Origin: Actinobacteria bacterium IMCC19121
Lineage (GTDB): Bacteria > Actinomycetota > Actinomycetes > Nanopelagicales > Nanopelagicaceae
Length of the DNA stretch: 64,000 nucleotides
Assembly: GCA_002284895.1 (NCBI GenBank)
Contig: CP015605.1
Location: 372,001 to 436,000, forward strand
Direction of reading: 5' to 3'
Part shown: piece by piece, positions 1-64,000 of the stretch
Layout of the letters: each line of letters starts with the position of its first letter
How positions within the stretch are numbered: the first letter of the stretch is position 1
Program-made: the position numbers and the translations under genes
The notes under the pieces: generated by a model
What the model saw: only the letters and a program-made list of their open reading frames with translations
Told to the model about the DNA's origin: nothing
The model's database searches: none

Positions 1-1
1 G

Positions 2-472
2 GTCGACATTCATTCTGTGAAACTATCAAAGGCTCAAGAAATCGGAGCAACAAAAACTTTGATATTTCAAAATAAGCATGAAACCTTAACTGCATTACAA
101 GCTATTTTTGGGAACCGTTTACCTTCAGTTGCGATTGATACAACCGGCCATACTGATGCTATTGAAATTTGCTATGAGATTTCTTTGTCAGATGCTCGAG
201 TAATACTGGTTGGTGTTCCAAGAGCAGGGAATAATGCAAGTATTTATACATTGCCATTGCATTTTGGTAAAGTTCTTAAAGGCTCTGAGGGAGGCCAATC
301 AAAACCAGAAAGAGACATCCCTTTGCTTATGCAGTTGGTTTCTGACAAGCGATTAAATTTTGATGACTACCCAACACATAGTTTCCCTTTGATTGGCATA
401 AATGAAGCTATAGGTCAATTGAAAAATGGAACAATCGGGCGCATGATTATAGATTTAAGTGATACCAGGTAG
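2..472 (+). CDS. Medium-chain (zinc-type) alcohol dehydrogenase, C-terminal part
   Basis: The reading frame is open from base 2 and continues beyond the left window edge, so only about 155 C-terminal residues are seen. The start of the visible part (VDIHSVKLSKAQEIGATKT) is the second strand and helix of a Rossmann fold typical of medium-chain dehydrogenases, where an Asp binds the NAD ribose and is followed by K/L..A.e.GAT. A later glycine-rich segment (VILVGVP) is the strand before the C-terminal helices. The zinc ligands would lie upstream and cannot be checked. The next gene is a cupin 14 bases on, so they probably form one transcript in the sugar-modification region. The substrate is unknown. 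Confidence 0.7.
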   Translation, partial: VDIHSVKLSKAQEIGATKTLIFQNKHETLTALQAIFGNRLPSVAIDTTGHTDAIEICYEISLSDARVILVGVPRAGNNASIYTLPLHFGKVLKGSEGGQSKPERDIPLLMQLVSDKRLNFDDYPTHSFPLIGINEAIGQLKNGTIGRMIIDLSDTR

Positions 473-486
473 AATCAGGTTCTGCG

Positions 487-936
487 ATGAGAAAAATTAA
501 TCTTTCTGAAAATGAGACGATGCCAGGAGTTTTCCATGCTTCCGCCTGGGGGCAGCCGATTGATGAAAATCTACTAGAGCTTTTGATTGAAAAGGCTAAA
601 GTGAATTCAAATCGCAAAGCACGCCTATGTCTTCATCCAACACCCGATGAATTACTACAAGTTACGTACCTTGCATTCAGTAGCCCATATTCCGATAAAG
701 TCCACAAGCATCCGCATCGACCAGAGGTTGTCATTCCAGTTCACGGCTTAGCACGGCATTCAACTTTTGATCTGACAGGCCGAATTCTGAATAGTCAAGT
801 GCTAGATGGATCTAATCCAGTAGCGAATTCTACGGATGTAAACTCATGGCATTCTCTTGAGGTCCTGTCGGATAGTTTTGTGATGATAGAAATTGGGACT
901 GGTCCATTTTTATCTACATCCACGGTATATCTGTGA
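487..936 (+). CDS. WbuC-like cupin-fold metalloprotein
   Basis: A 149-residue protein with the features of WbuC-type cupins found in O-antigen clusters: an N-terminal region with RKARLCLHPTPDE, then a metal-binding motif HKHPHRPEVVIPVHG near residues 76-90, in which His residues and Glu would bind a metal, and a C-terminal WHSLEVL strand carrying another His. WbuC proteins are common beside sugar-amidation and deoxysugar genes but their reaction is not established. It lies 14 bases after a dehydrogenase and upstream of a carbamoyltransferase. The family assignment is by motif memory; a generic cupin is the alternative. Confidence 0.6.
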   Translation: MRKINLSENETMPGVFHASAWGQPIDENLLELLIEKAKVNSNRKARLCLHPTPDELLQVTYLAFSSPYSDKVHKHPHRPEVVIPVHGLARHSTFDLTGRILNSQVLDGSNPVANSTDVNSWHSLEVLSDSFVMIEIGTGPFLSTSTVYL

Positions 937-1249
937 TTTCAATAATTTAGATTTGCCATAATTTTAGATTAATAAGTTATTTAGGCACGGGTCTTACAAG
1001 TTCATAGAGTAAGCTAGTAAACCTACGAAATGTGTAAACGCCTAACGTAGAAACACTTTAAATATTTTGAATAAACTTTAATAGAAAGGAGTGCCTAACA
1101 TCTTTTGGCGACTGCTTATTAAGAGCCGTTTTGCATGGCAAATGCTTCCATTCTTCTAGGAGTGCTGTAGAATTTTATTCTCTAGATTTGTGAATAGGTA
1201 AAAACAAGGAATTATACCGACAACTTAACATCTAACTTGAGGTGGCACG
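937..1249 (+). other. AT-rich intergenic stretch, no supported gene
   Basis: This 313-base gap between the cupin and the carbamoyltransferase is AT-rich. It contains a Shine-Dalgarno-like aaagga directly before a GTG that opens a 22-codon frame (1091-1159, VPNIFWRLLIKSRFAWQMLP and two more residues). I cannot match that peptide to a family, and the spacing is poor for a ribosome site. A promoter for the carbamoyltransferase must lie here, but no convincing -35/-10 pair stands out. Confidence 0.5.
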
Positions 1250-2881
1250 ATGACATTTATTTTAGGCTTGCACAGTTCTTTCTCTGGGACCTCGCATGAT
1301 TCTTCAGCCACGCTTGTTTTGGATGGAGTCGTTATTGGAGCTATTGAGGAAGAGAGAATCAATAGAAAAAAGACTTCAGTAGCGCACCCCCCATCAAATG
1401 CTGTTAGGGAACTATTACGCATGAACGACCTTACTATCAAAGACATTTCACTAGTTGTGTCAGATGGCATTACTTACGTAGGGATGAAAGAAAAAGTCAA
1501 AGCATGGCTTGAGTATGAGTTTGGCTTTAGTCCTGAGATAGAAATAATTGAACAACCAAAAGCGCATGTGCTAGGTTCCTTTTTCTCTTCAGGTTTTACG
1601 GAAGCACTTTCAATTAGCATTGAAGGCGTGGGAGATGGTATCTCTACCCATGTAAGTATTTGTGCTAAGGATTCTGATGGGATGTTAAATCAGTATGAAA
1701 CCCTTTATAGCGCTGATAAATCAAAATCACTTGGCAATTTCTATACTGTTTTCACACAATATTTGGGATTTGAATCGGTAGAGGGTGAATACAAAGTGAT
1801 GGGTATGAGTGCGCTAGGAAAACCACGTTTTGATTTAAGCAGTATTTTAAGTTTTGATTTGGGTTCTGGAGATATTGTCTCGAATTTAAGTGAAGTAGAG
1901 TCAGAGATAAAAAGGACGAGTTTAGCGGAGCCTGCATTTAAGAAGTCAGGAATATTGAAATACTGTAACGCTGAGCCGCGAGTGCCCAGAAATCAGATTC
2001 TTCAAGAACACTTTGACCTAGCTTCGAGTGTCCAAGAAACTTTTAGATCTACTTACGTCGCAATAATCAAGTATTGGGTAGAACGTACTGGATTAAGATA
2101 TGTATGTCTTTCAGGTGGTTGTGCATTAAATGCTTTAGCAAACATGGACTTATTGGAGCTAAACATTGCGGGAATCTATGTTATGCCAGCAGCCAGCGAC
2201 AGAGGTGTCAGTTTAGGTGCTGCTTTTTGGGGATCCCATCTTTTAGGTTATGCAAACGAGCCACAGAAATCTATGTTTCTTGGAAAGAGTTTTTCAAATG
2301 CGGTAATTGAGTCTGAACTAAAAAATTGTGGTATTCCATACTCTAGTCCCAATAACTTTATAAAGTCAGCCGCAGAGGACATTGCTGCAGGACGGATTAT
2401 CGCTTGGTTTCAAGGTAGATCAGAATTTGGCCCCAGAGCACTCGGAGCACGAAGTATTTTAGCTAACCCAAGGGAACCTGGAATGAAAGATCATTTAAAT
2501 AGAAAAATTAAGTTTCGAGAAGAATATCGGCCATTTGCACCAGCCGTTCTTGATAAGTCATACTCTGGGAAATATGCCCAAAAAGCTGATTTGAGCAAGA
2601 TGACAATTACGGTCCCAGTAGAACCAAGCGAACAGTCAAAATTTCCAGAGGCAGTGCATACTGACGGAACATCTAGAGTCCAGGTAGTAACCGATGATTC
2701 GCATCCTTTTAGTTTACTCTTAAATGAACTTGAATCTTCAACAGGGCATGGCTCAGTTATCAACACTTCCTTCAATTTGCGGGGAGAACCAATTGTTGAC
2801 TCTCCCTCCGATGCACTTCGAACCTTTTTTAGTTCAGGAATCGATGTTCTTTATCTAGAGGGCTTTAAAATTCAAAAATGA
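1250..2881 (+). CDS. Carbamoyltransferase, NodU/CmcH/TobZ family
   Basis: A 543-residue enzyme of the family that transfers the carbamoyl group of carbamoyl phosphate, via carbamoyl-AMP, to a hydroxyl, usually of a sugar. Visible hallmarks are HDSSA (about residues 16-20) in the N-terminal Kae1-like domain, GGCALN near residue 288, GRSEFGPRALGARSILANPR near 388 in the YrdC-like C-terminal part, and NTSFNLRGEP near 504. Length is normal for the family. The ATG follows GAGGTGG at good spacing. It faces a glycosyltransferase tail to tail. In this setting it most likely O-carbamoylates a sugar of the surface glycan; the acceptor cannot be read from sequence. Confidence 0.9.
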   Translation: MTFILGLHSSFSGTSHDSSATLVLDGVVIGAIEEERINRKKTSVAHPPSNAVRELLRMNDLTIKDISLVVSDGITYVGMKEKVKAWLEYEFGFSPEIEIIEQPKAHVLGSFFSSGFTEALSISIEGVGDGISTHVSICAKDSDGMLNQYETLYSADKSKSLGNFYTVFTQYLGFESVEGEYKVMGMSALGKPRFDLSSILSFDLGSGDIVSNLSEVESEIKRTSLAEPAFKKSGILKYCNAEPRVPRNQILQEHFDLASSVQETFRSTYVAIIKYWVERTGLRYVCLSGGCALNALANMDLLELNIAGIYVMPAASDRGVSLGAAFWGSHLLGYANEPQKSMFLGKSFSNAVIESELKNCGIPYSSPNNFIKSAAEDIAAGRIIAWFQGRSEFGPRALGARSILANPREPGMKDHLNRKIKFREEYRPFAPAVLDKSYSGKYAQKADLSKMTITVPVEPSEQSKFPEAVHTDGTSRVQVVTDDSHPFSLLLNELESSTGHGSVINTSFNLRGEPIVDSPSDALRTFFSSGIDVLYLEGFKIQK

Positions 2882-2993
2882 TTTATGGTTTTAGCAGTTG
2901 GGTATCAATCAATTTATTATTGAATTTAGGTTAGGTGGCAGTCGTAAGAATCAATGATCAGTTTTGTAATGGGAACATGTTTTGCGTATACAA

Positions 2994-4355
2994 TCACCTC
3001 AGGTATTTTTGACCCATAGTTGATAACCAAAAAGTACCAACCCTTGCATTTTTGTGGACCGTCTTGTGCATCCCAATAAACTTAGGGTTTTCAGAGAAAA
3101 TCGCCCAGAATTGCCTTTGGGCTTCTATGTCCTCTGCAGAATCTTTTTGAATCTTATTGATTTTTTGCCAAAATTCCATCACTGACTGAGCTATGACTTC
3201 GGTCGATAAATCTTCCACCTCGATACCATTAGATTCGTAGTCACGGGAACTGTAGTAAGTATTTTGGATTGTGTCTGACAGAGTGAGAACTTCCCTGGAG
3301 TTTTTCCATACCAATTTTTTCGAGACCCAAGTCATGTCGAAAAAACTCGCTATATCCAATAGCGGAAGAGCATTTACAAATAGAATTGGCTTTCTATATA
3401 TTCCACCCAAGTAATCAAGTCCAGAGGCTGTCGAAATTATCGCTGACGAATTAGCAAAAAGCCAAATGTCCAACAAATCCGATTTCTTGGATTCAAAGGC
3501 ATAATCAATTATTCGGTGAGATTTAGTTTGAATTCGATTAGCCATAGACTTTCCCATCCTCAACACCCAAACACCTTGCGATGCTAGCCATTCAATTGCC
3601 GGAATGTAAGTTTTGATGTCACTATCCCTATAAGAATGGTAACTCCAGTCATAGTTTGAGTGATTTTGGTTTAGGTATGCAGAATCACGTACAAGTATCA
3701 CGACAAATGGCTCACCCTTTCTCCAGCCTTTTGATTTGAGCCAATCTTCACAACTTGCATCTTCAGATGGGAGAAACGGAATTGAGCAATCAAACCGTTG
3801 AAGCAAACCCTCTATGTCCCTTGAGCCAGTAAGCGATGAGTTGATTGTGTGCAACCCACCGCCGGGAATAATCCGGCTCCAATCATCAAGATATCTAAGC
3901 CAATTGCCGAGAACTTTTAACGAGCTTCGCCTGGCCATTAATTCCCATTGAGTATTTGAAATTGGGCCTTTAAGGAAATAGAAATTAAATGTTCTAGGGG
4001 ACTTAATTTCTTCTCTTCCTATTTGTTCTGAGATATCTGAGACAAAGTGACCAATACGGTCGGATTGGATTCCACAGATTCGGATAATCATTAAGGGGCG
4101 AATCAACCGAATGAGTAAGGCAGAAGGTATCGCCCAAATTGCGCTTGCCGCCAATCGGTACCGGTATCTCAAGTCTGTCTCAATTCTTATCAGGCATGGT
4201 GGGGCTTTTATAGGATAGCCCCGAACGCAAAGCCGAGTGTAGTGGTCAAGTTCAGGAGGATTAGATAGTTCAATAGCCCTTACATATACACCCCAGGCCA
4301 GATATGTCGCTAGGTGGTAATGAGCACCCCTTTTCATAGGGTTAGATTTACCCAT
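2994..4355 (-). CDS. TIGR04372-type putative glycosyltransferase
   Basis: A 453-residue protein resembling the TIGR04372 family seen in polysaccharide loci: a first half without clear motifs, then VVILVRDSAYL, a YHSYRDSDIKTYIPAI segment and GVWVLRMGK (about residues 220-275), followed by ASGLDYLGGIYRKPILFVN. The last part suggests a GT-B-like donor domain. Its start ATG overlaps the ATG of the divergent glyoxalase-like gene by two bases. A downstream ATG at 4337 (M7, then KRGAHYH) is an alternative, and neither has a Shine-Dalgarno, so leaderless translation is possible. Donor and acceptor are unknown. Confidence 0.65.
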   Translation of the reverse strand: MGKSNPMKRGAHYHLATYLAWGVYVRAIELSNPPELDHYTRLCVRGYPIKAPPCLIRIETDLRYRYRLAASAIWAIPSALLIRLIRPLMIIRICGIQSDRIGHFVSDISEQIGREEIKSPRTFNFYFLKGPISNTQWELMARRSSLKVLGNWLRYLDDWSRIIPGGGLHTINSSLTGSRDIEGLLQRFDCSIPFLPSEDASCEDWLKSKGWRKGEPFVVILVRDSAYLNQNHSNYDWSYHSYRDSDIKTYIPAIEWLASQGVWVLRMGKSMANRIQTKSHRIIDYAFESKKSDLLDIWLFANSSAIISTASGLDYLGGIYRKPILFVNALPLLDIASFFDMTWVSKKLVWKNSREVLTLSDTIQNTYYSSRDYESNGIEVEDLSTEVIAQSVMEFWQKINKIQKDSAEDIEAQRQFWAIFSENPKFIGMHKTVHKNARVGTFWLSTMGQKYLR

Positions 4356-5001
4356 GCGCTTAGACCATGTCTCATATGTAACTTCCCATGATCAATTAGC
4401 CGACACAGTTCAACGCCTAGGTTCGCGCCTCGGCTCAACCTTTGTTGACGGAGGCGTTCACCCACGCTTTGGTACACGTAACTTCACATTACCGCTGCAA
4501 AACGGTCACTACATCGAAGTTGTATGTCCACTCGATCATCCGGCATCCGATGCTTCACCGTTTGGTAAAGCTGTATCAAAGCGTGCTGCAGAAGGTGGCG
4601 GTTGGCTCACCTGGGTTGTCTCTGTTGATGATGTTTCAAAGGTTGAAGCACGTTTAGGTCGACAAGCCGTAGATGGCCATCGCACAAAGCCAGATGGTCA
4701 TGATCTTTCTTGGAAGCAAATCGGTGTTCTTGGAACTCTAGAAGATAAGCAACTTCCTTTCTTTATCGAATGGAAATCACTTGATCACCCATCAACTGAT
4801 GGCAAAGCAATTGCAAAGATTGTTAAAGTGGAAATCGCAGGGGATGAAAAGCGCATTCAAGAGTGGCTAGGTAGTGAATTATCTATCGCCCTTGGTAATG
4901 AGGTTGAAATCATCTGGCTAACTCCAGCAGATACCGAAGGTGAATCAGGCATTGTTGCCGTGCACTTAATGACTCCAAATGGTGTTGTGCGCTTGGATTA
5001 A
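4354..5001 (+). CDS. VOC/glyoxalase-like domain protein
   Basis: A 215-residue protein beginning RLDHVSYVTS, the first strand of a vicinal-oxygen-chelate fold with a metal-ligand His. It continues with DGGVHPRFGTRNFTLPL and HYIEVVCPLDHPASDASPFG, a pattern typical of glyoxalase-like (PF13468-type) proteins. A second half with FFIEWKSLDHPS repeats the module. It is not obviously part of glycan synthesis, and its codon use looks more like a core gene than its left neighbour. The start codon overlaps the divergent neighbour's start. Reaction unknown. Confidence 0.7.
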   Translation: MRLDHVSYVTSHDQLADTVQRLGSRLGSTFVDGGVHPRFGTRNFTLPLQNGHYIEVVCPLDHPASDASPFGKAVSKRAAEGGGWLTWVVSVDDVSKVEARLGRQAVDGHRTKPDGHDLSWKQIGVLGTLEDKQLPFFIEWKSLDHPSTDGKAIAKIVKVEIAGDEKRIQEWLGSELSIALGNEVEIIWLTPADTEGESGIVAVHLMTPNGVVRLD

Positions 5002-5116
5002 GAGTCATCTGATGAAACCCGCTCCACTAGACAAAAACTGTAGTTTCACACGAGTCCTGCTTTAAAAGCTCAGGTAATACGTTGAGTTCTCACTGAACTC
5101 CTGTACATTTCCACCT

Positions 5117-6076
5117 ATGGCAAGAACAAAGAAATCAACAACAGTAGATGTTGTGGTTCCTTGCTTTAATGAAGAAGATAGCTTGCCCTTATTTTTTGCT
5201 TCATATACTCAGTTAGCCAAATCTCATCCACAATATGCTTTTAACATAATAGTTATTGATAATGGAAGCTCGGATTCAACACTAAAGATTGCAAAAGAAT
5301 TCATCTCAACAACAAAAGCGGGTATTTGCCTTGAACTATCCAAGAATTTTGGGAAAGAAGCTTCTTTAACAGCCGGGCTTGAGGCAAGCACCTCAGAACT
5401 AGTCATTCCAATAGATGCTGATTTGCAAGACCCTATCGAGCTGATCCCAACTTTGATTGAGCGCTGGGAGCAGACTGGTGCAGACGTGGTTCTTGCACGC
5501 CGAAAGACCAGAGATGAAGATACTATTTTTCGCCGCACTGTCTCTACTCTTTACATTTCTGTCTTCAGGAAATTATCTGGTGTCGATCTACACCCAAATG
5601 TAGGTGAATTCCGCTTGATGACTCGCGCAGTTATTGAAGCCTTTAGCACCATGCCAGAGCGCCAACGCTTTGTAAGAGGCATGCTTGCCTGGCTGGGTTT
5701 TAAAGTAGAAATTGTTGATTACATCAGACCTGCAAGAGCTGGAGGCAAGAGCTCGTTTAACCTTTTTCGCCTTTTCGAATTAGGCGTTCAAGGAATTACG
5801 GCCTTTTCAATCAAACCACTTCGCATGGCAACTATTTTTGGGCTAATTACAGCTTTAGGTTCTGGAATATATGCAATCTTTATTTTTGCTGAGGCAATTA
5901 ACAACAGGACGCCAGTGCCAGGTTATGCATCTTTACTCATAACTGTCTTATTTCTAGGAGGGATGCAACTTCTATTCCTTGGAATTATCGGTGAATACCT
6001 CGGTCGAGTCCTTCTTGAATCTAAAGCCCGTCCAAACTATGTAATACGAAAGGTGTATAAAGGCAATGGACGGTGA
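5117..6076 (+). CDS. GtrB/DPM1-like polyprenyl-phosphate glycosyltransferase (GT2)
   Basis: A 319-residue GT2 enzyme. The N-terminal GT-A domain has DVVVPCFNEEDSLP, IDNGSSDST and the metal-binding DADLQDP near residue 99. It ends in two hydrophobic segments, about 236-256 and 271-298, and a basic ARPNYVIRKVYK tail. This architecture matches GtrB/ArnC/DPM1 proteins, which move a sugar from a nucleotide donor to undecaprenyl phosphate on the inner face of the membrane. It overlaps the following methyltransferase by 11 bases. No obvious Shine-Dalgarno precedes the ATG. The sugar is not known; a GtrA partner occurs only far away at 56.4 kb. Confidence 0.85.
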   Translation: MARTKKSTTVDVVVPCFNEEDSLPLFFASYTQLAKSHPQYAFNIIVIDNGSSDSTLKIAKEFISTTKAGICLELSKNFGKEASLTAGLEASTSELVIPIDADLQDPIELIPTLIERWEQTGADVVLARRKTRDEDTIFRRTVSTLYISVFRKLSGVDLHPNVGEFRLMTRAVIEAFSTMPERQRFVRGMLAWLGFKVEIVDYIRPARAGGKSSFNLFRLFELGVQGITAFSIKPLRMATIFGLITALGSGIYAIFIFAEAINNRTPVPGYASLLITVLFLGGMQLLFLGIIGEYLGRVLLESKARPNYVIRKVYKGNGR

Positions 6077-6806
6077 AGCATATAAAGAGATGATTGAGCT
6101 TCAAGAGAAGCACTGGTGGTTCGTTGCTAGACGCGATGTGATTCAAGGCTTTATGAAGCTGCAAATGAATGAGAGTTCAACAAGTAAAGTTCTAGAGATT
6201 GGATGCGGCGTAGGAGGAAACGTAGGCTTGCTAAGTCAATCTGGGAACTATCTTGGAATAGACATGCACAAGCCTGCAATTGATTATTGTTCAGTGAAGT
6301 TCCCGCAGTTTAATTTTCAATGTACACGCGTGGAAGACATCCCAGAAGAATTTAGCTCCAATAAGTTTGATTCAATCTATATTCTCGATGTCCTAGAGCA
6401 CATTGATGATCAGCTCACAATCCTTAAATCTACCCAGAACTACCTCACTCAGAACGGCAGAATTCTTCTCACAGTGCCTGCATTTGAGTTTCTTTGGTCT
6501 CCACATGATGATTTTGTTCATCATGTCAGACGGTATACGAAGAATGGTTTAAAGAAGACTTTAGAAGAAGCTGGATATAAAATAGAGCGAATCTCCTATT
6601 TCAATTCCATCCTTTTCCCACTCGCACTGATTCAAAGGCTTGGGATGAGGCTGATGAAGAAGAAGCTAAGCACTCACCTTTCGACCCCACCAACTATGGT
6701 TAACTGGCTTTTCACAGTAATTTTCGCTCAAGAAGCATGGATTTTGAAACATACAAATCTGCCAGTTGGTCTATCGATAATGGCAGTTGTGTCGAAAAAG
6801 TTATAG
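6066..6806 (+). CDS. Class I SAM-dependent methyltransferase
   Basis: A 246-residue methyltransferase. It opens with EKHWWFVARRDVI, common in sugar-locus methyltransferases, then motif I VLEIGCGVGGNVGLL, an acidic strand end YLGIDMHKPAI, and SIYILDVLEHIDDQ followed by RILLTVPAF, the usual strand 4 and 5 pattern of Methyltransf_11/23 proteins. The start overlaps the upstream GtrB-like gene by 11 bases, so the two are translationally coupled. The hydrophobic C-terminal stretch could associate with the membrane. It probably O- or N-methylates a lipid-linked or nucleotide sugar; the acceptor is not predictable. Confidence 0.8.
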   Translation: MDGEAYKEMIELQEKHWWFVARRDVIQGFMKLQMNESSTSKVLEIGCGVGGNVGLLSQSGNYLGIDMHKPAIDYCSVKFPQFNFQCTRVEDIPEEFSSNKFDSIYILDVLEHIDDQLTILKSTQNYLTQNGRILLTVPAFEFLWSPHDDFVHHVRRYTKNGLKKTLEEAGYKIERISYFNSILFPLALIQRLGMRLMKKKLSTHLSTPPTMVNWLFTVIFAQEAWILKHTNLPVGLSIMAVVSKKL

Positions 6807-7019
6807 GAATCAATCCAAAGCATCACCATTTGAGACTAGAAGTTCATCCTGAACAAGAAAGCAAACCTTTACATAGAATCTTACACAGTATTAAACACAC
6901 TTGACGACTTTACAATAGAGAATGTGAGTAGTAGTCAATAAAAGATTAAGAATTCTGATTCAGAACATGGGGCCCATCTTCACTCTATGTCAACCTCTGG
7001 CGGGTAATCACAAAGATAA

Positions 7020-7970
7020 TCATAGGTTTAATATCTCGTCAGCGATTCTGCTAGCACCTTCAAGATCAATTAAATTTGCACAATTCTTCCGCAATGATTC
7101 TCGAAGTTCACTCGATTGCACCAATTGAACAACGTTTTTTTCGTTAATCTCCCAATTACTTTGGATAAATCGGCCGATAGGATATGCAACTCCTGCAGAT
7201 GAAAGTGTTTCGTAGTAGGCTTCTTGATTATTGACCGCGCATCCAATTCCAACTGCAACTTCACGCGCCACGAATTCTAAACTGGTTGTGCTTGCTGTTG
7301 TAAAAATCAGCATTGCACTCTTAGCGAACACGTCTAGCTCGGATCCTATAGGAACGACTGCGAATCTAGAATCTAGTTCAGCTAATTCAAAATTATTTGT
7401 AAAAATGCGTGCACGGTAGTCATAAGTGATTTTCTTTAGCGCGGCGCAAATAGCCTCAACAAAATTGAAAGTATCAGTCCCACCCCCAGTGACCAAGATT
7501 TCAAGAACTCCAATATTGTGATCAGATGCATTATTCTTTTTGATTGATTTCCTAAATGGAATGTAATTTGGTCCTGCTAAAACTTTGGTACCTGAGACTG
7601 GCTTCCAGTCAACCGATAGCCCCGGGTGAATCATTAGATCAGCTAAGTACCCAGGTGTAAACTCATCGATAATTGTAACGACCGCTTTCCAGTTTCTTTG
7701 CTGTATGAACTCATCGTCAATAGACAGAGTATAAGAATCAAGAATCAAAACGTCGGTCTTAGAATTCGCATTAAAACTTGCTGCATCATTGAAAATTGCT
7801 GAAAAACCAAGAGTATTAATCCTCAGGGCTAGCCAAGGAACATCAGAAAACTCACCGACGAAAACAACCTCTTTACCCCGTGTAATTAGTTCTTCAGCAA
7901 TAGCCGTTGACCGCATTACATGCCCCGAGCCAATTGATTGCGAAGCATCGGCTCGCAGAACATATCTCAT
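7020..7970 (-). CDS. pseG: UDP-2,4-diacetamido-2,4,6-trideoxy-beta-L-altropyranose hydrolase (PseG)
   Basis: Fourth step of pseudaminic acid synthesis: removal of UDP from UDP-2,4-diacetamido-trideoxy-altrose. The N-terminus MRYVLRADASQSIGSGHVMR is the PseG signature, with the GxGH loop that carries the proposed catalytic His. VTGGGTDTFNFVEAI forms the start of the C-terminal UDP-binding half, typical of this MurG-like GT-B fold. I chose the ATG at 7970, because an upstream ATG at 8012 would add 14 residues before the conserved start and would lie inside a palindrome between the divergent genes. It is divergent from pseB. About 316 residues. Confidence 0.85.
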   Translation of the reverse strand: MRYVLRADASQSIGSGHVMRSTAIAEELITRGKEVVFVGEFSDVPWLALRINTLGFSAIFNDAASFNANSKTDVLILDSYTLSIDDEFIQQRNWKAVVTIIDEFTPGYLADLMIHPGLSVDWKPVSGTKVLAGPNYIPFRKSIKKNNASDHNIGVLEILVTGGGTDTFNFVEAICAALKKITYDYRARIFTNNFELAELDSRFAVVPIGSELDVFAKSAMLIFTTASTTSLEFVAREVAVGIGCAVNNQEAYYETLSSAGVAYPIGRFIQSNWEINEKNVVQLVQSSELRESLRKNCANLIDLEGASRIADEILNL

Positions 7971-8002
7971 AGGGGTTAAGGGTATGCTCCATCCATTGAG
8001 TT

Positions 8003-8015
8003 GCGGTGACACCGC
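8003..8015. promoter_or_regulatory. Perfect 13-base palindrome between divergent pseG and pseB
   Basis: GCGGTG-A-CACCGC is a perfect 6-1-6 inverted repeat in the short gap between the divergent pseG and pseB start codons. It lies about 20 bases upstream of the pseB ATG and about 33 upstream of the chosen pseG start. Position and symmetry suggest an operator for a dimeric regulator acting on both directions. No regulator gene is nearby, and the role is inference. Confidence 0.35.
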
Positions 8016-8036
8016 TCAGACACGGGGGAGGCTCAG

Positions 8037-9014
8037 ATGTCGCAGTTAGACGGCGCTTCGGTACTTATAACGGGCGGAACGGGATCATTGGGCAAAGCTC
8101 TTGTTGCTTACCTTTTGACGGAAACGAAAGTGCGCCGAATTGCAATTTTGTCTCGTGATGAGCTTAAGCAGCACCACTTACGAATCCAATTCCAAGATGA
8201 CCCACGTCTCCGTTGGTTTTTGGGCGACGTTCGCGACCTGGACCGCCTCAAGCGCGCTTTTCATGGAGTTGACTATGTCATACATGCTGCAGCCCTTAAG
8301 CAAGTTGATACGGGCGAATACAACCCCATGGAATTCATTAAAACCAATATTTTAGGAAGTCAAAATGTTATTGATGCCTCTATTGATGCAGGCGTAAAAC
8401 GTGTAGTAGCCCTTTCAACTGACAAGGCTTCCTCACCCATTAATCTTTATGGCGCCACCAAGTTAACGGCGGATAAACTTTTTGTCGCGGCAAATAATTA
8501 CAGTTTTGCCTACGAAACAATATTTTCAGTTGTAAGATATGGAAATGTGATGGGAAGTCGTGGTTCAGTGATTCCTTTCTTCCAGAAAATAGCAGCGCAA
8601 GGGAAACCTTTGCCGATAACAGACTTAAGAATGACTAGATTTTGGATAAGTATTGAATCGGCAGTTAAATTCGTTATCGATTCGTTAGAAATGATGACAG
8701 GTGGTGAGCTCTATGTTCCAAGGATTCCAAGTATGAAAATTATTGATCTTGCACACGCTGTTGCTCCAGATGCAAAGCTAGAAGAAATTGGCATGCGTCC
8801 AGGAGAAAAGCTTCACGAAGAAATGATTTCGGCCGATGACAGCCGCCGAACATTTATTCTCGAAAACCGTTATGTCGTGACCCCTGTTGTTGCAGAATGG
8901 GGTTATGAGACCCCTAAGGGTACAAGAATGCCGGAAGGCCACGCGTATAGATCTGACACAAATGATTTGTGGATGTCAGAATCAGATATTAAAAACTTCA
9001 TCAAGAACCTTTAA
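8037..9014 (+). CDS. pseB: UDP-N-acetylglucosamine 4,6-dehydratase (inverting), PseB
   Basis: First step of the pseudaminic acid pathway, converting UDP-GlcNAc to the 4-keto-6-deoxy-L-arabino product. An extended SDR of 325 residues with VLITGGTGSLGKAL (NAD binding), ALSTDKASSPINLYGATK containing the catalytic Tyr138 and Lys142, RYGNVMGSRGSVIPFF, and the FlaA1/PseB signature MRPGEKLHEEMIS. STDKA and the C-terminal motif separate it from RmlB and GalE. A strong GGGGAGG sits upstream of the ATG. pseC follows after 6 bases, giving the usual pseB-pseC pair. Confidence 0.93.
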   Translation: MSQLDGASVLITGGTGSLGKALVAYLLTETKVRRIAILSRDELKQHHLRIQFQDDPRLRWFLGDVRDLDRLKRAFHGVDYVIHAAALKQVDTGEYNPMEFIKTNILGSQNVIDASIDAGVKRVVALSTDKASSPINLYGATKLTADKLFVAANNYSFAYETIFSVVRYGNVMGSRGSVIPFFQKIAAQGKPLPITDLRMTRFWISIESAVKFVIDSLEMMTGGELYVPRIPSMKIIDLAHAVAPDAKLEEIGMRPGEKLHEEMISADDSRRTFILENRYVVTPVVAEWGYETPKGTRMPEGHAYRSDTNDLWMSESDIKNFIKNL

Positions 9015-9020
9015 TTTCTA

Positions 9021-10139
9021 ATGATTCCTTACGGACGCCACTCAATCAATGATGATGATATCGCTGCAGTTGTTTTGGCACTAAAAAGTGAGTGGCTGAC
9101 GACTGGTCCCCTGGTTGAAGAGTTTGAATCGGCCTTAGAGAAAGTTGTGGGTGCACCTTGCATCTCCGTAACTTCAGGTACGGCCGCGCTCCATTGCGCT
9201 TATGCTGCAATTGGTCTCAAGCCGGGAGATGAAGTAATTACCCCGCCTATTACATTCGTCGCAACACAAGCCACGGCAGCGTTGTTTGGGGCAAAAATCG
9301 TTTTCGCAGATATACAACCGGATACCGCCAACATTGACCCACAGGCGGCTGAAGCCGCAATCACCTCTCGCACGAGGGCGATAGTCGCTGTTGATTATGC
9401 AGGGCACCCTGCTGAGCTTGATGACCTCAGAACCATTGCCGACCGCCACGGGATATATCTGATAGAAGATGCTGCCCACAGCATAGGGTCATTTTACAAA
9501 GGTCGCCCAGTTGGTTCAATCGCTGACATAACGACCTTCTCTTTCTTCCCAACAAAAAACTTAACAACCGGTGAAGGAGGAGCTGTAGCCTCAATTCACC
9601 CAGAATTGCTTGAGAGGGCAAAGAGATTTTCTAGGCAAGGACTAGTTCGAAATCCAAACGAATTTAAAATTACAGATCAAGGCCCTTGGCATCAAGAAGT
9701 TCACGAGTTTGGGTTGAATTATCGGTTACCAGATATTTTATGCGCACTAGGTGTCAATCAACTCAGGAGACTTGAAGATTTTAAGATCAAAAAGCAGGCG
9801 ATATTTGAAAGCTACGTGTGTGAGTTAAACGGTATAAAAGGAATCGAACTTCCAACTGAACGATTTGATATGAATGTTAATTGGCATCTATTTCCCGCTC
9901 GATTTGACCCAATTAAACGCCAAGCTATTTTCTCTGGTTTGAGAAAAGCCGGAATCGGTGTTCAGGTGAATTATATCCCTGCTTATTGGCATCCAGTTTT
10001 TTCCAAATTTGGACTTAGAAAGGGAATGTATCCAATCAGCGATCTCTTTTATTCTCAAGAAATTTCATTGCCAATGTATTCAGAATTGACTACAGATGAA
10101 ATTGATTTCGTTGTAAGAAACATAAAAGCACTAATTTAA
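9021..10139 (+). CDS. pseC: UDP-4-amino-4,6-dideoxy-N-acetyl-beta-L-altrosamine transaminase (PseC)
   Basis: PLP-dependent aminotransferase of the DegT/DnrJ/EryC1 family that aminates the PseB product using glutamate. Evidence: MIPYGRHSINDDDI start, TSGTAALHCAY, PPITFVATQAT, IEDAAHSIG, and SFFPTKNLTTGEGG with the PLP Lys at about residue 179. The length of 372 residues is standard. It follows pseB by 6 bases. Its stop overlaps by four bases the stop of the opposite-strand acetyltransferase, which is the next enzyme needed. Confidence 0.92.
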   Translation: MIPYGRHSINDDDIAAVVLALKSEWLTTGPLVEEFESALEKVVGAPCISVTSGTAALHCAYAAIGLKPGDEVITPPITFVATQATAALFGAKIVFADIQPDTANIDPQAAEAAITSRTRAIVAVDYAGHPAELDDLRTIADRHGIYLIEDAAHSIGSFYKGRPVGSIADITTFSFFPTKNLTTGEGGAVASIHPELLERAKRFSRQGLVRNPNEFKITDQGPWHQEVHEFGLNYRLPDILCALGVNQLRRLEDFKIKKQAIFESYVCELNGIKGIELPTERFDMNVNWHLFPARFDPIKRQAIFSGLRKAGIGVQVNYIPAYWHPVFSKFGLRKGMYPISDLFYSQEISLPMYSELTTDEIDFVVRNIKALI

Positions 10140-10597
10140 AGACTTTTTTCGAAATGTAGGAAGTCGCCAACAGATGGTACTAATTGAAATCCAGCGCTAG
10201 TAAAGAGTTTTTGGGAAACAAGATTATGCCGATGCACTCTTGCAACAATAGTCTTATCGGGATACAAACTAAAAAAAGTCCCACATGTCATGTCCAAAAT
10301 TCTCGTTCCAACTCCCTTGCCATGTTGATTAGGATCAACCAAAATACTAATTTCGAACTTATCAACTGATCCGGACATAACGTCCAATCGACTCATCCCT
10401 ATCGCCTTATGATCCGCCACGTAAAGAAAAAACGGTTCAATCTGGATTCTTTCAAGCCGAGTCGTAAGCCACTCCAAGTGTTCATTCATGAGGATTAGTT
10501 CAGAATTTAGCGAATACTCACGTGAATTTGGATTATTGCGCCAAGTAAGTAATGCGACAGCATCACTCAGGGTGGCAGTTCGCTGAGTTATCTCCAT
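10136..10597 (-). CDS. pseH: GNAT N-acetyltransferase, probable PseH
   Basis: A 153-residue GNAT protein. It starts with ALLTWRNNPNSREYS and EHLEWL, as in PseH and related sugar N-acetyltransferases, and has the acetyl-CoA loop QHGKGVGTRIL (about residues 90-100) and a C-terminal SQKLFTSAGFQ helix. In the pathway it would acetylate the 4-amino group of the PseC product using acetyl-CoA. It is the only GNAT in the cluster and the step is otherwise missing, which supports the call. It lies alone on the minus strand, tail-overlapping pseC. Confidence 0.75.
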   Translation of the reverse strand: MEITQRTATLSDAVALLTWRNNPNSREYSLNSELILMNEHLEWLTTRLERIQIEPFFLYVADHKAIGMSRLDVMSGSVDKFEISILVDPNQHGKGVGTRILDMTCGTFFSLYPDKTIVARVHRHNLVSQKLFTSAGFQLVPSVGDFLHFEKSL

Positions 10598-10621
10598 GGT
10601 GTTCTAAAGTATACTTTTGAA

Positions 10622-11650
10622 ATGACAGAAAAAGGCAAAGGCATTTTATTCATAGCTGAAGTCTCGGCTAATCATCTAGGTTCTTTTGAACGAGCCAAGG
10701 AAATAGTTGCTGCAGCAGCTAAAGCAGGAGCCACCGCCATTAAGTTTCAAACCTATACCGCAGACACAATGACGTTAGATGTGGATGATTTCAGAGTTAG
10801 TGATGATCATGAATTATGGGGAGGCCGAAGGCTTCATAGTTTGTATCAAGAGGCGCACACACCCTGGGAGTGGCACTCCGAGTTATTCGAACTTTGTCGC
10901 TCCCTTGATGTGATGCCCTTTAGTTCTCCGTTTGATCTTTCCGCAGTAGAATTTCTAGAATCCCTCAATGCACCCATGTACAAGATAGCCTCACTAGAAA
11001 CTGGAGATCATCGACTTATTAGAGCTGTTGCTGAAACTGGGAAACCTCTCATTATCTCAACAGGTGCGACCGAGTGGAAGGAAATCGAAGAGCTTGTTGG
11101 AGTAGTTCAAGAGACTGGCAATAAAGACCTAACCCTTTTGGTTTGTACTAGCTCATATCCCTCTGATCCGGTAGACGCTCATCTAAATCGGATAGGAACT
11201 TTAAGAAATCATTTTGGAGTAAAAGTTGGATTGTCAGACCATACTTTAGGGATTGGTGTGAGTATTGCCGCCATAGCTCTGGGTGCAACTGCAATCGAAA
11301 AGCACATAACTTTACGACGTTCTGATGGTGGAGCAGACGGAGCATTTTCGATGGAACCAGAAGAGTTTGCAATGTTAGTTAAAGAAGGAACATCTGCTTT
11401 TCAAGCTCTTGGTAATCCTGTTTGGAGCATGCAAGATTCAGAAAAGGAGTCGCGAAGACTTCGTCGTAGCCTATATGTTGTGAAAGATGTCAAAGCAGGA
11501 GAAATAGTTACTAATGAGAATGTACGAGCGATTCGTCCTTGGGGTGGATGCTCACCCAAGTTGCTAGATGCAATGTTGGGAAAAAGCTTTCAAAAAGATA
11601 GTAAAATTGGTACTCCAATGAGTCTTGAGTTACTTAAGATGATTGATTAA
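10622..11650 (+). CDS. pseI: Pseudaminic acid synthase (PseI, NeuB family)
   Basis: Condenses 2,4-diacetamido-2,4,6-trideoxy-L-altrose with phosphoenolpyruvate to pseudaminic acid. The 342-residue protein has a NeuB TIM barrel (FIAEVSANHLGSFERA, AIKFQTYTADTMT, PMYKIASLETGD, GLSDHTLG, AIEKHITL; about residues 8-250) and a C-terminal SAF antifreeze-like domain (about 285-342, RRSLYVVKDVKAGEIVTNEN). The HELWGGRRLHSLYQEAHTPW segment fits PseI rather than sialic or legionaminic acid synthases. pseF follows after 3 bases. Confidence 0.92.
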   Translation: MTEKGKGILFIAEVSANHLGSFERAKEIVAAAAKAGATAIKFQTYTADTMTLDVDDFRVSDDHELWGGRRLHSLYQEAHTPWEWHSELFELCRSLDVMPFSSPFDLSAVEFLESLNAPMYKIASLETGDHRLIRAVAETGKPLIISTGATEWKEIEELVGVVQETGNKDLTLLVCTSSYPSDPVDAHLNRIGTLRNHFGVKVGLSDHTLGIGVSIAAIALGATAIEKHITLRRSDGGADGAFSMEPEEFAMLVKEGTSAFQALGNPVWSMQDSEKESRRLRRSLYVVKDVKAGEIVTNENVRAIRPWGGCSPKLLDAMLGKSFQKDSKIGTPMSLELLKMID

Positions 11651-11653
11651 ATC

Positions 11654-12343
11654 ATGAATATTGCAGTCATACCGGCACGTGGTGGAAGTAAGAGAATTCC
11701 AAGAAAGAATATAAGACTATTTCATGGTCTGCCAGTAATCGCGTATGCGATAAAAGCGGCTAAAGAAAGTGGAGTTTTTAGCGAAGTATTTATCTCAACA
11801 GATGATGAAGAAATTGCAGAAGTAGCTGAAAGTTTTGGAGCGACAATCCCATGGTTAAGGCCGAAGAAATTGTCGGATGATCACACGTCCACTATCAGCG
11901 TTATGAAAGATGCAGTCCATAAACTCAAATCCAAAGTGAATGACTTGGAAAACGTCTGTTGCATCTACCCTGCCACACCCTTATTGAAGCCAATTTTCAT
12001 CTCCCAAGGACTTCAAATTCTGAAAATGGGCGATTGGGATTATGTGCTATCGGCATCTAGGGCGGAAACCCCGCCAGAACGCTTCTTTTCATTAAACGCA
12101 GCGAGTGGAGTCGACATGCATTTTCCAGAGCAAGAGTTAACCAGAACTCAGGATTTTGTACCTTCCTATCATGACGCGGGCCAGTTCTATTGGGGCAGAA
12201 AATCTTCATGGGAATCTGGCTTGCCAATTTTCTCTAGCGCCTCGACTATTATTGAAATCCCGAACGAACTCTCTGTTGATATAGACACAATGGATGATTG
12301 GCATCGGGCAGAACGCCTCTTTGAAATACAAAAGGACTTTTAA
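11654..12343 (+). CDS. pseF: Pseudaminic acid cytidylyltransferase (PseF)
   Basis: Activates pseudaminic acid with CTP to CMP-pseudaminic acid. The 229-residue protein begins MNIAVIPARGGSKRIPRKNI, the CTP-binding signature of the CMP-NeuAc synthetase family. It has VFISTDDEEIAEVAESFGA and CCIYPATPLL, and a C-terminal NELSVDIDTMDDWHRAE metal-binding segment. Length and position immediately after pseI identify it as PseF rather than NeuA. It completes the CMP-Pse set. The next gene begins one base after its stop. Confidence 0.92.
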   Translation: MNIAVIPARGGSKRIPRKNIRLFHGLPVIAYAIKAAKESGVFSEVFISTDDEEIAEVAESFGATIPWLRPKKLSDDHTSTISVMKDAVHKLKSKVNDLENVCCIYPATPLLKPIFISQGLQILKMGDWDYVLSASRAETPPERFFSLNAASGVDMHFPEQELTRTQDFVPSYHDAGQFYWGRKSSWESGLPIFSSASTIIEIPNELSVDIDTMDDWHRAERLFEIQKDF

Positions 12344-12344
12344 A

Positions 12345-12962
12345 TTGAATTCTAAAATCTGTATTTTGGATTATGGCTCCGGGAATGTCGCATCGGTAAA
12401 GAATTCATTTGACAGGCTTGGATTAGAAAGTTTTATCTCAAATGAGGTTCCCGATATCGTTAGAGCATCGCATCTAGTTCTACCCGGCGTCGGGGCATTT
12501 AAGGCGTCAATGGAGAAGATAATGAGCAAACTTCCTCTCGACGTGATAAGTGCACAGATTTCTCTAGGTAAACCTTTGCTAGGAATCTGTGTTGGAATGC
12601 AAGTCTTCGCTGAGAGTGGATTTGAATTTGAAATTCATCCTGGCTTGAACTTGATTCCAGGTTCAGAAGTCATCGAACTCCCGACGACGGTTCCGAAACC
12701 TCATGTTGGGTGGGACAGCATCGAGATTCAGAGGAGCCATCCAATTCTGAATAACATTGATGATGGTACGGATTTCTACTTTGTTCATAGTTATTTTGTA
12801 ACTAAAATTGACGATTCAAACCTCATCGCGAGCTGCGATTACGGCGTAAAATTTCCTGCGGTTTTTGCAAAAGATAACTTAATCGGCGTCCAGTTTCATC
12901 CTGAAAAAAGTCAAAATAATGGCGATAAGTTGCTTCGGAACTTTGTTGAGTTGATTGCATGA
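12345..12962 (+). CDS. HisH-like glutamine amidotransferase for sugar amidation (WbuY-type)
   Basis: Class I glutaminase that frees ammonia for its HisF-like partner. Complete triad: Cys at about residue 82 in LLGICVGMQ, and His and Glu in VQFHPEKSQ near residue 184. The start fits TTG at 12345 (NSKICILDYGSGN), preceded by AAAGGAC; an ATG-initiated version beginning at 12294 would lie inside pseF. It overlaps the HisF-like gene by four bases (ATGA). No other his gene is present, and pairing with a sugar amidotransferase shows it serves acetamidino formation, as HisH2/HisF2/WbpG in Pseudomonas and WbuX/Y/Z in Escherichia coli. Confidence 0.85.
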   Translation: MNSKICILDYGSGNVASVKNSFDRLGLESFISNEVPDIVRASHLVLPGVGAFKASMEKIMSKLPLDVISAQISLGKPLLGICVGMQVFAESGFEFEIHPGLNLIPGSEVIELPTTVPKPHVGWDSIEIQRSHPILNNIDDGTDFYFVHSYFVTKIDDSNLIASCDYGVKFPAVFAKDNLIGVQFHPEKSQNNGDKLLRNFVELIA

Positions 12963-13783
12963 AGAAAAAGAGGGTTATTCCAGTCTTGCTCCACAAAGAA
13001 GGTTGGCTAGTTCAAAGTAAGAATTTCAGCGAATATAAGAAGCTAGGCAATGCCCAAAAAGCGGTTCAGCGCCTCAGTGAATGGGATTCAGACGAATTGA
13101 TTTATTTGGATATTTCTAAAACTGAGACATACACAACGAACCGTAGCGACACTGCGGCTCCTGAATATCAGGACCTGGGCGAACTTTTGGCTGAGGTTTC
13201 TAAAGTTGCTCGAATGCCAATAACCATAGGAGGGGGCATTAAAACTTTACATGACATAGAGGTAAGGTTACGAGCTGGCGCAGACAAAGTCTCAATAAAT
13301 CGATCAGCAATAGCAGACCCGTCGCTGATTGCTTCGGCGTCAAGAGAGTTTGGTCGTCAATGCATAGTTGTATCTATTGATTATGAAGAATTTGGAGACG
13401 AGAGGTACCTTCATTTTGGTGATGGAAACGAGTCAGATGGAAATCCAAGGAGTGCTTTAGAATGGCTGCTTAAAGCAGAGGAACTTGGCGCTGGCGAGAT
13501 TCTGCTAAATTCCGTTTCAAGAGATGGGATGAAATCTGGTTATGATATTTCATTTCTGGCTAAGGTGGCAGATAGACTGAATATTCCAGTGATTGCATGT
13601 GGAGGCGCAGGAAACTGGGAACATTTGGCTGAAGTATTAACCGAAACAAATGTAGATGCGGTTGCAGCAGCAAATATCTTCCATTTCCAAGATCAAAGCG
13701 TTTATCTGGCACGTAGACATTTAGCCTCCAAGGGCTTGCCAGTAAGACCACCAAGTATTCAAATGAGGAAGAGGCTAAACTAA
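12959..13783 (+). CDS. HisF-like subunit for sugar amidation (WbuZ-type)
   Basis: A 274-residue TIM-barrel protein of the HisF family. The N-terminus reads VIPVLLHKEGWLVQS where true HisF has the catalytic Asp in IPCLDV; this change is typical of WbuZ/AglZ-type proteins. Phosphate-binding elements remain (ITIGGGIKTLHDIE, GADKVSIN, VIACGGAGNWEHL). It should channel ammonia from the HisH-like protein to the amidotransferase gene four bases downstream. Histidine synthesis is unlikely because of the active-site change and context. Confidence 0.85.
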   Translation: MKKKRVIPVLLHKEGWLVQSKNFSEYKKLGNAQKAVQRLSEWDSDELIYLDISKTETYTTNRSDTAAPEYQDLGELLAEVSKVARMPITIGGGIKTLHDIEVRLRAGADKVSINRSAIADPSLIASASREFGRQCIVVSIDYEEFGDERYLHFGDGNESDGNPRSALEWLLKAEELGAGEILLNSVSRDGMKSGYDISFLAKVADRLNIPVIACGGAGNWEHLAEVLTETNVDAVAAANIFHFQDQSVYLARRHLASKGLPVRPPSIQMRKRLN

Positions 13784-13787
13784 TTCA

Positions 13788-14966
13788 ATGATTTATTGTG
13801 AGAAATGCGTCTACCCAATGACAGCTGCCCAACTCGAAATTACAGATGGTGTTTGCTCTGCTTGTAGAAGCGCCGAGAGTGTTAGTTTGATTACGAAAGA
13901 AGAGTGGGCTCGCAGGGAAAAAATGTTTGGGGAACTTGTTAAATCCTTAGCCAGTGAAAATGGTTCGAATTATGACTGTCTCATTCCTGTCAGTGGGGGT
14001 AAAGACAGTTTTTACCAGGCACACCTCATGACAGAAAAATATGGCTTAAAGCCGTTATTGGTGACTTACCATGGCAATAATTACTTGCCAGAAGGTGATT
14101 TTAATAGAGATTTGATGCGGCATGCTTTCGATGCAGACCATCTTGTATTTGGACCGAGCGTCTCAGCATTGAAGAAATTAAATCGCGTTGGATTCAAAGT
14201 AATGGGTGACATGAACTGGCATGCTCATTGTGGGATTTATACATACCCCATTCAAATTGCTACAATGATGAAAATTCCTATGGTTATATGGGGAGAAACT
14301 TTCTGGGATATTTCTGGAATGTTTTCGCCAGATGACTTTGTCGAGTTCAGCGCTAGAACACGCCATGAGCACGCCCTTCGCGGCTATGAGTGGTACGACT
14401 TGTTGGGACAAGAAGGCTTGATTGAAAAGGATTTCATGTGGGCGAAATACCCAGACGATGAGGAGATTCTTAATGCTGGAGTACGGGGGTTATGCATTGG
14501 TAATTATTTTAATTGGGATCCAAATACCCAAACCGAGATTATAAAAGAAAAATATGGATGGAAAGGTTCGGACAGAGAATTTCAAAGAACTTATCGAAAG
14601 ATGTCTAACCTAGATGATCGTTATGAGAACGGTGCACACGATTTGCTTAAATTCATCAAGTTTGGTTATGGCCGTGGCTCAGATCATGCTTCAAAAGATA
14701 TTCGTACTGGATATTTGACTAGAGAGCAGGGTATAGAGATGGTCAAAAAGTATGACCACGTAGTTTCAGACGATCTTTATTATTGGTTAGATTATGTAGA
14801 AATGAGCGAAGAGGAATTTTGGAAAACTGCAGATACGTTTAGAGATCCACGTGTTTGGTGGATTCAGAATGGTGAATGGTGGAAAGATAATATCTGGGGC
14901 GGTTCCAGTTCATATGGAAAAGTACACCTTGATGGGAACCTCCAGACTAAATTCTTGCGAAAGTAA
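13788..14966 (+). CDS. pseA: N-acetyl sugar amidotransferase (PseA/WbpG/WbuX family)
   Basis: ATP-dependent enzyme that converts an N-acetyl to an acetamidino group. A 392-residue protein with two Cys pairs (Cys4/Cys7 and Cys23/Cys26) that may bind zinc, and a PP-loop PVSGGKDSFYQAHLM near residues 66-80 for ATP adenylation. These are the hallmarks of the N-acetyl sugar amidotransferase family. Located directly after the CMP-Pse genes and the HisH/HisF pair, it most likely makes 5-acetamido-7-acetamidino pseudaminic acid, as PseA in Campylobacter. The gene name rests on this context; a role on another N-acetyl sugar is possible. Confidence 0.85.
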   Translation: MIYCEKCVYPMTAAQLEITDGVCSACRSAESVSLITKEEWARREKMFGELVKSLASENGSNYDCLIPVSGGKDSFYQAHLMTEKYGLKPLLVTYHGNNYLPEGDFNRDLMRHAFDADHLVFGPSVSALKKLNRVGFKVMGDMNWHAHCGIYTYPIQIATMMKIPMVIWGETFWDISGMFSPDDFVEFSARTRHEHALRGYEWYDLLGQEGLIEKDFMWAKYPDDEEILNAGVRGLCIGNYFNWDPNTQTEIIKEKYGWKGSDREFQRTYRKMSNLDDRYENGAHDLLKFIKFGYGRGSDHASKDIRTGYLTREQGIEMVKKYDHVVSDDLYYWLDYVEMSEEEFWKTADTFRDPRVWWIQNGEWWKDNIWGGSSSYGKVHLDGNLQTKFLRK

Positions 14967-15053
14967 GATATGAGTGTTCGAGTTTCTTCATAATGCCATT
15001 TCAGAGCACGTATTTGTTCATGAATTAACGGATGCACCCTTACACTTGCTCAC

Positions 15054-16010
15054 ATGAAGAGAATAGCTGTGACTGGCGGGGCTGGCTTTATCGGCTCCAA
15101 CTTAACCCACCGCTTGATATCTGAAGGTTACGACGTGGTCGTGGTCGATGACTTGTCTACCGGTCTACTTTCTAATGTGGATCAAGGAAAATCTGCGTTG
15201 CACCGGGTATCGATTACTGATTCAAAGGCGCTGGGTAAGGCACTAATCGGATGCGAAACCATTTTTCATTTAGCCGCTCGAGGTTCAGTGCCGCGCTCAA
15301 TAAAAAATCCCGTTGCGACGCACGAAGTGAATGCAACTGGGACACTCAATGTCTTAGAAGTAGCTCGGGCTAATGGTGCTCACGTGATTTTTTCTTCCTC
15401 TTCATCGGTCTACGGTCGGAATATGAAACTGCCAAAGGATGAGTCGATGTGGCTTGGCCCTATGACGCCTTATGCGGCAAGCAAGTTAGCTGCGGAGGGG
15501 TATGTGCAGGCATACGCCAAAGCTTATGGTGTACCAACGACACTTTTGCGTTTCTTTAATGTCTTTGGTCCGCGCCAACGCCCTGACCACGAGTACGCAG
15601 CTGTTTTACCAAAATGGATTTGGCTTGCAATGCAAGGGGAACCAGTAGACGTTTATGGCGATGGCAGCGCATCCCGTGACTTCACATATGTGGATACGGT
15701 TTTGGATATTGCGATATTGGCAATGAAAGAGAAGGTATTAACTGAAGGAGCAATGAACTTGGCCTATGGAAATCGAATTTCTCTAAGCGATACAATCGAA
15801 ATGCTAAAAAGTCACTTTCCTAACCTGCAAGTTAATTACAAATCTGAACGTCCTGGCGATGTTAAAGAATCGCAAAATGACCCAGGATTGCTAAAGACTC
15901 TGTTCCCTAGCATTGTCCCCAAGCAATTCGAAGTAGCTTTGTCAGAAACTGTCCAGTGGCTTAAAGAATTTGGCCAGAGTGTTGCTAACGGTCCTGCGAC
16001 CGTAGATTAA
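15054..16010 (+). CDS. UDP-sugar 4-epimerase, WbpP/GalE-like
   Basis: Extended SDR of 318 residues: AVTGGAGFIGSNL for NAD, HLAARGSVPRSIKNP, SSSSSVYG, YAASK with Tyr140 and Lys144, RFFNVFGPRQRPDHEYAAVLP and VYGDGSASRDFTYV. The SVPRS segment and GPRQRP are characteristic of WbpP-type UDP-GlcNAc(A)/GalNAc(A) 4-epimerases. It sits just before an AsnB-like amidotransferase and near a UDP-GlcNAc-type dehydrogenase at 19.1 kb, consistent with a UDP-GalNAcA-like branch. Substrate is inference. Confidence 0.75.
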   Translation: MKRIAVTGGAGFIGSNLTHRLISEGYDVVVVDDLSTGLLSNVDQGKSALHRVSITDSKALGKALIGCETIFHLAARGSVPRSIKNPVATHEVNATGTLNVLEVARANGAHVIFSSSSSVYGRNMKLPKDESMWLGPMTPYAASKLAAEGYVQAYAKAYGVPTTLLRFFNVFGPRQRPDHEYAAVLPKWIWLAMQGEPVDVYGDGSASRDFTYVDTVLDIAILAMKEKVLTEGAMNLAYGNRISLSDTIEMLKSHFPNLQVNYKSERPGDVKESQNDPGLLKTLFPSIVPKQFEVALSETVQWLKEFGQSVANGPATVD

Positions 16011-16021
16011 ATACTGCTCAC

Positions 16022-17863
16022 ATGTGCGGAATCACCGGAGGCATAGGCCCAAGCGCCCCAAGCAAACAACTTCTGGATGCTCAACTCAAATCTTTACAAC
16101 ACCGCGGACCAGATGACAGTGGCACCTATGTAAATAAAGGAATTGGTTTAGGAATGGGCCGATTAGCAATCGTTGAAATCGCTTCAGGTAAACAACCCGC
16201 ATCCGATGCCAGCGAGCAGATAAACATGGTCTTTAACGGTGAAATCTATAACTATCGTGAACTGCGGTATGAGTTAGAACAAAATGGAGTTCACTGTAGA
16301 ACATCGAGTGAATCTGAAGTAATTATTAATTTGTATTTGCAGTATGGCCTCGATTTCATAAATAAGCTCAATGGTATGTTTGCAATTGCGATTCACGACG
16401 TTCGCGACAACTCGCTACATCTAATTCGTGATCGTATGGGCAAAAAACCGTTATGGATTTCCCAGTTAAACAACGGAACTTTATTCTTTGCATCGGAAGT
16501 TCGCGCACTAATGTTAGCGCGTCCGGATCGCACTTTGCGCACCGGCATGGTTTCCGAAGTCATGCAGTATGGATACATCAACTCCCCGTACTCCGCTTTT
16601 AATGAAATAGGCCAAGTTCCACCAGGCTCGCTGCTAACTTGGCGCGATGGTAAAACTCTTACCTCAAGGTATTGGGTACCGGACTTTGAAACTAAAACAA
16701 ATATTTCTTATGAGGAAGCCCTCCAGACCACTAAAGAAGTAATTGAAGAATCTGTTTCACGACGCCTTATTTCTGAACGCCCACTAGGTTCTTTTTTGAG
16801 CGGCGGCTATGACTCGACAATAGTGACGGCCTACATGGCAAAGTTGATGGACGAAAAAGTACAGACTTATTCAATCGGATTTCATAGTGCGCAATTCAAT
16901 GAGGCCCACCATGCCAGGCAAGTAGCTAACTTTTTGGGGACAAACCATCACGAAGAGATACTTAATCCCGATCCAGCCGTAGTTACCGAAAAGATTGCTC
17001 ATGTGCTTGATCAGCCATTTGCCGATTCTTCAATAGTGCCAACGTATTTACTTGCTAAATTTGCTCGGGAAAATTTGATTGTAGCCCTCGGCGGAGATGG
17101 CGGAGATGAAGTCTTTGGAGGGTACGACAGGTACCTAGCGACACCTTTGTTGCAGAAGCTAAATCCATTTTTAAGTTTAGCCCGTGCCGGGCTAGAGCTT
17201 GCGGGTAAGCAAACAATTGGCAAGACTAGAAAGATTAACCGCGTTGGTTCTCAACTTTCAGCGAAGACATCTTTAGCAGCCAGATATAGTTCAATTCTAT
17301 CCTTGGCTCAACCTAATGACTTGTCAGCATTGCTTAATCCAGGTTTTGTATCAGCCGCAGGTGAGAATACATTTGTTAGTCAATTTACTTCGGGTCACAT
17401 TTCACCTTTTGATCGAATGATTAGGTCAGATTTAGCTGCCTATTTGCCGGGGGATTTACTTGTAAAAGTTGACATGGCAACGATGGCAAATAGCCTTGAA
17501 CTTAGATCACCGATGTTAGATGTCAATGTCGTTGAATGGGGCTTATCTTTACCACGCAAATACAAAATCAAGGGCTTTGAAACCAAGCACATCTTAAAAG
17601 ACGTCGCACGTTCTCTTGTTCCAGCTAACTTAATTGATCGCCCAAAGATGGGCTTCGGCATTCCCCGCGCCGAGTGGATACGTACTGGAATGAAAGAGAT
17701 GGTCATTGACACACTTACTGATGCAACAGCTACACAACGTGGTTGGTTCGACCCTGGAGAAGTTAAAAAAGTGATAGATAATCATATGACCGGTGAGGAT
17801 AGAGACAACATCATCTGGCCAATGTTGATGCTAGAGCTCTGGGCTAGGACCTGGATCGATTAG
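16022..17863 (+). CDS. asnB: Asparagine synthase-like glutamine amidotransferase (AsnB family)
   Basis: A 613-residue two-domain enzyme: N-terminal glutaminase beginning MCGITGG with the nucleophile Cys2, LQHRGPDDSG, VFNGEIYNYRELR; and a C-terminal synthetase with PP-loop SFLSGGYDST and KVDMATMANSLELRSPMLD. Length matches AsnB. It may make asparagine, but paralogues in polysaccharide loci (for example WbpS in Pseudomonas) amidate uronic acids, and it starts 11 bases after a UDP-sugar epimerase gene. It overlaps the next, opposite-strand glycosyltransferase by 20 bases at the 3-prime end. Confidence 0.88.
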   Translation: MCGITGGIGPSAPSKQLLDAQLKSLQHRGPDDSGTYVNKGIGLGMGRLAIVEIASGKQPASDASEQINMVFNGEIYNYRELRYELEQNGVHCRTSSESEVIINLYLQYGLDFINKLNGMFAIAIHDVRDNSLHLIRDRMGKKPLWISQLNNGTLFFASEVRALMLARPDRTLRTGMVSEVMQYGYINSPYSAFNEIGQVPPGSLLTWRDGKTLTSRYWVPDFETKTNISYEEALQTTKEVIEESVSRRLISERPLGSFLSGGYDSTIVTAYMAKLMDEKVQTYSIGFHSAQFNEAHHARQVANFLGTNHHEEILNPDPAVVTEKIAHVLDQPFADSSIVPTYLLAKFARENLIVALGGDGGDEVFGGYDRYLATPLLQKLNPFLSLARAGLELAGKQTIGKTRKINRVGSQLSAKTSLAARYSSILSLAQPNDLSALLNPGFVSAAGENTFVSQFTSGHISPFDRMIRSDLAAYLPGDLLVKVDMATMANSLELRSPMLDVNVVEWGLSLPRKYKIKGFETKHILKDVARSLVPANLIDRPKMGFGIPRAEWIRTGMKEMVIDTLTDATATQRGWFDPGEVKKVIDNHMTGEDRDNIIWPMLMLELWARTWID

Positions 17864-19007
17864 TAAGTAGTTTCTTGTATAACGTTTCATGGTCATGCAC
17901 TAAACGCTTAACACCGAAGTTGGTTAACGTGAACTCCTTTGCAGCATCGCCTATCTGGCTCCTTAAGTCATTGTTATTGGCTAACTTCTCGAGAGCATCA
18001 GCAATTTCTTGGATGTCCAAACCTGTAATGATTCCCGTAATGCCATCTAGCACTACTTCAGGCACCGATCCAACCCTGGTCGTCACAACTGGCAAACTAG
18101 CCATTCCAGCCTGAATCAGACTTAAAGGAGTCCCTTCATTATCACTAGTTAATACAACCAGGTCGGCTGCTGCTAAAACTTTTTCAATATCGCTTTGCCA
18201 GCCCAATACCTTAATTGGCAAATTCTCCTTCGCAATTCTATCTCGGCAAAGATCGAGTAATTCGCCATCTCCGGCGATGAAGAATTCAAGTCCCACCCCA
18301 CGCCTCTTTATCTCAGTCACAACCTCAAGAAATCTATCAGGCCGCTTAATTTGTGTTACTCGTCCAATAAATGCACAGTGCAATGTGGTTGTTGAGAGAC
18401 CAAGGGACTCTTGTGACTCCTTTTTGTTGGGTAGATGGCAGATTTCTAGGCCTGGAGGCATTACTCCAAATTTCCTAGGGATTCCAATTCCTACTGCTAA
18501 TAAATCCTGCCGTACTTTTTCTCCCACTGCTAAAAGTTCGTGTGTAAATATTGCTAATATTTTCTCGGCAATAATCACCAATCTTCGCTTAAATACCCCA
18601 AAGTACCCATTGAGTAAATGTCCATGAAATGTGTGCACACGGATAGAGGGCTGCAAAGAAATTAACGAGGCGATACGACCCAAGAATCCAGCTTTCGCGG
18701 TATGCGTGTGAATGACGTGTGGCTTAAAACTTCTAATTGCTGCAATAAGTGAGATAAAAGCTTTAATATCCCCACCAACACTAACTCTCCGCCCAAAACC
18801 CTCTATACGAGTAGCTTTTACATCGGTTGCAACCGTATCTAGATAGTCCGCCTCATCGGCGGCACAAAAACCTGTAAATAAACGGTGATCAAACTCGAAC
18901 GAATCAAACTCCCGCATCAAACCAGAAACTTGTACGGCTGGCCCGCCCACATTCATACGAGCAATAACGCGCATGACCCGTATGGGGGTCTTACTATTCT
19001 GACTCAC
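17844..19007 (-). CDS. GT4-family glycosyltransferase
   Basis: A GT-B enzyme with an N-terminal VMRVIARMNVGGPAVQVSGL, VIHTHTAKAGFLGR and a donor domain AFIGRVTQIKRPDRFLEVV, FIAGDGELL, and TSDNEGTPLSLIQAGMASLP, whose E.....I pattern binds the nucleotide sugar. I prefer the GTG at 19007 (SQNSKTPIRV) because it has AGAAG at good spacing; an ATG at 19064 would add 19 unconserved residues, and an internal ATG at MRVIAR is also possible. It is convergent with asnB with overlapping 3-prime ends. It probably adds a hexose or HexNAc to a lipid-linked glycan. Confidence 0.85.
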   Translation of the reverse strand: MSQNSKTPIRVMRVIARMNVGGPAVQVSGLMREFDSFEFDHRLFTGFCAADEADYLDTVATDVKATRIEGFGRRVSVGGDIKAFISLIAAIRSFKPHVIHTHTAKAGFLGRIASLISLQPSIRVHTFHGHLLNGYFGVFKRRLVIIAEKILAIFTHELLAVGEKVRQDLLAVGIGIPRKFGVMPPGLEICHLPNKKESQESLGLSTTTLHCAFIGRVTQIKRPDRFLEVVTEIKRRGVGLEFFIAGDGELLDLCRDRIAKENLPIKVLGWQSDIEKVLAAADLVVLTSDNEGTPLSLIQAGMASLPVVTTRVGSVPEVVLDGITGIITGLDIQEIADALEKLANNNDLRSQIGDAAKEFTLTNFGVKRLVHDHETLYKKLLTNRSRS

Positions 19008-19103
19008 TAGGCAATCTTCTCGTAGATTCTGACTCAAAAGACCACAAATACCCCTAAATGCCATTTGAACACAAAGCCATGCTTAGAGGTTAGGATTCCT
19101 CCC

Positions 19104-20345
19104 GTGAGCGTGCAACAGCCCAAGACACTGGCCATTATCGGGCAAGGATATGTTGGCCTGCCCCTTGCGATGGCTGCAATTGATGCCGGTTGGACTGTCA
19201 TCGGGGTAGATAACTTTGAGGCAAAGGTTTCCCAAATCAATAGGGGCTCAAGTCCAGTTGAAGACATCTCAGATGCTCAGTTACAGGCGGCGATATTAAA
19301 GGGTGTCTACAAAGCCACCACTGATTTTTCTGCCGTTTCGCAAGCTTCAGTAATAACAATCTGCGTACCTACTCCATTGGATGAAAAACGCCAACCAGAT
19401 CTAACTCTTTTACGCAGTGCAGCAATAGGAATTGCTCCATTTGTGTCAAATGAAACCTTAGTTGTCAGCGAATCGACCTCATACCCAGGTACATTGAGAG
19501 ACATTATTATCCCTGTGGTTAATTCACTCAAACCTAGAGATTCTTTAAAGGTTTACTTTGCGAGTGCACCAGAGCGTGTTAATCCAGGCGACCCAATTTG
19601 GAATCAGAAAAATACTCCACGCCTTGTGGGTGCAATCGATGAAGAGTCACAGCAACGTGCGCTTGCCTTCTACGGATCAATTTGTGATGCCGCAGTTTCG
19701 GTTTCAACACCTGAGGTGGCAGAAGCCGCAAAACTTCTAGAAAATACTTTTCGTTTGGTTAATATCGCATTGATAAATGAATTTACTCAACTTTGTTCGG
19801 CTAGCGGCATTAATGTTCATGAAGTAATTGATGCCGCAAGTTCAAAGCCATATGGCTTTATGCCATTTAGACCAGGAGTTGGGGTGGGCGGTCACTGTAT
19901 CCCGGTAGATCCTTTGTACTTAACATGGTGGGCTCGCCAAAATGGAGTTGCAGCAGCTTTTGTTGAATCCGCAGATTCAATTAATCATGCGATGCCAAAA
20001 TATGTCGCTAGGCGCGCATTGAGCATGGTTGACGTCAGTATTAAACATCCAAAAGTATTAATTTTAGGTGTTGCGTATAAATCTGGTGTTGGCGATGTTC
20101 GAGAGACCCCAGTCTCTGAGCTTCGTGATTACTTGAAGTCACAAGGTGCTGAAGTCGCTTGGCATGATCCACTTGTTCCAGTTTGGGAAGGTTCAAATCC
20201 AGTTGATTTGGACTGGAATTGTGATGTTGCAATTCTCGCAACTAAGCAACCGGGAATGCAATTTAACAAATTATTAACAAAAGGAATTCAAATTCTTGAC
20301 TGCACAAACTCGATTGAAGGTCAAACCGGAGTTAAATCGATTTAA
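19104..20345 (+). CDS. UDP-N-acetylglucosamine-type 6-dehydrogenase (WbpA/TviB-like)
   Basis: NAD-dependent oxidation of a UDP-HexNAc to the uronic acid. LAIIGQGYVGLPLAMA binds NAD; VSESTSYPGTLRDI, EVAEAAKLLENTFRLVNIAL, and GVGVGGHCIPVDPLYLTW with the catalytic Cys near residue 265 follow; then ILGVAYKSGVGDVRETP in the C-terminal domain. IPVDP.YLTW fits UDP-GlcNAc dehydrogenases better than UDP-glucose ones. I chose GTG 19104 (SVQQPKTL) over an ATG at 19065 that would add 13 residues with no family support. Its stop overlaps the minus-strand epimerase by four bases. Confidence 0.85.
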   Translation: MSVQQPKTLAIIGQGYVGLPLAMAAIDAGWTVIGVDNFEAKVSQINRGSSPVEDISDAQLQAAILKGVYKATTDFSAVSQASVITICVPTPLDEKRQPDLTLLRSAAIGIAPFVSNETLVVSESTSYPGTLRDIIIPVVNSLKPRDSLKVYFASAPERVNPGDPIWNQKNTPRLVGAIDEESQQRALAFYGSICDAAVSVSTPEVAEAAKLLENTFRLVNIALINEFTQLCSASGINVHEVIDAASSKPYGFMPFRPGVGVGGHCIPVDPLYLTWWARQNGVAAAFVESADSINHAMPKYVARRALSMVDVSIKHPKVLILGVAYKSGVGDVRETPVSELRDYLKSQGAEVAWHDPLVPVWEGSNPVDLDWNCDVAILATKQPGMQFNKLLTKGIQILDCTNSIEGQTGVKSI

Positions 20346-21307
20346 GAACTCATTTTCATTTCAGCTGAAATATCGGCAATCATAGTTGATAAATTGCGCT
20401 TAGGTCTCCAACCAACTAATTGATGAACCAAATCAATATTCGGTACTCTTCGCTCCATGTCTTCAAAGCCATCACCGTATGCCTCATTGTAAGAGACATA
20501 TTTTATTTCGCTTTTTGATCCAGTTTCATCAATAATCTTATTCGCAAGTCCATTAATTGAAATTTCGAAATCATTTCCAATGTTAATTACCTTACCTATT
20601 GTGTTATCAGCAAATGCAATCGCTAGAACTGCATCAACAACGTCATGAACATGTGCGAAACATCGAGTCTGATTCCCGTCACCATAAATTGTAATTGGCT
20701 CGTTAGCAATGGCTGCCTTAACAAAACGAGGTACGACCATCCCGTATGCGCCAAGTTGTCGTGGGCCAACAGTGTTAAAGAATCTGACGATTCTTGTTTC
20801 TAGCTGCTTTTCAATAAAATAAGCATATGCAAGTGATTCATCGATAGCTTTAGCTTCACTGTAAGACCAGCGCAAGGTAACGGGGCTTCCAAGAATTCGA
20901 TTGTCGCTCTCTTTCAGCGAGTCTGAAATATTCTTTCCATACACCTCACTACTGCTTGTTAAGAAAACAGGCGTATTTGTTCGATGTGCAGCCTCAAGGA
21001 CATTCTCGGTCCCTCGAATGTTTGTAAGCAAACTTGCTAATGGGTTATTCACTATGTTAAATACGCCTACAGCGGCAGCAAGATGGAAGACAAAATCAGC
21101 ATTGTCAACTAATGGATTTAAGATACCGGATTCCAGTATCGAACCTGTAACCAAAGTGAAATTGTTAGAATCTGTAAGTTTTGCCAAGTTTGATGCTCGC
21201 CCGGTGGACAAATCATCCAGGGCCGTCACAACATGACCCTCTAAAACGAGGCGTTCACAGAGGTGGGACCCTATAAAACCGGCTCCACCAGTAACCAATA
21301 TGCGCAT
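20342..21307 (-). CDS. NAD-dependent nucleotide-sugar epimerase/dehydratase
   Basis: A 321-residue extended SDR: ILVTGGAGFIGSHLCERL, VFHLAAAVGVFNIV, TSSSEVYGK, SYSEAK (Tyr and Lys of the catalytic pair), RFFNTVGPRQLGAYGMVVP and IYGDGNQTRCFAHVHDVV. The YGMVVPRFV and QTRCFAHV segments resemble UDP-glucuronate decarboxylases and related enzymes, but the substrate is not secure. It is the sole minus-strand gene between two plus-strand genes and overlaps the dehydrogenase stop, hinting that it could act on the dehydrogenase product (decarboxylation or epimerisation). Confidence 0.75.
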   Translation of the reverse strand: MRILVTGGAGFIGSHLCERLVLEGHVVTALDDLSTGRASNLAKLTDSNNFTLVTGSILESGILNPLVDNADFVFHLAAAVGVFNIVNNPLASLLTNIRGTENVLEAAHRTNTPVFLTSSSEVYGKNISDSLKESDNRILGSPVTLRWSYSEAKAIDESLAYAYFIEKQLETRIVRFFNTVGPRQLGAYGMVVPRFVKAAIANEPITIYGDGNQTRCFAHVHDVVDAVLAIAFADNTIGKVINIGNDFEISINGLANKIIDETGSKSEIKYVSYNEAYGDGFEDMERRVPNIDLVHQLVGWRPKRNLSTMIADISAEMKMSS

Positions 21308-21571
21308 AGCCTAACCTTACCGCAAAACACAGGCACAATATCTAATTAATACTAAATGTGTCCGGTGGTTGACGAGCCTGACTGTGGAACCGTCAACAAT
21401 TTCAATATCAAGAAGAAAACAATAATGGGTTAAGAGCGGATGCCTCAAGATTAAACGTGCTAGCGGTAAACATTCGATAAGACTACCTAGTAGTTTTCCA
21501 ACAAAACCTTGTGTCGCTTACCCTACAATAAGATGAGTAATCAATTTAGACAAAAATCAAGGGGCGATCCT

Positions 21572-22576
21572 GTGAACAGTTTAGAATACATCTTGATTTC
21601 ACCCCACAGTCTTGAATTAGTAGAAAAAAACTTAGAATGGCCACCTGTATCTGGCAATGGTCTTCTTTGTAAAACTCTCATAACGGGTATTTCCACCGGC
21701 ACAGAACTTGCCGCCTGGGGTGGAGAAAACCCACTTCGCCCCTCTGGAGGCTATCCACGAAAAATTGGCTATCAAAACATTTCAGAAGTTTTAGCTGTTT
21801 TTGGGAAAAATGAAAAAATTCAAATAGGCGACCAGATTTATACCAACCAATCCCACTGTTCTCATTTTCTGAGTAGGGAAGAAGATGTGTTAGCCATAGT
21901 TCCTAAGATACGAGATAATGAAAAATACATTTTTTCTTATATGTATCACATGTCACTCTGCGCCCTTTCAGTGGATAAACGAAATAATCCCGAGACTGAA
22001 ATGAAAATCGTCGTGCTTGGTGGTGGATTGCTCGGAAGCGCAATTGTGGAGATCGCAAATAATCTTGGCCACCTTGTCGTCCTGGTCAGTGATTCTATCA
22101 ATGAGTCTAAAATTTCTTCACCAAGAATTACAGTAATGTCGCGGGAAGAGTTTAAAGAGAAATACCATGAAACATCGGGAGTATTCCATCAAAGTGTTGT
22201 ATGCACGAATCGCTGGGATGACTACAATTTAGCTTTGTCATCTGCAGGCCTCAATGGCACGATAGTTCTCTTAGGGTTCCCTGGTCGAGATGGAAGCTTG
22301 CCGTCGCAGAATCCGTTTGAGCCAAAATACTTCTATGCAAATAATCTGGTAATTAGTTCGTTACCCATGGAAAGAAGAAGCTTATTTACAAGATCTCATA
22401 AGAATTTGAGCTTAGGCGAATCAATATTAGACATAGTGAATAGGATTTCTGAGGGAACCCTAGGCCAAACATTTAGCACGACCAAGATTTTTGATTATTT
22501 AGACTTAGAATCTGCTTACACTGAATTATCGGAAAATAGAAAAAGTTATGGATCCGCAGCATTGAGGTGGTCATAA
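21572..22576 (+). CDS. MDR-type zinc-dehydrogenase-like protein
   Basis: A medium-chain dehydrogenase-like protein of about 334 residues. GISTGTELAAWGG near residue 35 resembles the N-terminal part of bi-domain (MDR plus Gfo/Idh) oxidoreductases and BchC-like proteins. KIVVLGGGLLGSAIVEIA is the NAD loop. The canonical zinc Cys ligands are not obvious. I chose GTG 21572 (NSLEYIL) with AAGGGG upstream at good spacing; an ATG at 21533 lacks a clear ribosome site. The next gene, a Gfo/Idh oxidoreductase, overlaps or nearly abuts it, so the two probably act together on a sugar. Confidence 0.7.
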   Translation: MNSLEYILISPHSLELVEKNLEWPPVSGNGLLCKTLITGISTGTELAAWGGENPLRPSGGYPRKIGYQNISEVLAVFGKNEKIQIGDQIYTNQSHCSHFLSREEDVLAIVPKIRDNEKYIFSYMYHMSLCALSVDKRNNPETEMKIVVLGGGLLGSAIVEIANNLGHLVVLVSDSINESKISSPRITVMSREEFKEKYHETSGVFHQSVVCTNRWDDYNLALSSAGLNGTIVLLGFPGRDGSLPSQNPFEPKYFYANNLVISSLPMERRSLFTRSHKNLSLGESILDIVNRISEGTLGQTFSTTKIFDYLDLESAYTELSENRKSYGSAALRWS

Positions 22577-22578
22577 AA

Positions 22579-23628
22579 TTGATAAACGCTGCCATAGTTG
22601 GTTACGGTCGAATGGGTTCAGGGTATGGTCGAGATTACAATTTGCTACCAAAAATTTGGAACCCATACTCTTTGAGAGAAGCAATAAACCTTTCGCCGGG
22701 TATGAAGCTGCGAGCCGTCTGTGACTTAGACCCAGATGCTATGTTGGATTTACCCACAGATATCGAGAGATTTACTTCTTATAAATTAATGATTGAAAGC
22801 TTAAAACCAGAGTTCGTCGCGGTGACAACAAGAACGCAAGACCGTGCAGAAATCGCAATATTGGCACTAGAAAATGGAACAAAAATGATGCATCTTGAAA
22901 AACCATTATGCAGTTCCAAAATAGAAATTAGCAATCTGAAAAATCTGTTTTCGAAGCATGAAGCAGAATTTACCTATGGAACGATTCGTCGGTATTTGGC
23001 CCCATATAGATTTGTAAAAAAACAAGTCAAAAGCGGGGAATTTGGAAACATCACAAAAATAGTTGTAAATTACGGAAAAGAAGGGCTATTTTGGACTCAC
23101 CCCCACTCGATCGATCTAATACTCTATTTTGTAGGTGAATATAAGGAAATGAGAATTATTGAGATTAGCGGTGATAGACCAGAAATTGAAGTTGTAGGAG
23201 AGGAAATTACTGTGATCACAGACCCCATTTTGAATTCAGCAAAAATGATATTTGACGAATTAATATTTGCTGAGATAACTAGCGAGCCAACGAGTACCAT
23301 TTCAATATTTTGCGGAAAAACAGAGTTCCATATTGTGGAAGATGGCCGATCGGTACTTCAAGTTGAGGAAAACGGAAGTGAAAAGATTGTGTGGGCTGAA
23401 AAGGATGAAAGCGCTCCTGCCGGATATGCAAGTGTCTTAGGAGTACTAAGTAATTCGAGTCCGGACTCACAAGATACCCATATAAAAATCGCCATGGAGG
23501 ACGCATTCAAAGGTCAGATACTTCTCTTCGATATGTGCCTGAAACTTGCAGCTCATAATCTTAAGGGGGTTGAGCTCACTGAAAAGGTAAGATTTTTGGG
23601 TAAGGCGATAAATGGGTTATTCGCATGA
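22579..23628 (+). CDS. Gfo/Idh/MocA-family oxidoreductase
   Basis: About 350 residues. INAAIVGYGRMGSGYGRDY is the NAD-binding loop, and MMHLEKPLCSS contains the EKP motif whose Lys is catalytic. TYGTIRRYLAPYRFVKKQV and WTHPHSIDLILYFVG (substrate-side His) follow. The frame is open from GTG 22567, but TTG 22579 is placed correctly behind GAGGTGG and starts directly before the conserved strand. It follows the MDR-type protein with almost no gap. Probably sugar dehydrogenation or reduction, possibly on an NDP-linked keto sugar. Substrate unknown. Confidence 0.78.
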   Translation: MINAAIVGYGRMGSGYGRDYNLLPKIWNPYSLREAINLSPGMKLRAVCDLDPDAMLDLPTDIERFTSYKLMIESLKPEFVAVTTRTQDRAEIAILALENGTKMMHLEKPLCSSKIEISNLKNLFSKHEAEFTYGTIRRYLAPYRFVKKQVKSGEFGNITKIVVNYGKEGLFWTHPHSIDLILYFVGEYKEMRIIEISGDRPEIEVVGEEITVITDPILNSAKMIFDELIFAEITSEPTSTISIFCGKTEFHIVEDGRSVLQVEENGSEKIVWAEKDESAPAGYASVLGVLSNSSPDSQDTHIKIAMEDAFKGQILLFDMCLKLAAHNLKGVELTEKVRFLGKAINGLFA

Positions 23629-23734
23629 TAATACGCGGGGTTTTAAACGAAATAGGATCTATTCCTGAAACTAGATTAATGAGATTTCCATCAAGTTAGA
23701 ATAAGAAGTTGTAGAAATATGCAAGAATACCAAG

Positions 23735-24541
23735 ATGGAAACCGTCAGTATATTTCGTAAATTTATTTACCTTACAAGGCCCCTGAGATTCATTTTTAAG
23801 AAACTTGGTATTGCAGTTATTGCAATAGGCAGTCTACAAAACCTGCAGGAAAATGCCAACAAGTCTGTGAATTTTGATTTTTTATCGATTCTAAATTCGG
23901 ACAATGTTGGTGAAATTCTTAAAATATGGGGGAAATCGAAATCTCAAATCCGGCAAGACTTGTTTGTAATATCTGAGTTGAATTTGAAACAGAACGGCTA
24001 TTTTGTTGAATTTGGAGCCACGAATGGTGTCGACTTGAGCAATACTTTCCTGCTGGAAAAGGAGTTCAATTGGAGTGGGATTTTGGCTGAACCCGCTAAA
24101 CATTGGCAAGTTGACTTGGCAAACAATCGTAATTGCAATATAGAACGATTGTGTGTGTGGAAAAACTCTGGAGATTTCATAAGTTTTGCGGAAGCTGAAA
24201 TAAAGGAACTCTCCACCATTTCGCAATTTTCCGATCTAGATAAGCATGGTAAATCGCGAAAACACAGCGATGTTTATCGAGTTGAGACAATCTCACTTAA
24301 TGATTTACTTCTGAAGTTTGATGCACCAAAATTGATCGACTATTTAAGCATAGACACAGAAGGCTCCGAATTCGAGATATTGCAGACAGTTGATTTTCAA
24401 ACATGGAACTTTAGAGTGATAACAGTCGAGCATAATTTCTCCGAGAACAGGGAAAGAATTTTCCACTTACTCTCAGAAAACGGCTATAAACGGAAATTTG
24501 AAGAGATTTCTTTATGGGATGATTGGTATGTTAAAGAGTAA
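23735..24541 (+). CDS. FkbM-family methyltransferase
   Basis: A 268-residue protein with a hydrophobic, basic N-terminus, then SQIRQDLFVISELNLKQNGYF, VEFGATNGVDLSNT (SAM motif I), GILAEPAKHW, and DYLSIDTEGSEFEILQTVDF, the FkbM signature in which the acidic motif follows a strand. FkbM enzymes O-methylate sugars and natural products. It ends two bases before a convergent minus-strand glycosyltransferase. The acceptor is unknown. A second FkbM protein lies at 28.1 kb. Confidence 0.85.
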   Translation: METVSIFRKFIYLTRPLRFIFKKLGIAVIAIGSLQNLQENANKSVNFDFLSILNSDNVGEILKIWGKSKSQIRQDLFVISELNLKQNGYFVEFGATNGVDLSNTFLLEKEFNWSGILAEPAKHWQVDLANNRNCNIERLCVWKNSGDFISFAEAEIKELSTISQFSDLDKHGKSRKHSDVYRVETISLNDLLLKFDAPKLIDYLSIDTEGSEFEILQTVDFQTWNFRVITVEHNFSENRERIFHLLSENGYKRKFEEISLWDDWYVKE

Positions 24542-24543
24542 AG

Positions 24544-25875
24544 TTACCTCTTGAAAAATCTCGAAAACTTGTGAAAAGCATTAAGAAGAGTCCAGGTGAT
24601 TTGAAATTCAAGAATTATGAAAAAATAAATTAATTTATGTGGTGGTTTCAAAGCCGCGTAGTTTGACATTCTCTCATTACTTTTAAAAGTAACTTTCTTC
24701 AATAATCCTCCCACAGAGAATTCAACTGCCGCTGCTGATTTCAATTCTTCCTGATATAGATTTGAAGATTTTTCACTAAAAAAAGGTGAAGCTTCGAATT
24801 CCTTAATTGCTCCAAGTACGCTTGCTGGATCAACCCCATGGAAAGTGAAGCAGGCATTGACTTTCCTTGCATGCAAACAAGATCCTGACTCAGAACTAAG
24901 TATGACCGGCTTACCTAGTATCAATGAGTCAATAACCCTGCCTGATCCATTCAAAAAGTGCATGGCATCTGTGTAAGGGAACACCGTTACTTCATTACTA
25001 CAAATCAAATCGATATAGTTGGACTCTGATAATGTGCCTGCAACAATGTTTACACCCTTAATATTTTTTTCAACAAGGAAAGTTTTCAAGAAGACTTTAT
25101 CACTCAAGCTCTTGGTATGGATTGTTATCTTAGAAAGGAGTAATGGGGACTTTTGTTCTATATTGCTTAAAATCTGGCATACGAAAGGTAAATCTTCTGT
25201 CCAAGTAAAAAAGAGGATTCTTGGTAGAGCATCTCTGGAACTTTTCATTTGGAAATCTTTAAACGAGTATTCTGCAGGATTTAGCGCAGTTATATGAGGA
25301 AATGCATCTACGGGATAATCAATCTGTTTTGAAATAATTTCTGCCTGGCTTGACATGTTGGCAAACAATAAAAGACGTTTCCCAATAAATTTCAATGGAA
25401 ATTTTATAGAGGCTCGAAGTGGCGCAAAGGATAGCAACTGTAAATTGAAAAAGCGCTGCCAGTATCCAGAATCCAACATATTAGCCGCCGCTGTGCTATT
25501 TGGGTTTCTAAGTAATATGATCACAAGTGCCGCTAAGAGAGAAAAACTTGTTTCGTAAGTGTAGATAATATTCCTGGATTTTAGCATGCCTTCAGTGGAG
25601 AATTCTTTTTCAATCAAGTTTGCAAGCTTTAAAGGGGAAATGGCGCCCGTGTCTTTACCCCATTCCATTGTTGTTGGCAGTATCCCCCACTCAGAGAATT
25701 GCTCTTCAGTAGATTCTGGAAAAATTCTTGAAAGGATCTTGAAAGGAATTCCATTGCGAATGAGTTCACGTTGTAATGACTTTGTAAACCAATAAAAATG
25801 ACCAGACTCATTAACCTCAAATCTTGACGCAAGAACAATAAAATTCGAGGTACCAATTAACTCAACTTCACTCAA
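24544..25875 (-). CDS. Putative GT-B glycosyltransferase
   Basis: A 443-residue protein, TTG start behind AAAGGTG. The N-terminus FIVLASRFEVNESGHFYWFTKSL looks like the acceptor domain of a GT4-type enzyme. Later, TVFPYTDAMHFLNGSGRVIDSLILGKPVILS resembles the donor-domain loop before the nucleotide-sugar site. The C-terminus ends in a hydrophobic and aromatic segment that may be membrane bound. Divergence from well-known GT4 motifs makes the class tentative. Its 3-prime end is two bases from a convergent FkbM gene. Confidence 0.6.
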   Translation of the reverse strand: MSEVELIGTSNFIVLASRFEVNESGHFYWFTKSLQRELIRNGIPFKILSRIFPESTEEQFSEWGILPTTMEWGKDTGAISPLKLANLIEKEFSTEGMLKSRNIIYTYETSFSLLAALVIILLRNPNSTAAANMLDSGYWQRFFNLQLLSFAPLRASIKFPLKFIGKRLLLFANMSSQAEIISKQIDYPVDAFPHITALNPAEYSFKDFQMKSSRDALPRILFFTWTEDLPFVCQILSNIEQKSPLLLSKITIHTKSLSDKVFLKTFLVEKNIKGVNIVAGTLSESNYIDLICSNEVTVFPYTDAMHFLNGSGRVIDSLILGKPVILSSESGSCLHARKVNACFTFHGVDPASVLGAIKEFEASPFFSEKSSNLYQEELKSAAAVEFSVGGLLKKVTFKSNERMSNYAALKPPHKLIYFFIILEFQITWTLLNAFHKFSRFFKR

Positions 25876-26114
25876 AATACACCTTTCAAATCTAGATTAG
25901 AAAATCTGCCAATTTGGTAGATTTCAAAAGTTTGAGATTTCCTGTCTTCACCAAGGTAACTCGATATTGACTCCATTCTAAGTTTAGCCGAAAGAATCAA
26001 TAATTGAAGGCTAATGGGTTGGCGGAAAGGATTTCTCCACATTAAGGGCGATGGTGTGAATTATGCGTGGTTATGTGTATAAATCTAGCGTGTTAATGGG
26101 ATAAAGTTCCTGTC

Positions 26115-27140
26115 ATGGCAGAATTAAAGTTCACAACGATCAACAAACTGTCTCCGATATTTAGTGAGCGGCTTTTAAGATTTGCTATGTTGCATTCGAG
26201 GGATAGTTTAATTGCAAAAGAAATGTTTGTGGAACAGTTTGTTTATGGACATCGTGAAATCTTACTTAAACACGCAGGCTTGGATTATTCAAATCAAATA
26301 ATAGGCGTGATACAGCACGGGATGTATTATTCCGGAGAGTTGAATTACGAAACTCCAAGGTTTATTGGTGGGAAAAAAACAAAATTGTATGTTTTTTCGA
26401 AGAGAGACCAAGAAATTGCCGAATCCCTTGGCCATAACCATGTTCATGCAATAGGCGCACCTTGGCTCTATTTGAAGAAAGCTCTAGAGTCTTCTCGAAC
26501 TTTTCCACCCAAAGGGGAAGAAAGTGTTTTGATAATGCCATATCATTCCCAAAGCGCTGTTCCAGATGTTTCAAATCTTCATTCAAAACTCGCACGCGCT
26601 AAAGCATTTAGAGATGCAATTGGTTCTGTACGATCTACGGTGTGTTTGCACTCGGTAGATTTTCTTGACCCCACTGCCAGAAATGCATTCAAAGAGCATG
26701 GATTTGATGTGACATGTATTGGAAGTACTGCTGGATTAGCTTGGTCACCATCAGGAGGTCGAGTCACAGCCCTCACCAGCTTGTTTAATCTAATGAGTCA
26801 GCACACACATTATTTGACAGATTCTGTTGGCACGTCCCTTTTTTATGCAGTAAACATGGGGATGAAAATTGGCATTTTCCCTAAGATTCGGGATCTAATA
26901 GAACTTAACCAGATGATACAAGGAGCGTATTCGGATGAAATCGATAAACAATTAAATTATGACTATATTGAAGATCACTTCAGAAGCGCTAAAGACACGT
27001 TTGTTCCGAGCGCTGAATTTCTGCAAATAACTAATCAGATACTGGGAGCAGATAGTCTGCTCGAACCAAGTGCGCTCAAAGAAACTTTGGACTACAGATC
27101 TGGAATTTATCCGAAAGAGATTGGGATTGAGCCATGGTAA
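26115..27140 (+). CDS. Unassigned GT-B-like polysaccharide protein
   Basis: I do not recognise this 341-residue protein securely. Visible parts are VIGVIQHG..YSGELNY-like sequence (IIGVIQHGMYYSGELNY, about 63-79), KLYVFSKRDQEIAESLGHNHVHAIGAPWLYL (split here by motif: FSKRD then IGAPW), and YLTDSVGTSLFYAVNMGMKIGIF, which resembles the S/TDS.gt.l.ya...gk.v pattern of capsule-type and CDP-glycerol-transferase-like GT-B enzymes. No membrane segment is evident. It sits alone before a GT2 gene, 36 bases upstream. It could be the pseudaminic acid transferase, but nothing in the sequence proves this. Confidence 0.45.
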   Translation: MAELKFTTINKLSPIFSERLLRFAMLHSRDSLIAKEMFVEQFVYGHREILLKHAGLDYSNQIIGVIQHGMYYSGELNYETPRFIGGKKTKLYVFSKRDQEIAESLGHNHVHAIGAPWLYLKKALESSRTFPPKGEESVLIMPYHSQSAVPDVSNLHSKLARAKAFRDAIGSVRSTVCLHSVDFLDPTARNAFKEHGFDVTCIGSTAGLAWSPSGGRVTALTSLFNLMSQHTHYLTDSVGTSLFYAVNMGMKIGIFPKIRDLIELNQMIQGAYSDEIDKQLNYDYIEDHFRSAKDTFVPSAEFLQITNQILGADSLLEPSALKETLDYRSGIYPKEIGIEPW

Positions 27141-27176
27141 ACGATTAAGGAGACTTCTGAGGGTTATACTTTTGAG

Positions 27177-28013
27177 ATGCAACCCTTAGTTTCAGTCGTG
27201 ATACCAAACTACAATAATGCAAAGTATATTGTCGAGGCGATAAACAGCATCATTCAGCAAGATTATAAGAATTTTGAAATTGTTGTTGTAGATGATGGAT
27301 CAACCGACAATTCAACTACAATAATCAAGGATATTCAGTTTCCTATAACTTTAATTAGATCGGAAAATTTCGGTGCAGGCTCTGCCCGCAACATTGGAAT
27401 TATGGCCTCTCGCGGAGAATACATTGCCCTATTAGATAGTGATGATGTTTGGGAAAAAAGTAAACTAGTTAAACAAATGAAACTCATGTTGGAACAAGAG
27501 TTAGATTTAGTTTATTGTCACGGAGAGGATATCGGAAGTGTTGTTGCAGGAAGCAAGTCAAGGCCAGCGAGATATAGCGGAGATTGCTATCCGTACTATA
27601 AGAAATACCCAAGTCGATCAATAATAGAACTTCCTTGTAGTAGTTCTCTGTTTCGGAAATCGATTCTCTATAAATCAGGCCTATTTGATGTAAATGTTCC
27701 ACCTCCGACTGAAGACTGGGATTTCTTTCGCAGATATTGTAGATATGCAAAGGTAGGTTATTGCGACGAAGTACTTGTATATTATCGGAAACATGCGAAC
27801 AATATAAGTTCTCGGTCCGTAGTGGGGTACTACAAAGGCAACGAGCATGCAATCATTAAAATGTTTATAGACGATTCCGCAATTCAATTCTTTGAGCGAC
27901 GGTCAATATGGACGAAATATCATTTGAATTCGGCAAAATTTTTCTTGAAGAAGCGCATGCTTGGAAATGCTCTCTCATCTACTATTAAAATTGTGATGCC
28001 AATTATGAATTAA
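27177..28013 (+). CDS. GT2-family glycosyltransferase
   Basis: A 278-residue GT-A enzyme with SVVIPNYNNAKYIVEAI at the start, IVVVDDGSTDNS, NFGAGSARNIGI, and the metal-binding LLDSDDVWEKSKL near residue 84; TEDWDFFRRY further on is the usual catalytic-acid region of inverting GT2 enzymes. There are no long membrane helices, so it is a soluble transferase adding a sugar to a lipid-linked acceptor. The donor is unknown. The preceding gene ends 36 bases before it. Confidence 0.88.
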   Translation: MQPLVSVVIPNYNNAKYIVEAINSIIQQDYKNFEIVVVDDGSTDNSTTIIKDIQFPITLIRSENFGAGSARNIGIMASRGEYIALLDSDDVWEKSKLVKQMKLMLEQELDLVYCHGEDIGSVVAGSKSRPARYSGDCYPYYKKYPSRSIIELPCSSSLFRKSILYKSGLFDVNVPPPTEDWDFFRRYCRYAKVGYCDEVLVYYRKHANNISSRSVVGYYKGNEHAIIKMFIDDSAIQFFERRSIWTKYHLNSAKFFLKKRMLGNALSSTIKIVMPIMN

Positions 28014-28111
28014 GCAAAATCAAATAAAGGTAAAGGATTGGTAGCGAACGCTTAGCTAAACAATTGATTTCTTAGGATTAAAGGCTTATCACGAAATGAG
28101 GATTCAAAAGC

Positions 28112-28861
28112 ATGACGATAATCGGACAGATAAAGAAAATAACATATTCATTACTGCGCATCCTTATTTTCAGGAAGGGGAGGCAGGTATGCATAAACGG
28201 GCAATTGATTCGATTTCCGATCGAGTACTCGCGCTACTATCCCGAAGGTTATGAAATCGAGAAACAGAAATTCATTGAGGCTAACTGTCATGGTATGACT
28301 CTAGATCTTGGAGCACACATCGGCTTGTACACGGTGATTATGTCACGATTGAGCACGGTAGTTGTTGCTGTAGAACCGTCACCAAAAACCAGAAAAGCGC
28401 TCACGAACACTCTATTTCTTAACAACTCTTCAAATGTTGCAATTATCAGTAATGCAATAAGCGATAAGAGTGGAATCTCAACAATATTCATGACTAACGA
28501 CGATGTTTCAAATGCGAATAGTCTATTTGTTGCTGGCAAGCCTCACAAAGTTAATACTGTGTGTATCGATTCTTTTGGGGTTGATTTTAATTTCATAAAG
28601 ATCGATATCGAGGGTGCGGAGCTGCTAGCACTTCGCGGTGCCAGTCGTGTTCTAAAGAAAGTGCAAGCCATGACTATAGAGATCCATCCGGAAATACTAG
28701 AATCAACCGGTCAGCACAAATCTGAGATCTGGGAAATATTAGATTCAGAAAATGCAAGCATCATGCATGAAGGTAAAGTTATTGACAAAATAGAATTTGA
28801 GAGGATCACAGGACCCTTTGAAATCCAAGTGGTATTCCCTATGCATGGAGCAGAGAAGTGA
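28112..28861 (+). CDS. FkbM-family methyltransferase
   Basis: A 249-residue protein with CHGMTLDLGAHIGLYTVIM (SAM motif I), VVVAVEPSPKTRKAL, and FNFIKIDIEGAELLALRGAS, the FkbM signature. MTIEIHPEILE lies near the C-terminus. The N-terminus is basic and hydrophobic, as in the other FkbM protein of the window. It overlaps the following GT4 gene by four bases (GTGA), so the two are coupled. It probably O-methylates the sugar handled by that transferase. Confidence 0.87.
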   Translation: MTIIGQIKKITYSLLRILIFRKGRQVCINGQLIRFPIEYSRYYPEGYEIEKQKFIEANCHGMTLDLGAHIGLYTVIMSRLSTVVVAVEPSPKTRKALTNTLFLNNSSNVAIISNAISDKSGISTIFMTNDDVSNANSLFVAGKPHKVNTVCIDSFGVDFNFIKIDIEGAELLALRGASRVLKKVQAMTIEIHPEILESTGQHKSEIWEILDSENASIMHEGKVIDKIEFERITGPFEIQVVFPMHGAEK

Positions 28862-29976
28862 CATTTGATTTGAATGTAGCACCTCGTGTACTGCAAGAGA
28901 GGAAGAGAAAAGTGATAATGCAGGTTGTACCCTCAGATTCCAAAAATGACTTAATAATGGATTTGTTGCGGACTACCGCTGCCCAGAAAGTTGAGCATGT
29001 TGTTATTGCGTTGAATTCTGGATCTGGAGATCTTTCAAAGTTTTGCAGCACCACAAATATTCCAATAGCAGTTTTGGGTGGAGATAAATCAATTCTTTTG
29101 CAAACATTTTCGCTCTTTTCAAGTATTCGGAGATTTAAACCCGATGTAATCTATTTTCAATCTTACATCCCCAGTTTTCTAGGTGGGATTTTGTCCTTAA
29201 TACCATTTCGTTCCTACAAAACTATTGCAGTACGGCATCATAATCGCAATCACCATTTTCTAAAAAATAAGCGAGCAATTTTGATTGATCGATTTATTTC
29301 TTTGATTGTTGATGGAATCGTGGCAGTATCAAAGAGCGTAAGTGAAACCCTAATAATGGAGGGCTGCAATAAAAAGAAGATTGTGATTATAGAAAATGGC
29401 TTGAACTACAACAGATTTGAATTTGTTCCACGAAAATTGAGAAGTATTTCAATGACCGATCGCCTAGAAATTTTGGCGGTGGGACGGTTAGACTGGCAGA
29501 AAAATTATCCTTTACTATTAGAAATTGCCAAAGGTCTAGAAGCGTCTGGAATCGATTTTGCCATTAGTGTTTTAGGGGATGGGAATGTTGGAGAACGTGA
29601 CAAGTGGATCAATAGGACAGAGAGTGTGGGACTAGGAAATCGCATTGTCTGGCATGGATGGGTCAGGAATGTTTCATGGTATTTTGATAATTCAGATATT
29701 TTTCTGCACACAGCAGCAGATGAAGCCTGTCCTTTAGTTCACATTGAAGCTCTTTTTTCTGGAATTCCAATTGTCTCGACAACAAATGGCGGCTGTAAGG
29801 ATGTCTTGAAATCATTTTATCCGGGGATCGCATCAGATGACCCGAAGGATTTTGTAAGCGCTATTGTCCAAATGAAGGATCATTACATCGATTTTCAAAA
29901 AACTGCAATATCGCATGTATTGTTAGCCAAAGAACGTTTTAATCCTGAAATATCTGCCAAATTGTATTTTGAGTAG
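28858..29976 (+). CDS. GT4-family glycosyltransferase
   Basis: A 372-residue GT-B enzyme beginning at GTG within the stop of the FkbM gene. It has VIMQVVPSDSKNDLI at the start, AVRHHNRNHH in the acceptor domain, IAVSKSVSE-type and IENGLNYNRFEF linker sequence, ILAVGRLDWQKNYPLLLEIA, VLGDGNVGE, and DEACPLVHIEALFSGIPIVS, where the E.....IE pattern contacts the sugar nucleotide. A retaining glycosyltransferase of the surface glycan. An internal ATG (28918, MQVVPSD) is an alternative start. Confidence 0.87.
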   Translation: MTFDLNVAPRVLQERKRKVIMQVVPSDSKNDLIMDLLRTTAAQKVEHVVIALNSGSGDLSKFCSTTNIPIAVLGGDKSILLQTFSLFSSIRRFKPDVIYFQSYIPSFLGGILSLIPFRSYKTIAVRHHNRNHHFLKNKRAILIDRFISLIVDGIVAVSKSVSETLIMEGCNKKKIVIIENGLNYNRFEFVPRKLRSISMTDRLEILAVGRLDWQKNYPLLLEIAKGLEASGIDFAISVLGDGNVGERDKWINRTESVGLGNRIVWHGWVRNVSWYFDNSDIFLHTAADEACPLVHIEALFSGIPIVSTTNGGCKDVLKSFYPGIASDDPKDFVSAIVQMKDHYIDFQKTAISHVLLAKERFNPEISAKLYFE

Positions 29977-30011
29977 TTTTGTTCGATATGCCTCGGTATG
30001 TAAAACTCGAA

Positions 30012-30944
30012 CTATTGCGTCATTTGCCATTCGATTTGTTTTGTAAGGCCAACTTCGAGACTGATTTGTGGTGAATATCCTAAGTGAGTCCTAGCATTTT
30101 GTGAGTCACCCTTTGTCTCATGTTGATCACCCAAACGCTCTGTTCCAAAGATTACTTTTGGAGTCTTATTCAAAATCCTACCAAGGGTTTCAATGACTTG
30201 AGAAACATTAAACTGTTCATTTCCGCACAAGTTGTATATTTCTCCATTCTTAGCGTTGTTAATTCCTGAAATCAAACCATTGACTAGGTCTTCCACGTAA
30301 GTGTTGGTTCGAGATTGTGAGCCATCGCCAAATACCTGAATCTCTTGGTTATTTAGTAATTTGCGAATGAAAATGTTAAAAGCCATGTCATCTCTCTGTC
30401 TTGGTCCGTACACTGAGAACGGTCTAAAAATTGAATATTTCAAACCGGTAGACGATGAGTATGCGGCTACCATCGATTCTGCAGCTAGTTTTGTCACTCC
30501 GTAGGGACTAATTGGGCTAATCGGACTACTTTCATCGCCAGCAATTCTCCGACCATAAACTGAAGAAGAACTTATATAAAAGAACTTTTTCAATGATTTA
30601 GGGTCACAAGCTTTCAATAAATTTGCAGTAGCCAAAACATTGCAGTCAATATAAAGGCGAGTTTCTTCCCAGCTAAGACTTAGACCCGGCATGGCAGCAA
30701 GATGAAAAATATAGTCACAGTCTTCGATATCAAGGGGATTAACCGGGAGTCGAAGGTCGCTCACAAGGAATTTGACATTCTCATTTAACTGTTGAAGGCG
30801 ATTCCAATTTGCCACCTTTCTTTCAAGTGGATAAAGATCTGGCATGAGAGCGTCAAGAGCTAAAACTTCGTGACCATTGCTAACAAGCGTCTCGGTCAAA
30901 TGTGAACCGATAAAGCCAGCAGCCCCCGTGACTAGAATCTTCAT
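30012..30944 (-). CDS. NAD-dependent nucleotide-sugar epimerase (GalE-like)
   Basis: Extended SDR of 310 residues: ILVTGAAGFIGSHLTETL, FHLAAMPGLSLSWEE, SSSSVYGRR, PYGVTK with the catalytic Tyr and Lys, RPFSVYGPRQRDDMAFNIF and VFGDGSQSRTNTYVEDLV. The PFSVYGPRQRDDMA element occurs in UDP-hexose and UDP-uronate 4-epimerases. It is divergent from a GT4 gene only 43 bases away, so the two promoters must overlap. Substrate unknown, probably a UDP-sugar. Confidence 0.78.
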   Translation of the reverse strand: MKILVTGAAGFIGSHLTETLVSNGHEVLALDALMPDLYPLERKVANWNRLQQLNENVKFLVSDLRLPVNPLDIEDCDYIFHLAAMPGLSLSWEETRLYIDCNVLATANLLKACDPKSLKKFFYISSSSVYGRRIAGDESSPISPISPYGVTKLAAESMVAAYSSSTGLKYSIFRPFSVYGPRQRDDMAFNIFIRKLLNNQEIQVFGDGSQSRTNTYVEDLVNGLISGINNAKNGEIYNLCGNEQFNVSQVIETLGRILNKTPKVIFGTERLGDQHETKGDSQNARTHLGYSPQISLEVGLTKQIEWQMTQ

Positions 30945-30987
30945 TTAAACTCCCCGCAAGTGATATGACTACAGGTACTCTACACGC

Positions 30988-32103
30988 ATGAAAGAAGTCC
31001 TCTACTTATCTTTTGATTCATTGCGAGAGGGTGTTGGTGCAAGCCAAGTATTGGCATACATGCAAAAAGTGGCACCACAACGCAACGTAAGAATTCTTAG
31101 TTTCGAAAAGAAAATGCCAACACCTTCGGAGATTAGTAACTTACAAATCCAAGGCTTGATATGGGAGCCAATGATTTTCGGACGGTATGGCATTCTTGGT
31201 GGCATAGGTCGAGTATTTAGATTGTGGAGAAAGACTAACAGAAATAACATAGTTCACGCACGCAGTACGTTATCTGCATTCGCCGCCATTCTGAAATTCC
31301 CAAAAATATTGATATGGGACTGTCGGGCGCTCCAAGCAGATCAAAGAAGAGCTCTTTCAAAAAAGAAAAGAAGAAATGTTCAATTTCTAGCCTTGCGCAC
31401 CATCGAATTCATACTAGCAAAAAAAGCGACATCAATAATAGTTATAACAGAAGCTGTAGTACCAGTCTTTATTTCTCGCTTTAATATTAATTCAAGTAAA
31501 ATTCATCTCATATCTACATGTGTTGACGTAGATAAGTTTCAAGAGAGGCCATTTAGTAAAAATGGAGAAATCAAAATTCTACTTGCTGGCACATTTAGCG
31601 CTGCTTATGATGTAGATTTAATAAATGGTATAATCGAGGAATTAAGGAAGAATTGTAAAGTAGTTGTTACTATTGCAACTTCACAGGGTTCAACTGATTT
31701 ATGGAAAGAGATAAATTACGATAAAGTTACATCAGTAACGCATCAAAATATGCCGAGTCTTATTCAGAAAAATGACATAGGGGTAAGTATCTGGAAGAAC
31801 AATTTGGGTATTTGCTTAAAATCAGTAGCCTCAACGAAGACAGCCGAATTTTTAGCATGTGGGCGTCCCGTTCTAGTAAACTCACTTCAAGGTGACTTCG
31901 GACGATTGGTTTCAGAAAGTCGGGCTGGAGTAGTGACTAACCAGTCGAATGAGATTGATATAGCGGGTTATGTTCGAGAAATACTTAATCTTCTCTCAGA
32001 CACGAAAACGACCAGCAGATGCCGCAACTTGGCGGTGGAGAAATATAATTTAGATAGTGGAATTAGAAAGCTTCTTGACATCTATGATCAGGCAGATAAT
32101 TAG
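30988..32103 (+). CDS. GT4-like glycosyltransferase
   Basis: A 371-residue GT-B protein: EVLYLSFDSLREGVGASQVL start, IVHARSTLSAFAAIL, IIVITEAV, ISTCVDVDKF linker, IKILLAGTFSAAYDVDLI, and TKTAEFLACGRPVLVNSLQGD, the usual E......GRPV donor-site region. The pattern fits glycosyltransferases that act on cytoplasmic lipid-linked intermediates. It ends 17 bases before a convergent methyltransferase gene. Confidence 0.8.
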   Translation: MKEVLYLSFDSLREGVGASQVLAYMQKVAPQRNVRILSFEKKMPTPSEISNLQIQGLIWEPMIFGRYGILGGIGRVFRLWRKTNRNNIVHARSTLSAFAAILKFPKILIWDCRALQADQRRALSKKKRRNVQFLALRTIEFILAKKATSIIVITEAVVPVFISRFNINSSKIHLISTCVDVDKFQERPFSKNGEIKILLAGTFSAAYDVDLINGIIEELRKNCKVVVTIATSQGSTDLWKEINYDKVTSVTHQNMPSLIQKNDIGVSIWKNNLGICLKSVASTKTAEFLACGRPVLVNSLQGDFGRLVSESRAGVVTNQSNEIDIAGYVREILNLLSDTKTTSRCRNLAVEKYNLDSGIRKLLDIYDQADN

Positions 32104-32119
32104 AATCCTAAAAGCAATA

Positions 32120-32950
32120 CTAATCACGTGTCGCAACAAGTTGGTACCCTAATGTAAACCTCTTCTTCTTGTCCATAAAATCAAAACGGGCCAATAAAAA
32201 GGCGAGTAAAGTGCAGAGAATATCAACCAAAAAGACCAACGGTACCAATGGTAGGACAATAAGAATATTTCTAACTTTAATTTGTCGTTGCCCATGAGGG
32301 CTTGCTCCACCATAAAAAAGCCAGGACTTTATGATTGCCGGAAAATCAAAGACTATTTTGGCTATAAAGGAATAGAAGCCACCCCTTGGCTGCAATTCAG
32401 AAATCGAAAAATTAGATTTATGACAAAGATGCTCTAGACCGAAATTTGTGTATCTAAAGAAATCGTAAGGAGCACCGTGTATTGGGAATAAAAAATTAGT
32501 GGTTAAGTATAATTTTCCTCCCTTCCTTAAAATACGCGAGAGTTCTTGCAAGGCAATCAATGGATTTGCAAGATGCTCTAGGACCTGGGTGCAAACAACT
32601 ACATCAAATCGGCCATCATTTACGGGAATATTCTCGATATCACAGACATAAGTGTGCTTGCCACGCATATCTTGGTCAAATACTTGATCAAAATCTTGAG
32701 ACTCATAAACAAAACCCTGTGTTTCTAAATAATCCTGAAATCGAAAATTTCCAGCACCTACATCGAGAAGCAATTCTCTGGTTGGCGCACTATGAAGGTT
32801 ATTAATAAAATTATCAACTATTCCCCTCTCGGGATCCGCCTTAGAAATAATCCAATGAGGAAAGACATGATTCGATGGATTAATGAAAATCTTCCCAATG
32901 CTTATCACTTTATTCAGTAAAATCCTTTTGACTCTCGAAGGAACATTCAT
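32120..32950 (-). CDS. Class I SAM-dependent methyltransferase
   Basis: A 276-residue methyltransferase: ELLLDVGAGNFRFQDYL (motif I), FDVVVCTQVLEHLANP, GGKLYLTTNFLFPIHGAPYDFFRYT (split here; the HGAPYDFFRYT element is frequent in this sugar-locus group). A hydrophobic segment, LVPLVFLVDILCTLLAFLL, near the C-terminus suggests membrane attachment. Its start overlaps the stop of the upstream minus-strand glycosyltransferase by four bases, so both are translated together. The acceptor is unknown. Confidence 0.83.
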   Translation of the reverse strand: MNVPSRVKRILLNKVISIGKIFINPSNHVFPHWIISKADPERGIVDNFINNLHSAPTRELLLDVGAGNFRFQDYLETQGFVYESQDFDQVFDQDMRGKHTYVCDIENIPVNDGRFDVVVCTQVLEHLANPLIALQELSRILRKGGKLYLTTNFLFPIHGAPYDFFRYTNFGLEHLCHKSNFSISELQPRGGFYSFIAKIVFDFPAIIKSWLFYGGASPHGQRQIKVRNILIVLPLVPLVFLVDILCTLLAFLLARFDFMDKKKRFTLGYQLVATRD

Positions 32951-34014
32951 CGCTTACTCCCTTTCGCCCGGGTATCTAAGAGTAGTGAATTCCAACAATC
33001 AATCAGCATCTGATTCGTATGAGTCGACTTTACGTATGATTGGCCTGCGGCCTGTATGTCTTCGAGCATATTGGGGTTACTTGAAAAGAAATCTAATTTA
33101 GTTCTCCACTCACTTGGCTTAATACAGATAGATTCAGAAGAAGTCCGGGATGCTAATTTTGCATAGGAAGGAATATTTGAGAAAAGAACTGGAAGGCCCA
33201 GGCTCCACATCGACATTAACTTATTTTCGGATTTCATCATTGCAAATTTATCACTGGGATCGATTGGAATGATTCCAAACCTAGAGATATGTGCACAAGT
33301 AGCTAAATTTTGAAGCGACCAAGGGACTATTCTTATTGAAGTCCACGATAAAGGAAAAAGTTTTTTGACTAATTTCTCTGTCTTTATTTTTCCAATATAG
33401 CCACCCCATCTTGCAAATTCTTTGACCGTTACAAGATTCATTTCCCATCCAGTTTCATCCAAGAACCCATCCAGCTCTTTGGAGATAAATTTAAAATGCT
33501 TTAATGTATATCCGAAACCCTCCCAAAATATTGCATCTCTTTTTGGAGAAGCATTAGAAGTTGAATATCTAGCTACAGCCTCGGCCACTTCGGTGTGGTC
33601 ATCCAGGACCACATAAATATTCTTATTGTAGACTTGAAGCAAGTCTTTTTGTTCCTGAGATGCCACAACTATCGCATCGCTTTTTTTGCACGCATAGGCT
33701 AGGTGCCGCGTATATGTGATCCATTTGAAATTACTAGTACCTTTTATCGAACGCACCACATTCCTTGCAAAATCTTCAAGGAAAGAAGGGTTTTGTCCAA
33801 GATACCCATCGACAAGATCAAGTATTACAGGCTGCTTTGCGAGCTTTAACCAATGCCCAAAGTTAGCGGCGTTAGACAAGACTAAGATGTCACTTTTGGT
33901 CGGATCAACCAGATTTAAGACAGTTTTTTTCCCTTTAGCCCAAGCAGCTAACCGCCTGCGATCCGCGGGATGCTGTAGATCTTGCGAGTAAGGCACGTAA
34001 CCTACTTTAAACAT
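32947..34014 (-). CDS. Putative GT-B glycosyltransferase
   Basis: A 355-residue protein. FKVGYVPYSQDLQHPADRRR is the opening and is seen in glycosyltransferases that bind the acceptor through an N-terminal HPADRRR loop. DAIVVASQEQKDLLQVYNK resembles the GT-B linker. FGIIPIDPSDKFAMMKSEN followed by SMWSLGLPVLFSNIPSY matches a donor domain (K...N.l...s.G.Pv). It is coupled to the downstream methyltransferase by a four-base overlap. Donor and acceptor unknown. Confidence 0.6.
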   Translation of the reverse strand: MFKVGYVPYSQDLQHPADRRRLAAWAKGKKTVLNLVDPTKSDILVLSNAANFGHWLKLAKQPVILDLVDGYLGQNPSFLEDFARNVVRSIKGTSNFKWITYTRHLAYACKKSDAIVVASQEQKDLLQVYNKNIYVVLDDHTEVAEAVARYSTSNASPKRDAIFWEGFGYTLKHFKFISKELDGFLDETGWEMNLVTVKEFARWGGYIGKIKTEKLVKKLFPLSWTSIRIVPWSLQNLATCAHISRFGIIPIDPSDKFAMMKSENKLMSMWSLGLPVLFSNIPSYAKLASRTSSESICIKPSEWRTKLDFFSSNPNMLEDIQAAGQSYVKSTHTNQMLIDCWNSLLLDTRAKGSKR

Positions 34015-34032
34015 TTGGGCCGTCAGTTCTAG

Positions 34033-34893
34033 TCAAAGTGCGAGCCGTTGAAGGTACTGCCCGTATTCATTGCTATTGAATATTTTAGAGAGTTGCTTTA
34101 ATTCTGATGCAGTGATCCATCCATTTCTCCAGGCAATTTCTTCTAGGCACCCAACTTTGAAACCCTGTCTTTGCTCTATCACGCGGATGTAATCACAAGC
34201 ATCGTTTAGGCTATTAACTGTGCCGCAGTCCATCCAGGCGGTCCCACGGACCAAAGGCTTCAATTTCAATTTTTTCTCTCTTCGATACATTTCCAATATA
34301 GACGTGACTTCAAGCTCCCCACGATAGCTTTTTTCAACCCTAGAAGCCTTCGCAATTACGCTATTGTCAAAGAAATAGAGACCAGGTATCGCCAGATTAG
34401 ATTTTGGAACCTCTGGCTTTTCCTCAATAGAAATAACGTTGCCTTGTGAATCCACTTCTGCGACACCATACCTTTGTGGCTCGGTGACTTCGTAACCAAA
34501 AATAATCGCACCGTCAGGGCTTGTACATTTTGCTAGCTCACGGCCTAAGCCACTTCCATGGAAGATATTGTCACCAAGTATTAAAGCCACGCTCTCCGAC
34601 CCAGTGAACCGTGCACCAATAATAAATGCCTGAGCAAGCCCTTCTGGCTTTTCTTGGATTTCATAACTCAGATTTATTCCTAACGAACTTCCATCACCTA
34701 GGAGTTTTTGGAAGGCAGCCTGGTCGTCGGGAGTAGTGATTATTAAGATATCTTGGATTCCAGCGAGCATTAGAGTCGCTAGTGGGTAATAAATCAATGG
34801 CTTGTCATAGATCGGGATCAACTGCTTGCTAACGCCAATTGTGCTTGGCCAAAGCCGTGATCCGGTGCCGCCCGCGAGAATTATCCCCTTCAT
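34033..34893 (-). CDS. rmlA: Glucose-1-phosphate thymidylyltransferase (RmlA)
   Basis: First step of dTDP-L-rhamnose synthesis: glucose-1-phosphate plus dTTP gives dTDP-glucose. The 286-residue protein starts MKGIILAGGTGSRLWPST, followed by SKQLIPIYDKPLIYYPLATL, ILGDNIFHG, YEVTEPQRYGVAEVD and VEKSYRGELEVTSI, all diagnostic of RmlA. It is divergent from rmlB-rmlD-rmlC with about 60 bases between. The same dTDP-glucose could also feed the C-methyl sugar genes at 40.5-43.2 kb. Confidence 0.95.
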   Translation of the reverse strand: MKGIILAGGTGSRLWPSTIGVSKQLIPIYDKPLIYYPLATLMLAGIQDILIITTPDDQAAFQKLLGDGSSLGINLSYEIQEKPEGLAQAFIIGARFTGSESVALILGDNIFHGSGLGRELAKCTSPDGAIIFGYEVTEPQRYGVAEVDSQGNVISIEEKPEVPKSNLAIPGLYFFDNSVIAKASRVEKSYRGELEVTSILEMYRREKKLKLKPLVRGTAWMDCGTVNSLNDACDYIRVIEQRQGFKVGCLEEIAWRNGWITASELKQLSKIFNSNEYGQYLQRLAL

Positions 34894-34954
34894 TTGATAA
34901 AGGGTACTTCACATGTAGGTTTGGTCAATCACATCAAGGCCGGAGGGGCTAAAT

Positions 34955-35917
34955 ATGAGGATTCTCGTGACTGGTGGAGCTGGATTCATCGGTTCCAATT
35001 TTGTCCACCGAATTCTTGATGGCTCCTTGACCGGGATAACCTCAATCACCATTCTAGATAAGTTGACATATGCAGGAACTCTGAAAAACCTCGAAGGTTT
35101 ACCGAGCGATGGCTTTATGTTCATCGAAGGCGATATTTGCAATCAAGCGTTAGTTAATGAGTTAGTTAAAAGTCATGATGCCGTCATCAATTTCGCTGCA
35201 GAATCACATGTTGATCGATCAATTATTGGTGCACGAGATTTTGTAACAACAAATGTTTTGGGGACCCAGACCCTCCTAGAAGCGTCTCGACTGGGCGGTA
35301 TAAAAACTTTTCTTCAAGTCTCAACTGATGAAGTTTATGGATCAATTTTGAAAGGGTCCTGGTCCGAGGAATCTCCCCTACTTCCCAATTCTCCCTATGC
35401 TGCGACTAAAGCTTCGGCAGACTTAATCAGTCGCTCCTATTTCAAAACTTATGGTTTAGATGTGCGTATCACACGGTGCAGTAATAACTATGGACCGAAT
35501 CAATATCCAGAAAAATTAATACCGCTCTTCGTCACGAATTTGATTGACGGCCTAAAAGTACCAATCTACGGAGATGGTTCTAATGTCCGAGATTGGCTTC
35601 ATGTCGATGACCATTGTCGTGGTATTTACCTTGCATTAATGAAAGGTAAAGCGGGAGAGATTTACAACATAGGTGGCGGAACTGAATTAACCAATATCGA
35701 ACTAACTCGCAAGATTGTTAAATTCATGGATAGCGATGATTCGAGTATTGAATATGTAAACGATCGACTCGGTCACGACATGCGGTATTCAGTTGCAATC
35801 AGTAAGATTTCAAATGAGCTTGGATATAAACCCTTAGTTAAATTAGATCAGGGTCTAGCCGATACAATTAAATGGTATAAAGAAAATGAAGCATGGTGGC
35901 GAGCGTTAAAGAAATGA
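34955..35917 (+). CDS. rmlB: dTDP-glucose 4,6-dehydratase (RmlB)
   Basis: Makes dTDP-4-keto-6-deoxyglucose. The 320-residue extended SDR has ILVTGGAGFIGSNFVHR, ITILDKLTYAGTLKNL, NFAAESHVDRSI, QVSTDEVYGS, SPYAATKASADLISRSY with catalytic Tyr and Lys, TRCSNNYGPNQYPEKLIPL and VRDWLHVDDHCRGI; the DKLTYAG and NNYGPNQ.PEKL motifs identify RmlB. The rmlD start overlaps its stop. Confidence 0.95.
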   Translation: MRILVTGGAGFIGSNFVHRILDGSLTGITSITILDKLTYAGTLKNLEGLPSDGFMFIEGDICNQALVNELVKSHDAVINFAAESHVDRSIIGARDFVTTNVLGTQTLLEASRLGGIKTFLQVSTDEVYGSILKGSWSEESPLLPNSPYAATKASADLISRSYFKTYGLDVRITRCSNNYGPNQYPEKLIPLFVTNLIDGLKVPIYGDGSNVRDWLHVDDHCRGIYLALMKGKAGEIYNIGGGTELTNIELTRKIVKFMDSDDSSIEYVNDRLGHDMRYSVAISKISNELGYKPLVKLDQGLADTIKWYKENEAWWRALKK

Positions 35918-36789
35918 AATGGATGATTTTAGGTGGCGAAGGCCAATTAGGCCTAACTATGGCGAATCAGCTTACTAAGTTAGATGTCGATTACATTTCC
36001 CTTAGTCGCTCGCAGGTAGATATCACTAATCAAATGGATATCGAGGATTGGATAATTAGAGAAAAACCGAATGTAGTATTTAATGCAGCAGCGTGGACAG
36101 ATGTAGATGCTGCGGAAACAAGTATAGATGAGGCTCGGAAAGTTAATAGTCTTGGTCCAAAGTTAATTGCTGAAGCATGTGCGAGATTCGGTGCACTAAC
36201 TATTCAGCTTTCTACGGATTATGTCTTTTCTGGAAACGCCGACACTCCTTGGCCGGAAAATGCAAAACCTTCACCAATTTCTGTCTACGGTAAGACTAAA
36301 GCTGAAGGTGAGAGATTAACGCTAGAAGCAAATCCAAACGGAGCATTTATCGTCCGAACTGCTTGGCTCTATAGTCCTTGGGGCAAAAACTTCGTTAAAA
36401 CTATGGCAAGAATCGCAGTAGAAGAAACTCGCAAAATCGAAGTCGTGATTGATCAAGTCGGGCAACCAACCTCAGCAATCGACCTTTCTACTCGAATACA
36501 TTTAATGATTACAAATAATCTGGCTCCGGGAATTTACCATGGGACAAATAGCGGACAAGCATCTTGGTTCGAGTTGGCCCAGGAGATTTTCAATCTAATC
36601 GGAGAAGACTCTCGACGAGTGCTTCCAATTAATTCAACGCAGATCCAACGTCAGGCAGAGAGACCGCTATACTCTGTACTTGCTTACGATCACTGGATGG
36701 CTCAAGGAATGCTGCCCATGCAAAACTGGAAAGACGCATTAAAGGATGTTTTGCCTACTATTCTTCAAGCGAATGAGACAGGAGAATAG
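35914..36789 (+). CDS. rmlD: dTDP-4-dehydrorhamnose reductase (RmlD)
   Basis: Last step of dTDP-L-rhamnose synthesis. MILGGEGQLG is the NAD(P) loop, VVFNAAAWTDVDAAE is characteristic of RmlD, and QLSTDYVFSG, VYGKTKAEGE and VRTAWLYSPWGKNFVKTM follow. I chose the ATG at 35914 (KWMILGG), which gives an ATGA overlap with rmlB; an ATG at 35893 would add seven residues. The coding end overlaps the longest open frame of rmlC, but the preferred rmlC start lies four bases after the rmlD stop. Confidence 0.94.
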   Translation: MKWMILGGEGQLGLTMANQLTKLDVDYISLSRSQVDITNQMDIEDWIIREKPNVVFNAAAWTDVDAAETSIDEARKVNSLGPKLIAEACARFGALTIQLSTDYVFSGNADTPWPENAKPSPISVYGKTKAEGERLTLEANPNGAFIVRTAWLYSPWGKNFVKTMARIAVEETRKIEVVIDQVGQPTSAIDLSTRIHLMITNNLAPGIYHGTNSGQASWFELAQEIFNLIGEDSRRVLPINSTQIQRQAERPLYSVLAYDHWMAQGMLPMQNWKDALKDVLPTILQANETGE

Positions 36790-36793
36790 TTCC

Positions 36794-37345
36794 ATGCAAA
36801 TTGAGGAACTTGGAATTGAAGGAGTATGGATTGCGCGATCGCCTGTTCACCAAGATGAGCGTGGTTTTTTTCGCGAATGGTTTAAATCTGATGAAATTGA
36901 GTCTGTTCTTGGGAGGACCTTTGCAGTTAAGCAAGCAAATATCTCTTCTTCAAAAAAAGGTGTACTCCGTGGAATTCACTTCAGTCAGGCACCGGGAGGT
37001 CAGGGCAAGTGGGTCACTTGCATTTCTGGGTCAATTTGGGACGTAGTGGTTGATATCCGTCCTGCATCTCCAACATATATGAAATGGATTGGAATTGAGT
37101 TGAAAGGGGAGAAGGGCGATGCACTCTTTATTTCGGAAGGGCTAGGACATGCCTTCATTGCTCTTGAAGACAATACAAATATTGCATATTTGCTAACTTC
37201 ACCGTATTCGCCAGCGGATGAGTTCGAGATTCATCCCTTAGATCCTGACTTGGCGATTGCCTGGCCAATTGCGAATCTGCCTTTATCAACTAAGGATGCG
37301 GCTGCGCCGTCCTTCAAAGAGTTATCCGAAAGTGGGAAATTTTGA
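36794..37345 (+). CDS. rmlC: dTDP-4-dehydrorhamnose 3,5-epimerase (RmlC)
   Basis: Epimerises dTDP-4-keto-6-deoxyglucose at C3 and C5. The cupin has HQDERGFFREWF, KQANISSSKKGVLRGIHFSQ with the catalytic His, GKWVTCISGSIWDVVVDIR, SPTYMKW and SEGLGHAFIAL. The ATG at 36794 (QIEELGIEGV) follows AGGAGA at good spacing; the frame is open upstream, but those codons lie inside rmlD. At 183 residues the length is standard. The TTG of the ABC exporter overlaps its stop. Confidence 0.93.
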   Translation: MQIEELGIEGVWIARSPVHQDERGFFREWFKSDEIESVLGRTFAVKQANISSSKKGVLRGIHFSQAPGGQGKWVTCISGSIWDVVVDIRPASPTYMKWIGIELKGEKGDALFISEGLGHAFIALEDNTNIAYLLTSPYSPADEFEIHPLDPDLAIAWPIANLPLSTKDAAAPSFKELSESGKF

Positions 37346-39177
37346 ATCGGTTTCGCTCCTTCTGGCATGGAAGCATAATTGGACGGTCACTACGCGTCCT
37401 GTCGCACAATGACCAGCGCAAGATTGTGGTTGTAGTCATATTGCAAATCTTTATGGGCATTCTAGATTTACTTGGGGTCGTTGCGATAGGTCTATTGGGG
37501 GCACTATCGATTACTAGCTTGCAATCTGCTGAACCACTCGAACGGGTAACTTGGGCACTACGTTTCCTGCACATTTCTAACGCATCGCTCCAAATTCAGA
37601 TTTTAGTTCTCGGTGCAGGTGCCCTTCTATTTTTAGTCGGTAGAACAATTCTCTCAATTTACTTTACTCGGAAGGTTCTATTCTTTCTGAGTCGGCGAGG
37701 GGCAAAAATATCTTCCAACTTAGTTTCTCGGCTACTTTCCCAATCATTATTAAAGGTGCAGGAGAGATCTACCCAGGAAACTTTATTTGCAGTCACTACA
37801 GGAGTCGGAGTCATTACTCTCGGGGTACTAGCCGCTGGAATTGTCCTCATTTCGGATGTTTCTCTTTTAGCAGTGTTGATGGTCGGACTTTTTGTTATAG
37901 ATCCTGTAACTGCATTTGCAACATTTGCTGTATTTGTTTTGGTGGGCATCCTTTTGTATCGCAACATGCACGAACGTGCCAGTTCCTTTGGAATCACAAG
38001 TTCAGAACTTAACATTAAGAGTAGTGAAAAGATTGTAGAAGTTTTTGGTTCATATAGAGAATCAGTAGTCCGGAATCGGAGAGAGTTTTACGCTAGAGAA
38101 ATTGGGAACATACGACTTGTGCTGGCAGATATTTCAGCTGAAATAAGTTTCATGCCATACGTGAGTAAATATGTAATTGAAACCACCGTCATAATCGGAG
38201 CCCTGCTTCTTGGTGGTGTTCAATTTATGTTGCAAGATGCAGCACATGCGGTTGCGACTTTAGCAATTTTTCTTGCTGCAGGAACTCGAATGGCACCAGC
38301 GGTTTTACGAATCCAACAAGGGTCAATCACAATCTTAACTGCAATAGGACAGGCTAATCCAACATTAGATTTAATTGATTCTCTTGAAGGTGTTCCGTTA
38401 GTTGAGGAATCAAATGACGAGATTGACTTCGAACATCAAGGTTTCAATGCCGAAGTTGAAATTACTGACATAAGCCTAACTTATCCAAAAAAAGATGTTA
38501 AGGCGATTTCGAATGTCACTCTAAGAATTCCTAGGGGATCTTCTGTGGCGTTAGTGGGCCCAACAGGGGCAGGAAAGACAACCTTGGTTGACGTTTTATT
38601 AGGTGTATTTAAACCTGATGAAGGAAGTGTTTTGATTTCCACTTTGTCACCATTACAAGCGATATCTAAATGGCCAGGAGCAATTTCTTACGTTCCACAA
38701 GATGTAATGATCGCCGCAGGCTCTATTCGAGAGAATGTAGCACTTGGGTACCCTTCAGAACTGGCTACAGATGAATTAGTGATGAGCGCTCTCAGGATTG
38801 CACAATTAGATGAATTTGTAGCCCAATTGCCAATGGGGGCCGAAACTCAAGTCGGTGAACGCGGAACCAAAATAAGTGGAGGTCAACGACAAAGATTAGG
38901 TATCGCAAGAGCTATGTTTACCAAGCCGCACCTATTGGTTCTTGATGAAGCTACGAGCGCTTTGGATGGGACAACGGAGGCTGGGATTAGCGAGGCAATT
39001 TACGCACTCCGAGGTTCAACAACCGTCGTTATGATCGCTCACAGATTATCAACAGTTAGGGATGCCGACATTGTCGTGTATATGTCTGAAGGAAAAGTGT
39101 TAGCAACTGGATCCTTTGAGCAAGTAAGAGCCTCTGTTCCAGATTTTGACCAACAAGCAAAGGTAATGGGTCTATGA
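37342..39177 (+). CDS. ABC exporter/flippase, fused membrane and ATPase domains (PglK/MsbA-like)
   Basis: A 611-residue half transporter. The first about 335 residues carry six hydrophobic segments. The nucleotide-binding domain has Walker A GPTGAGKTT near residues 406-414, signature ISGGQRQRLG near 511, Walker B LLVLDEATSALD near 530, and an H-loop AHRLST. It starts at TTG overlapping the rmlC stop. In this context it most likely flips a lipid-linked oligosaccharide, like PglK, since no Wzx is present in the window; a general lipid or drug exporter is less likely. Confidence 0.85.
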   Translation: MNRFRSFWHGSIIGRSLRVLSHNDQRKIVVVVILQIFMGILDLLGVVAIGLLGALSITSLQSAEPLERVTWALRFLHISNASLQIQILVLGAGALLFLVGRTILSIYFTRKVLFFLSRRGAKISSNLVSRLLSQSLLKVQERSTQETLFAVTTGVGVITLGVLAAGIVLISDVSLLAVLMVGLFVIDPVTAFATFAVFVLVGILLYRNMHERASSFGITSSELNIKSSEKIVEVFGSYRESVVRNRREFYAREIGNIRLVLADISAEISFMPYVSKYVIETTVIIGALLLGGVQFMLQDAAHAVATLAIFLAAGTRMAPAVLRIQQGSITILTAIGQANPTLDLIDSLEGVPLVEESNDEIDFEHQGFNAEVEITDISLTYPKKDVKAISNVTLRIPRGSSVALVGPTGAGKTTLVDVLLGVFKPDEGSVLISTLSPLQAISKWPGAISYVPQDVMIAAGSIRENVALGYPSELATDELVMSALRIAQLDEFVAQLPMGAETQVGERGTKISGGQRQRLGIARAMFTKPHLLVLDEATSALDGTTEAGISEAIYALRGSTTVVMIAHRLSTVRDADIVVYMSEGKVLATGSFEQVRASVPDFDQQAKVMGL

Positions 39178-39221
39178 AAGTGATTTTGCCTATCTAATTG
39201 AACATAAGGAGGAGGATTTCA

Positions 39222-40418
39222 ATGTTCGATAATGAAATTTCTGTAATTAAATTGGACAAAATATCCAAGCGAGTCAAAGAGAGTAAGCATCCGAGGATTC
39301 TGGAACGAATAAATAATTTAAGTAGTTTAGACTATGCGGTCTACGGCCACCAATCTTGCCATTTTGATTCAAACGAACCTATTTTTACCATTTTATTGAC
39401 ACTCCATGATGCAAATCTTGACTACATCATGCAAAGTATATTCTCAATCCAAAAACAAACATATAGAAATACAGAACTGATTATAATTGACAATGGTTCA
39501 ACAGGTGCAACTTCAAAGTATGTAAACGATATTTTTCTTAACGATAGTAGAATAAAACTTCTTCGAGTTTTGCGTAATCAATATGATCCATACGCTGGAG
39601 ATAGAAACCCTTTAGTAGATTTATGGAATGCGGGCCTGTTTTCATCAATTGGAGACTTTGTATTCTTTCAATCATATGACGATCTTCTTAGCCTGAATTA
39701 TGTGGAATCAATGGTTAAACTCTTCAGAGATAATCCAAAATGCGTTAGCGCTTCTCCACTAGTGAGCAGTATTGATGAAAATGGGGATGTAAATTCTGAA
39801 TTCACTCGGGCCCTGCAAGCGAGTAATTCCAGAAACAGATATGAGAACGGAATTTACCTAGCTCAATGTAAAATGAGAGATATCCATCTAATAAATTCTC
39901 CAGGCGGGCTACTCGCACAAAAAAGTGAGGCAGTAATAAATTTTGGTGGATTTGATTCTATGAATGACTTGACACAAATATTTAGATTTGCGATTCACGG
40001 GGAAGTTGGCTTTGATCCACAAGCCATGCTTTTTTGGAGACATCATGAATTTCAAACTAATAGGAATCAAACTCGCATGGGTATTTCCTATTACAAAGAG
40101 TTCTTAGAAATGCCAATCAGATATGGCCTGTTTAAAGTACACATGGAAGTCGGTGGATCGGAATTTGCAGAAGAATTTAGAGACTATCTCAATAGTGAGG
40201 CATCCAAGATGGCCATTGATAATGTCAAAACAACTTTATACCGATATGGGCAAAAATCAGGAAACAAAGCACTTTTGTTGCTAATGAAAGAAGCTCAGAT
40301 ACGAATTGTAATCAAAAGCGTGTATGTATGGACAGTTGTGTCTATCCATATTTTGTTGAGGCGTAGTACCCTAATTCGCAGAGCAGCACAAATAGCAAAA
40401 GAACTTTTATCTAAGTGA
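39222..40418 (+). CDS. GT2-family glycosyltransferase
   Basis: An about 398-residue protein: FTILLTLHDANLDYIMQSI, LIIIDNGSTGATSKY, then FVFFQSYDDLLS in place of the usual DxD, and a C-terminal helical tail. The start at ATG 39222 (FDNEIS) is preceded by AAGGAGGAGG at ideal spacing, so the longer frame from 39198 is rejected. The acidic pair YDD may bind the metal. It follows the ABC exporter by 44 bases. Sugar specificity unknown. Confidence 0.8.
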   Translation: MFDNEISVIKLDKISKRVKESKHPRILERINNLSSLDYAVYGHQSCHFDSNEPIFTILLTLHDANLDYIMQSIFSIQKQTYRNTELIIIDNGSTGATSKYVNDIFLNDSRIKLLRVLRNQYDPYAGDRNPLVDLWNAGLFSSIGDFVFFQSYDDLLSLNYVESMVKLFRDNPKCVSASPLVSSIDENGDVNSEFTRALQASNSRNRYENGIYLAQCKMRDIHLINSPGGLLAQKSEAVINFGGFDSMNDLTQIFRFAIHGEVGFDPQAMLFWRHHEFQTNRNQTRMGISYYKEFLEMPIRYGLFKVHMEVGGSEFAEEFRDYLNSEASKMAIDNVKTTLYRYGQKSGNKALLLLMKEAQIRIVIKSVYVWTVVSIHILLRRSTLIRRAAQIAKELLSK

Positions 40419-40463
40419 TAATTCATTAAGAATACTCCGTTTACCGGAAACTATCATTTGTTT

Positions 40464-41333
40464 TTATGCATTAAGTACCCAATCTAAACCCGTGTTCAGA
40501 TTATCAGAAGGCAACCATCCAGATTTAAAGAGTGGTGATCTCTCGCTGACTACAGCCATTTCAGGAAAATTGGAAAGCTCTGGCAAATCAAAAGTCGTGT
40601 TGCTTTGAATACCTATCAGCTTTTGAAGCGATTCCAATATCTCCCTATTTGTAAAGCCAAAAGTTGTTCCGATGTCAACTTCTATAGGAAGTTCCTTGTT
40701 AAGGATCCAAGATATTGCTAATCCAATGTCTCTCGTTGTAATCCAATCATGAATTGAAGATTGATTACTTAAGTGGATAGAGCTTCCTGTTCTTATGGAA
40801 TTTATAAGGTAGGGCACCAAACGTCTTTTGTCTTGTTTGGGACCATATGGAAAAAAGATTCGAGCCCATGTCAACCGGACATTTGAATTCTCAAGAAAAC
40901 TTTTGGCAGAATTAAAGGCTTCTACTTTCTGTTTGGCGTATAGGGATTTGGGTGCAAGGATGGTTAAACCGGCAGCGCTCTTTGTTATTTGATGCCCATA
41001 CTCTGCGCAGGTACCTAAAACAATAAAGTGCTCTACGTCAGTTTGTAAGAGATGTTGCGCTAACCTCGCTGTGAAATTTGCGTATTGGTAATTTGTTACA
41101 TGGTCCTGATAAATACCCGGGGTAGTGATCCATGCAGTGTGAATAATAACCTGCGGTTTCCACGAAAGAACTTTGATGAACTCATCAAAATCAAAAATAT
41201 CGCCCAATATTTGTCTCTGATCAAGTTGTTCATCGAAATTTCTGGAATAGATTAGGAGATCATTCCCATTGGAATCAAGTTGGTTAATGATAGCTTGGGC
41301 TAAGAACCCGTTTCCAATCACAAGTATCTTCAT
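40464..41333 (-). CDS. NAD(P)-dependent sugar reductase/epimerase (SDR)
   Basis: A 289-residue extended SDR: ILVIGNGFLAQAII at the N-terminus, VIIHTAWITTPG, VLGTCAEYG, SLYAKQK (catalytic Tyr and Lys), ARIFFPYGPKQDKRRLVPYLI and IHDWITTRDIG. It is the third gene of a minus-strand set with a C-methyltransferase and an RmlC-like epimerase, so a dTDP-4-ketohexose reductase role finishing a C-methyl deoxysugar is likely (inference). Six bases separate it from the epimerase. Confidence 0.75.
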   Translation of the reverse strand: MKILVIGNGFLAQAIINQLDSNGNDLLIYSRNFDEQLDQRQILGDIFDFDEFIKVLSWKPQVIIHTAWITTPGIYQDHVTNYQYANFTARLAQHLLQTDVEHFIVLGTCAEYGHQITKSAAGLTILAPKSLYAKQKVEAFNSAKSFLENSNVRLTWARIFFPYGPKQDKRRLVPYLINSIRTGSSIHLSNQSSIHDWITTRDIGLAISWILNKELPIEVDIGTTFGFTNREILESLQKLIGIQSNTTFDLPELSNFPEMAVVSERSPLFKSGWLPSDNLNTGLDWVLNA

Positions 41334-41339
41334 TAAAGG

Positions 41340-41888
41340 CTAGTTCGATATTGCTTCAGAATATTCAGAAATAGCACGGGAAAGACTAATTCCATTAGAA
41401 TCTTTTGCAGAGATTGAAAAATTCTGTAATGGCCATCTAATTCCAATATCACCAAATGGGTCTATTGAAAATGCAGACTCTGGTGAATAGGTGCCACTAA
41501 TTCCGTAATACACTATTGAATCCGCCTCAAGCGTTTGAAAACCATGAGCTATACCTTTCGGCAAGTAAATTTGAATCGCATTTTCCGCGCTTAATTCAAT
41601 AGAAGCAGATTTTCCAAAAGTTTTTGAATCTGATCGGAGATCCACAATTACATCAAAAATCGAACCCTGAACACAAGAAACTAACTTTTCCTCAGCGAAT
41701 GGTTCTACCTGAAAATGGAGTCCTCGTATTGTGCCAAGGTTCGGGTTGAATGACAAAGCAACGGAATCTAGGGAGTTTTTGAGGTCATTCGATGGGTGGA
41801 ATTTTACAAAAGTTCCCCGAGCATCCGTTATAGACTTAACTTGCTTAACTCTAACGCCCTCGATTTCAAGCACTTGAGACATAATCAT
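41340..41888 (-). CDS. dTDP-4-keto-6-deoxysugar epimerase, RmlC-like
   Basis: A 182-residue cupin of the RmlC family, clearly different from the RmlC at 36.8 kb: TDARGTFVKF, GTIRGLHFQVEPFAEEKLVSCVQGSI with the catalytic His (GLHFQ), DVIVDLRSDSKTFG, and YLPKGIAHGFQTLE. A Tyr in ISGTYSPES matches the catalytic Tyr region. It overlaps the C-methyltransferase stop by four bases. It probably epimerises C5 or C3/C5 of the C-methylated dTDP-keto sugar. Confidence 0.85.
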   Translation of the reverse strand: MIMSQVLEIEGVRVKQVKSITDARGTFVKFHPSNDLKNSLDSVALSFNPNLGTIRGLHFQVEPFAEEKLVSCVQGSIFDVIVDLRSDSKTFGKSASIELSAENAIQIYLPKGIAHGFQTLEADSIVYYGISGTYSPESAFSIDPFGDIGIRWPLQNFSISAKDSNGISLSRAISEYSEAISN

Positions 41889-43159
41889 CGCAGTTTAACC
41901 TGGTGCATTTCAGGAATAGCACACCACAATCGGACACTCGCGTCGAGATTCGAATAAAGAAAGTTCGCAATTTCAGTCTTGATATTCCATGGGAATATCA
42001 AGATATCTGTCGGCTTCTGTACAAACAAATCTTGAGGCGAAATAATCTCTACACCATGGGGCGGCATAAAACGTTGTTGTTTTTCTAAACTCACATCCGC
42101 GATGGCTTTAATCAATCCCTTTTCAACTTCAATAGAATTCAAAATAGTACTTGCTTTGGCGGCTGCGCCATAACCATAAATTCTTATATCCTTTTCACGA
42201 CTTTTATTCAACCATTCCTGGAAACCTTTTAGAATTTTTGATACCTCAAGGGAATAATGAGACCACTTATTTGCGTCAAATAGACCATTCTCAGTCTCAT
42301 GCTGGATGACTAAAGCAACTGATGGATCAACAGAATCATTCTGTGATGAATTTCGCAACCAATATCGATTAGAACCTCCATGAATAGAAAGCTCATCTAC
42401 TTTGAATAGGTTCAATCCATTAGTTTTACAGATTGCTGATACTGAAGTTGCAGTAAGATATGAATAGTGCTCATGATATATTGTGTCAAATTGCATTCCG
42501 ATCAGAATATTCCCCAGTGAAGGATTCTCAATTGATATTTGCGTTTCATCGCCGCATAAAATAGCTAAGCCTTTGACGAAATCTATCAAATCAGGAACAT
42601 GTGCCATTACGTTGTTGGCAATAATCAGTTTCGGATAGCCATAATTAAGCTGCAATTCTTGCGCTAATTGACTCGAAAAGAATTCTGAAATTGTCTTAAT
42701 CCCTAAACTCTCGGAAATTTGAGCAACATTTTGAGCAGGTTCAACACCAATCACTTTAATTCCATGAGGTAGGAAATTTCTTAAGAGATAACCATCATTA
42801 CTTGCGATTTCAAGTACCCAATCATCATTGGCAAACCTTTCCTCCTGAACTCTTTGAAGGACATAATCGGCAGCATGCTGTAAGAAAGTTGTACTCATAG
42901 AAGATAAATATCGATAATCTCTAAAAATTCTTTCTGGTGTTACAACATCTTCAACCTGACCTAATCCACATTCGGTGCAGATTCTTAAGTGAAGTGGGAA
43001 TCTTTCTAAACTTCCATCACTATGTCTAAGAAGTTCATTAGCGATCGGAAGATCTCCAAGGTCAAGCGCAGTAAAGAGATCTTTCCCTCCACATCCGCGG
43101 CAATGTGCACCACCCCGGCCCTTGAGAAATGGAAGAGTGGTGAGTACTTCGTTCTCCAC
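41885..43159 (-). CDS. NDP-sugar C-methyltransferase (TylC3/EvaC/NovU-like)
   Basis: About 424 residues with the three-part layout of sugar C-methyltransferases: N-terminal zinc-type domain (CRGCGGKDLFTALDLGDLP and LRICTECGLGQV), central SAM domain (VLEIASNDGYLLRNF, VIGVEPAQNV, DTIYHEHYSYLT), and C-terminal GYGAAAKASTILN domain. YHEHYSY carries the catalytic Glu/His/Tyr region. GTG 43159 (ENEVLTT) has AAAGGGGG upstream and is preferred over an ATG at 43210. These enzymes methylate C3 or C5 of dTDP-4-keto sugars. Confidence 0.88.
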   Translation of the reverse strand: MENEVLTTLPFLKGRGGAHCRGCGGKDLFTALDLGDLPIANELLRHSDGSLERFPLHLRICTECGLGQVEDVVTPERIFRDYRYLSSMSTTFLQHAADYVLQRVQEERFANDDWVLEIASNDGYLLRNFLPHGIKVIGVEPAQNVAQISESLGIKTISEFFSSQLAQELQLNYGYPKLIIANNVMAHVPDLIDFVKGLAILCGDETQISIENPSLGNILIGMQFDTIYHEHYSYLTATSVSAICKTNGLNLFKVDELSIHGGSNRYWLRNSSQNDSVDPSVALVIQHETENGLFDANKWSHYSLEVSKILKGFQEWLNKSREKDIRIYGYGAAAKASTILNSIEVEKGLIKAIADVSLEKQQRFMPPHGVEIISPQDLFVQKPTDILIFPWNIKTEIANFLYSNLDASVRLWCAIPEMHQVKLR

Positions 43160-43210
43160 CGTTAGCCCCCTTTCACCAAAAGAATGTCGCCTGAATCCCA
43201 AGCAAATCAA

Positions 43211-43990
43211 ATTAAGACAAGTATATCTGCTACTTAATGAGTGAAGGGTACTATGGGGAATCCTATATCCGAAGATGGTAATTTTGTGATTCTAGGTATT
43301 TTCAGACGCATAGCGGTGTCCCATGAATAAGATCCATTGATTTTTCCATTTGTCGTCGTACATATCCTATTGGCGATATTCCTTGAGAGCTTTTGCTCTA
43401 GATCAAAGTAGCCACAACTACGTATTCTATGAGTTACCAATCAATACCACGGCCCAATCTGGTAGCGGTTGGATAACAGCGCCAACTATATTTCTTATGC
43501 TTGTTTTACTAGCCAGCTTAAATTCCGACAGCACTCGAATTGGATAATGAGAAAAAGACATTGTAATGAAAAGTCAGCTCGAGAGTTACTTTAAAGAGAT
43601 AAACAGGTTAGCACTGACACATCTTCACTTAACAGTCATACTCTTGAATCTAGGTAAGTTAGTAGACCATCTACTAAAAATTAGATCTACAAGTATATTT
43701 CTATGGAGTCCTTTCCCATTTATAAATGATTCTGGAATTGCAGTCCATACAGCATTATTCCAATTAAAACTTTGGTGGCCTATTGTCTGGCAGTAATTTC
43801 TTAGTTCATACGATTCCGTAAAATCTAGTTCATTCGCAACCCGCAGATACATTACATGGGTATGTTTCTCGGGAAAAATGCTTTCAGTAAACATCTGAAG
43901 TAATTTTAGGGACATCAACTCTTCATAGATTAACAATCTTGGAGCACTTAGTGTTCATGTGTCTGCGATTAGCTGAGTGAGCATCAGGAC
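43211..43990. other. Gene-poor, probably decayed stretch before the tRNA operon
   Basis: About 780 bases with no gene I can support. Only short overlapping frames occur on both strands (for example minus 43234-43440 and minus 43625-43936). The second would encode about 103 residues (SLKLLQMFTESIFPEKHTHV and onward) without a good ribosome site or recognisable domain. The composition is AT-rich like the glycan genes rather than the tRNAs. It may be the remains of genes at the edge of a replaceable region. Confidence 0.4.
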
Positions 43991-44021
43991 AAAAAGAGTT
44001 AGAAACAATCTAGACAACTCT
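43991..44021 (-). terminator. Rho-independent terminator of the tRNA operon
   Basis: On the minus strand AGAGTT (44021-44016) and AACTCT (44000-43995) form a six-base stem with a 15-base loop, followed directly by a T run. It starts two bases after the end of tRNA-Phe, as expected for the end of the tRNA-Glu/Asp/Phe transcript. Confidence 0.6.
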
Positions 44022-44023
44022 TG

Positions 44024-44097
44024 TGGCTTGGGCCGGGATCGAACCGGCGACCTAACGATTTTCAGTCGTTCGCTCGTACCAACTGAGCTACCAAGCC
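44024..44097 (-). tRNA. tRNA-Phe (GAA)
   Basis: Minus-strand cloverleaf of 74 bases. The acceptor stem GGCTTGG pairs with CCAAGCC plus discriminator A. D-arm TAGCTCAGTTGGTA, anticodon loop CTGAAAA giving GAA for Phe, and T-arm GGTTCGATCC are all present. No CCA is encoded. Third gene of the three-tRNA operon. Confidence 0.95.
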
Positions 44098-44150
44098 AAA
44101 CAAGGCTTTAACATCGAAGCCCCTTTAGGCATACGACACTAAAACTTTTG

Positions 44151-44224
44151 CGACCCGGACGGGACTTGAACCCGCGACCTCCGCCGTGACAGGGCGGCGC
44201 GCTAACCAACTGCGCTACCGGGCC
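44151..44224 (-). tRNA. tRNA-Asp (GUC)
   Basis: Minus-strand cloverleaf of 74 bases. The acceptor GGCCCGG pairs with CCGGGTC with one G-T pair; discriminator G. Anticodon stem CCGCC/GGCGG with loop CTGTCAC gives GUC for Asp. T-arm GGGTTCAAGTCCC. No encoded CCA. Middle gene of the operon. Confidence 0.95.
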
Positions 44225-44269
44225 TTGAAAACTTCTTCAAAGCCTTTACTACTGTGAACAAGTGGTGCG

Positions 44270-44342
44270 TGCCCCCAACGGGATTCGAACCCGTGTTACC
44301 GCCGTGAAAGGGCGATGTCCTAGGCCCCTAGACGATGGGGAC
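44270..44342 (-). tRNA. tRNA-Glu (UUC)
   Basis: Minus-strand cloverleaf of 73 bases. The acceptor GTCCCCA pairs with TGGGGGC; discriminator A. Anticodon loop CTTTCAC gives UUC for Glu. T-arm GGGTTCGAATCCC. No encoded CCA. First gene of the operon. Confidence 0.95.
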
Positions 44343-44358
44343 GTTTCAAGGCTTGGCA

Positions 44359-44387
44359 ATCTTACCCGCCTTTATCTTGGCAACCAA
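44359..44387 (-). promoter_or_regulatory. Candidate promoter of the tRNA operon
   Basis: On the minus strand TTGGTT (44387-44382) and TAAGAT (44364-44359) are 17 bases apart and end about 16 bases before the tRNA-Glu 5-prime end, in the only gap upstream. Both hexamers match the sigma-A consensus only partly, so this is a candidate. Confidence 0.35.
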
Positions 44388-44431
44388 ACCAGATTTATTA
44401 AGCGTATTTACTACGAATTACAGAGGCTGCG

Positions 44432-45148
44432 TTAGCCGATAGCCCAACGAACCGTGACTGAAACTGAGACCCTTTGCTCTCCTAGATCAACAACAGTTTC
44501 AGCAGAATCTGCTTTGGCTGTACTTGCATAGATTGGATATGTAGAAGGAGTAGATGTTTCATCAAGGTAAATAACTTTGCCCAGTTTAACGCCAAGAAGT
44601 TTGGCATATGAAGCAGCCTTAGCTTTAGCACGGCTAACAGCATCAGTACGGGCAATCTGAGTTGCTTTGTTGTTATCTAGGACAAATGGACTAACGCCAT
44701 TAATTTGTAGGTTATCTCCACCAGCATCAACAATGGCATCGACAACTGTTCCTGCTGTGGAAGCGCTACGGATAGTGATGTCAAATGATTGAGTTGCACG
44801 GTAACCGGAGAGAGTTGGTGTGCCAGAAGTTGGATATGAATACTCTGGGTAAACGGTTACCGACTGAGTAGCAATATCTTTTGTTGCGACTTTATTTACA
44901 CCTAGCACTTTACGAACCGCATTGGATGTTGTACCAGCAGTAGAAAGTGCCGCTTTACTAGAAGATGCAATCACGGAAACAGTTGCATTAACACGCACAG
45001 CATCAGGAACGACGGTTGTTGTCCCTGTCGCACTAATGGTGATGTGTCGGGTATCTGCAGCAGATGCTGGCAACGCTAATGCAACGCTTGAAATCAGTGT
45101 TAAAGCCATTGCCAAGGCTGCAACTGTGCGAAAGTGGTGTCTTCTCAT
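44432..45148 (-). CDS. Exported SIMPL-domain protein (DUF541)
   Basis: About 238 residues. A signal peptide, RRHHFRTVAALAMALTLISS then ALALPASA with cleavage after AxA, is followed by ITISATGTTTVVPDAVRVNATV, the usual start of a SIMPL domain, and a C-terminal RAKAKAASYAKLLGVKLGKV segment. The protein should be secreted or surface bound; SIMPL proteins have no settled enzymatic role. I chose ATG 45148 for a compact signal peptide; ATG 45166 would add six residues (RDNQS). It is divergent from the Sua5-type gene. Confidence 0.8.
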   Translation of the reverse strand: MRRHHFRTVAALAMALTLISSVALALPASAADTRHITISATGTTTVVPDAVRVNATVSVIASSSKAALSTAGTTSNAVRKVLGVNKVATKDIATQSVTVYPEYSYPTSGTPTLSGYRATQSFDITIRSASTAGTVVDAIVDAGGDNLQINGVSPFVLDNNKATQIARTDAVSRAKAKAASYAKLLGVKLGKVIYLDETSTPSTYPIYASTAKADSAETVVDLGEQRVSVSVTVRWAIG

Positions 45149-45216
45149 GGACTGATTATCGCGCATTAACTTGAAATCGCGCTAATTATTGCTGTGAAAA
45201 GTGAGAGAATTACAGG

Positions 45217-46194
45217 GTGAGCCACCGTCAATTCCAATCTACATGCACCGCAGAAGCTATTTCTTCGGCGGCTGCTCATTTGGTGTCCGGGGATCTAGTG
45301 GCCTTTCCTACAGAAACTGTTTATGGACTTGGCGCAGATGCGTGTAACTCCAAAGCAGTTGCAAGAATTTATGAAGCAAAAGGTAGGCCTGCAGATCATC
45401 CACTCATCGTGCATATTCCAAGCCTGGATCACTTGGCTGATTGGGCACAAGAAGTACCCAAATATGCAATTAAGTTAGCGCGAGATTTTTGGCCTGGCCC
45501 AATGACATTGGTTCTAAAGCGCAGTGAATTAGCAGGTGATTTCATAACTGGCGGTCAAGACACTGTGGGTGTCCGTGTGCCAGATCATGCGGTGGCATTG
45601 TCACTACTAACAGCTTTTGAAAAAGTTGGCGGCAAGGGAGTTGCAGCACCAAGTGCCAATCGCTTTGGCCATGTGTCACCAACGAACGCGGCAGCAGTTG
45701 TTGAAGAGTTAGGTCAGTATCTTTCTAAAAATGACATTGTTTTAGATGGTGGGGCTTGCCTTGTTGGAGTTGAGTCCACCATTATCGATTGCACTGGTAC
45801 TACCCCACGAATTTTACGGCCAGGAGCAATCAATGAGTTAATGATTAATGAGAGTACGGGGTTCTCATGCTCAGAGTTCAAACCCCAAACAACTTCAGTT
45901 GTAGACATTCGCGTAAGCGGCTCATTAGAAAATCACTACGCCCCTGCCGCGAAAGTGTTTTTGGATCACACACCACTTCCTGGGCAAGGATTTATCGCCG
46001 ATGCAAAGTTGCAAACTCCAGAAGGTGTTATTCGATTAGCCTCACCTAATAACAATGAAGAGTTTGCACATTTGTTGTATTCGGCTCTTCGAGAAGCCGA
46101 TGCAAAGGGTCTGACAGAAATAGTGGTGGCGCAGCCAAATGGCACCGGGATAGCTGTTGCTATTCGTGACCGACTGGCCCGAGCGGCAAATTGA
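45217..46194 (+). CDS. L-threonylcarbamoyladenylate synthase (Sua5/YrdC family)
   Basis: Makes threonylcarbamoyl-AMP for t6A37 tRNA modification. The YrdC domain (about residues 10-200) includes LVAFPTETVYGLGADA, IYEAKGRPADHPLIVHI, WPGPMTLVLKRS, GVRVPDH, AAPSANRFGHVSPT and VESTIIDCTG. The C-terminal about 110 residues form a Sua5-type domain after a short linker (SLENHYAPAAKVF). GTG start. This core gene ends two bases before convergent gmd. Confidence 0.92.
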   Translation: MSHRQFQSTCTAEAISSAAAHLVSGDLVAFPTETVYGLGADACNSKAVARIYEAKGRPADHPLIVHIPSLDHLADWAQEVPKYAIKLARDFWPGPMTLVLKRSELAGDFITGGQDTVGVRVPDHAVALSLLTAFEKVGGKGVAAPSANRFGHVSPTNAAAVVEELGQYLSKNDIVLDGGACLVGVESTIIDCTGTTPRILRPGAINELMINESTGFSCSEFKPQTTSVVDIRVSGSLENHYAPAAKVFLDHTPLPGQGFIADAKLQTPEGVIRLASPNNNEEFAHLLYSALREADAKGLTEIVVAQPNGTGIAVAIRDRLARAAN

Positions 46195-46196
46195 CG

Positions 46197-47180
46197 CTAG
46201 TTTTTATCTGCCTCAATATCTGCATCCACCATTAGTTCAGCTAACTCTTTCCAATGTGTCCTAGCTTTCCAACCTAGTTCACGCTCGGCTTTGGAGGCAT
46301 CACCGACTAACGCATCAACTTCTGTGGGCCGAAAATATTTCTGATCAACCTCAATGTGGTCTTGCCAGTTAAGGCCAGCACGAGCAAAAGCAGCTTCAGC
46401 GAAATCTCGAACTGTAGCGCCAATGCCTGTCGCTATAACATAATCGGTCGGTTGGTCCTTCTGTAGCATCATCCACATTGATTCGACATACTCTTTTGCG
46501 TAACCCCAATCTCGCACGGCATCCAAATTTCCAAGGAAAAGTCTTTTCTTAGAGCCAGAAGCAATTTCAGCAACAGCCCTGGTAATTTTGCGAGTAACAA
46601 AAGTTTCACCCCGGCGTGGAGATTCATGATTGAATAAAATCCCATTTGTAGCATGCATTCCGTAGCCTTCTCGATAATTCACCGTGCACCAGTAGGCCAT
46701 TAATTTTGCAGCTGCATATGGGCTGCGTGGTCTAAAAAAGCTATCCTCATTCTGAGGTGGGGGTGTACACCCAAAGAGTTCTGAAGTACTTGCTTGATAA
46801 AAACGTGTATTAACTTCAGCGGAACGAATTGCTTCCAAGAGTCCTACAGCGCCAACCGCATCTACTTGTCCTGTGTATTGGGGCATTGAAAATGAAACCT
46901 GTACATGTGATTGAGCCCCGAGGTTATAAACTTCATCAGGTTCTATTTCACGAATCAAGTTAGAGAGCCCAACGCCATCGATCAAATCCCCATAATGTAG
47001 AAATAATTTGGGATTTAAATCATGGGAATCTTGATATATATGATCAATCCTTGATGTGTTAAATGATGAAGACCTACGAATTAAGCCATGTACCTCATAC
47101 CCTTTACCTAGTAATAGTTCCGCAAGATAAGACCCGTCCTGGCCTGTAACTCCGGTAATAAAAGCAGTTTTTGTCTTCAT
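46197..47180 (-). CDS. gmd: GDP-mannose 4,6-dehydratase (Gmd)
   Basis: Converts GDP-D-mannose to GDP-4-keto-6-deoxy-D-mannose. The 327-residue SDR has [66 protein letters not shown] with catalytic Tyr and Lys, and [20 protein letters not shown], all Gmd hallmarks. Slightly shorter than the common about 350-370 residues. The upstream fcl gene overlaps by four bases. GDP-mannose synthesis must be encoded outside the window. Confidence 0.95.
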
Positions 47181-48109
47181 TTACGGAGTTCACCTTTCGC
47201 ACTTGCAGACCTGTACCACGCAATAGTTGATGCAATACCCTCTTCGAGTGTAATAGTGGGTTTCCACCCCAATGCTTTGATTCGCCTAATGTCCAAGGTT
47301 TTTCTATGGGTGCCATCAGGTTTTGAACTATCCCAAATAATTTCCCCCTTAAATCCCACTTCTTCAGCAATGAGAGTAGATAAATCTCTAATGGATATCT
47401 CTACCCCAGTCCCTACATTGAGATGGAGAGGCGAATCGTAAGTTTCCGCAGTCAATAATATAGCTTGTGCCAAATCATTAACGTGCAAGAATTCACGAAG
47501 TGGTGAGCCAGTCCCCCAAAGCGAAACTCCAGGCGAGTTTGCTTGTTTCGCTTCAACAAACCGCTTAATTAGTGCAGGAAGAACATGTGATGTCTGCAAA
47601 TTAAAATTATCTCCGGGTCCGTAGAGATTTGTGGGCATCAATGAAATCCATTTTCGACCATATTCTTTTCGGTAAGATTTGATTAACTCAATTCCAGATA
47701 TTTTAGCTATCGCGTATGCAGAGTTTGTTGCTTCAAGTGGCCCGGTCAACAGGTACTCTTCCTTAATAGGTTGCTTACAATCTCGAGGGTAAATGCAACT
47801 TGAACCCAAAAATACGAAGTTTTCAACATCAGCTTCATGTGACGCTTGCATTAAATTACTTTGTATACGTGTGTTGTCGGCCAGGAATTCAACAGGATAT
47901 GAATTATTCGCACCAATTCCGCCGACTTTGGCTGCAGCGTCGACAACTAATGACGGTTTAGTCTTCGCCAAGAAAATTCTAGTAGCCTCAAGATCCATCA
48001 GGTCGACAACCTTTCGACTCAGTGGGATCACTTCTCGCCCTTGCTTTTCAAAGGCAGCAGAAATTGCAGAACCCGCTAACCCTGTAGACCCTGCGACAAG
48101 TACTTTCAT
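47177..48109 (-). CDS. fcl: GDP-L-fucose synthase (Fcl/WcaG)
   Basis: Epimerase-reductase that turns the Gmd product into GDP-L-fucose using NADPH. The 310-residue SDR starts [20 protein letters not shown]. It has [47 protein letters not shown] with the catalytic Tyr and Lys, and [20 protein letters not shown]. These are diagnostic. First gene of the fcl-gmd operon on the minus strand. It is divergent from rfbF. Confidence 0.93.
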
Positions 48110-48291
48110 GCGCTAACCCTAACAGCGAGCGATTGTGGGTGATGATGAGAACTCCGAAACCATTAGCTCATATGGCCAAGGTTTCAGGCATAGCTGGTTG
48201 TGTCCAGCATTGGAATTCGAAATACAGCGATCCGATCAGCCTGTCTATAGACCAACGAAGTGACAGCAAAGATGCATTCTAAGATAAAGCC

Positions 48292-48329
48292 AATCCCCGA
48301 CATTGACCTACGGGCCGGAAGTGGGGATT
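48292..48329 (+). promoter_or_regulatory. Stem-loop in the rfbF leader
   Basis: AATCCCC (48292-48298) and GGGGATT (48323-48329) form a perfect seven-base stem around a 24-base loop, ending 27 bases before the rfbF ATG. No T run follows, so it is not a terminator. It could be an operator half-site pair or an RNA structure at the head of the CDP-sugar operon. Confidence 0.3.
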
Positions 48330-48356
48330 AGCGCTGACATATGAGAAAGTAAGCCC

Positions 48357-49130
48357 ATGAAAATAGTCTTATTGGCTGGTGGATTAGGTACACGCCTACG
48401 AGAAGAAACCGAGTTTCGCCCAAAGCCCATGGTTCCTGTGGGTGGCAAACCAATCCTTTGGCACATCATGAAGACTTTTGCTCACTATGGCCATCAAGAG
48501 TTCATTGTCTGTGCTGGATACCGAGGCGATTACATTCGTCAGTACTTCCACGACTTTGAAGCAATGAACACAGACTTTACGGTTCATATTGGCCAACAGA
48601 TTGAGAAAAGCACCCACGGAGTATTAGAGGAATCAGGTTGGGTAGTCACAGTTGCCGAAACTGGTGCTGAGACTATGACTGGTGGACGAATTCTTCGAGT
48701 GAAGGATTATGTGGGTAATGAAACTTTTATGTGCACCTATGGCGATGGCCTAGCAAATGTTGATATTGCAAAGCTTCTTGCTTTCCATAAATCCCATGGA
48801 AAGCTCGCCACAATGACTTCAGTTCGCCCCGTTTCACGCTTTGGAGTCCTTGATCTTGCAGAAGATAGTTCAGTTAAATCCTTTGAAGAAAAACCACAAT
48901 CTGAGGGTTGGATCAACGCTGGTTACTTTGTTTTTGAACCACAGGTGTTTGACTACCTAGAGACCAACTCGATTCTGGAGCGTGAGCCCCTCACCAGACT
49001 TGCTCGTGAGGGCCAACTGATGGCATTTAAGCATGAAGGCTTTTTCCAGCCAATGGATACATTGCGGGAAATGATGATGCTCAATGAAATGTGGGATTCG
49101 AACAAAGCACCTTGGAAGGTTTGGAAATGA
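48357..49130 (+). CDS. rfbF: Glucose-1-phosphate cytidylyltransferase (RfbF)
   Basis: Makes CDP-glucose from CTP and glucose-1-phosphate. The 257-residue protein has LLAGGLGTRLREETEFRPKP, MVPVGGKPILWHIMKTF, and FIVCAGYRGDYIRQYF, the combination typical of RfbF. FMCTYGDGLANVDIAKLL and FEEKPQSEGWINAGYFVFEP follow. It is the first gene of a plus-strand cluster of about ten genes; the rfbG start overlaps its stop by four bases. Confidence 0.95.
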   Translation: MKIVLLAGGLGTRLREETEFRPKPMVPVGGKPILWHIMKTFAHYGHQEFIVCAGYRGDYIRQYFHDFEAMNTDFTVHIGQQIEKSTHGVLEESGWVVTVAETGAETMTGGRILRVKDYVGNETFMCTYGDGLANVDIAKLLAFHKSHGKLATMTSVRPVSRFGVLDLAEDSSVKSFEEKPQSEGWINAGYFVFEPQVFDYLETNSILEREPLTRLAREGQLMAFKHEGFFQPMDTLREMMMLNEMWDSNKAPWKVWK

Positions 49131-50113
49131 GTTTTTGGAAAAATAAGAGCGTATTAGTAACTGGAGCTACAGGCTTAGTTGGTTCATGGCTTGTGCATGA
49201 GTTGTTAAAGCAAGGATCCAACGTCACAGCTCTAGTGCTAGATAACGACCCCGCATCACAACTGTTTCGAAGTGGTGATATTGACCGTATCTCTGTTGTG
49301 AGCGGAAATCTAAGTTCTTATCATGATGTTGTAAGGTCTATGTATACAAATGAGTGCACAGAGGTATTTCACCTAGGGGCTCAAACCATTGTGGGAACTG
49401 CGCTTTTAGATCCTATTTCTACCTTTGAATCCAATGTCCAAGGCACATGGAATGTGCTGGAAGCAGTCCGCCAATCAAAGGGATTGGTAAAGGCTGTAGT
49501 GGTTGCTTCAAGTGATAAAGCTTATGGTTCCTCTGGAAACCTTCCATACCTAGAAGATCATCCTTTGCATGGAGATGGACCATATGATGTTTCAAAGTCG
49601 TGCACAGATTTAATCGCTCAGTCATATGGAAATACTTATGGACTGCCAGTAACCGTTGCACGGTGTGGAAATATCTATGGTGGCGGGGACCTGAATTGGA
49701 GTCGTATTGTTCCTGGAACTATTCGCGACTTAGAGCGAAAGAAGCAACCAGTTTTTAGAAGTGATGGAACTTTTATTCGAGATTACGTCCATGTTGATGA
49801 TGTCATCAGTGGATACATGAAACTTGCAGAGGTTTCACAAACTAAAAACCTCAATGGAGAAGGCTTCAACTTCTCACGCGATGAACCCCTCAGCGTTACC
49901 GCTCTCTATAAGCATATTTGCCAGGCCACAGTTGGTTCCTACGTTGAGCCACTGATTCTTAATACTGCTAAATCTGAGATTAAGGATCAACACCTAAATA
50001 GCAATAAAGCAAAGAGTGTTTTGGGTTGGAGCTCTAGCGTCTCAATTGGTGATGGTCTAGCAAAGACCGTTGCTTGGTATCGCAACTATTTACAGAGCGG
50101 ATCAAATGTCTAA
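49127..50113 (+). CDS. rfbG: CDP-glucose 4,6-dehydratase (RfbG)
   Basis: Converts CDP-glucose to CDP-4-keto-6-deoxyglucose. The ATGA overlap with rfbF fixes the start (SFWKNKSVLVTGATGLVGSW). Other motifs: FHLGAQTIVGTALLDPISTF, NVQGTWNVLEA, VVASSDKAYGS, GPYDVSKSCTDL with catalytic Tyr and Lys, RCGNIYGGGDLNWSRIVPG and FIRDYVHVDDV; GNIYGGGDLN.sRi.PG is typical of RfbG. The next glycosyltransferase overlaps by eight bases. Confidence 0.92.
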   Translation: MSFWKNKSVLVTGATGLVGSWLVHELLKQGSNVTALVLDNDPASQLFRSGDIDRISVVSGNLSSYHDVVRSMYTNECTEVFHLGAQTIVGTALLDPISTFESNVQGTWNVLEAVRQSKGLVKAVVVASSDKAYGSSGNLPYLEDHPLHGDGPYDVSKSCTDLIAQSYGNTYGLPVTVARCGNIYGGGDLNWSRIVPGTIRDLERKKQPVFRSDGTFIRDYVHVDDVISGYMKLAEVSQTKNLNGEGFNFSRDEPLSVTALYKHICQATVGSYVEPLILNTAKSEIKDQHLNSNKAKSVLGWSSSVSIGDGLAKTVAWYRNYLQSGSNV

Positions 50114-51041
50114 AAAACTAATCAGTCTCATCGTTCCTGCTTATAACGAGGAGGATTGTGTTGATGAGCTCTTTAACCGCTTAGGTGCAGTCTTTGCTGC
50201 TGAGCCACAATATGACTTTGAAGTTGTCATCGTTGAAAACGGCTCAATAGATTCAACGTGGGTCAAACTTCAGGCCATTGCCAAGAAAGACAGCAGATTT
50301 AAGATTCTAAAGCTATCTCGCAATTTTCGAATGGATGGCGGCTTAACCGCCGGACTTGATTTCATCAAGGGTGATGCCTGCGTTCTAATGACTGCAGATT
50401 TGCAGGATCCCCCTGAGCTCATTCCTCAGTTCCTTCGCTACTGGGAACAGGGTTATGAAAACATCTTTGGCGTCATAACTAAGCGCGAGGGCACTGGCCC
50501 AATTCGAACAATGAATTCAAAGCTTTTTTATTGGCTAGCTGGAAAGTTAACAGATGGACGTATTCCAAGAAATGCCTCTGACTTTAGACTTGTAGATCGC
50601 AAAGTGTATGAAGCGGTTAAAAGTATGACCGAGAGAAATCGATTCGTACGAGGCCTCTTTGCTTGGGCAGGTTTTAACTCAATCGGTGTTCCGATGGAGC
50701 GTCCTCCACGTTTTGGTGGCGTATCCAATGCTCACACACTGAAAGTTTTAGACCTTGCCTTTAAAGGAATCTTTGCTCATTCATACAAGCCACTGCGCTT
50801 AATCACCGTGTTTGGCTTCGTTCTTTCTGGCTTATCTTTCATATCTATCATTCCACTATTTTTTCTTTGGCTCTTTGTTGGAGTTCCATTTGCTGGCTTT
50901 GGAACTTTAGTGGGGCTATTTCTATTGGTATTTGGAATAGTTTCTCTTATGCTTGGAATTTTAAGTGAGTACGTGGGTCTGATTTATGAGGAAGTAAAAG
51001 CCCGCCCGAATTATGTAGTTTCAGAGTTCTTGGAGCGTTAA
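50106..51041 (+). CDS. GtrB-like polyprenyl-phosphate glycosyltransferase (GT2)
   Basis: About 311 residues: LISLIVPAYNEEDCVDELF, IVENGSIDSTW, LSRNFRMDGGLTAGLDF, MTADLQDPPELIP (metal site), RFVRGLFAWAGF, and two C-terminal helices (LITVFGFVLSGLSFISIIP; FGTLVGLFLLVFGIVSLMLG) followed by ARPNYVVSEF. It should attach a sugar, perhaps the product of this CDP pathway, to undecaprenyl phosphate. A GtrA flippase lies in the same operon at 56.4 kb. It overlaps rfbG by eight bases, and its final base is the first of the SDR gene. Confidence 0.88.
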   Translation: MSKKLISLIVPAYNEEDCVDELFNRLGAVFAAEPQYDFEVVIVENGSIDSTWVKLQAIAKKDSRFKILKLSRNFRMDGGLTAGLDFIKGDACVLMTADLQDPPELIPQFLRYWEQGYENIFGVITKREGTGPIRTMNSKLFYWLAGKLTDGRIPRNASDFRLVDRKVYEAVKSMTERNRFVRGLFAWAGFNSIGVPMERPPRFGGVSNAHTLKVLDLAFKGIFAHSYKPLRLITVFGFVLSGLSFISIIPLFFLWLFVGVPFAGFGTLVGLFLLVFGIVSLMLGILSEYVGLIYEEVKARPNYVVSEFLER

Positions 51042-51706
51042 TGAAAGCGATTGTTTTTGGAGCAAATGGCTACCTAGGTAGTGCCATTGTGGATGAGCTA
51101 AGAAAAAATAGCTTTGATGTCACCACATCATCTAGAAGTTCTGAAGAAACTGAGTTTCAAACCCAGACTGGATTTGATGCCATCATTGCTTCAGGTAAGA
51201 CATTTGATGCCTGCATTTGGGCTCAAGGGCAAAATGCTAGCGACACTCTAAGCACTGCTGGCAACTTTGATGCGATCTTTGAAGCAAATATTGGCTTCAT
51301 TGTTAAATCTCTAAGCGCTCTTATTGAAAACAACCTTCTAGCTCCGCAGGCAAGATTGGTCGTCCTAAGCAGCGTCTGGCAATCACTATCTCGCACTAAC
51401 AAGTTTTCTTACTCTGTTTCCAAATCAGCAGTTGAAGGCTTAGTTCACTCATTTATTGCCGACTATTCAGCCAAGGGCTACGCAATGAACGCTGTGTTGC
51501 CCGGAGTCGTGGATACACCTATGACTAGAGCAAATTTGAGTGAGAATCAAATAAAGAAGATTGAAAGTGAAACCCCATCTCAGCATTTAGTTTCTGCTTT
51601 AAATGTGGCAAAAGTAGTTTCTTGGCTCTCTTCACCAGAGTCAGCTGGGGTTAATGGCCAATTCATCCGCGTAGACAATGGATGGTCACAGATTCGTGCA
51701 ATATAG
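51041..51706 (+). CDS. Short-chain dehydrogenase/reductase (classical SDR)
   Basis: A 221-residue classical SDR: IVFGANGYLGSAIV for NAD(P), CIWAQGQNAS in place of NNAG, VVLSSVWQSL with the catalytic Ser, FSYSVSKSAVEGL with Tyr and Lys, and VLPGVVDTPMTRANLS and INGQ-type ending GVNGQFIRVDNGWS. It overlaps the preceding GtrB-like gene by one base and the next gene by up to 29. It probably reduces a keto intermediate of the CDP-sugar pathway; the substrate is unknown. Confidence 0.85.
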   Translation: MKAIVFGANGYLGSAIVDELRKNSFDVTTSSRSSEETEFQTQTGFDAIIASGKTFDACIWAQGQNASDTLSTAGNFDAIFEANIGFIVKSLSALIENNLLAPQARLVVLSSVWQSLSRTNKFSYSVSKSAVEGLVHSFIADYSAKGYAMNAVLPGVVDTPMTRANLSENQIKKIESETPSQHLVSALNVAKVVSWLSSPESAGVNGQFIRVDNGWSQIRAI

Positions 51707-52772
51707 ATTGGAAGTTCAAAGTTCAGGCTTTAAGTATCTAATCACCAATGAGTTAGGCGAGATTCTCAACAAACCCACTAGATATATTGTCATATGTGAC
51801 GAGAAGGTTGAGCAATCAGCCCGAAAGATATTTTCACAGGTTTCAGATTTTATTGTTTTAGAAGTCAACGAAAAAATAAAGACATTAGATGGTGCGGGCA
51901 AGATTCTTTTGGAACTTGCACAGCGTGGTGTTGTTCGTGGAGATATTCTCATCGCTGTAGGCGGTGGCGCCCTACAAGATTTAGTCACTCTTACAGCATC
52001 AATTTATATGCGAGGCCTTGATTGGATCTACGCACCAACAACTTTGATGTCCATGTTGGATTCATGCATTGGTGGCAAGAGCTCGATTAACTTAGGAAAA
52101 TACAAAAACCTACTTGGAAACATTTATCCACCTAAGAGTGTGTATATAGACAAGGGATTTGTTGCAACCCTTAGTGGTGTGGACATTGCGTGCGGATTAG
52201 CTGAAGGCGTAAAGATTTGCTTTGCTGCATCAGCGGCCGAATCCTCAAAATTTGAAGAGATTATTGCTCAATGGCGCTCAACATCTAATGATGATTTCCT
52301 CGAGGAAGCAATATTCCTATCTTTGGAAAAGAAGCGTTGGTTTGTCGAAATTGATGAGTTTGATAAGAAGGAGCGCAAACTCCTCAATTTCGGCCACTCC
52401 TTTGGGCACGCCCTTGAAGCTGCTACAGATTTTGCACTGCCTCACGGTTTGGGCGTCTTTGTGGGCATGCACACAGCAATCAATTTTGCGGGTACTCCCT
52501 CACAAGCAGGATCCTTACTTACTTGGATTGAAAAAGAAGTTTCTTTAGTTAAGACTGACTTAGAAACTCTGAAGCTTTCAAGAGAAACCTTCCTTCGTGC
52601 AATGAAGCAAGACAAGAAGAATTCAGCCACAGAGCAGTGCTTAATTCTGCCTAATGAGAATAGCGCTTTAATCGAGAAGTTCTCACCGCTCAATGAAGAG
52701 AATCTAGAGAAGTGTTTTGATACATTAGTTAAATCCCTCTACAAGTTGGAGATGGCCCATGAAGTACTCTGA
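51678..52772 (+). CDS. 3-dehydroquinate synthase-like sugar phosphate cyclase
   Basis: About 355-365 residues of the DHQS fold: ILIAVGGGALQDLVTLTAS (NAD), IYAPTTLMSMLDSCIGGKSS and KYKNLLGNIYPP with the substrate-phosphate Lys residues, GLAEGVKICF (metal Glu), KERKLLNFGHSFGHALEAA and LPHGLGVFVG (metal His residues). All metal and most active-site positions of sugar phosphate cyclases are kept. It lacks shikimate neighbours and is embedded in the CDP-sugar operon. Starts are ambiguous: ATG 51678 overlaps the SDR; GTG 51696 or TTG 51708 are alternatives. It might form a carbocycle or act as an oxidoreductase. Confidence 0.82.
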   Translation: MDGHRFVQYRLEVQSSGFKYLITNELGEILNKPTRYIVICDEKVEQSARKIFSQVSDFIVLEVNEKIKTLDGAGKILLELAQRGVVRGDILIAVGGGALQDLVTLTASIYMRGLDWIYAPTTLMSMLDSCIGGKSSINLGKYKNLLGNIYPPKSVYIDKGFVATLSGVDIACGLAEGVKICFAASAAESSKFEEIIAQWRSTSNDDFLEEAIFLSLEKKRWFVEIDEFDKKERKLLNFGHSFGHALEAATDFALPHGLGVFVGMHTAINFAGTPSQAGSLLTWIEKEVSLVKTDLETLKLSRETFLRAMKQDKKNSATEQCLILPNENSALIEKFSPLNEENLEKCFDTLVKSLYKLEMAHEVL

Positions 52773-54570
52773 TTATTTTATTGAGAGCCTTGTTGAATTG
52801 GGATATACACACTGCTTCTTTGTTGGTGGCGGAAATGTGATGCACTTACTCGAATCTGCAAGAACTCGCATGGAGTGTGTCGCAGTTGTTCACGAAGTAA
52901 GTGCTGGAATTGCAGCTGAGTATTTCAATGTGGCAAACAGGGGTAACGGCAAACGCGCTTTTGCGATGGTCACAGCAGGACCTGGAATTACTAATCTTGC
53001 AACCGCCATTGGCGGTGCATGGCTTGAGAGTCGCGAACTATTAGTTGTGGGTGGTCAGGCGCGTACAGACTTTCTTTCCCATCCTGAAGTTCGACAAATT
53101 GGTCATCAACAAATTGATGGCCGATCCATTGTTGAGCCAATGAGCAAACTTTCAATGACTGTGACCGAACCACTTGGAAAACAGGAATTAAGAAATGTTA
53201 CTGATTTCTCAAGAAGTGGCAGAAAAGGTCCAGTCTTTTTAGAAATATGCCTTGATATCACGGCCATGGAAGTCAATAAAGATTCATTGGATGTCGCACC
53301 TGAACATGAAAAGCGAGTTGAGCCAAAAATTACTACAAATTTTTCACCAGAAGAAGTAACACAATTATCAGAGCTCATAAGTAAGAGTTCTAGGCCGCTG
53401 TTTCTTGTGGGTGGAGGTTTGGATTATCAAACCTTTGTAAAACTATTGCCTGAGCTCACACAATTGGGAATTCCAGTTGCAACAACCTGGAATGCAGTTG
53501 ATTACCTTGACTCTGATCACCCGCTATATGCAGGGCGCCCAAACACATATGGAATGCGTTGGGCAAATAGTGTGATTCAGCAAGCTGATTTAGTAATCAC
53601 ACTTGGTGCACGGATGGGTCTACAACAAACTGGATTTGCTTGGCAGGAATTTGTACCGGTAGGAAATATTGTAAGAATTGAACTAGATGATCATGAGATT
53701 CAACTCAATCAACCAAAAACTAAGCTGGACATCAATATGGATGCAGCAGCTGGCTTAACAGCGTTGTTAGAGGTTGTAAAAGATGGCAAGATATCAAGCG
53801 ATTATTCAAGCTGGCGCTCATTTATAGGTGAGCTAAGAAAAGAGTTGCCTGTTGTAGAAAAGGCTACTTTTCAATATCCAGGATTTACCAACCCTTTTGA
53901 GTTTGTTGAGCAGCTAGGTGGTTTACTCAATAGTAATGACCGGGTAGTTGCATGCAGTAGTGGCGGTGCATACACAACAATGATGCAAGTCTTTGCTCAA
54001 AAACAAGGTCAGTTGCTAACAAATAATAAAGGCTTAGCAAGTATGGGCTATGGCTTAGCTGGTGCTATAGGTACTGCGGTAGAAAATCCTGCAAAGAGAA
54101 CTGTTTTAGTTGAGGGTGACGGTGGTTTTGCACAGAACTTATCAGAATTGGGAACTGTTCAAAATCGTGGTCTAAACCTAAAAGTTTTTATCTTTTCTAA
54201 TAAAGGATATGCATCGATTCGAGTCTCACAAAAGGCTTATTTTGCTGGTGCCTATATTGGTTGTGATGCAGAGACCGGCGTTGGACTACCCGACTGGACG
54301 AAGGCCTTTGATGCATATGGAATTCCCAGTGTTGAAATCTCAGGGAGCCTAAATGAGAATAAAGAGGCACTACGCCTACTTAGTGCTGATGGCCCAGCTG
54401 CCTTTATAGTCAATGTTCATCCAGATCAATCATTTCTTCCTAAAATCACGAGTCGAATTTCATCTGATGGAAAAATGAAATCTAATCCAATTCACCTTAT
54501 GGATCCGCAGTTAGAGGCTGATGTGGCACAAAGAGTGTTTGAATTCTTACCTGATTCGCTCAAGGGATAG
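52759..54570 (+). CDS. Thiamine diphosphate-dependent enzyme, acetolactate synthase-like
   Basis: A 603-residue ThDP enzyme with the three-domain acetolactate synthase layout: Pyr domain with the cofactor-activating Glu46 in VVHEVSAGIAAEYF and TAGPGITNLATAI, ESRELLVVGGQ; a central domain (PLFLVGGGLDY, VITLGARMG); and a PP domain with GDGGFAQNLSELGT followed 29 residues from GDG by the metal-binding Asn in FSNKGYASI. It begins inside the cyclase stop. In a CDP-4-keto-deoxysugar operon it may transfer a two-carbon unit from pyruvate to a keto sugar, as YerE does for yersiniose. It is not a valine-pathway IlvB by context. Confidence 0.85.
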   Translation: MKYSDYFIESLVELGYTHCFFVGGGNVMHLLESARTRMECVAVVHEVSAGIAAEYFNVANRGNGKRAFAMVTAGPGITNLATAIGGAWLESRELLVVGGQARTDFLSHPEVRQIGHQQIDGRSIVEPMSKLSMTVTEPLGKQELRNVTDFSRSGRKGPVFLEICLDITAMEVNKDSLDVAPEHEKRVEPKITTNFSPEEVTQLSELISKSSRPLFLVGGGLDYQTFVKLLPELTQLGIPVATTWNAVDYLDSDHPLYAGRPNTYGMRWANSVIQQADLVITLGARMGLQQTGFAWQEFVPVGNIVRIELDDHEIQLNQPKTKLDINMDAAAGLTALLEVVKDGKISSDYSSWRSFIGELRKELPVVEKATFQYPGFTNPFEFVEQLGGLLNSNDRVVACSSGGAYTTMMQVFAQKQGQLLTNNKGLASMGYGLAGAIGTAVENPAKRTVLVEGDGGFAQNLSELGTVQNRGLNLKVFIFSNKGYASIRVSQKAYFAGAYIGCDAETGVGLPDWTKAFDAYGIPSVEISGSLNENKEALRLLSADGPAAFIVNVHPDQSFLPKITSRISSDGKMKSNPIHLMDPQLEADVAQRVFEFLPDSLKG

Positions 54571-54572
54571 CC

Positions 54573-55499
54573 GTGAAAGAGAATTCTTCGAAAGTCCTCA
54601 TCACTGGTGCTACGGGCTGGCTTGGAAGAGAAACTGTTGCCAGAGTTCTTGAAGGAAAATTGGATGGTATTTCTAAGAACGATCTCTTACTAGCTTCTTC
54701 AAATGGCCGTGATTTAGAGCTAGATTCACTTGGCGTTTTTCCAACGGATGCACTTGCAGGAATTAGTGATACAAAATCAAAAGATGGAATAGACGGACTT
54801 GTGCACTTGGCCTTTATTACAAAGGATAAAACTGCCGAATATAGCTTTAGTGATTATGTAGCCAAAAACATTGAATTGATTTCAACAGCTTGCAAAATTA
54901 TTGAACGAGAAAAACCTAAATGGGTAGTTGTTGTCTCTTCAGGTGCAATTATTGATCGTTCGACAATGGGGATTGAGAACAATGCCTTACAGAATCCATA
55001 CGGGTTTTGCAAGAGAATCGAAGAGGCACTCATCGCAGAGTCAGCTTGTAAGGTTGGTGCCAATATTGTTATTGGGCGCTTATGGGGTGGCACTGGACTA
55101 TATATGCCAATCAAGCGCGCGTATGCGATTAGTGATTTCATTGAATCAGCCAAGGAAAAAAACGCAATAAGTATTAATTCCGGCGGAGAAGTAATACGTC
55201 GATATTGCGATGCAGGAGATTTCATGGAGGTTCTAGTACGAGCTGCTCTTAAAGGAGATACAACAACAATTGATTCAGGTGGCTCAATTATTGAAGTAGG
55301 CGAGCTTGCCAATTTGATTTCGGCACGCATGGGCGAAATCCCGATTACCAGATCAAAGACCCCTACCCCCCTTGATGACTACTACCCAAGGGGTTCAGAA
55401 TTCGAAGATTTAGCAAAGTCGGTGGGTGTGCAACTTCACGGCATAGATGAGCAAGTTTTAAGGACGCTTAAATCCCATAAAGTTCCAAACTTTGGATAG
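54573..55499 (+). CDS. NAD(P)-dependent sugar epimerase/reductase (extended SDR)
   Basis: A 308-residue SDR starting at GTG behind AAGGGA: VLITGATGWLGRETVARV, LVHLAFITKDKTAEY, VVVSSGAIID, NPYGFCKRIEEAL with catalytic Tyr and Lys, VIGRLWGGTGLYM and VIRRYCDAGDFMEVL. It is more divergent than the other SDRs here. Placed between the ThDP enzyme and an aldolase, it probably reduces or epimerises a branched CDP-sugar, a role like that of YerF in yersiniose synthesis (inference). Confidence 0.78.
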   Translation: MKENSSKVLITGATGWLGRETVARVLEGKLDGISKNDLLLASSNGRDLELDSLGVFPTDALAGISDTKSKDGIDGLVHLAFITKDKTAEYSFSDYVAKNIELISTACKIIEREKPKWVVVVSSGAIIDRSTMGIENNALQNPYGFCKRIEEALIAESACKVGANIVIGRLWGGTGLYMPIKRAYAISDFIESAKEKNAISINSGGEVIRRYCDAGDFMEVLVRAALKGDTTTIDSGGSIIEVGELANLISARMGEIPITRSKTPTPLDDYYPRGSEFEDLAKSVGVQLHGIDEQVLRTLKSHKVPNFG

Positions 55500-55528
55500 A
55501 CTTTCCATATCTAATTTGAAGGAGAATC

Positions 55529-56350
55529 ATGAATAAAACTGAACGCAAGATGGTAGAAATTCTGACCCGTGGGCGTGAGAATTTCGGAATCGTAAGTGTT
55601 AAGGCAGAGTTTGAAGCAGAAGGAACACGCCTTGAAGAACTCTTGCGTTTAGTAGATATAACACGCGCAGCTGGATTGCCAGTAACAGTGAAAATTGGTG
55701 GCTGTGAAGCTATCCGCGACCTACTTGAGTCCAAGCAAATTGGTGTCAGATACGTGGTAGCGCCAATGGTTGAATCAGCATATGCAGCAAGCAAGTACGT
55801 TTTAGCTAAGAACATTGTTTACACAGAAGATGAACAGAAAGACACAGATTTTCTATTCAACATGGAGACAATCACAGGTTTTAACAACCGTGAAGCCCTA
55901 GTTCAAGAAATCTGTAAGCCAGGCGGCGCAGATGGTGTCGTTTTTGGACGCGTTGACTTTGTTGGCTCAATGGATTGGGCCAGAGACACAATCAATACGC
56001 AGAAAACTACTGACTACATTCTTGAAGTTTCTAAACTATGTAAAGCAGCTGGTAAGCAATTGGTTATGGGTGGTGGAGTCTCAATTGAATCCATTGATGC
56101 AATTCGCCAAGTTCACGAGATTCGCCTGGATCGCTTTGAAACACGTAAAGTCGTTTTTGACGCCAAAGCTGCTCTGACTGCAGACATTGAAGAAGGCCTA
56201 GTAGATGCCGTTCACTTTGAGCTTCTATGGCTTCTTAACAAGCGTGACTACTACACAGGCATCGCCCATGAAGATGAAAAGCGTATTGGAATGCTTGAAG
56301 CACGCTGGGAAGAATTAAAGTCTTGGCACAAAGAGGGCAAAAAAAAGTAA
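55529..56350 (+). CDS. HpcH/HpaI-type aldolase/citrate lyase family protein
   Basis: A 273-residue TIM-barrel protein with a strong AAGGAG before the ATG. FGIVSVKAEFEAEGTRLEEL, VTVKIGGCEAIRDL, YVVAPMVESAYAASKYV, FNMETITGF and GVVFGRVDFVGSMD form the pyruvate/metal site region seen in this superfamily, with Glu in METI and Asp in GRVD as likely metal ligands. Such enzymes cleave or form bonds to pyruvate or oxaloacetate. In this operon it could add or release a pyruvate-derived unit on a sugar; the substrate is unknown. Confidence 0.75.
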   Translation: MNKTERKMVEILTRGRENFGIVSVKAEFEAEGTRLEELLRLVDITRAAGLPVTVKIGGCEAIRDLLESKQIGVRYVVAPMVESAYAASKYVLAKNIVYTEDEQKDTDFLFNMETITGFNNREALVQEICKPGGADGVVFGRVDFVGSMDWARDTINTQKTTDYILEVSKLCKAAGKQLVMGGGVSIESIDAIRQVHEIRLDRFETRKVVFDAKAALTADIEEGLVDAVHFELLWLLNKRDYYTGIAHEDEKRIGMLEARWEELKSWHKEGKKK

Positions 56351-56357
56351 AGACCAG

Positions 56358-56732
56358 GTGAAAACAACCACCAGATATTTACTTGTTGGGCTCTGGAACT
56401 CAGTATTTGGAGTTGGAATCTTTCTGATTCTCTCCCAGTCCTTTCCACAGCTTAGTGATTCCCTTATTTTGCTCATTGCATATGTTGTCTCAATCGTCCA
56501 GGCGCATTTCATGCAGCGAAAATTCGTCTGGAGCTCATCTGAGAAATACTTTCAGGAGCTAGTGCGCTTCTCCGGGGCTTATATTTCTCAATTTGTTGCA
56601 AACTTAGTTTTGCTTCAAATATTCGTGCGTTTTGTTGGATTAAATCGCTCAGTCAGTCAGGTAATAATTGTGCTTATCCTTACGGTAGTAATGTTTTTTG
56701 TTAACAAGAACGGGGTCTTTCGTGCCAAATAA
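56358..56732 (+). CDS. GtrA-family membrane protein
   Basis: A 124-residue protein with four hydrophobic segments (LVGLWNSVFGVGIFLILSQ; LILLIAYVVSIVQAHFM; FSGAYISQFVANLVLLQIFV; VSQVIIVLILTVVMFFV) and the family pattern RKFVW after helix 2 and NKNGVFRAK at the end. GtrA proteins are thought to flip undecaprenyl-phosphate sugars made by GtrB, and a GtrB is in the same operon at 50.1 kb. GTG start seven bases after the aldolase. It overlaps the methyltransferase by 11 bases. Confidence 0.88.
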   Translation: MKTTTRYLLVGLWNSVFGVGIFLILSQSFPQLSDSLILLIAYVVSIVQAHFMQRKFVWSSSEKYFQELVRFSGAYISQFVANLVLLQIFVRFVGLNRSVSQVIIVLILTVVMFFVNKNGVFRAK

Positions 56733-57663
56733 GAGCTCAACTCAAATTCATGCAGACTGGGAAAGAAGAAGCTGCCCAATTTGCGGTTCAAAGGCAATAT
56801 CAACGGCTCCTGAATCAAAAGCACGGATGCAAGCCGAACTGATGTCTTGGGTAGAGGTCAAGGATTTCTTCATTGGTCTTAGAAATGATCAAGTTTTCTT
56901 CTCCTACTACAGATGCCAAGAGTGTGAACTTTTGTATTGCCCTTGGTATTTCTCCAAGGATCAAATTGCACTTCTCTATGCTGCAATGCCGGATAACACT
57001 ATGGGGGAAGATAAGTCGACTGTTTCTAGAACTCAATCTGCCTATGCAAATTGGATTATGAGCCGTAAAAACACTTCAAACAAAAGATATCTCGAGGTTG
57101 GTCCAGATATTGGTTTGGTCGCAAATCAGATTGTAAAGATCAATAAACCTGAATTTGTCTCATTCCTTGAACCCAATAGATCAGTGCGCGCAGAACTGCT
57201 TGAAAGCGTGGCAGGTGTTGAGTCTAAAGAAGTCGTCGACTTTATTGATGAGCTAGTTACAAAGGATTTTTCATTGATCGTGGGTGTTCATGTTTATGAC
57301 CACTTGCTGGATCCTGTTGGGGATTTAGCCAACTTGCGCACAAGAGTAGAAGTTGGTGCAAGCCTGTCAATTGTTGTTCACAATGAAAGTTCCTTGCTCA
57401 GAAAGTTTATGGGACCTAAGTGGCCTCCATTTTGCCTGCAGCACCCTCAACTTTTTAACCCTCATACCCAAAAGAAACTTTTCGCAAAAAGTGGCTGGGA
57501 ACTCTTAGAAGTAAAGAGATCTACAAACTGGTATCACATGAAGTACTTTGTTTCTATGGTTGCCTCAATCCTTGGCCTCTCAATTTCAATATCTAAGCTC
57601 TTTCCTAATGTTGAGTTCCCAATCAGACTTGGTAACACAATCTCTATGGCCAAGGCCATTTGA
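56722..57663 (+). CDS. Class I SAM-dependent methyltransferase with N-terminal zinc motif
   Basis: About 313 residues. The N-terminal CPICGSK and YYRCQECELLYCPW motifs form a zinc-type pair, as in sugar-locus methyltransferases. RYLEVGPDIGLVANQIV is a modified SAM motif I, with VSFLEPNRSVRAELL and IVGVHVYDHLLDP following. GTG 56722 (PNKSSTQI) behind ACGGGG is preferred over a longer frame from 56698. It overlaps gtrA and ends the tightly packed part of the operon. It may methylate the exported sugar; motif I is degenerate, so activity is not certain. Confidence 0.75.
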   Translation: MPNKSSTQIHADWERRSCPICGSKAISTAPESKARMQAELMSWVEVKDFFIGLRNDQVFFSYYRCQECELLYCPWYFSKDQIALLYAAMPDNTMGEDKSTVSRTQSAYANWIMSRKNTSNKRYLEVGPDIGLVANQIVKINKPEFVSFLEPNRSVRAELLESVAGVESKEVVDFIDELVTKDFSLIVGVHVYDHLLDPVGDLANLRTRVEVGASLSIVVHNESSLLRKFMGPKWPPFCLQHPQLFNPHTQKKLFAKSGWELLEVKRSTNWYHMKYFVSMVASILGLSISISKLFPNVEFPIRLGNTISMAKAI

Positions 57664-57769
57664 TTCAAGGCTCTAACATCGGCAAGCCGAGCCCTAATTT
57701 GCCCAATAGATTTAGAAACCTAGTTGCTAGATAGGTTAAGAATTGGCAAAGAGCGGATAACATATTTCT

Positions 57770-59128
57770 ATGGGCAAAAAGAAGCGTAGAAGTCAATCAG
57801 TTCCTGTCTCGAAAGATATGGTGGTTAAGGGTTGGAGTAATCCAAAAACTATAAAACTCTTCAAGCAAATTGCCATATTCAGCATAACTGCTCAAGCAAG
57901 TCTTTATTTATTTAGTTTATATGGAGGCGGTTTCCATCTATTTAATTATATGTTTGTGGGTAAGGGGAGATTTGATGACCTTCGAAACGGCATACTTGAA
58001 AACGGATATTATTTCTCTCCCCAACTCCTGGAGGCGAAAGGGTTTGCGTCTGTTGCATCACCACCGATGGTATTTCTGTGGGAGATTTATGAGTATTTTG
58101 TAAAAACAGAATTTGCTCTCTGGGCTTCTTTGATTTTTACTTATCTAATCTTAGTTTATTTCGTTGGGAAAATAACAAGAAATGTAGCTGCCACAATATT
58201 CCTTTCGACTTTGCATCCAGTACTTTTTGCTTTTGCCCGAGGAAATCCAGATATGTGGATATTGATTGCTACTTGTATAGCCGGAATTGCACTCATACGA
58301 GGCAAAAATTGGGTTGTAGCAGTGATGTTTGGACTAATGAGTGCTCTCAAGTTTCCATTCTTACTTTTCGGACTTATATTTGTTGTGCGGAAAGATTTTA
58401 GGAATCTAGCATTACAAGCTTTTGTCACAATCGCCGCATTTCTCTTGCCGCTCACGACGAAGCCTTGGAGTATCCCTGATCAGATAAATGTTTTTAATGT
58501 CATAGTCGCAAGGTATTATCAAGGCTATGTAATTGGTGATGCGGGAATGTTGTTTAATGTGAGCTTATTTGGTCTTGAAAAGCCATTGATGTATTTGCTG
58601 CAAGGCAACAGCTTGCTCATAACAGACCAAGCTCGTGATGTGGCTATTGCTGCATTGACCGTGCAAATTATTTCACTGATTCTGTTTTCGATTTTGTTAT
58701 TAGCTGTTCCTATCTATCAACGGATAAAAACTAGCAAAACTTCGGATAAGCAATTCAAAAGTTCATCAGAGACAGATCTCTACTTAGTCTTCTTTTTATT
58801 CTTAGCCTTGCTTCAATGCCTATTTCCTCAAATCGCAGCTGAGTATCGTTTAGCCCAGCTCGCAATAATTATTGCCCTGCTTTATTCTGTGAGATCTAGG
58901 TTTCTAGAGAATCGCTTTAATCTCATTGTTTTGACATTAGTCTTCTTGCCAAAACATTTTCTAGTGATTAGCTTTCCGGCTGGAGTTGGCAACATTGTTA
59001 CAATTTCAAGCCTGATTAGCCCAGTGCTATTAATTGTTTTGGCATTTCGAATTCAAAGCTATCTCTCCCACAATGGCTTCTTCGCACCGATTCTAAATCT
59101 GACAATGCGTTCAAAGAATCGGACTTAG
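57770..59128 (+). CDS. GT-C membrane glycosyltransferase (GT87/DUF2029-like)
   Basis: A 452-residue polytopic protein with about ten hydrophobic segments after a basic N-terminus (GKKKRRSQSVPVSKD). The first large external loop carries FDDLRNGILENGYYFSPQLL, matching the acidic loop of GT-C enzymes, and FARGNPDMWILIATC resembles the GN.d....... motif of DUF2029 mannosyltransferases. Such enzymes use polyprenyl-phosphate sugars on the outer face, fitting the GtrB/GtrA pair upstream. It follows after a 106-base gap and may have its own promoter. Confidence 0.65.
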   Translation: MGKKKRRSQSVPVSKDMVVKGWSNPKTIKLFKQIAIFSITAQASLYLFSLYGGGFHLFNYMFVGKGRFDDLRNGILENGYYFSPQLLEAKGFASVASPPMVFLWEIYEYFVKTEFALWASLIFTYLILVYFVGKITRNVAATIFLSTLHPVLFAFARGNPDMWILIATCIAGIALIRGKNWVVAVMFGLMSALKFPFLLFGLIFVVRKDFRNLALQAFVTIAAFLLPLTTKPWSIPDQINVFNVIVARYYQGYVIGDAGMLFNVSLFGLEKPLMYLLQGNSLLITDQARDVAIAALTVQIISLILFSILLLAVPIYQRIKTSKTSDKQFKSSSETDLYLVFFLFLALLQCLFPQIAAEYRLAQLAIIIALLYSVRSRFLENRFNLIVLTLVFLPKHFLVISFPAGVGNIVTISSLISPVLLIVLAFRIQSYLSHNGFFAPILNLTMRSKNRT

Positions 59129-59534
59129 CCCCAGGCCCAAGAATCTGCCCGATTGCGGGGATGGAGGAAAACCTCCCCCAGCGCTTTACCCACTCTGGCC
59201 GCGGGGCCAGGAATTCATTGGCTGGTGTGGCCCTTTGGCCATGTTTTGCGCCTGTCTTAGCCAACTCCCAGCCACCAAGCGGCCTAAAACCCTCAATGCC
59301 GGCTTTAGGCTCGCCTATCCCATAGACTATGAGCCTGAGTCCGGCAGGGTTGATTTACGCTGCCATTCGGCGAAAGCCCTGCTTGCATATCCCTAACTAC
59401 GCTCAATCTCACGGCACCAGGCAAAGTCCTAAAAAAACTTTCCAAAAGGGCACAACATTTGCCCCCTAGCGGTGTCTTAACTAATAGAGGGCAAGACGTT
59501 GCTCATCTAGTACAAACTCGCGGGAGTTAATTAA
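59129..59534. ncRNA. GC-rich, hairpin-rich non-coding stretch; unassigned RNA or leader
   Basis: This 406-base gap has no credible gene. By hand count 137 of 240 bases (59161-59400) are G or C, far above the AT-rich genes around it. It holds several inverted repeats: GGAGG-AAAA-CCTCC (59163-59176), TGGCC/GGCCA around 59228-59241, GCCTAAA/TTTAGGC around 59282-59310, and GCAGGG/CCCTGC enclosing 59344-59382. It does not match the c-di-AMP, c-di-GMP, RNase P, tmRNA or SRP patterns I know. It is either a structured RNA or a long leader of the sigma-factor gene; the strand is not established. Confidence 0.4.
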
Positions 59535-60962
59535 ATGGCACTATTAAAGTCAAAGGCAGCGAAAGCAGCTGCGATGACTGATGCCACCCGCATTCTTGAA
59601 GCTGCTCCCGCATCAGCTCAAGGCTCTGCTGCAGACTGGTCTATCTCTCAGCTCTCAGCTCTCTACACAGAACACCGCACACAGCTTGTTTCACAGGCTC
59701 GCCGCATCACCCGCGATGAGGCAGAAGCCAATGAAGTAGTCCAGGAAGCATTCTTGAAGTTCATGCTTGCTGCCCCAGAGCTAGATTCGCCAGATCGTGC
59801 GATTGCATACCTTCGCACTTCTGTTACAAACCTATCTCTGAACATCATCCGCGCTCGCGGAGCACGTCCTAACTTGGTTGCTATCGATGCTGACACAACC
59901 CAGGAGCGTCTGAACGAGATCGCATCAGAGAATCACATCGATCTCGATACCTCTATTACTGCAGCAGAAGATGCCGCGATTATTCGCGAAGCTCTTTCTC
60001 GCCTCACATCAGATCAGCGCACAGCGCTAGTGATGTGGGAAATGGAAGGCCGCACAACAGAGGAGATCGCAACTGCGCTTAACACAAGCCCAGCAAATGT
60101 GCGCCACATCTTGGTCCGCGCTCGCAAATCTATGGTGCGCGTTCTTGAAGAGTGGGTTGTTGATGATGCAACTGGCTTAACTGCACTTAACGCCCTTTCA
60201 ACTACCTATAAGAAGGCATCTCAGATAGCCCAGAAGTCATCTAAGGCTGCTCTTTCTCTTCTTCTAGTTATCACAGCATTCCTTGGCTTTAACTCAATGA
60301 CTGGGAATGAAGGAAGTGTTGTTTCAACAATTCCTTCAATGTCATCTGTTGCAGGTGAAGCACCAGCAACTGCAGCTAGCCAGTCACCTTCAGCCACAGC
60401 CACCGCTGTTGCTAAGGCTGCAGCAACTGCTGCTGCCAAGAAAGCACAAACTGCTGCCCTTAACGCAAAGGTTGCAGCCCTTACATTTTTTGGTCTCAGT
60501 AAAGATGGAGTCCCAACTGGATTCTCTGTTACTGACTCCAACAATGTTGCCGGTGCTGGGCGTGTGACTAAGGGCATCACAACTGTTGGAGCTAATGGAA
60601 TCGTTGTTAACAACCAGTTCATTACATCCTCTGTTGGACCAAACGTTCTTATTGATCAACTCGTAACAGTTGATGGCACAGGAACACGTTATTCAGTCAA
60701 TGGCATCAACATTGGTTGGGTTGGTAACTGGAACTCTGTTGAAGTTAAATCAACAGATTCTTCTATTGAGCGCCTTGCCAATGGACAATACTTAATTACA
60801 GCCACCTCCAACCTTGGCTATTTAAATGAAGCAGATTTCGTAATCCCAACTGGGGGCCGCGGCTATGACCTAGCTGATGCACCTAAGTCGATTACAACAC
60901 GCATTCTCATGAATGCAGGCAAAACACAGGTACTTGCGCAAGCAGTGCAGGTGAACAACTAA
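59535..60962 (+). CDS. ECF-like sigma factor fused to a membrane helix and an exported domain
   Basis: A 475-residue protein. Residues about 40-108 are sigma region 2 (LYTEHRTQLVSQARRITRDE, VVQEAFLKF, AYLRTSVTNLSLNIIRARG) and about 147-203 region 4 (LSRLTSDQRTALVMWEMEG, TEEIATALNTSPANVRHILV, a helix-turn-helix). Basic residues 226-237 precede a single hydrophobic helix at about 238-253, which predicts N-in/C-out. Residues 260-310 are Ala/Ser/Thr-rich and 315-475 form an unrecognised, probably beta-rich domain. The ATG follows GGGAG. It is upstream of a surface-protein gene, and self-contained envelope sensing is suggested. Confidence 0.8.
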   Translation: MALLKSKAAKAAAMTDATRILEAAPASAQGSAADWSISQLSALYTEHRTQLVSQARRITRDEAEANEVVQEAFLKFMLAAPELDSPDRAIAYLRTSVTNLSLNIIRARGARPNLVAIDADTTQERLNEIASENHIDLDTSITAAEDAAIIREALSRLTSDQRTALVMWEMEGRTTEEIATALNTSPANVRHILVRARKSMVRVLEEWVVDDATGLTALNALSTTYKKASQIAQKSSKAALSLLLVITAFLGFNSMTGNEGSVVSTIPSMSSVAGEAPATAASQSPSATATAVAKAAATAAAKKAQTAALNAKVAALTFFGLSKDGVPTGFSVTDSNNVAGAGRVTKGITTVGANGIVVNNQFITSSVGPNVLIDQLVTVDGTGTRYSVNGINIGWVGNWNSVEVKSTDSSIERLANGQYLITATSNLGYLNEADFVIPTGGRGYDLADAPKSITTRILMNAGKTQVLAQAVQVNN

Positions 60963-60973
60963 AAATAGGTTTC

Positions 60974-61053
60974 CTCGTCGCGTCCGGATACACGATGGGG
61001 AATTTGGTGAATCAGCACGTGCGATTCATCGAGACGAGTTAAGAAATTAACTC
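60974..61053 (+). promoter_or_regulatory. Structured leader with competing hairpins upstream of the surface-protein gene
   Basis: CTCGTC (60974-60979) can pair with GACGAG (61033-61038), enclosing a TGAATC/GATTCA hairpin around the palindrome GCACGTGC. GAGTTAA (61036-61042) pairs perfectly with TTAACTC (61047-61053) around a GAAA tetraloop. The two structures share GAG 61036-61038, so they exclude each other. This could be a stabilising leader or a switch controlling the abundant surface protein. Confidence 0.4.
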
Positions 61054-61063
61054 AAAGCCAAGT

Positions 61064-61078
61064 TCAGGAAATTCCTGA
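61064..61078. promoter_or_regulatory. Perfect 15-base palindrome upstream of the surface-protein gene
   Basis: TCAGGAA-A-TTCCTGA is a perfect 7-1-7 inverted repeat, extendable to 21 bases with one mismatched pair. It ends 24 bases before the ATG at 61103. It may be an operator, or a further RNA hairpin of the leader that lies just upstream of the GAAAGGA ribosome site. Confidence 0.4.
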
Positions 61079-61102
61079 TCTTGACTAATCGAAAGGAAAC
61101 AA

Positions 61103-62911
61103 ATGTCTACAAAGACAACTTTCAAGCGCATAGCGCTTGTTACGGTTGCCGCAATGGGCTTTGGTCTTCTCTCAGTAGCTCCTTCAACGGCAACTACTCA
61201 GCAAGACACATTGACCGTATCATCAGCGACATCCACAATTGCAGCAGGATCCTCTGGATCAATTATTGTGACCCAGGGATTCCTTGGAGTTAGCTCAGAC
61301 ACAATGTCTGTGACTGCGTCACTAACATCAGCGCCAGCTACTAACGTAGCGATGCCTGTTGTTAGTACATCTCTAACCTACACAGGAACCGTGTTGGTCT
61401 CGGCAGATAATTTATCAGGTTACTTGACTGATACAGGTTCTGTTACTACATATAGCAAGGCGTCTGCTGAATTTAAAGTCACATTCGCACCTACTGTTCC
61501 AGGAACTTATGTAATTACATTTACACCTCACAACATAAGTTCTACAACAGGAAATCCGGTCACTGCAGCTACAAGAACTACTGTGGTACCACAGGCTGCA
61601 GCAGTTACATGGACAGTAACAGTTCCTTCAGGAACAGTTGGAGATACAACTTCAACTATTGTTACTCGTGCAGCCGGTGTTTCAACTGGTTCAGCGGCGA
61701 CAATTTCTGTAGCGTCAGGTAGTTCAACTGCTCAAGCTGCAACAATTGAAGTAACTCCACTTATCGCATCAGTTGCAACTACTGGTTCAACAATAATCAC
61801 TGCAACTGTTACAGGTGCAGGTACTGTTGGAGCTGGTACATCAGCAACTCAGGCATCAACTGGCCTGAAGACAGCAACTTATAATGGAACGGCTGCTGGC
61901 CTTGGTTATGTAACTCTTTGGGCCGATGGCACTTCCGGTTCATCATCTGTTGCAATTACCGTTAACGGAACTGCAGTTGGAACAGCTACAGCAACATTTA
62001 CTGGCGCTGTCGCAACAGTTACAGCAACACTGGCTAAGCCAGTTATTGCTGCTGGTTCAACTGCTACAGCAGGAGTAATCACAATAGTTGCTAAGGATGC
62101 AAACGGAAACGGAGTATCTGGAACAACGCTTTATGCAGTTTCATCAGGTTCATCAATTGTTAGTACATCTGTTACAACTGGCTCAGCTGGTGCGGCTTCA
62201 ATTAGCCTCGTCGGTAAGGTAGCTGGAACTAACACTGTAACTATTCAGAACGTTGCAGCTGGATCAACTGCTACTATTTCAGCAGCAGCTCTTTCAGTAC
62301 GCGTTGGTTCAAATGTTGAATCTTCAGTAACAATGAAACTTGACAAGGAAACATATGCTCCAGGTGATCAAGCTACTGTAACTGTAACTATCAAGGATGC
62401 AGCTGGAAATGCTGTTGTTGATGGTACATACGCTGCATTCGCAGCAGATGTAACAAGTACTCGCGCAATGTCTGCTGGTACATTGCCTACAGCTTCAATC
62501 ACTGTTGGATCAACAGTAGGTGTAAAGACCTACGTAGTTAACGTTCCTAACTCAGAAGGTGCTTTCACAATCTCAGCACTTCCTGGAGCAGGAATGTTAG
62601 GAGCAGGTTCTGCAGTTGCAATCTCAGCAACAGCAACTGTTACACCTTCAGCAGCAACTACTGCAGCAAATGAGGTAGCGCAAGCTGCAGCAGATGCAGC
62701 AGCAGAAGCAACTGATGCAGCAAATGCAGCAACTGATGCAGCAAATGCAGCAGCAGAAGCAGCAGATGCAGCAACAGCAGCAGCACAAGATGCCGCTGAT
62801 GCAGTTGCGGCTTTGAGTACTCAGGTTGCATCGCTAATCGCGGGTCTAAAGGCCCAATTGACGGCGTTAACAAACCTAGTAATCAAGATCCAGAAGAAGG
62901 TAAAGGCTTAA
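61103..62911 (+). CDS. Secreted Ala/Thr/Ser-rich surface protein with C-terminal coiled coil
   Basis: A 602-residue exported protein, with a strong GAAAGGA ribosome site. A signal peptide (about residues 1-30, TTFKRIALVTVAAMGFGLLS then APSTA) is followed by about 480 residues of beta-rich, Ig-like repeats such as VTVTIKDAAGNAVVDGTYA and ITIVAKDANGNGVSGTT. Residues about 525-602 are an Ala-rich heptad coil (TDAANAA repeats), then a more hydrophobic and basic end (KAQLTALTNLVIKIQKKVKA). No LPXTG or S-layer homology motif is seen. It resembles major surface proteins of acI actinobacteria and is a likely glycan acceptor (inference). Confidence 0.8.
   Translation: MSTKTTFKRIALVTVAAMGFGLLSVAPSTATTQQDTLTVSSATSTIAAGSSGSIIVTQGFLGVSSDTMSVTASLTSAPATNVAMPVVSTSLTYTGTVLVSADNLSGYLTDTGSVTTYSKASAEFKVTFAPTVPGTYVITFTPHNISSTTGNPVTAATRTTVVPQAAAVTWTVTVPSGTVGDTTSTIVTRAAGVSTGSAATISVASGSSTAQAATIEVTPLIASVATTGSTIITATVTGAGTVGAGTSATQASTGLKTATYNGTAAGLGYVTLWADGTSGSSSVAITVNGTAVGTATATFTGAVATVTATLAKPVIAAGSTATAGVITIVAKDANGNGVSGTTLYAVSSGSSIVSTSVTTGSAGAASISLVGKVAGTNTVTIQNVAAGSTATISAAALSVRVGSNVESSVTMKLDKETYAPGDQATVTVTIKDAAGNAVVDGTYAAFAADVTSTRAMSAGTLPTASITVGSTVGVKTYVVNVPNSEGAFTISALPGAGMLGAGSAVAISATATVTPSAATTAANEVAQAAADAAAEATDAANAATDAANAAAEAADAATAAAQDAADAVAALSTQVASLIAGLKAQLTALTNLVIKIQKKVKA
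62711..62752 (+). repeat. Perfect 21-base tandem repeat (2 copies) encoding a heptad
   Basis: Two identical copies of a 21-base unit (62711-62731 and 62732-62752) encode TDAANAA twice, within a larger GCA-rich stretch (about 62690-62800). Because the unit is seven codons long, gain or loss of copies keeps both frame and coiled-coil heptad phase. Confidence 0.9.
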
Positions 62912-62943
62912 AGAGCCCCCTTTGATCTGATAAAGATCTAGAA

Positions 62944-62988
62944 CCGAAACCCGGTTCCCTCTTCGGAGGGGGCCGGGTTTCGGCCTTT
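62944..62988 (+). terminator. Strong intrinsic terminator after the surface-protein gene
   Basis: CCGAAACCCGG (62944-62954) pairs perfectly with CCGGGTTTCGG (62973-62983). The top of the stem is a second hairpin CCCTC-TTCG-GAGGG with a UUCG tetraloop. CCTTTCT follows. This long, stable hairpin suits a highly transcribed gene. Confidence 0.85.
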
Positions 62989-63017
62989 CTAGGCAATAGT
63001 TAAGTAGGCTTGTCATT

Positions 63018-64000
63018 ATGTTGGAAACAAGAAGCAAGCAAATATTAGGCACCCTCATATTGGTTGCAGTAACTGCGATCACATTAGTTGTTGCGCCATA
63101 TACCTTGATAGACCCCATGGCCTTACCCAAATTAGTAGTTTTAGCATTTCTTGCAATAGTTACACTTTCTCTTATCGCTCCTGCATTAAAGAATTTGTTT
63201 AAATCAAATTACAAAACGTTAGCCATGATGAGTGCTTTATTTGTTTTTCAGATAGTTCTCGTGATGCTATTTTCAGGAGCAAATATCACCGCGCAGTTTC
63301 TTGGTACATACCAGCGTCAAACTGGCGCACTTACTTATATCTGCCTAGCACTCCTCATGCTTAGCGCATCATTCGTCTCCGATAGTGACTTTATAAAGAG
63401 ATTTATACGTATTACTTTAATAGTTGGCGTTATCCTAATTATCTATGGGAATTTTCAATATTTTGGGCTTGAACCCTTCCCATATGTTAATGCCTACACT
63501 GTAAATGCTCCGATTGGAACATTTGGTAATCCAAACTTTCAATCAGCTTTCATGGGCATGATTGCTGTTGTTTCTTTCACAATGGTGTTGAACAAGTCCT
63601 ATAAGAACTCAATGAGGGTTGTGCTGGCGCTTGCTGGCGTTGCTTCTTTGATTGTCGTTTATGAAACCCTATCAAAACAGGGTTTCTTAAACTTTACCGC
63701 AGGATTTGGTGCAGTAATCATTCTCTGGCTGTTTATGATAAAGCGGAAGTCTTTGGCATTAGCAGCTTCTTGTCTTGGTGCAATAGGAACGGTTTTTACT
63801 TTTCTAGGCTTAATTAACACTGGCCCCTTAGCAAGTTTTCTATTCAAAAGCTCACTTGAAGCACGAGGGTGTTATTGGCGCGCTGGGATGAAAATGGTAG
63901 TAGATCATCCATTTTTTGGGGTTGGAATGGATGGGTTTGGGAATTGGTTTGCACGCGTTCGACTAGCGGATTGTGCCGCTAAATTCTCTACTTGGTCGAA
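63018..64000 (+). CDS. O-antigen ligase/polymerase-type membrane protein, N-terminal part
   Basis: The frame starts at ATG 63018 (LETRSKQILGTL) after the terminator and is open to the window end, giving 327 residues with many membrane helices. FFGVGMDGFGNWF preceded by YWRAGMKMVVDHP is the R/W...hP..GvG..f pattern of the O-antigen ligase (Wzy_C) family, and QTGALTYICLALLMLSASF lies in an earlier helix. The external catalytic loop is cut at the edge. It could be a Wzy polymerase, a WaaL-like ligase or a PglL-type protein glycosyltransferase acting on the neighbouring surface protein. Confidence 0.75.
   Translation, partial: MLETRSKQILGTLILVAVTAITLVVAPYTLIDPMALPKLVVLAFLAIVTLSLIAPALKNLFKSNYKTLAMMSALFVFQIVLVMLFSGANITAQFLGTYQRQTGALTYICLALLMLSASFVSDSDFIKRFIRITLIVGVILIIYGNFQYFGLEPFPYVNAYTVNAPIGTFGNPNFQSAFMGMIAVVSFTMVLNKSYKNSMRVVLALAGVASLIVVYETLSKQGFLNFTAGFGAVIILWLFMIKRKSLALAASCLGAIGTVFTFLGLINTGPLASFLFKSSLEARGCYWRAGMKMVVDHPFFGVGMDGFGNWFARVRLADCAAKFSTWS

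Follow-up and report, generated by a model that had tools for sequence, protein, structure and literature searches.

It is already known that sigma factors can be fused to membrane parts. Among the actinobacterial ECF sigma factors, ECF48 and ECF53 have a C-terminal membrane extension from which release by proteolysis is expected (PMC8999054), and for the ECF52 protein SCO4117 of Streptomyces coelicolor, a truncated form of the protein supports proteolytic activation, and autoregulation has been suggested (PMC8999054, PMC5826349). In IutY (ECF243) of Pseudomonas putida, a sigma factor and a membrane-bound regulator are combined in one chain, and release is brought about by Prc and RseP (PMC8999054).

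Here, we describe a membrane-anchored ECF sigma factor of 475 aa that is encoded in the window, i.e., the whole stretch of 64,000 nucleotides that was analyzed (positions 372,001 to 436,000 of contig CP015605.1 of Actinobacteria bacterium IMCC19121, whose genome is a single 1.506-Mb contig). Like ECF48, ECF52, and ECF53, which have one or two C-terminal membrane helices, the window protein has one (residues 238-256), and with ECF52 it further shares the origin as an actinobacterial ECF sigma factor, a low-complexity linker (proline-rich in ECF52), and an outer domain. However, in ECF52 the helix is preceded by a zinc-finger anti-sigma domain and the outside part includes a carbohydrate-binding module, and the window protein has neither. 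A zinc-finger anti-sigma domain is also part of the descriptions of ECF48 and ECF53, and it is by these descriptions that the window protein, which lacks it, is set apart from both. IutY serves iron-starvation surface signalling via an outer-membrane transporter, whereas no transporter gene adjoins the window sigma gene. What is new is that the protein lacks an anti-sigma domain and has an outer domain to which no relatives are known, that its gene is strictly paired with one surface-protein gene, that a conserved leader lies in front of the latter, and that the upstream elements match the alleles. In the literature on surface layers of acI bacteria and on S-layer control by ECF factors, we found nothing directly on point. 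Judged from its sequence, the anchored sigma factor probably gives the cell a direct means of adjusting its outer coat.

The anchored sigma factor and its outer domain

The sigma gene is an exact single ORF on the forward strand (59535-60962), and its ATG is preceded by GGGAG, which resembles a Shine-Dalgarno sequence. Sigma region 2 (residues 43-109, 59661-59861; Sigma70_r2, PF04542, E = 1.7e-12) and sigma region 4 (residues 149-200, 59979-60134; Sigma70_r4_2, PF08281, E = 6.6e-13) both pass the curated Pfam cut-offs. Regions 3 and 1.1 are missing, with the Pfam r3 score far under its cut-off, and this is the architecture of ECF (group 4) factors. Furthermore, the protein scores 80.3 bits with TIGR02937 (cut-off, 42.9), and profile and fold searches with the N-terminal half led to SigH, SigL, SigE, AlgU, and similar ECF sigma factors. 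The identity as an ECF sigma factor is real, and a function in directing RNA polymerase to a specific promoter is predicted.

Region 4 is followed by a basic juxtamembrane segment (residues 206-237, 60150-60245) with the consensus TGLTALxALSTTYKKAxxxAxKSSK and by the membrane helix (60246-60302), which is the 19-mer of highest hydrophobicity in the protein and lies at the same homologous position in the relatives scored. Averaged over 53 sequences, the N-terminal side of the helix (residues 222-238) has a net charge of +3.7 and the C-terminal side one of −0.9, indicating an N-in/C-out topology with the sigma part inside the cell. The outside part (residues 257-475, 219 aa) starts with a linker of variable length that is rich in Ala, Ser, Thr, and Pro (residues 257-317, 60303-60485) and ends with a domain of approximately 158 residues (residues ~318-475, 60486-60959), which AlphaFold2 (AF2) confidently modelled as all-beta (mean pLDDT, 92). 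An earlier note on this DNA had read regions 2 and 4 of an ECF-type sigma factor, a basic segment, and one membrane helix from the sequence, and this reading is borne out by the Pfam scores, the hydropathy, and the charge distribution. Its estimate of about 220 outside residues, including an unrecognized domain of about 160, agrees with the lengths found here, and the topology and fold predictions that it had proposed gave the orientation and the all-beta model just described.

No relatives of the outer domain were recognized. The best Foldseek match in the PDB had E = 0.31, the best match among viral structure models had E = 0.018 with a low TM-score, and Pfam gave no match for the window copy and nothing convincing over 51 members of the family; descent from a known fold was therefore rejected. 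An origin from the surface protein was rejected as well (hhalign probability, 0.1%). In the full-length AF2 model, no contact of the sigma part with the remaining protein was predicted with confidence, and since pLDDT values were mostly <45 around the helix, the model is uninformative on autoinhibition there.

As the earlier note had observed, no anti-sigma gene adjoins the sigma gene; the neighbors encode a GT87-like glycosyltransferase and the surface protein. Residues 206-475 are free of Cys in all 53 sequences, and hence the zinc-binding anti-sigma domain of ECF48, ECF52, and ECF53 is absent; a Pfam search of the 475-aa protein did not reveal any zinc finger either. In the same genome, the query found two other sigma factors, and a small partner-like gene follows each of them.

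The mean pairwise identity within the 53 sequences is 74.8% in the juxtamembrane segment and 74.8% in the helix, as high as in sigma region 4 (74.3%), and falls to 36.7% just after the helix and to 20.8% in the linker (residues 263-308) before it reaches 44.7% in the outer domain. Conservation at the level of region 4 and above that of the outer domain argues that the helix is not a mere anchor. It would fit specific cleavage as well as a helix-helix contact, and a preference for one of them would be conjectural. A helix conserved in a protein without an anti-sigma domain would also be expected if the sigma factor were active while in the membrane and brought RNA polymerase and the operon there, so that transcription, translation, and export would be co-located and the outer domain would only tune the process; that the sole predicted target encodes a secreted protein would suit this arrangement. 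We nevertheless consider it unlikely, because a free sigma part has been shown for comparable proteins (IutY, PMC8999054) and because the outer domain would be poorly explained.

The search for the same fusion, which the earlier note had also suggested, found it in many species of the Nanopelagicaceae (freshwater acI), including "Candidatus Planktophila," and a chance fusion is therefore excluded. A profile of the outer domain matched 63 of 201 Nanopelagicaceae genomes (53 of the 99 good ones; 8 of 17 genera); among 297 sampled genomes of the class, it matched none that lie outside the family. The locus is present in all 17 single-contig Nanopelagicaceae genomes examined and is missing from many draft genomes of the family, which may in part be due to assembly gaps in a hypervariable island. 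Fifteen of the 17 encode the beta domain; the other two (G014 and G089) have a short outer tail instead, with the sigma domain, the juxtamembrane segment, and the helix intact. One could argue from these two that the outer domain does not sense at all but is a structural part of the envelope or a receptor and that the activity of the sigma factor is set by its expression level alone. To us, this is highly improbable, since both genomes retain everything up to the helix and since the C termini of their surface proteins differ too. Short-tail variants of the sigma factor (L123:1266-2279 and L124:4951-5907) adjoin surface proteins with a common alternative C terminus.

The best match to the sigma domain outside the Nanopelagicaceae (L016:1273-2812; 34% identity) comes from another family of the class. 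It has no membrane helix, and its gene is followed by one for a secreted protein; the pairing of sigma factor and surface protein is therefore possibly older than the fusion.

Sigma alleles and their upstream elements

Upstream of the sigma gene, on the same strand, lie a −35-like box, ACAACATTTG (59452-59461), and a −10-like box, GTGTCT (59472-59477), which together form the element designated type A, CAACATTTG-N10-GTGTCT. The distance between the boxes is 10 nt in 34 of 34 type-A loci, with 6 to 16 nt permitted in the search. The type-B element, AAATGTCCGTTTTGTCC...CGCKACA-N14-CGTAG, keeps its own spacing of 14 nt in 35 of 36 loci. The element of the window is preceded by approximately 300 nt without a long ORF (59130-59450) that are partly conserved in close relatives, and the G+C content is 0.51 in 59000-59999 compared to ~0.40 in the preceding genes.

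The sigma domain occurs in two alleles, A (in the window) and B, that are ~47% identical and differ in dozens of diagnostic residues. These include residues of the region 2.3-2.4 and 4.2 recognition segments, whose placing we take from general knowledge of ECF factors. Allele type and upstream element agreed in 52 of 52 loci, a count that leaves out one locus cut by the end of its contig. On a tree of the membrane helix and the outer domain, the allele type changes 6 times, with at least 3 changes forced by well-supported branches, counts that are affected by shared ancestry. Three loci (L035, L038, and L074) have allele B, yet their outer domains are 69 to 83% identical to that of the window. 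The match of allele and element, together with the repeated changes of allele, suggests that promoter and sigma domain move as a cassette onto the same sensor. Such swapping would be consistent with a sigma factor that transcribes its own gene; however, promoter and sigma domain are neighbors, and linkage, i.e., co-transfer alone, could also have kept the match.

The search of three type-A closed genomes for the strict type-A element gave a single copy in every one, and each of these copies lies at the sigma gene; one match elsewhere in G068 is probably due to chance. On this basis, the predicted regulon looks like the surface-protein operon alone, and the sigma factor may have further targets with looser boxes. 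ECF sigma factors with outer domains are often general regulators of envelope stress, and SCO4117 is pleiotropic (PMC5826349); the window protein might accordingly sense damage of the wall or the membrane and control a wider regulon in which the surface protein is just one target. The single-copy element and the strict tie of the sigma gene to one gene speak against this, and we regard it as unlikely. The direct sensing of the envelope that the earlier note had put forward is refined here, in that the signal probably comes from the condition of the surface protein rather than from envelope stress in general.

The surface-protein gene and its leader

In all 47 loci with enough sequence, the first gene downstream of the sigma gene encodes the surface protein, whereas the upstream genes vary, and this supports the earlier proposal that the surface-protein gene is the likeliest target. 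In the window, this predicted target and partner is a secreted, hypervariable protein of 602 aa (61103-62911, forward strand). Across the loci, the protein has an MSTKT..KR-like, signal-peptide-like start and a conserved C-terminal segment, and the variable middle between these conserved ends is weakly Ig-like. By these sequence features, it is a candidate S-layer protein, and the formation of a two-dimensional lattice on the cell is putative. A GC-rich hairpin with a T-rich tail (62944-62990), which was read directly from the sequence and was not listed by the scan that also covered promoters, is the likely end of the transcript. No convincing further copy of the surface gene was found in the genome of the window.

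As a rule, the surface gene is followed by genes for a Wzy_C O-antigen ligase and a UDP-sugar dehydrogenase. In the window, a long run of sugar-nucleotide, glycosyltransferase, and NeuB-like genes (5000-58000) precedes the operon, and a Wzy_C-like gene follows it; given these neighbors, the surface protein is possibly glycosylated. The location at a glycan island and the recombination of the locus, as well as truncated leaders on extra surface genes without a sigma gene, could mean that the two genes are neighbors only because they move together within a hypervariable island. The surface gene would then be driven by a housekeeping promoter that lies within the sigma gene and controlled by the leader, and the sigma factor would have its targets elsewhere. 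This appears improbable, since the gene order outlasts repeated swaps of the sigma domain and since a signal for an internal promoter is absent: the gap between the two genes contains no match to a sigma-70-like promoter, and the 3′ end of the sigma ORF shows no reduction in synonymous variation (at few sites). An internal promoter for the surface gene was rejected on these grounds.

The 140 nt between the two genes (60963-61102, forward strand) form a structured leader. It folds far better than shuffled sequences (z = −5.1), and 24 of the 31 predicted pairs show compensatory changes in 46 leaders, a count that is affected by the common ancestry of the sequences. In the alignment, 97.3% of the cells at predicted pairs do pair compared to 75.1% in shuffles, and the covariation score is 0.677 compared to 0.245 in shuffles and ≤0.14 in slid versions. 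Fold and covariation define helix 1 with a CCGGAU loop (60971-61002), helices 2 and 3 with a AGCACGUGC apex (61004-61032), and helix 4 (61056-61086), which ends a few nucleotides 5′ of the Shine-Dalgarno sequence GAAAGGA of the surface gene (61091-61097; invariant in 46 leaders). An extra stem (61036-61053) is seen in the fold and differs in length among relatives. The many G-U pairs favor an RNA structure and disfavor DNA operator palindromes as the only explanation of the stems. Rfam 15 (E ≤ 10) returned only chance-level matches far under the gathering scores, and the leader was therefore rejected as a known riboswitch. The near-invariant loops UCCGGA and GCACGUGC (60971-61032) are, by eye, self-complementary, and loop-loop pairing of two RNA copies is conceivable.

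The leader model has one convincing copy in the genome of the window, is found in 17 of 17 single-contig Nanopelagicaceae genomes, and matches 73 of 201 genomes of the family, usually directly 3′ of the sigma gene. Some truncated leaders sit at extra surface genes. One such gene (L050:3500-3930) lies 5′ of the sigma gene; it keeps leader helices 2 and 4, lacks helix 1, and has no sigma gene of its own. The leader, the allele-specific element, the invariant downstream gene, and the conservation of the helix at the level of region 4 had not been part of the earlier note.

A model for the control of the surface protein

The distances between outer domains correlate with those between surface-protein C termini when the sigma domain is controlled for (r = 0.515, p = 0.001), and the correlation is r = 0.346 when the leader is controlled for as well. 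Furthermore, the short-tail genomes G014 and G089, which belong to different genera, have an alternative surface-protein C terminus in common. Both observations fit a recognition of the anchor segment of the surface protein by the outer domain; however, the outer domain and the surface protein are linked too, and linkage could explain both. Proteolytic release of the sigma part is plausible by analogy with IutY and SCO4117, and the conserved helix would agree with it. The genome of the window encodes one M50 site-2 protease, as do 14 of 14 control genomes; no site-1 protease was identified.

In our model, to which we give somewhat less than an even chance, the surface-protein operon is self-contained and autoregulated, and the anchored sigma factor senses the state of the coat and is freed by cleavage. 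The sequence basis of the model is the domain order, the invariant gene order, the covarying leader, and the allele-specific elements. From these, we infer autoregulation by binding of the sigma factor to the element, read-through into the surface gene, sensing of the surface protein as the signal of the outer domain, and proteolytic release. The sigma factor, with its N terminus inside and its C terminus outside, would use the two-box element at 59452-59477 as the promoter of its own gene, and the transcript would read through the leader into the surface gene and end at the terminator near 62990. The leader would give the surface-protein mRNA its own control of stability or translation, but it could also answer a signal that is unrelated to the sigma factor. 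Outside, the beta domain would follow the condition of the surface protein, most probably that of its conserved C-terminal anchor segment. Loss of the coat or damage to it would free the sigma part, most simply by a cut in or near the conserved helix, and transcription would rise. A further-reaching proposal is that a single protein chain both detects whether the coat is complete and drives transcription of the coat gene without any anti-sigma factor, with a new class of leader RNA and a promoter/sigma cassette that is swapped in evolution; this is possible but more doubtful.

If true, this would be about the shortest route from the outside of the cell to a promoter, in a highly abundant group of freshwater bacteria, and the sigma factor would control a hypervariable surface protein that phages and grazers likely meet. 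A further gain from the locus is a structured, conserved RNA that Rfam does not list, and the matched alleles of sigma factor and promoter would be a natural set and a natural re-wiring experiment. One carrier of the locus, "Candidatus Planktophila" isolate LanE-43 (L029, OX376642.1), has been cultured, and phages of it have been isolated (PMC10202952).

The arrangement of surface genes in some relatives recalls a different system. In the slpA/slpB switching of Lactobacillus, one surface gene is expressed and one is silent, and to our knowledge, no adjacent sigma factor is part of that system. The silent gene is slpB (PMC6015585). Some relatives of the window have inverted pairs of surface genes, which flank a tyrosine recombinase gene (L053:7375-12721, L042:7429-12460, and L127:2524-7201), whereas only one surface gene is present in the genome of the window. 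The sequences suggest an invertible switch of surface proteins that has a single expression site by the sigma gene. In L053, inverted repeats of 182 nt (95%) span the 3′ half of the leader together with the signal peptide, and others of 285 nt (90%) lie at the C-terminal end.
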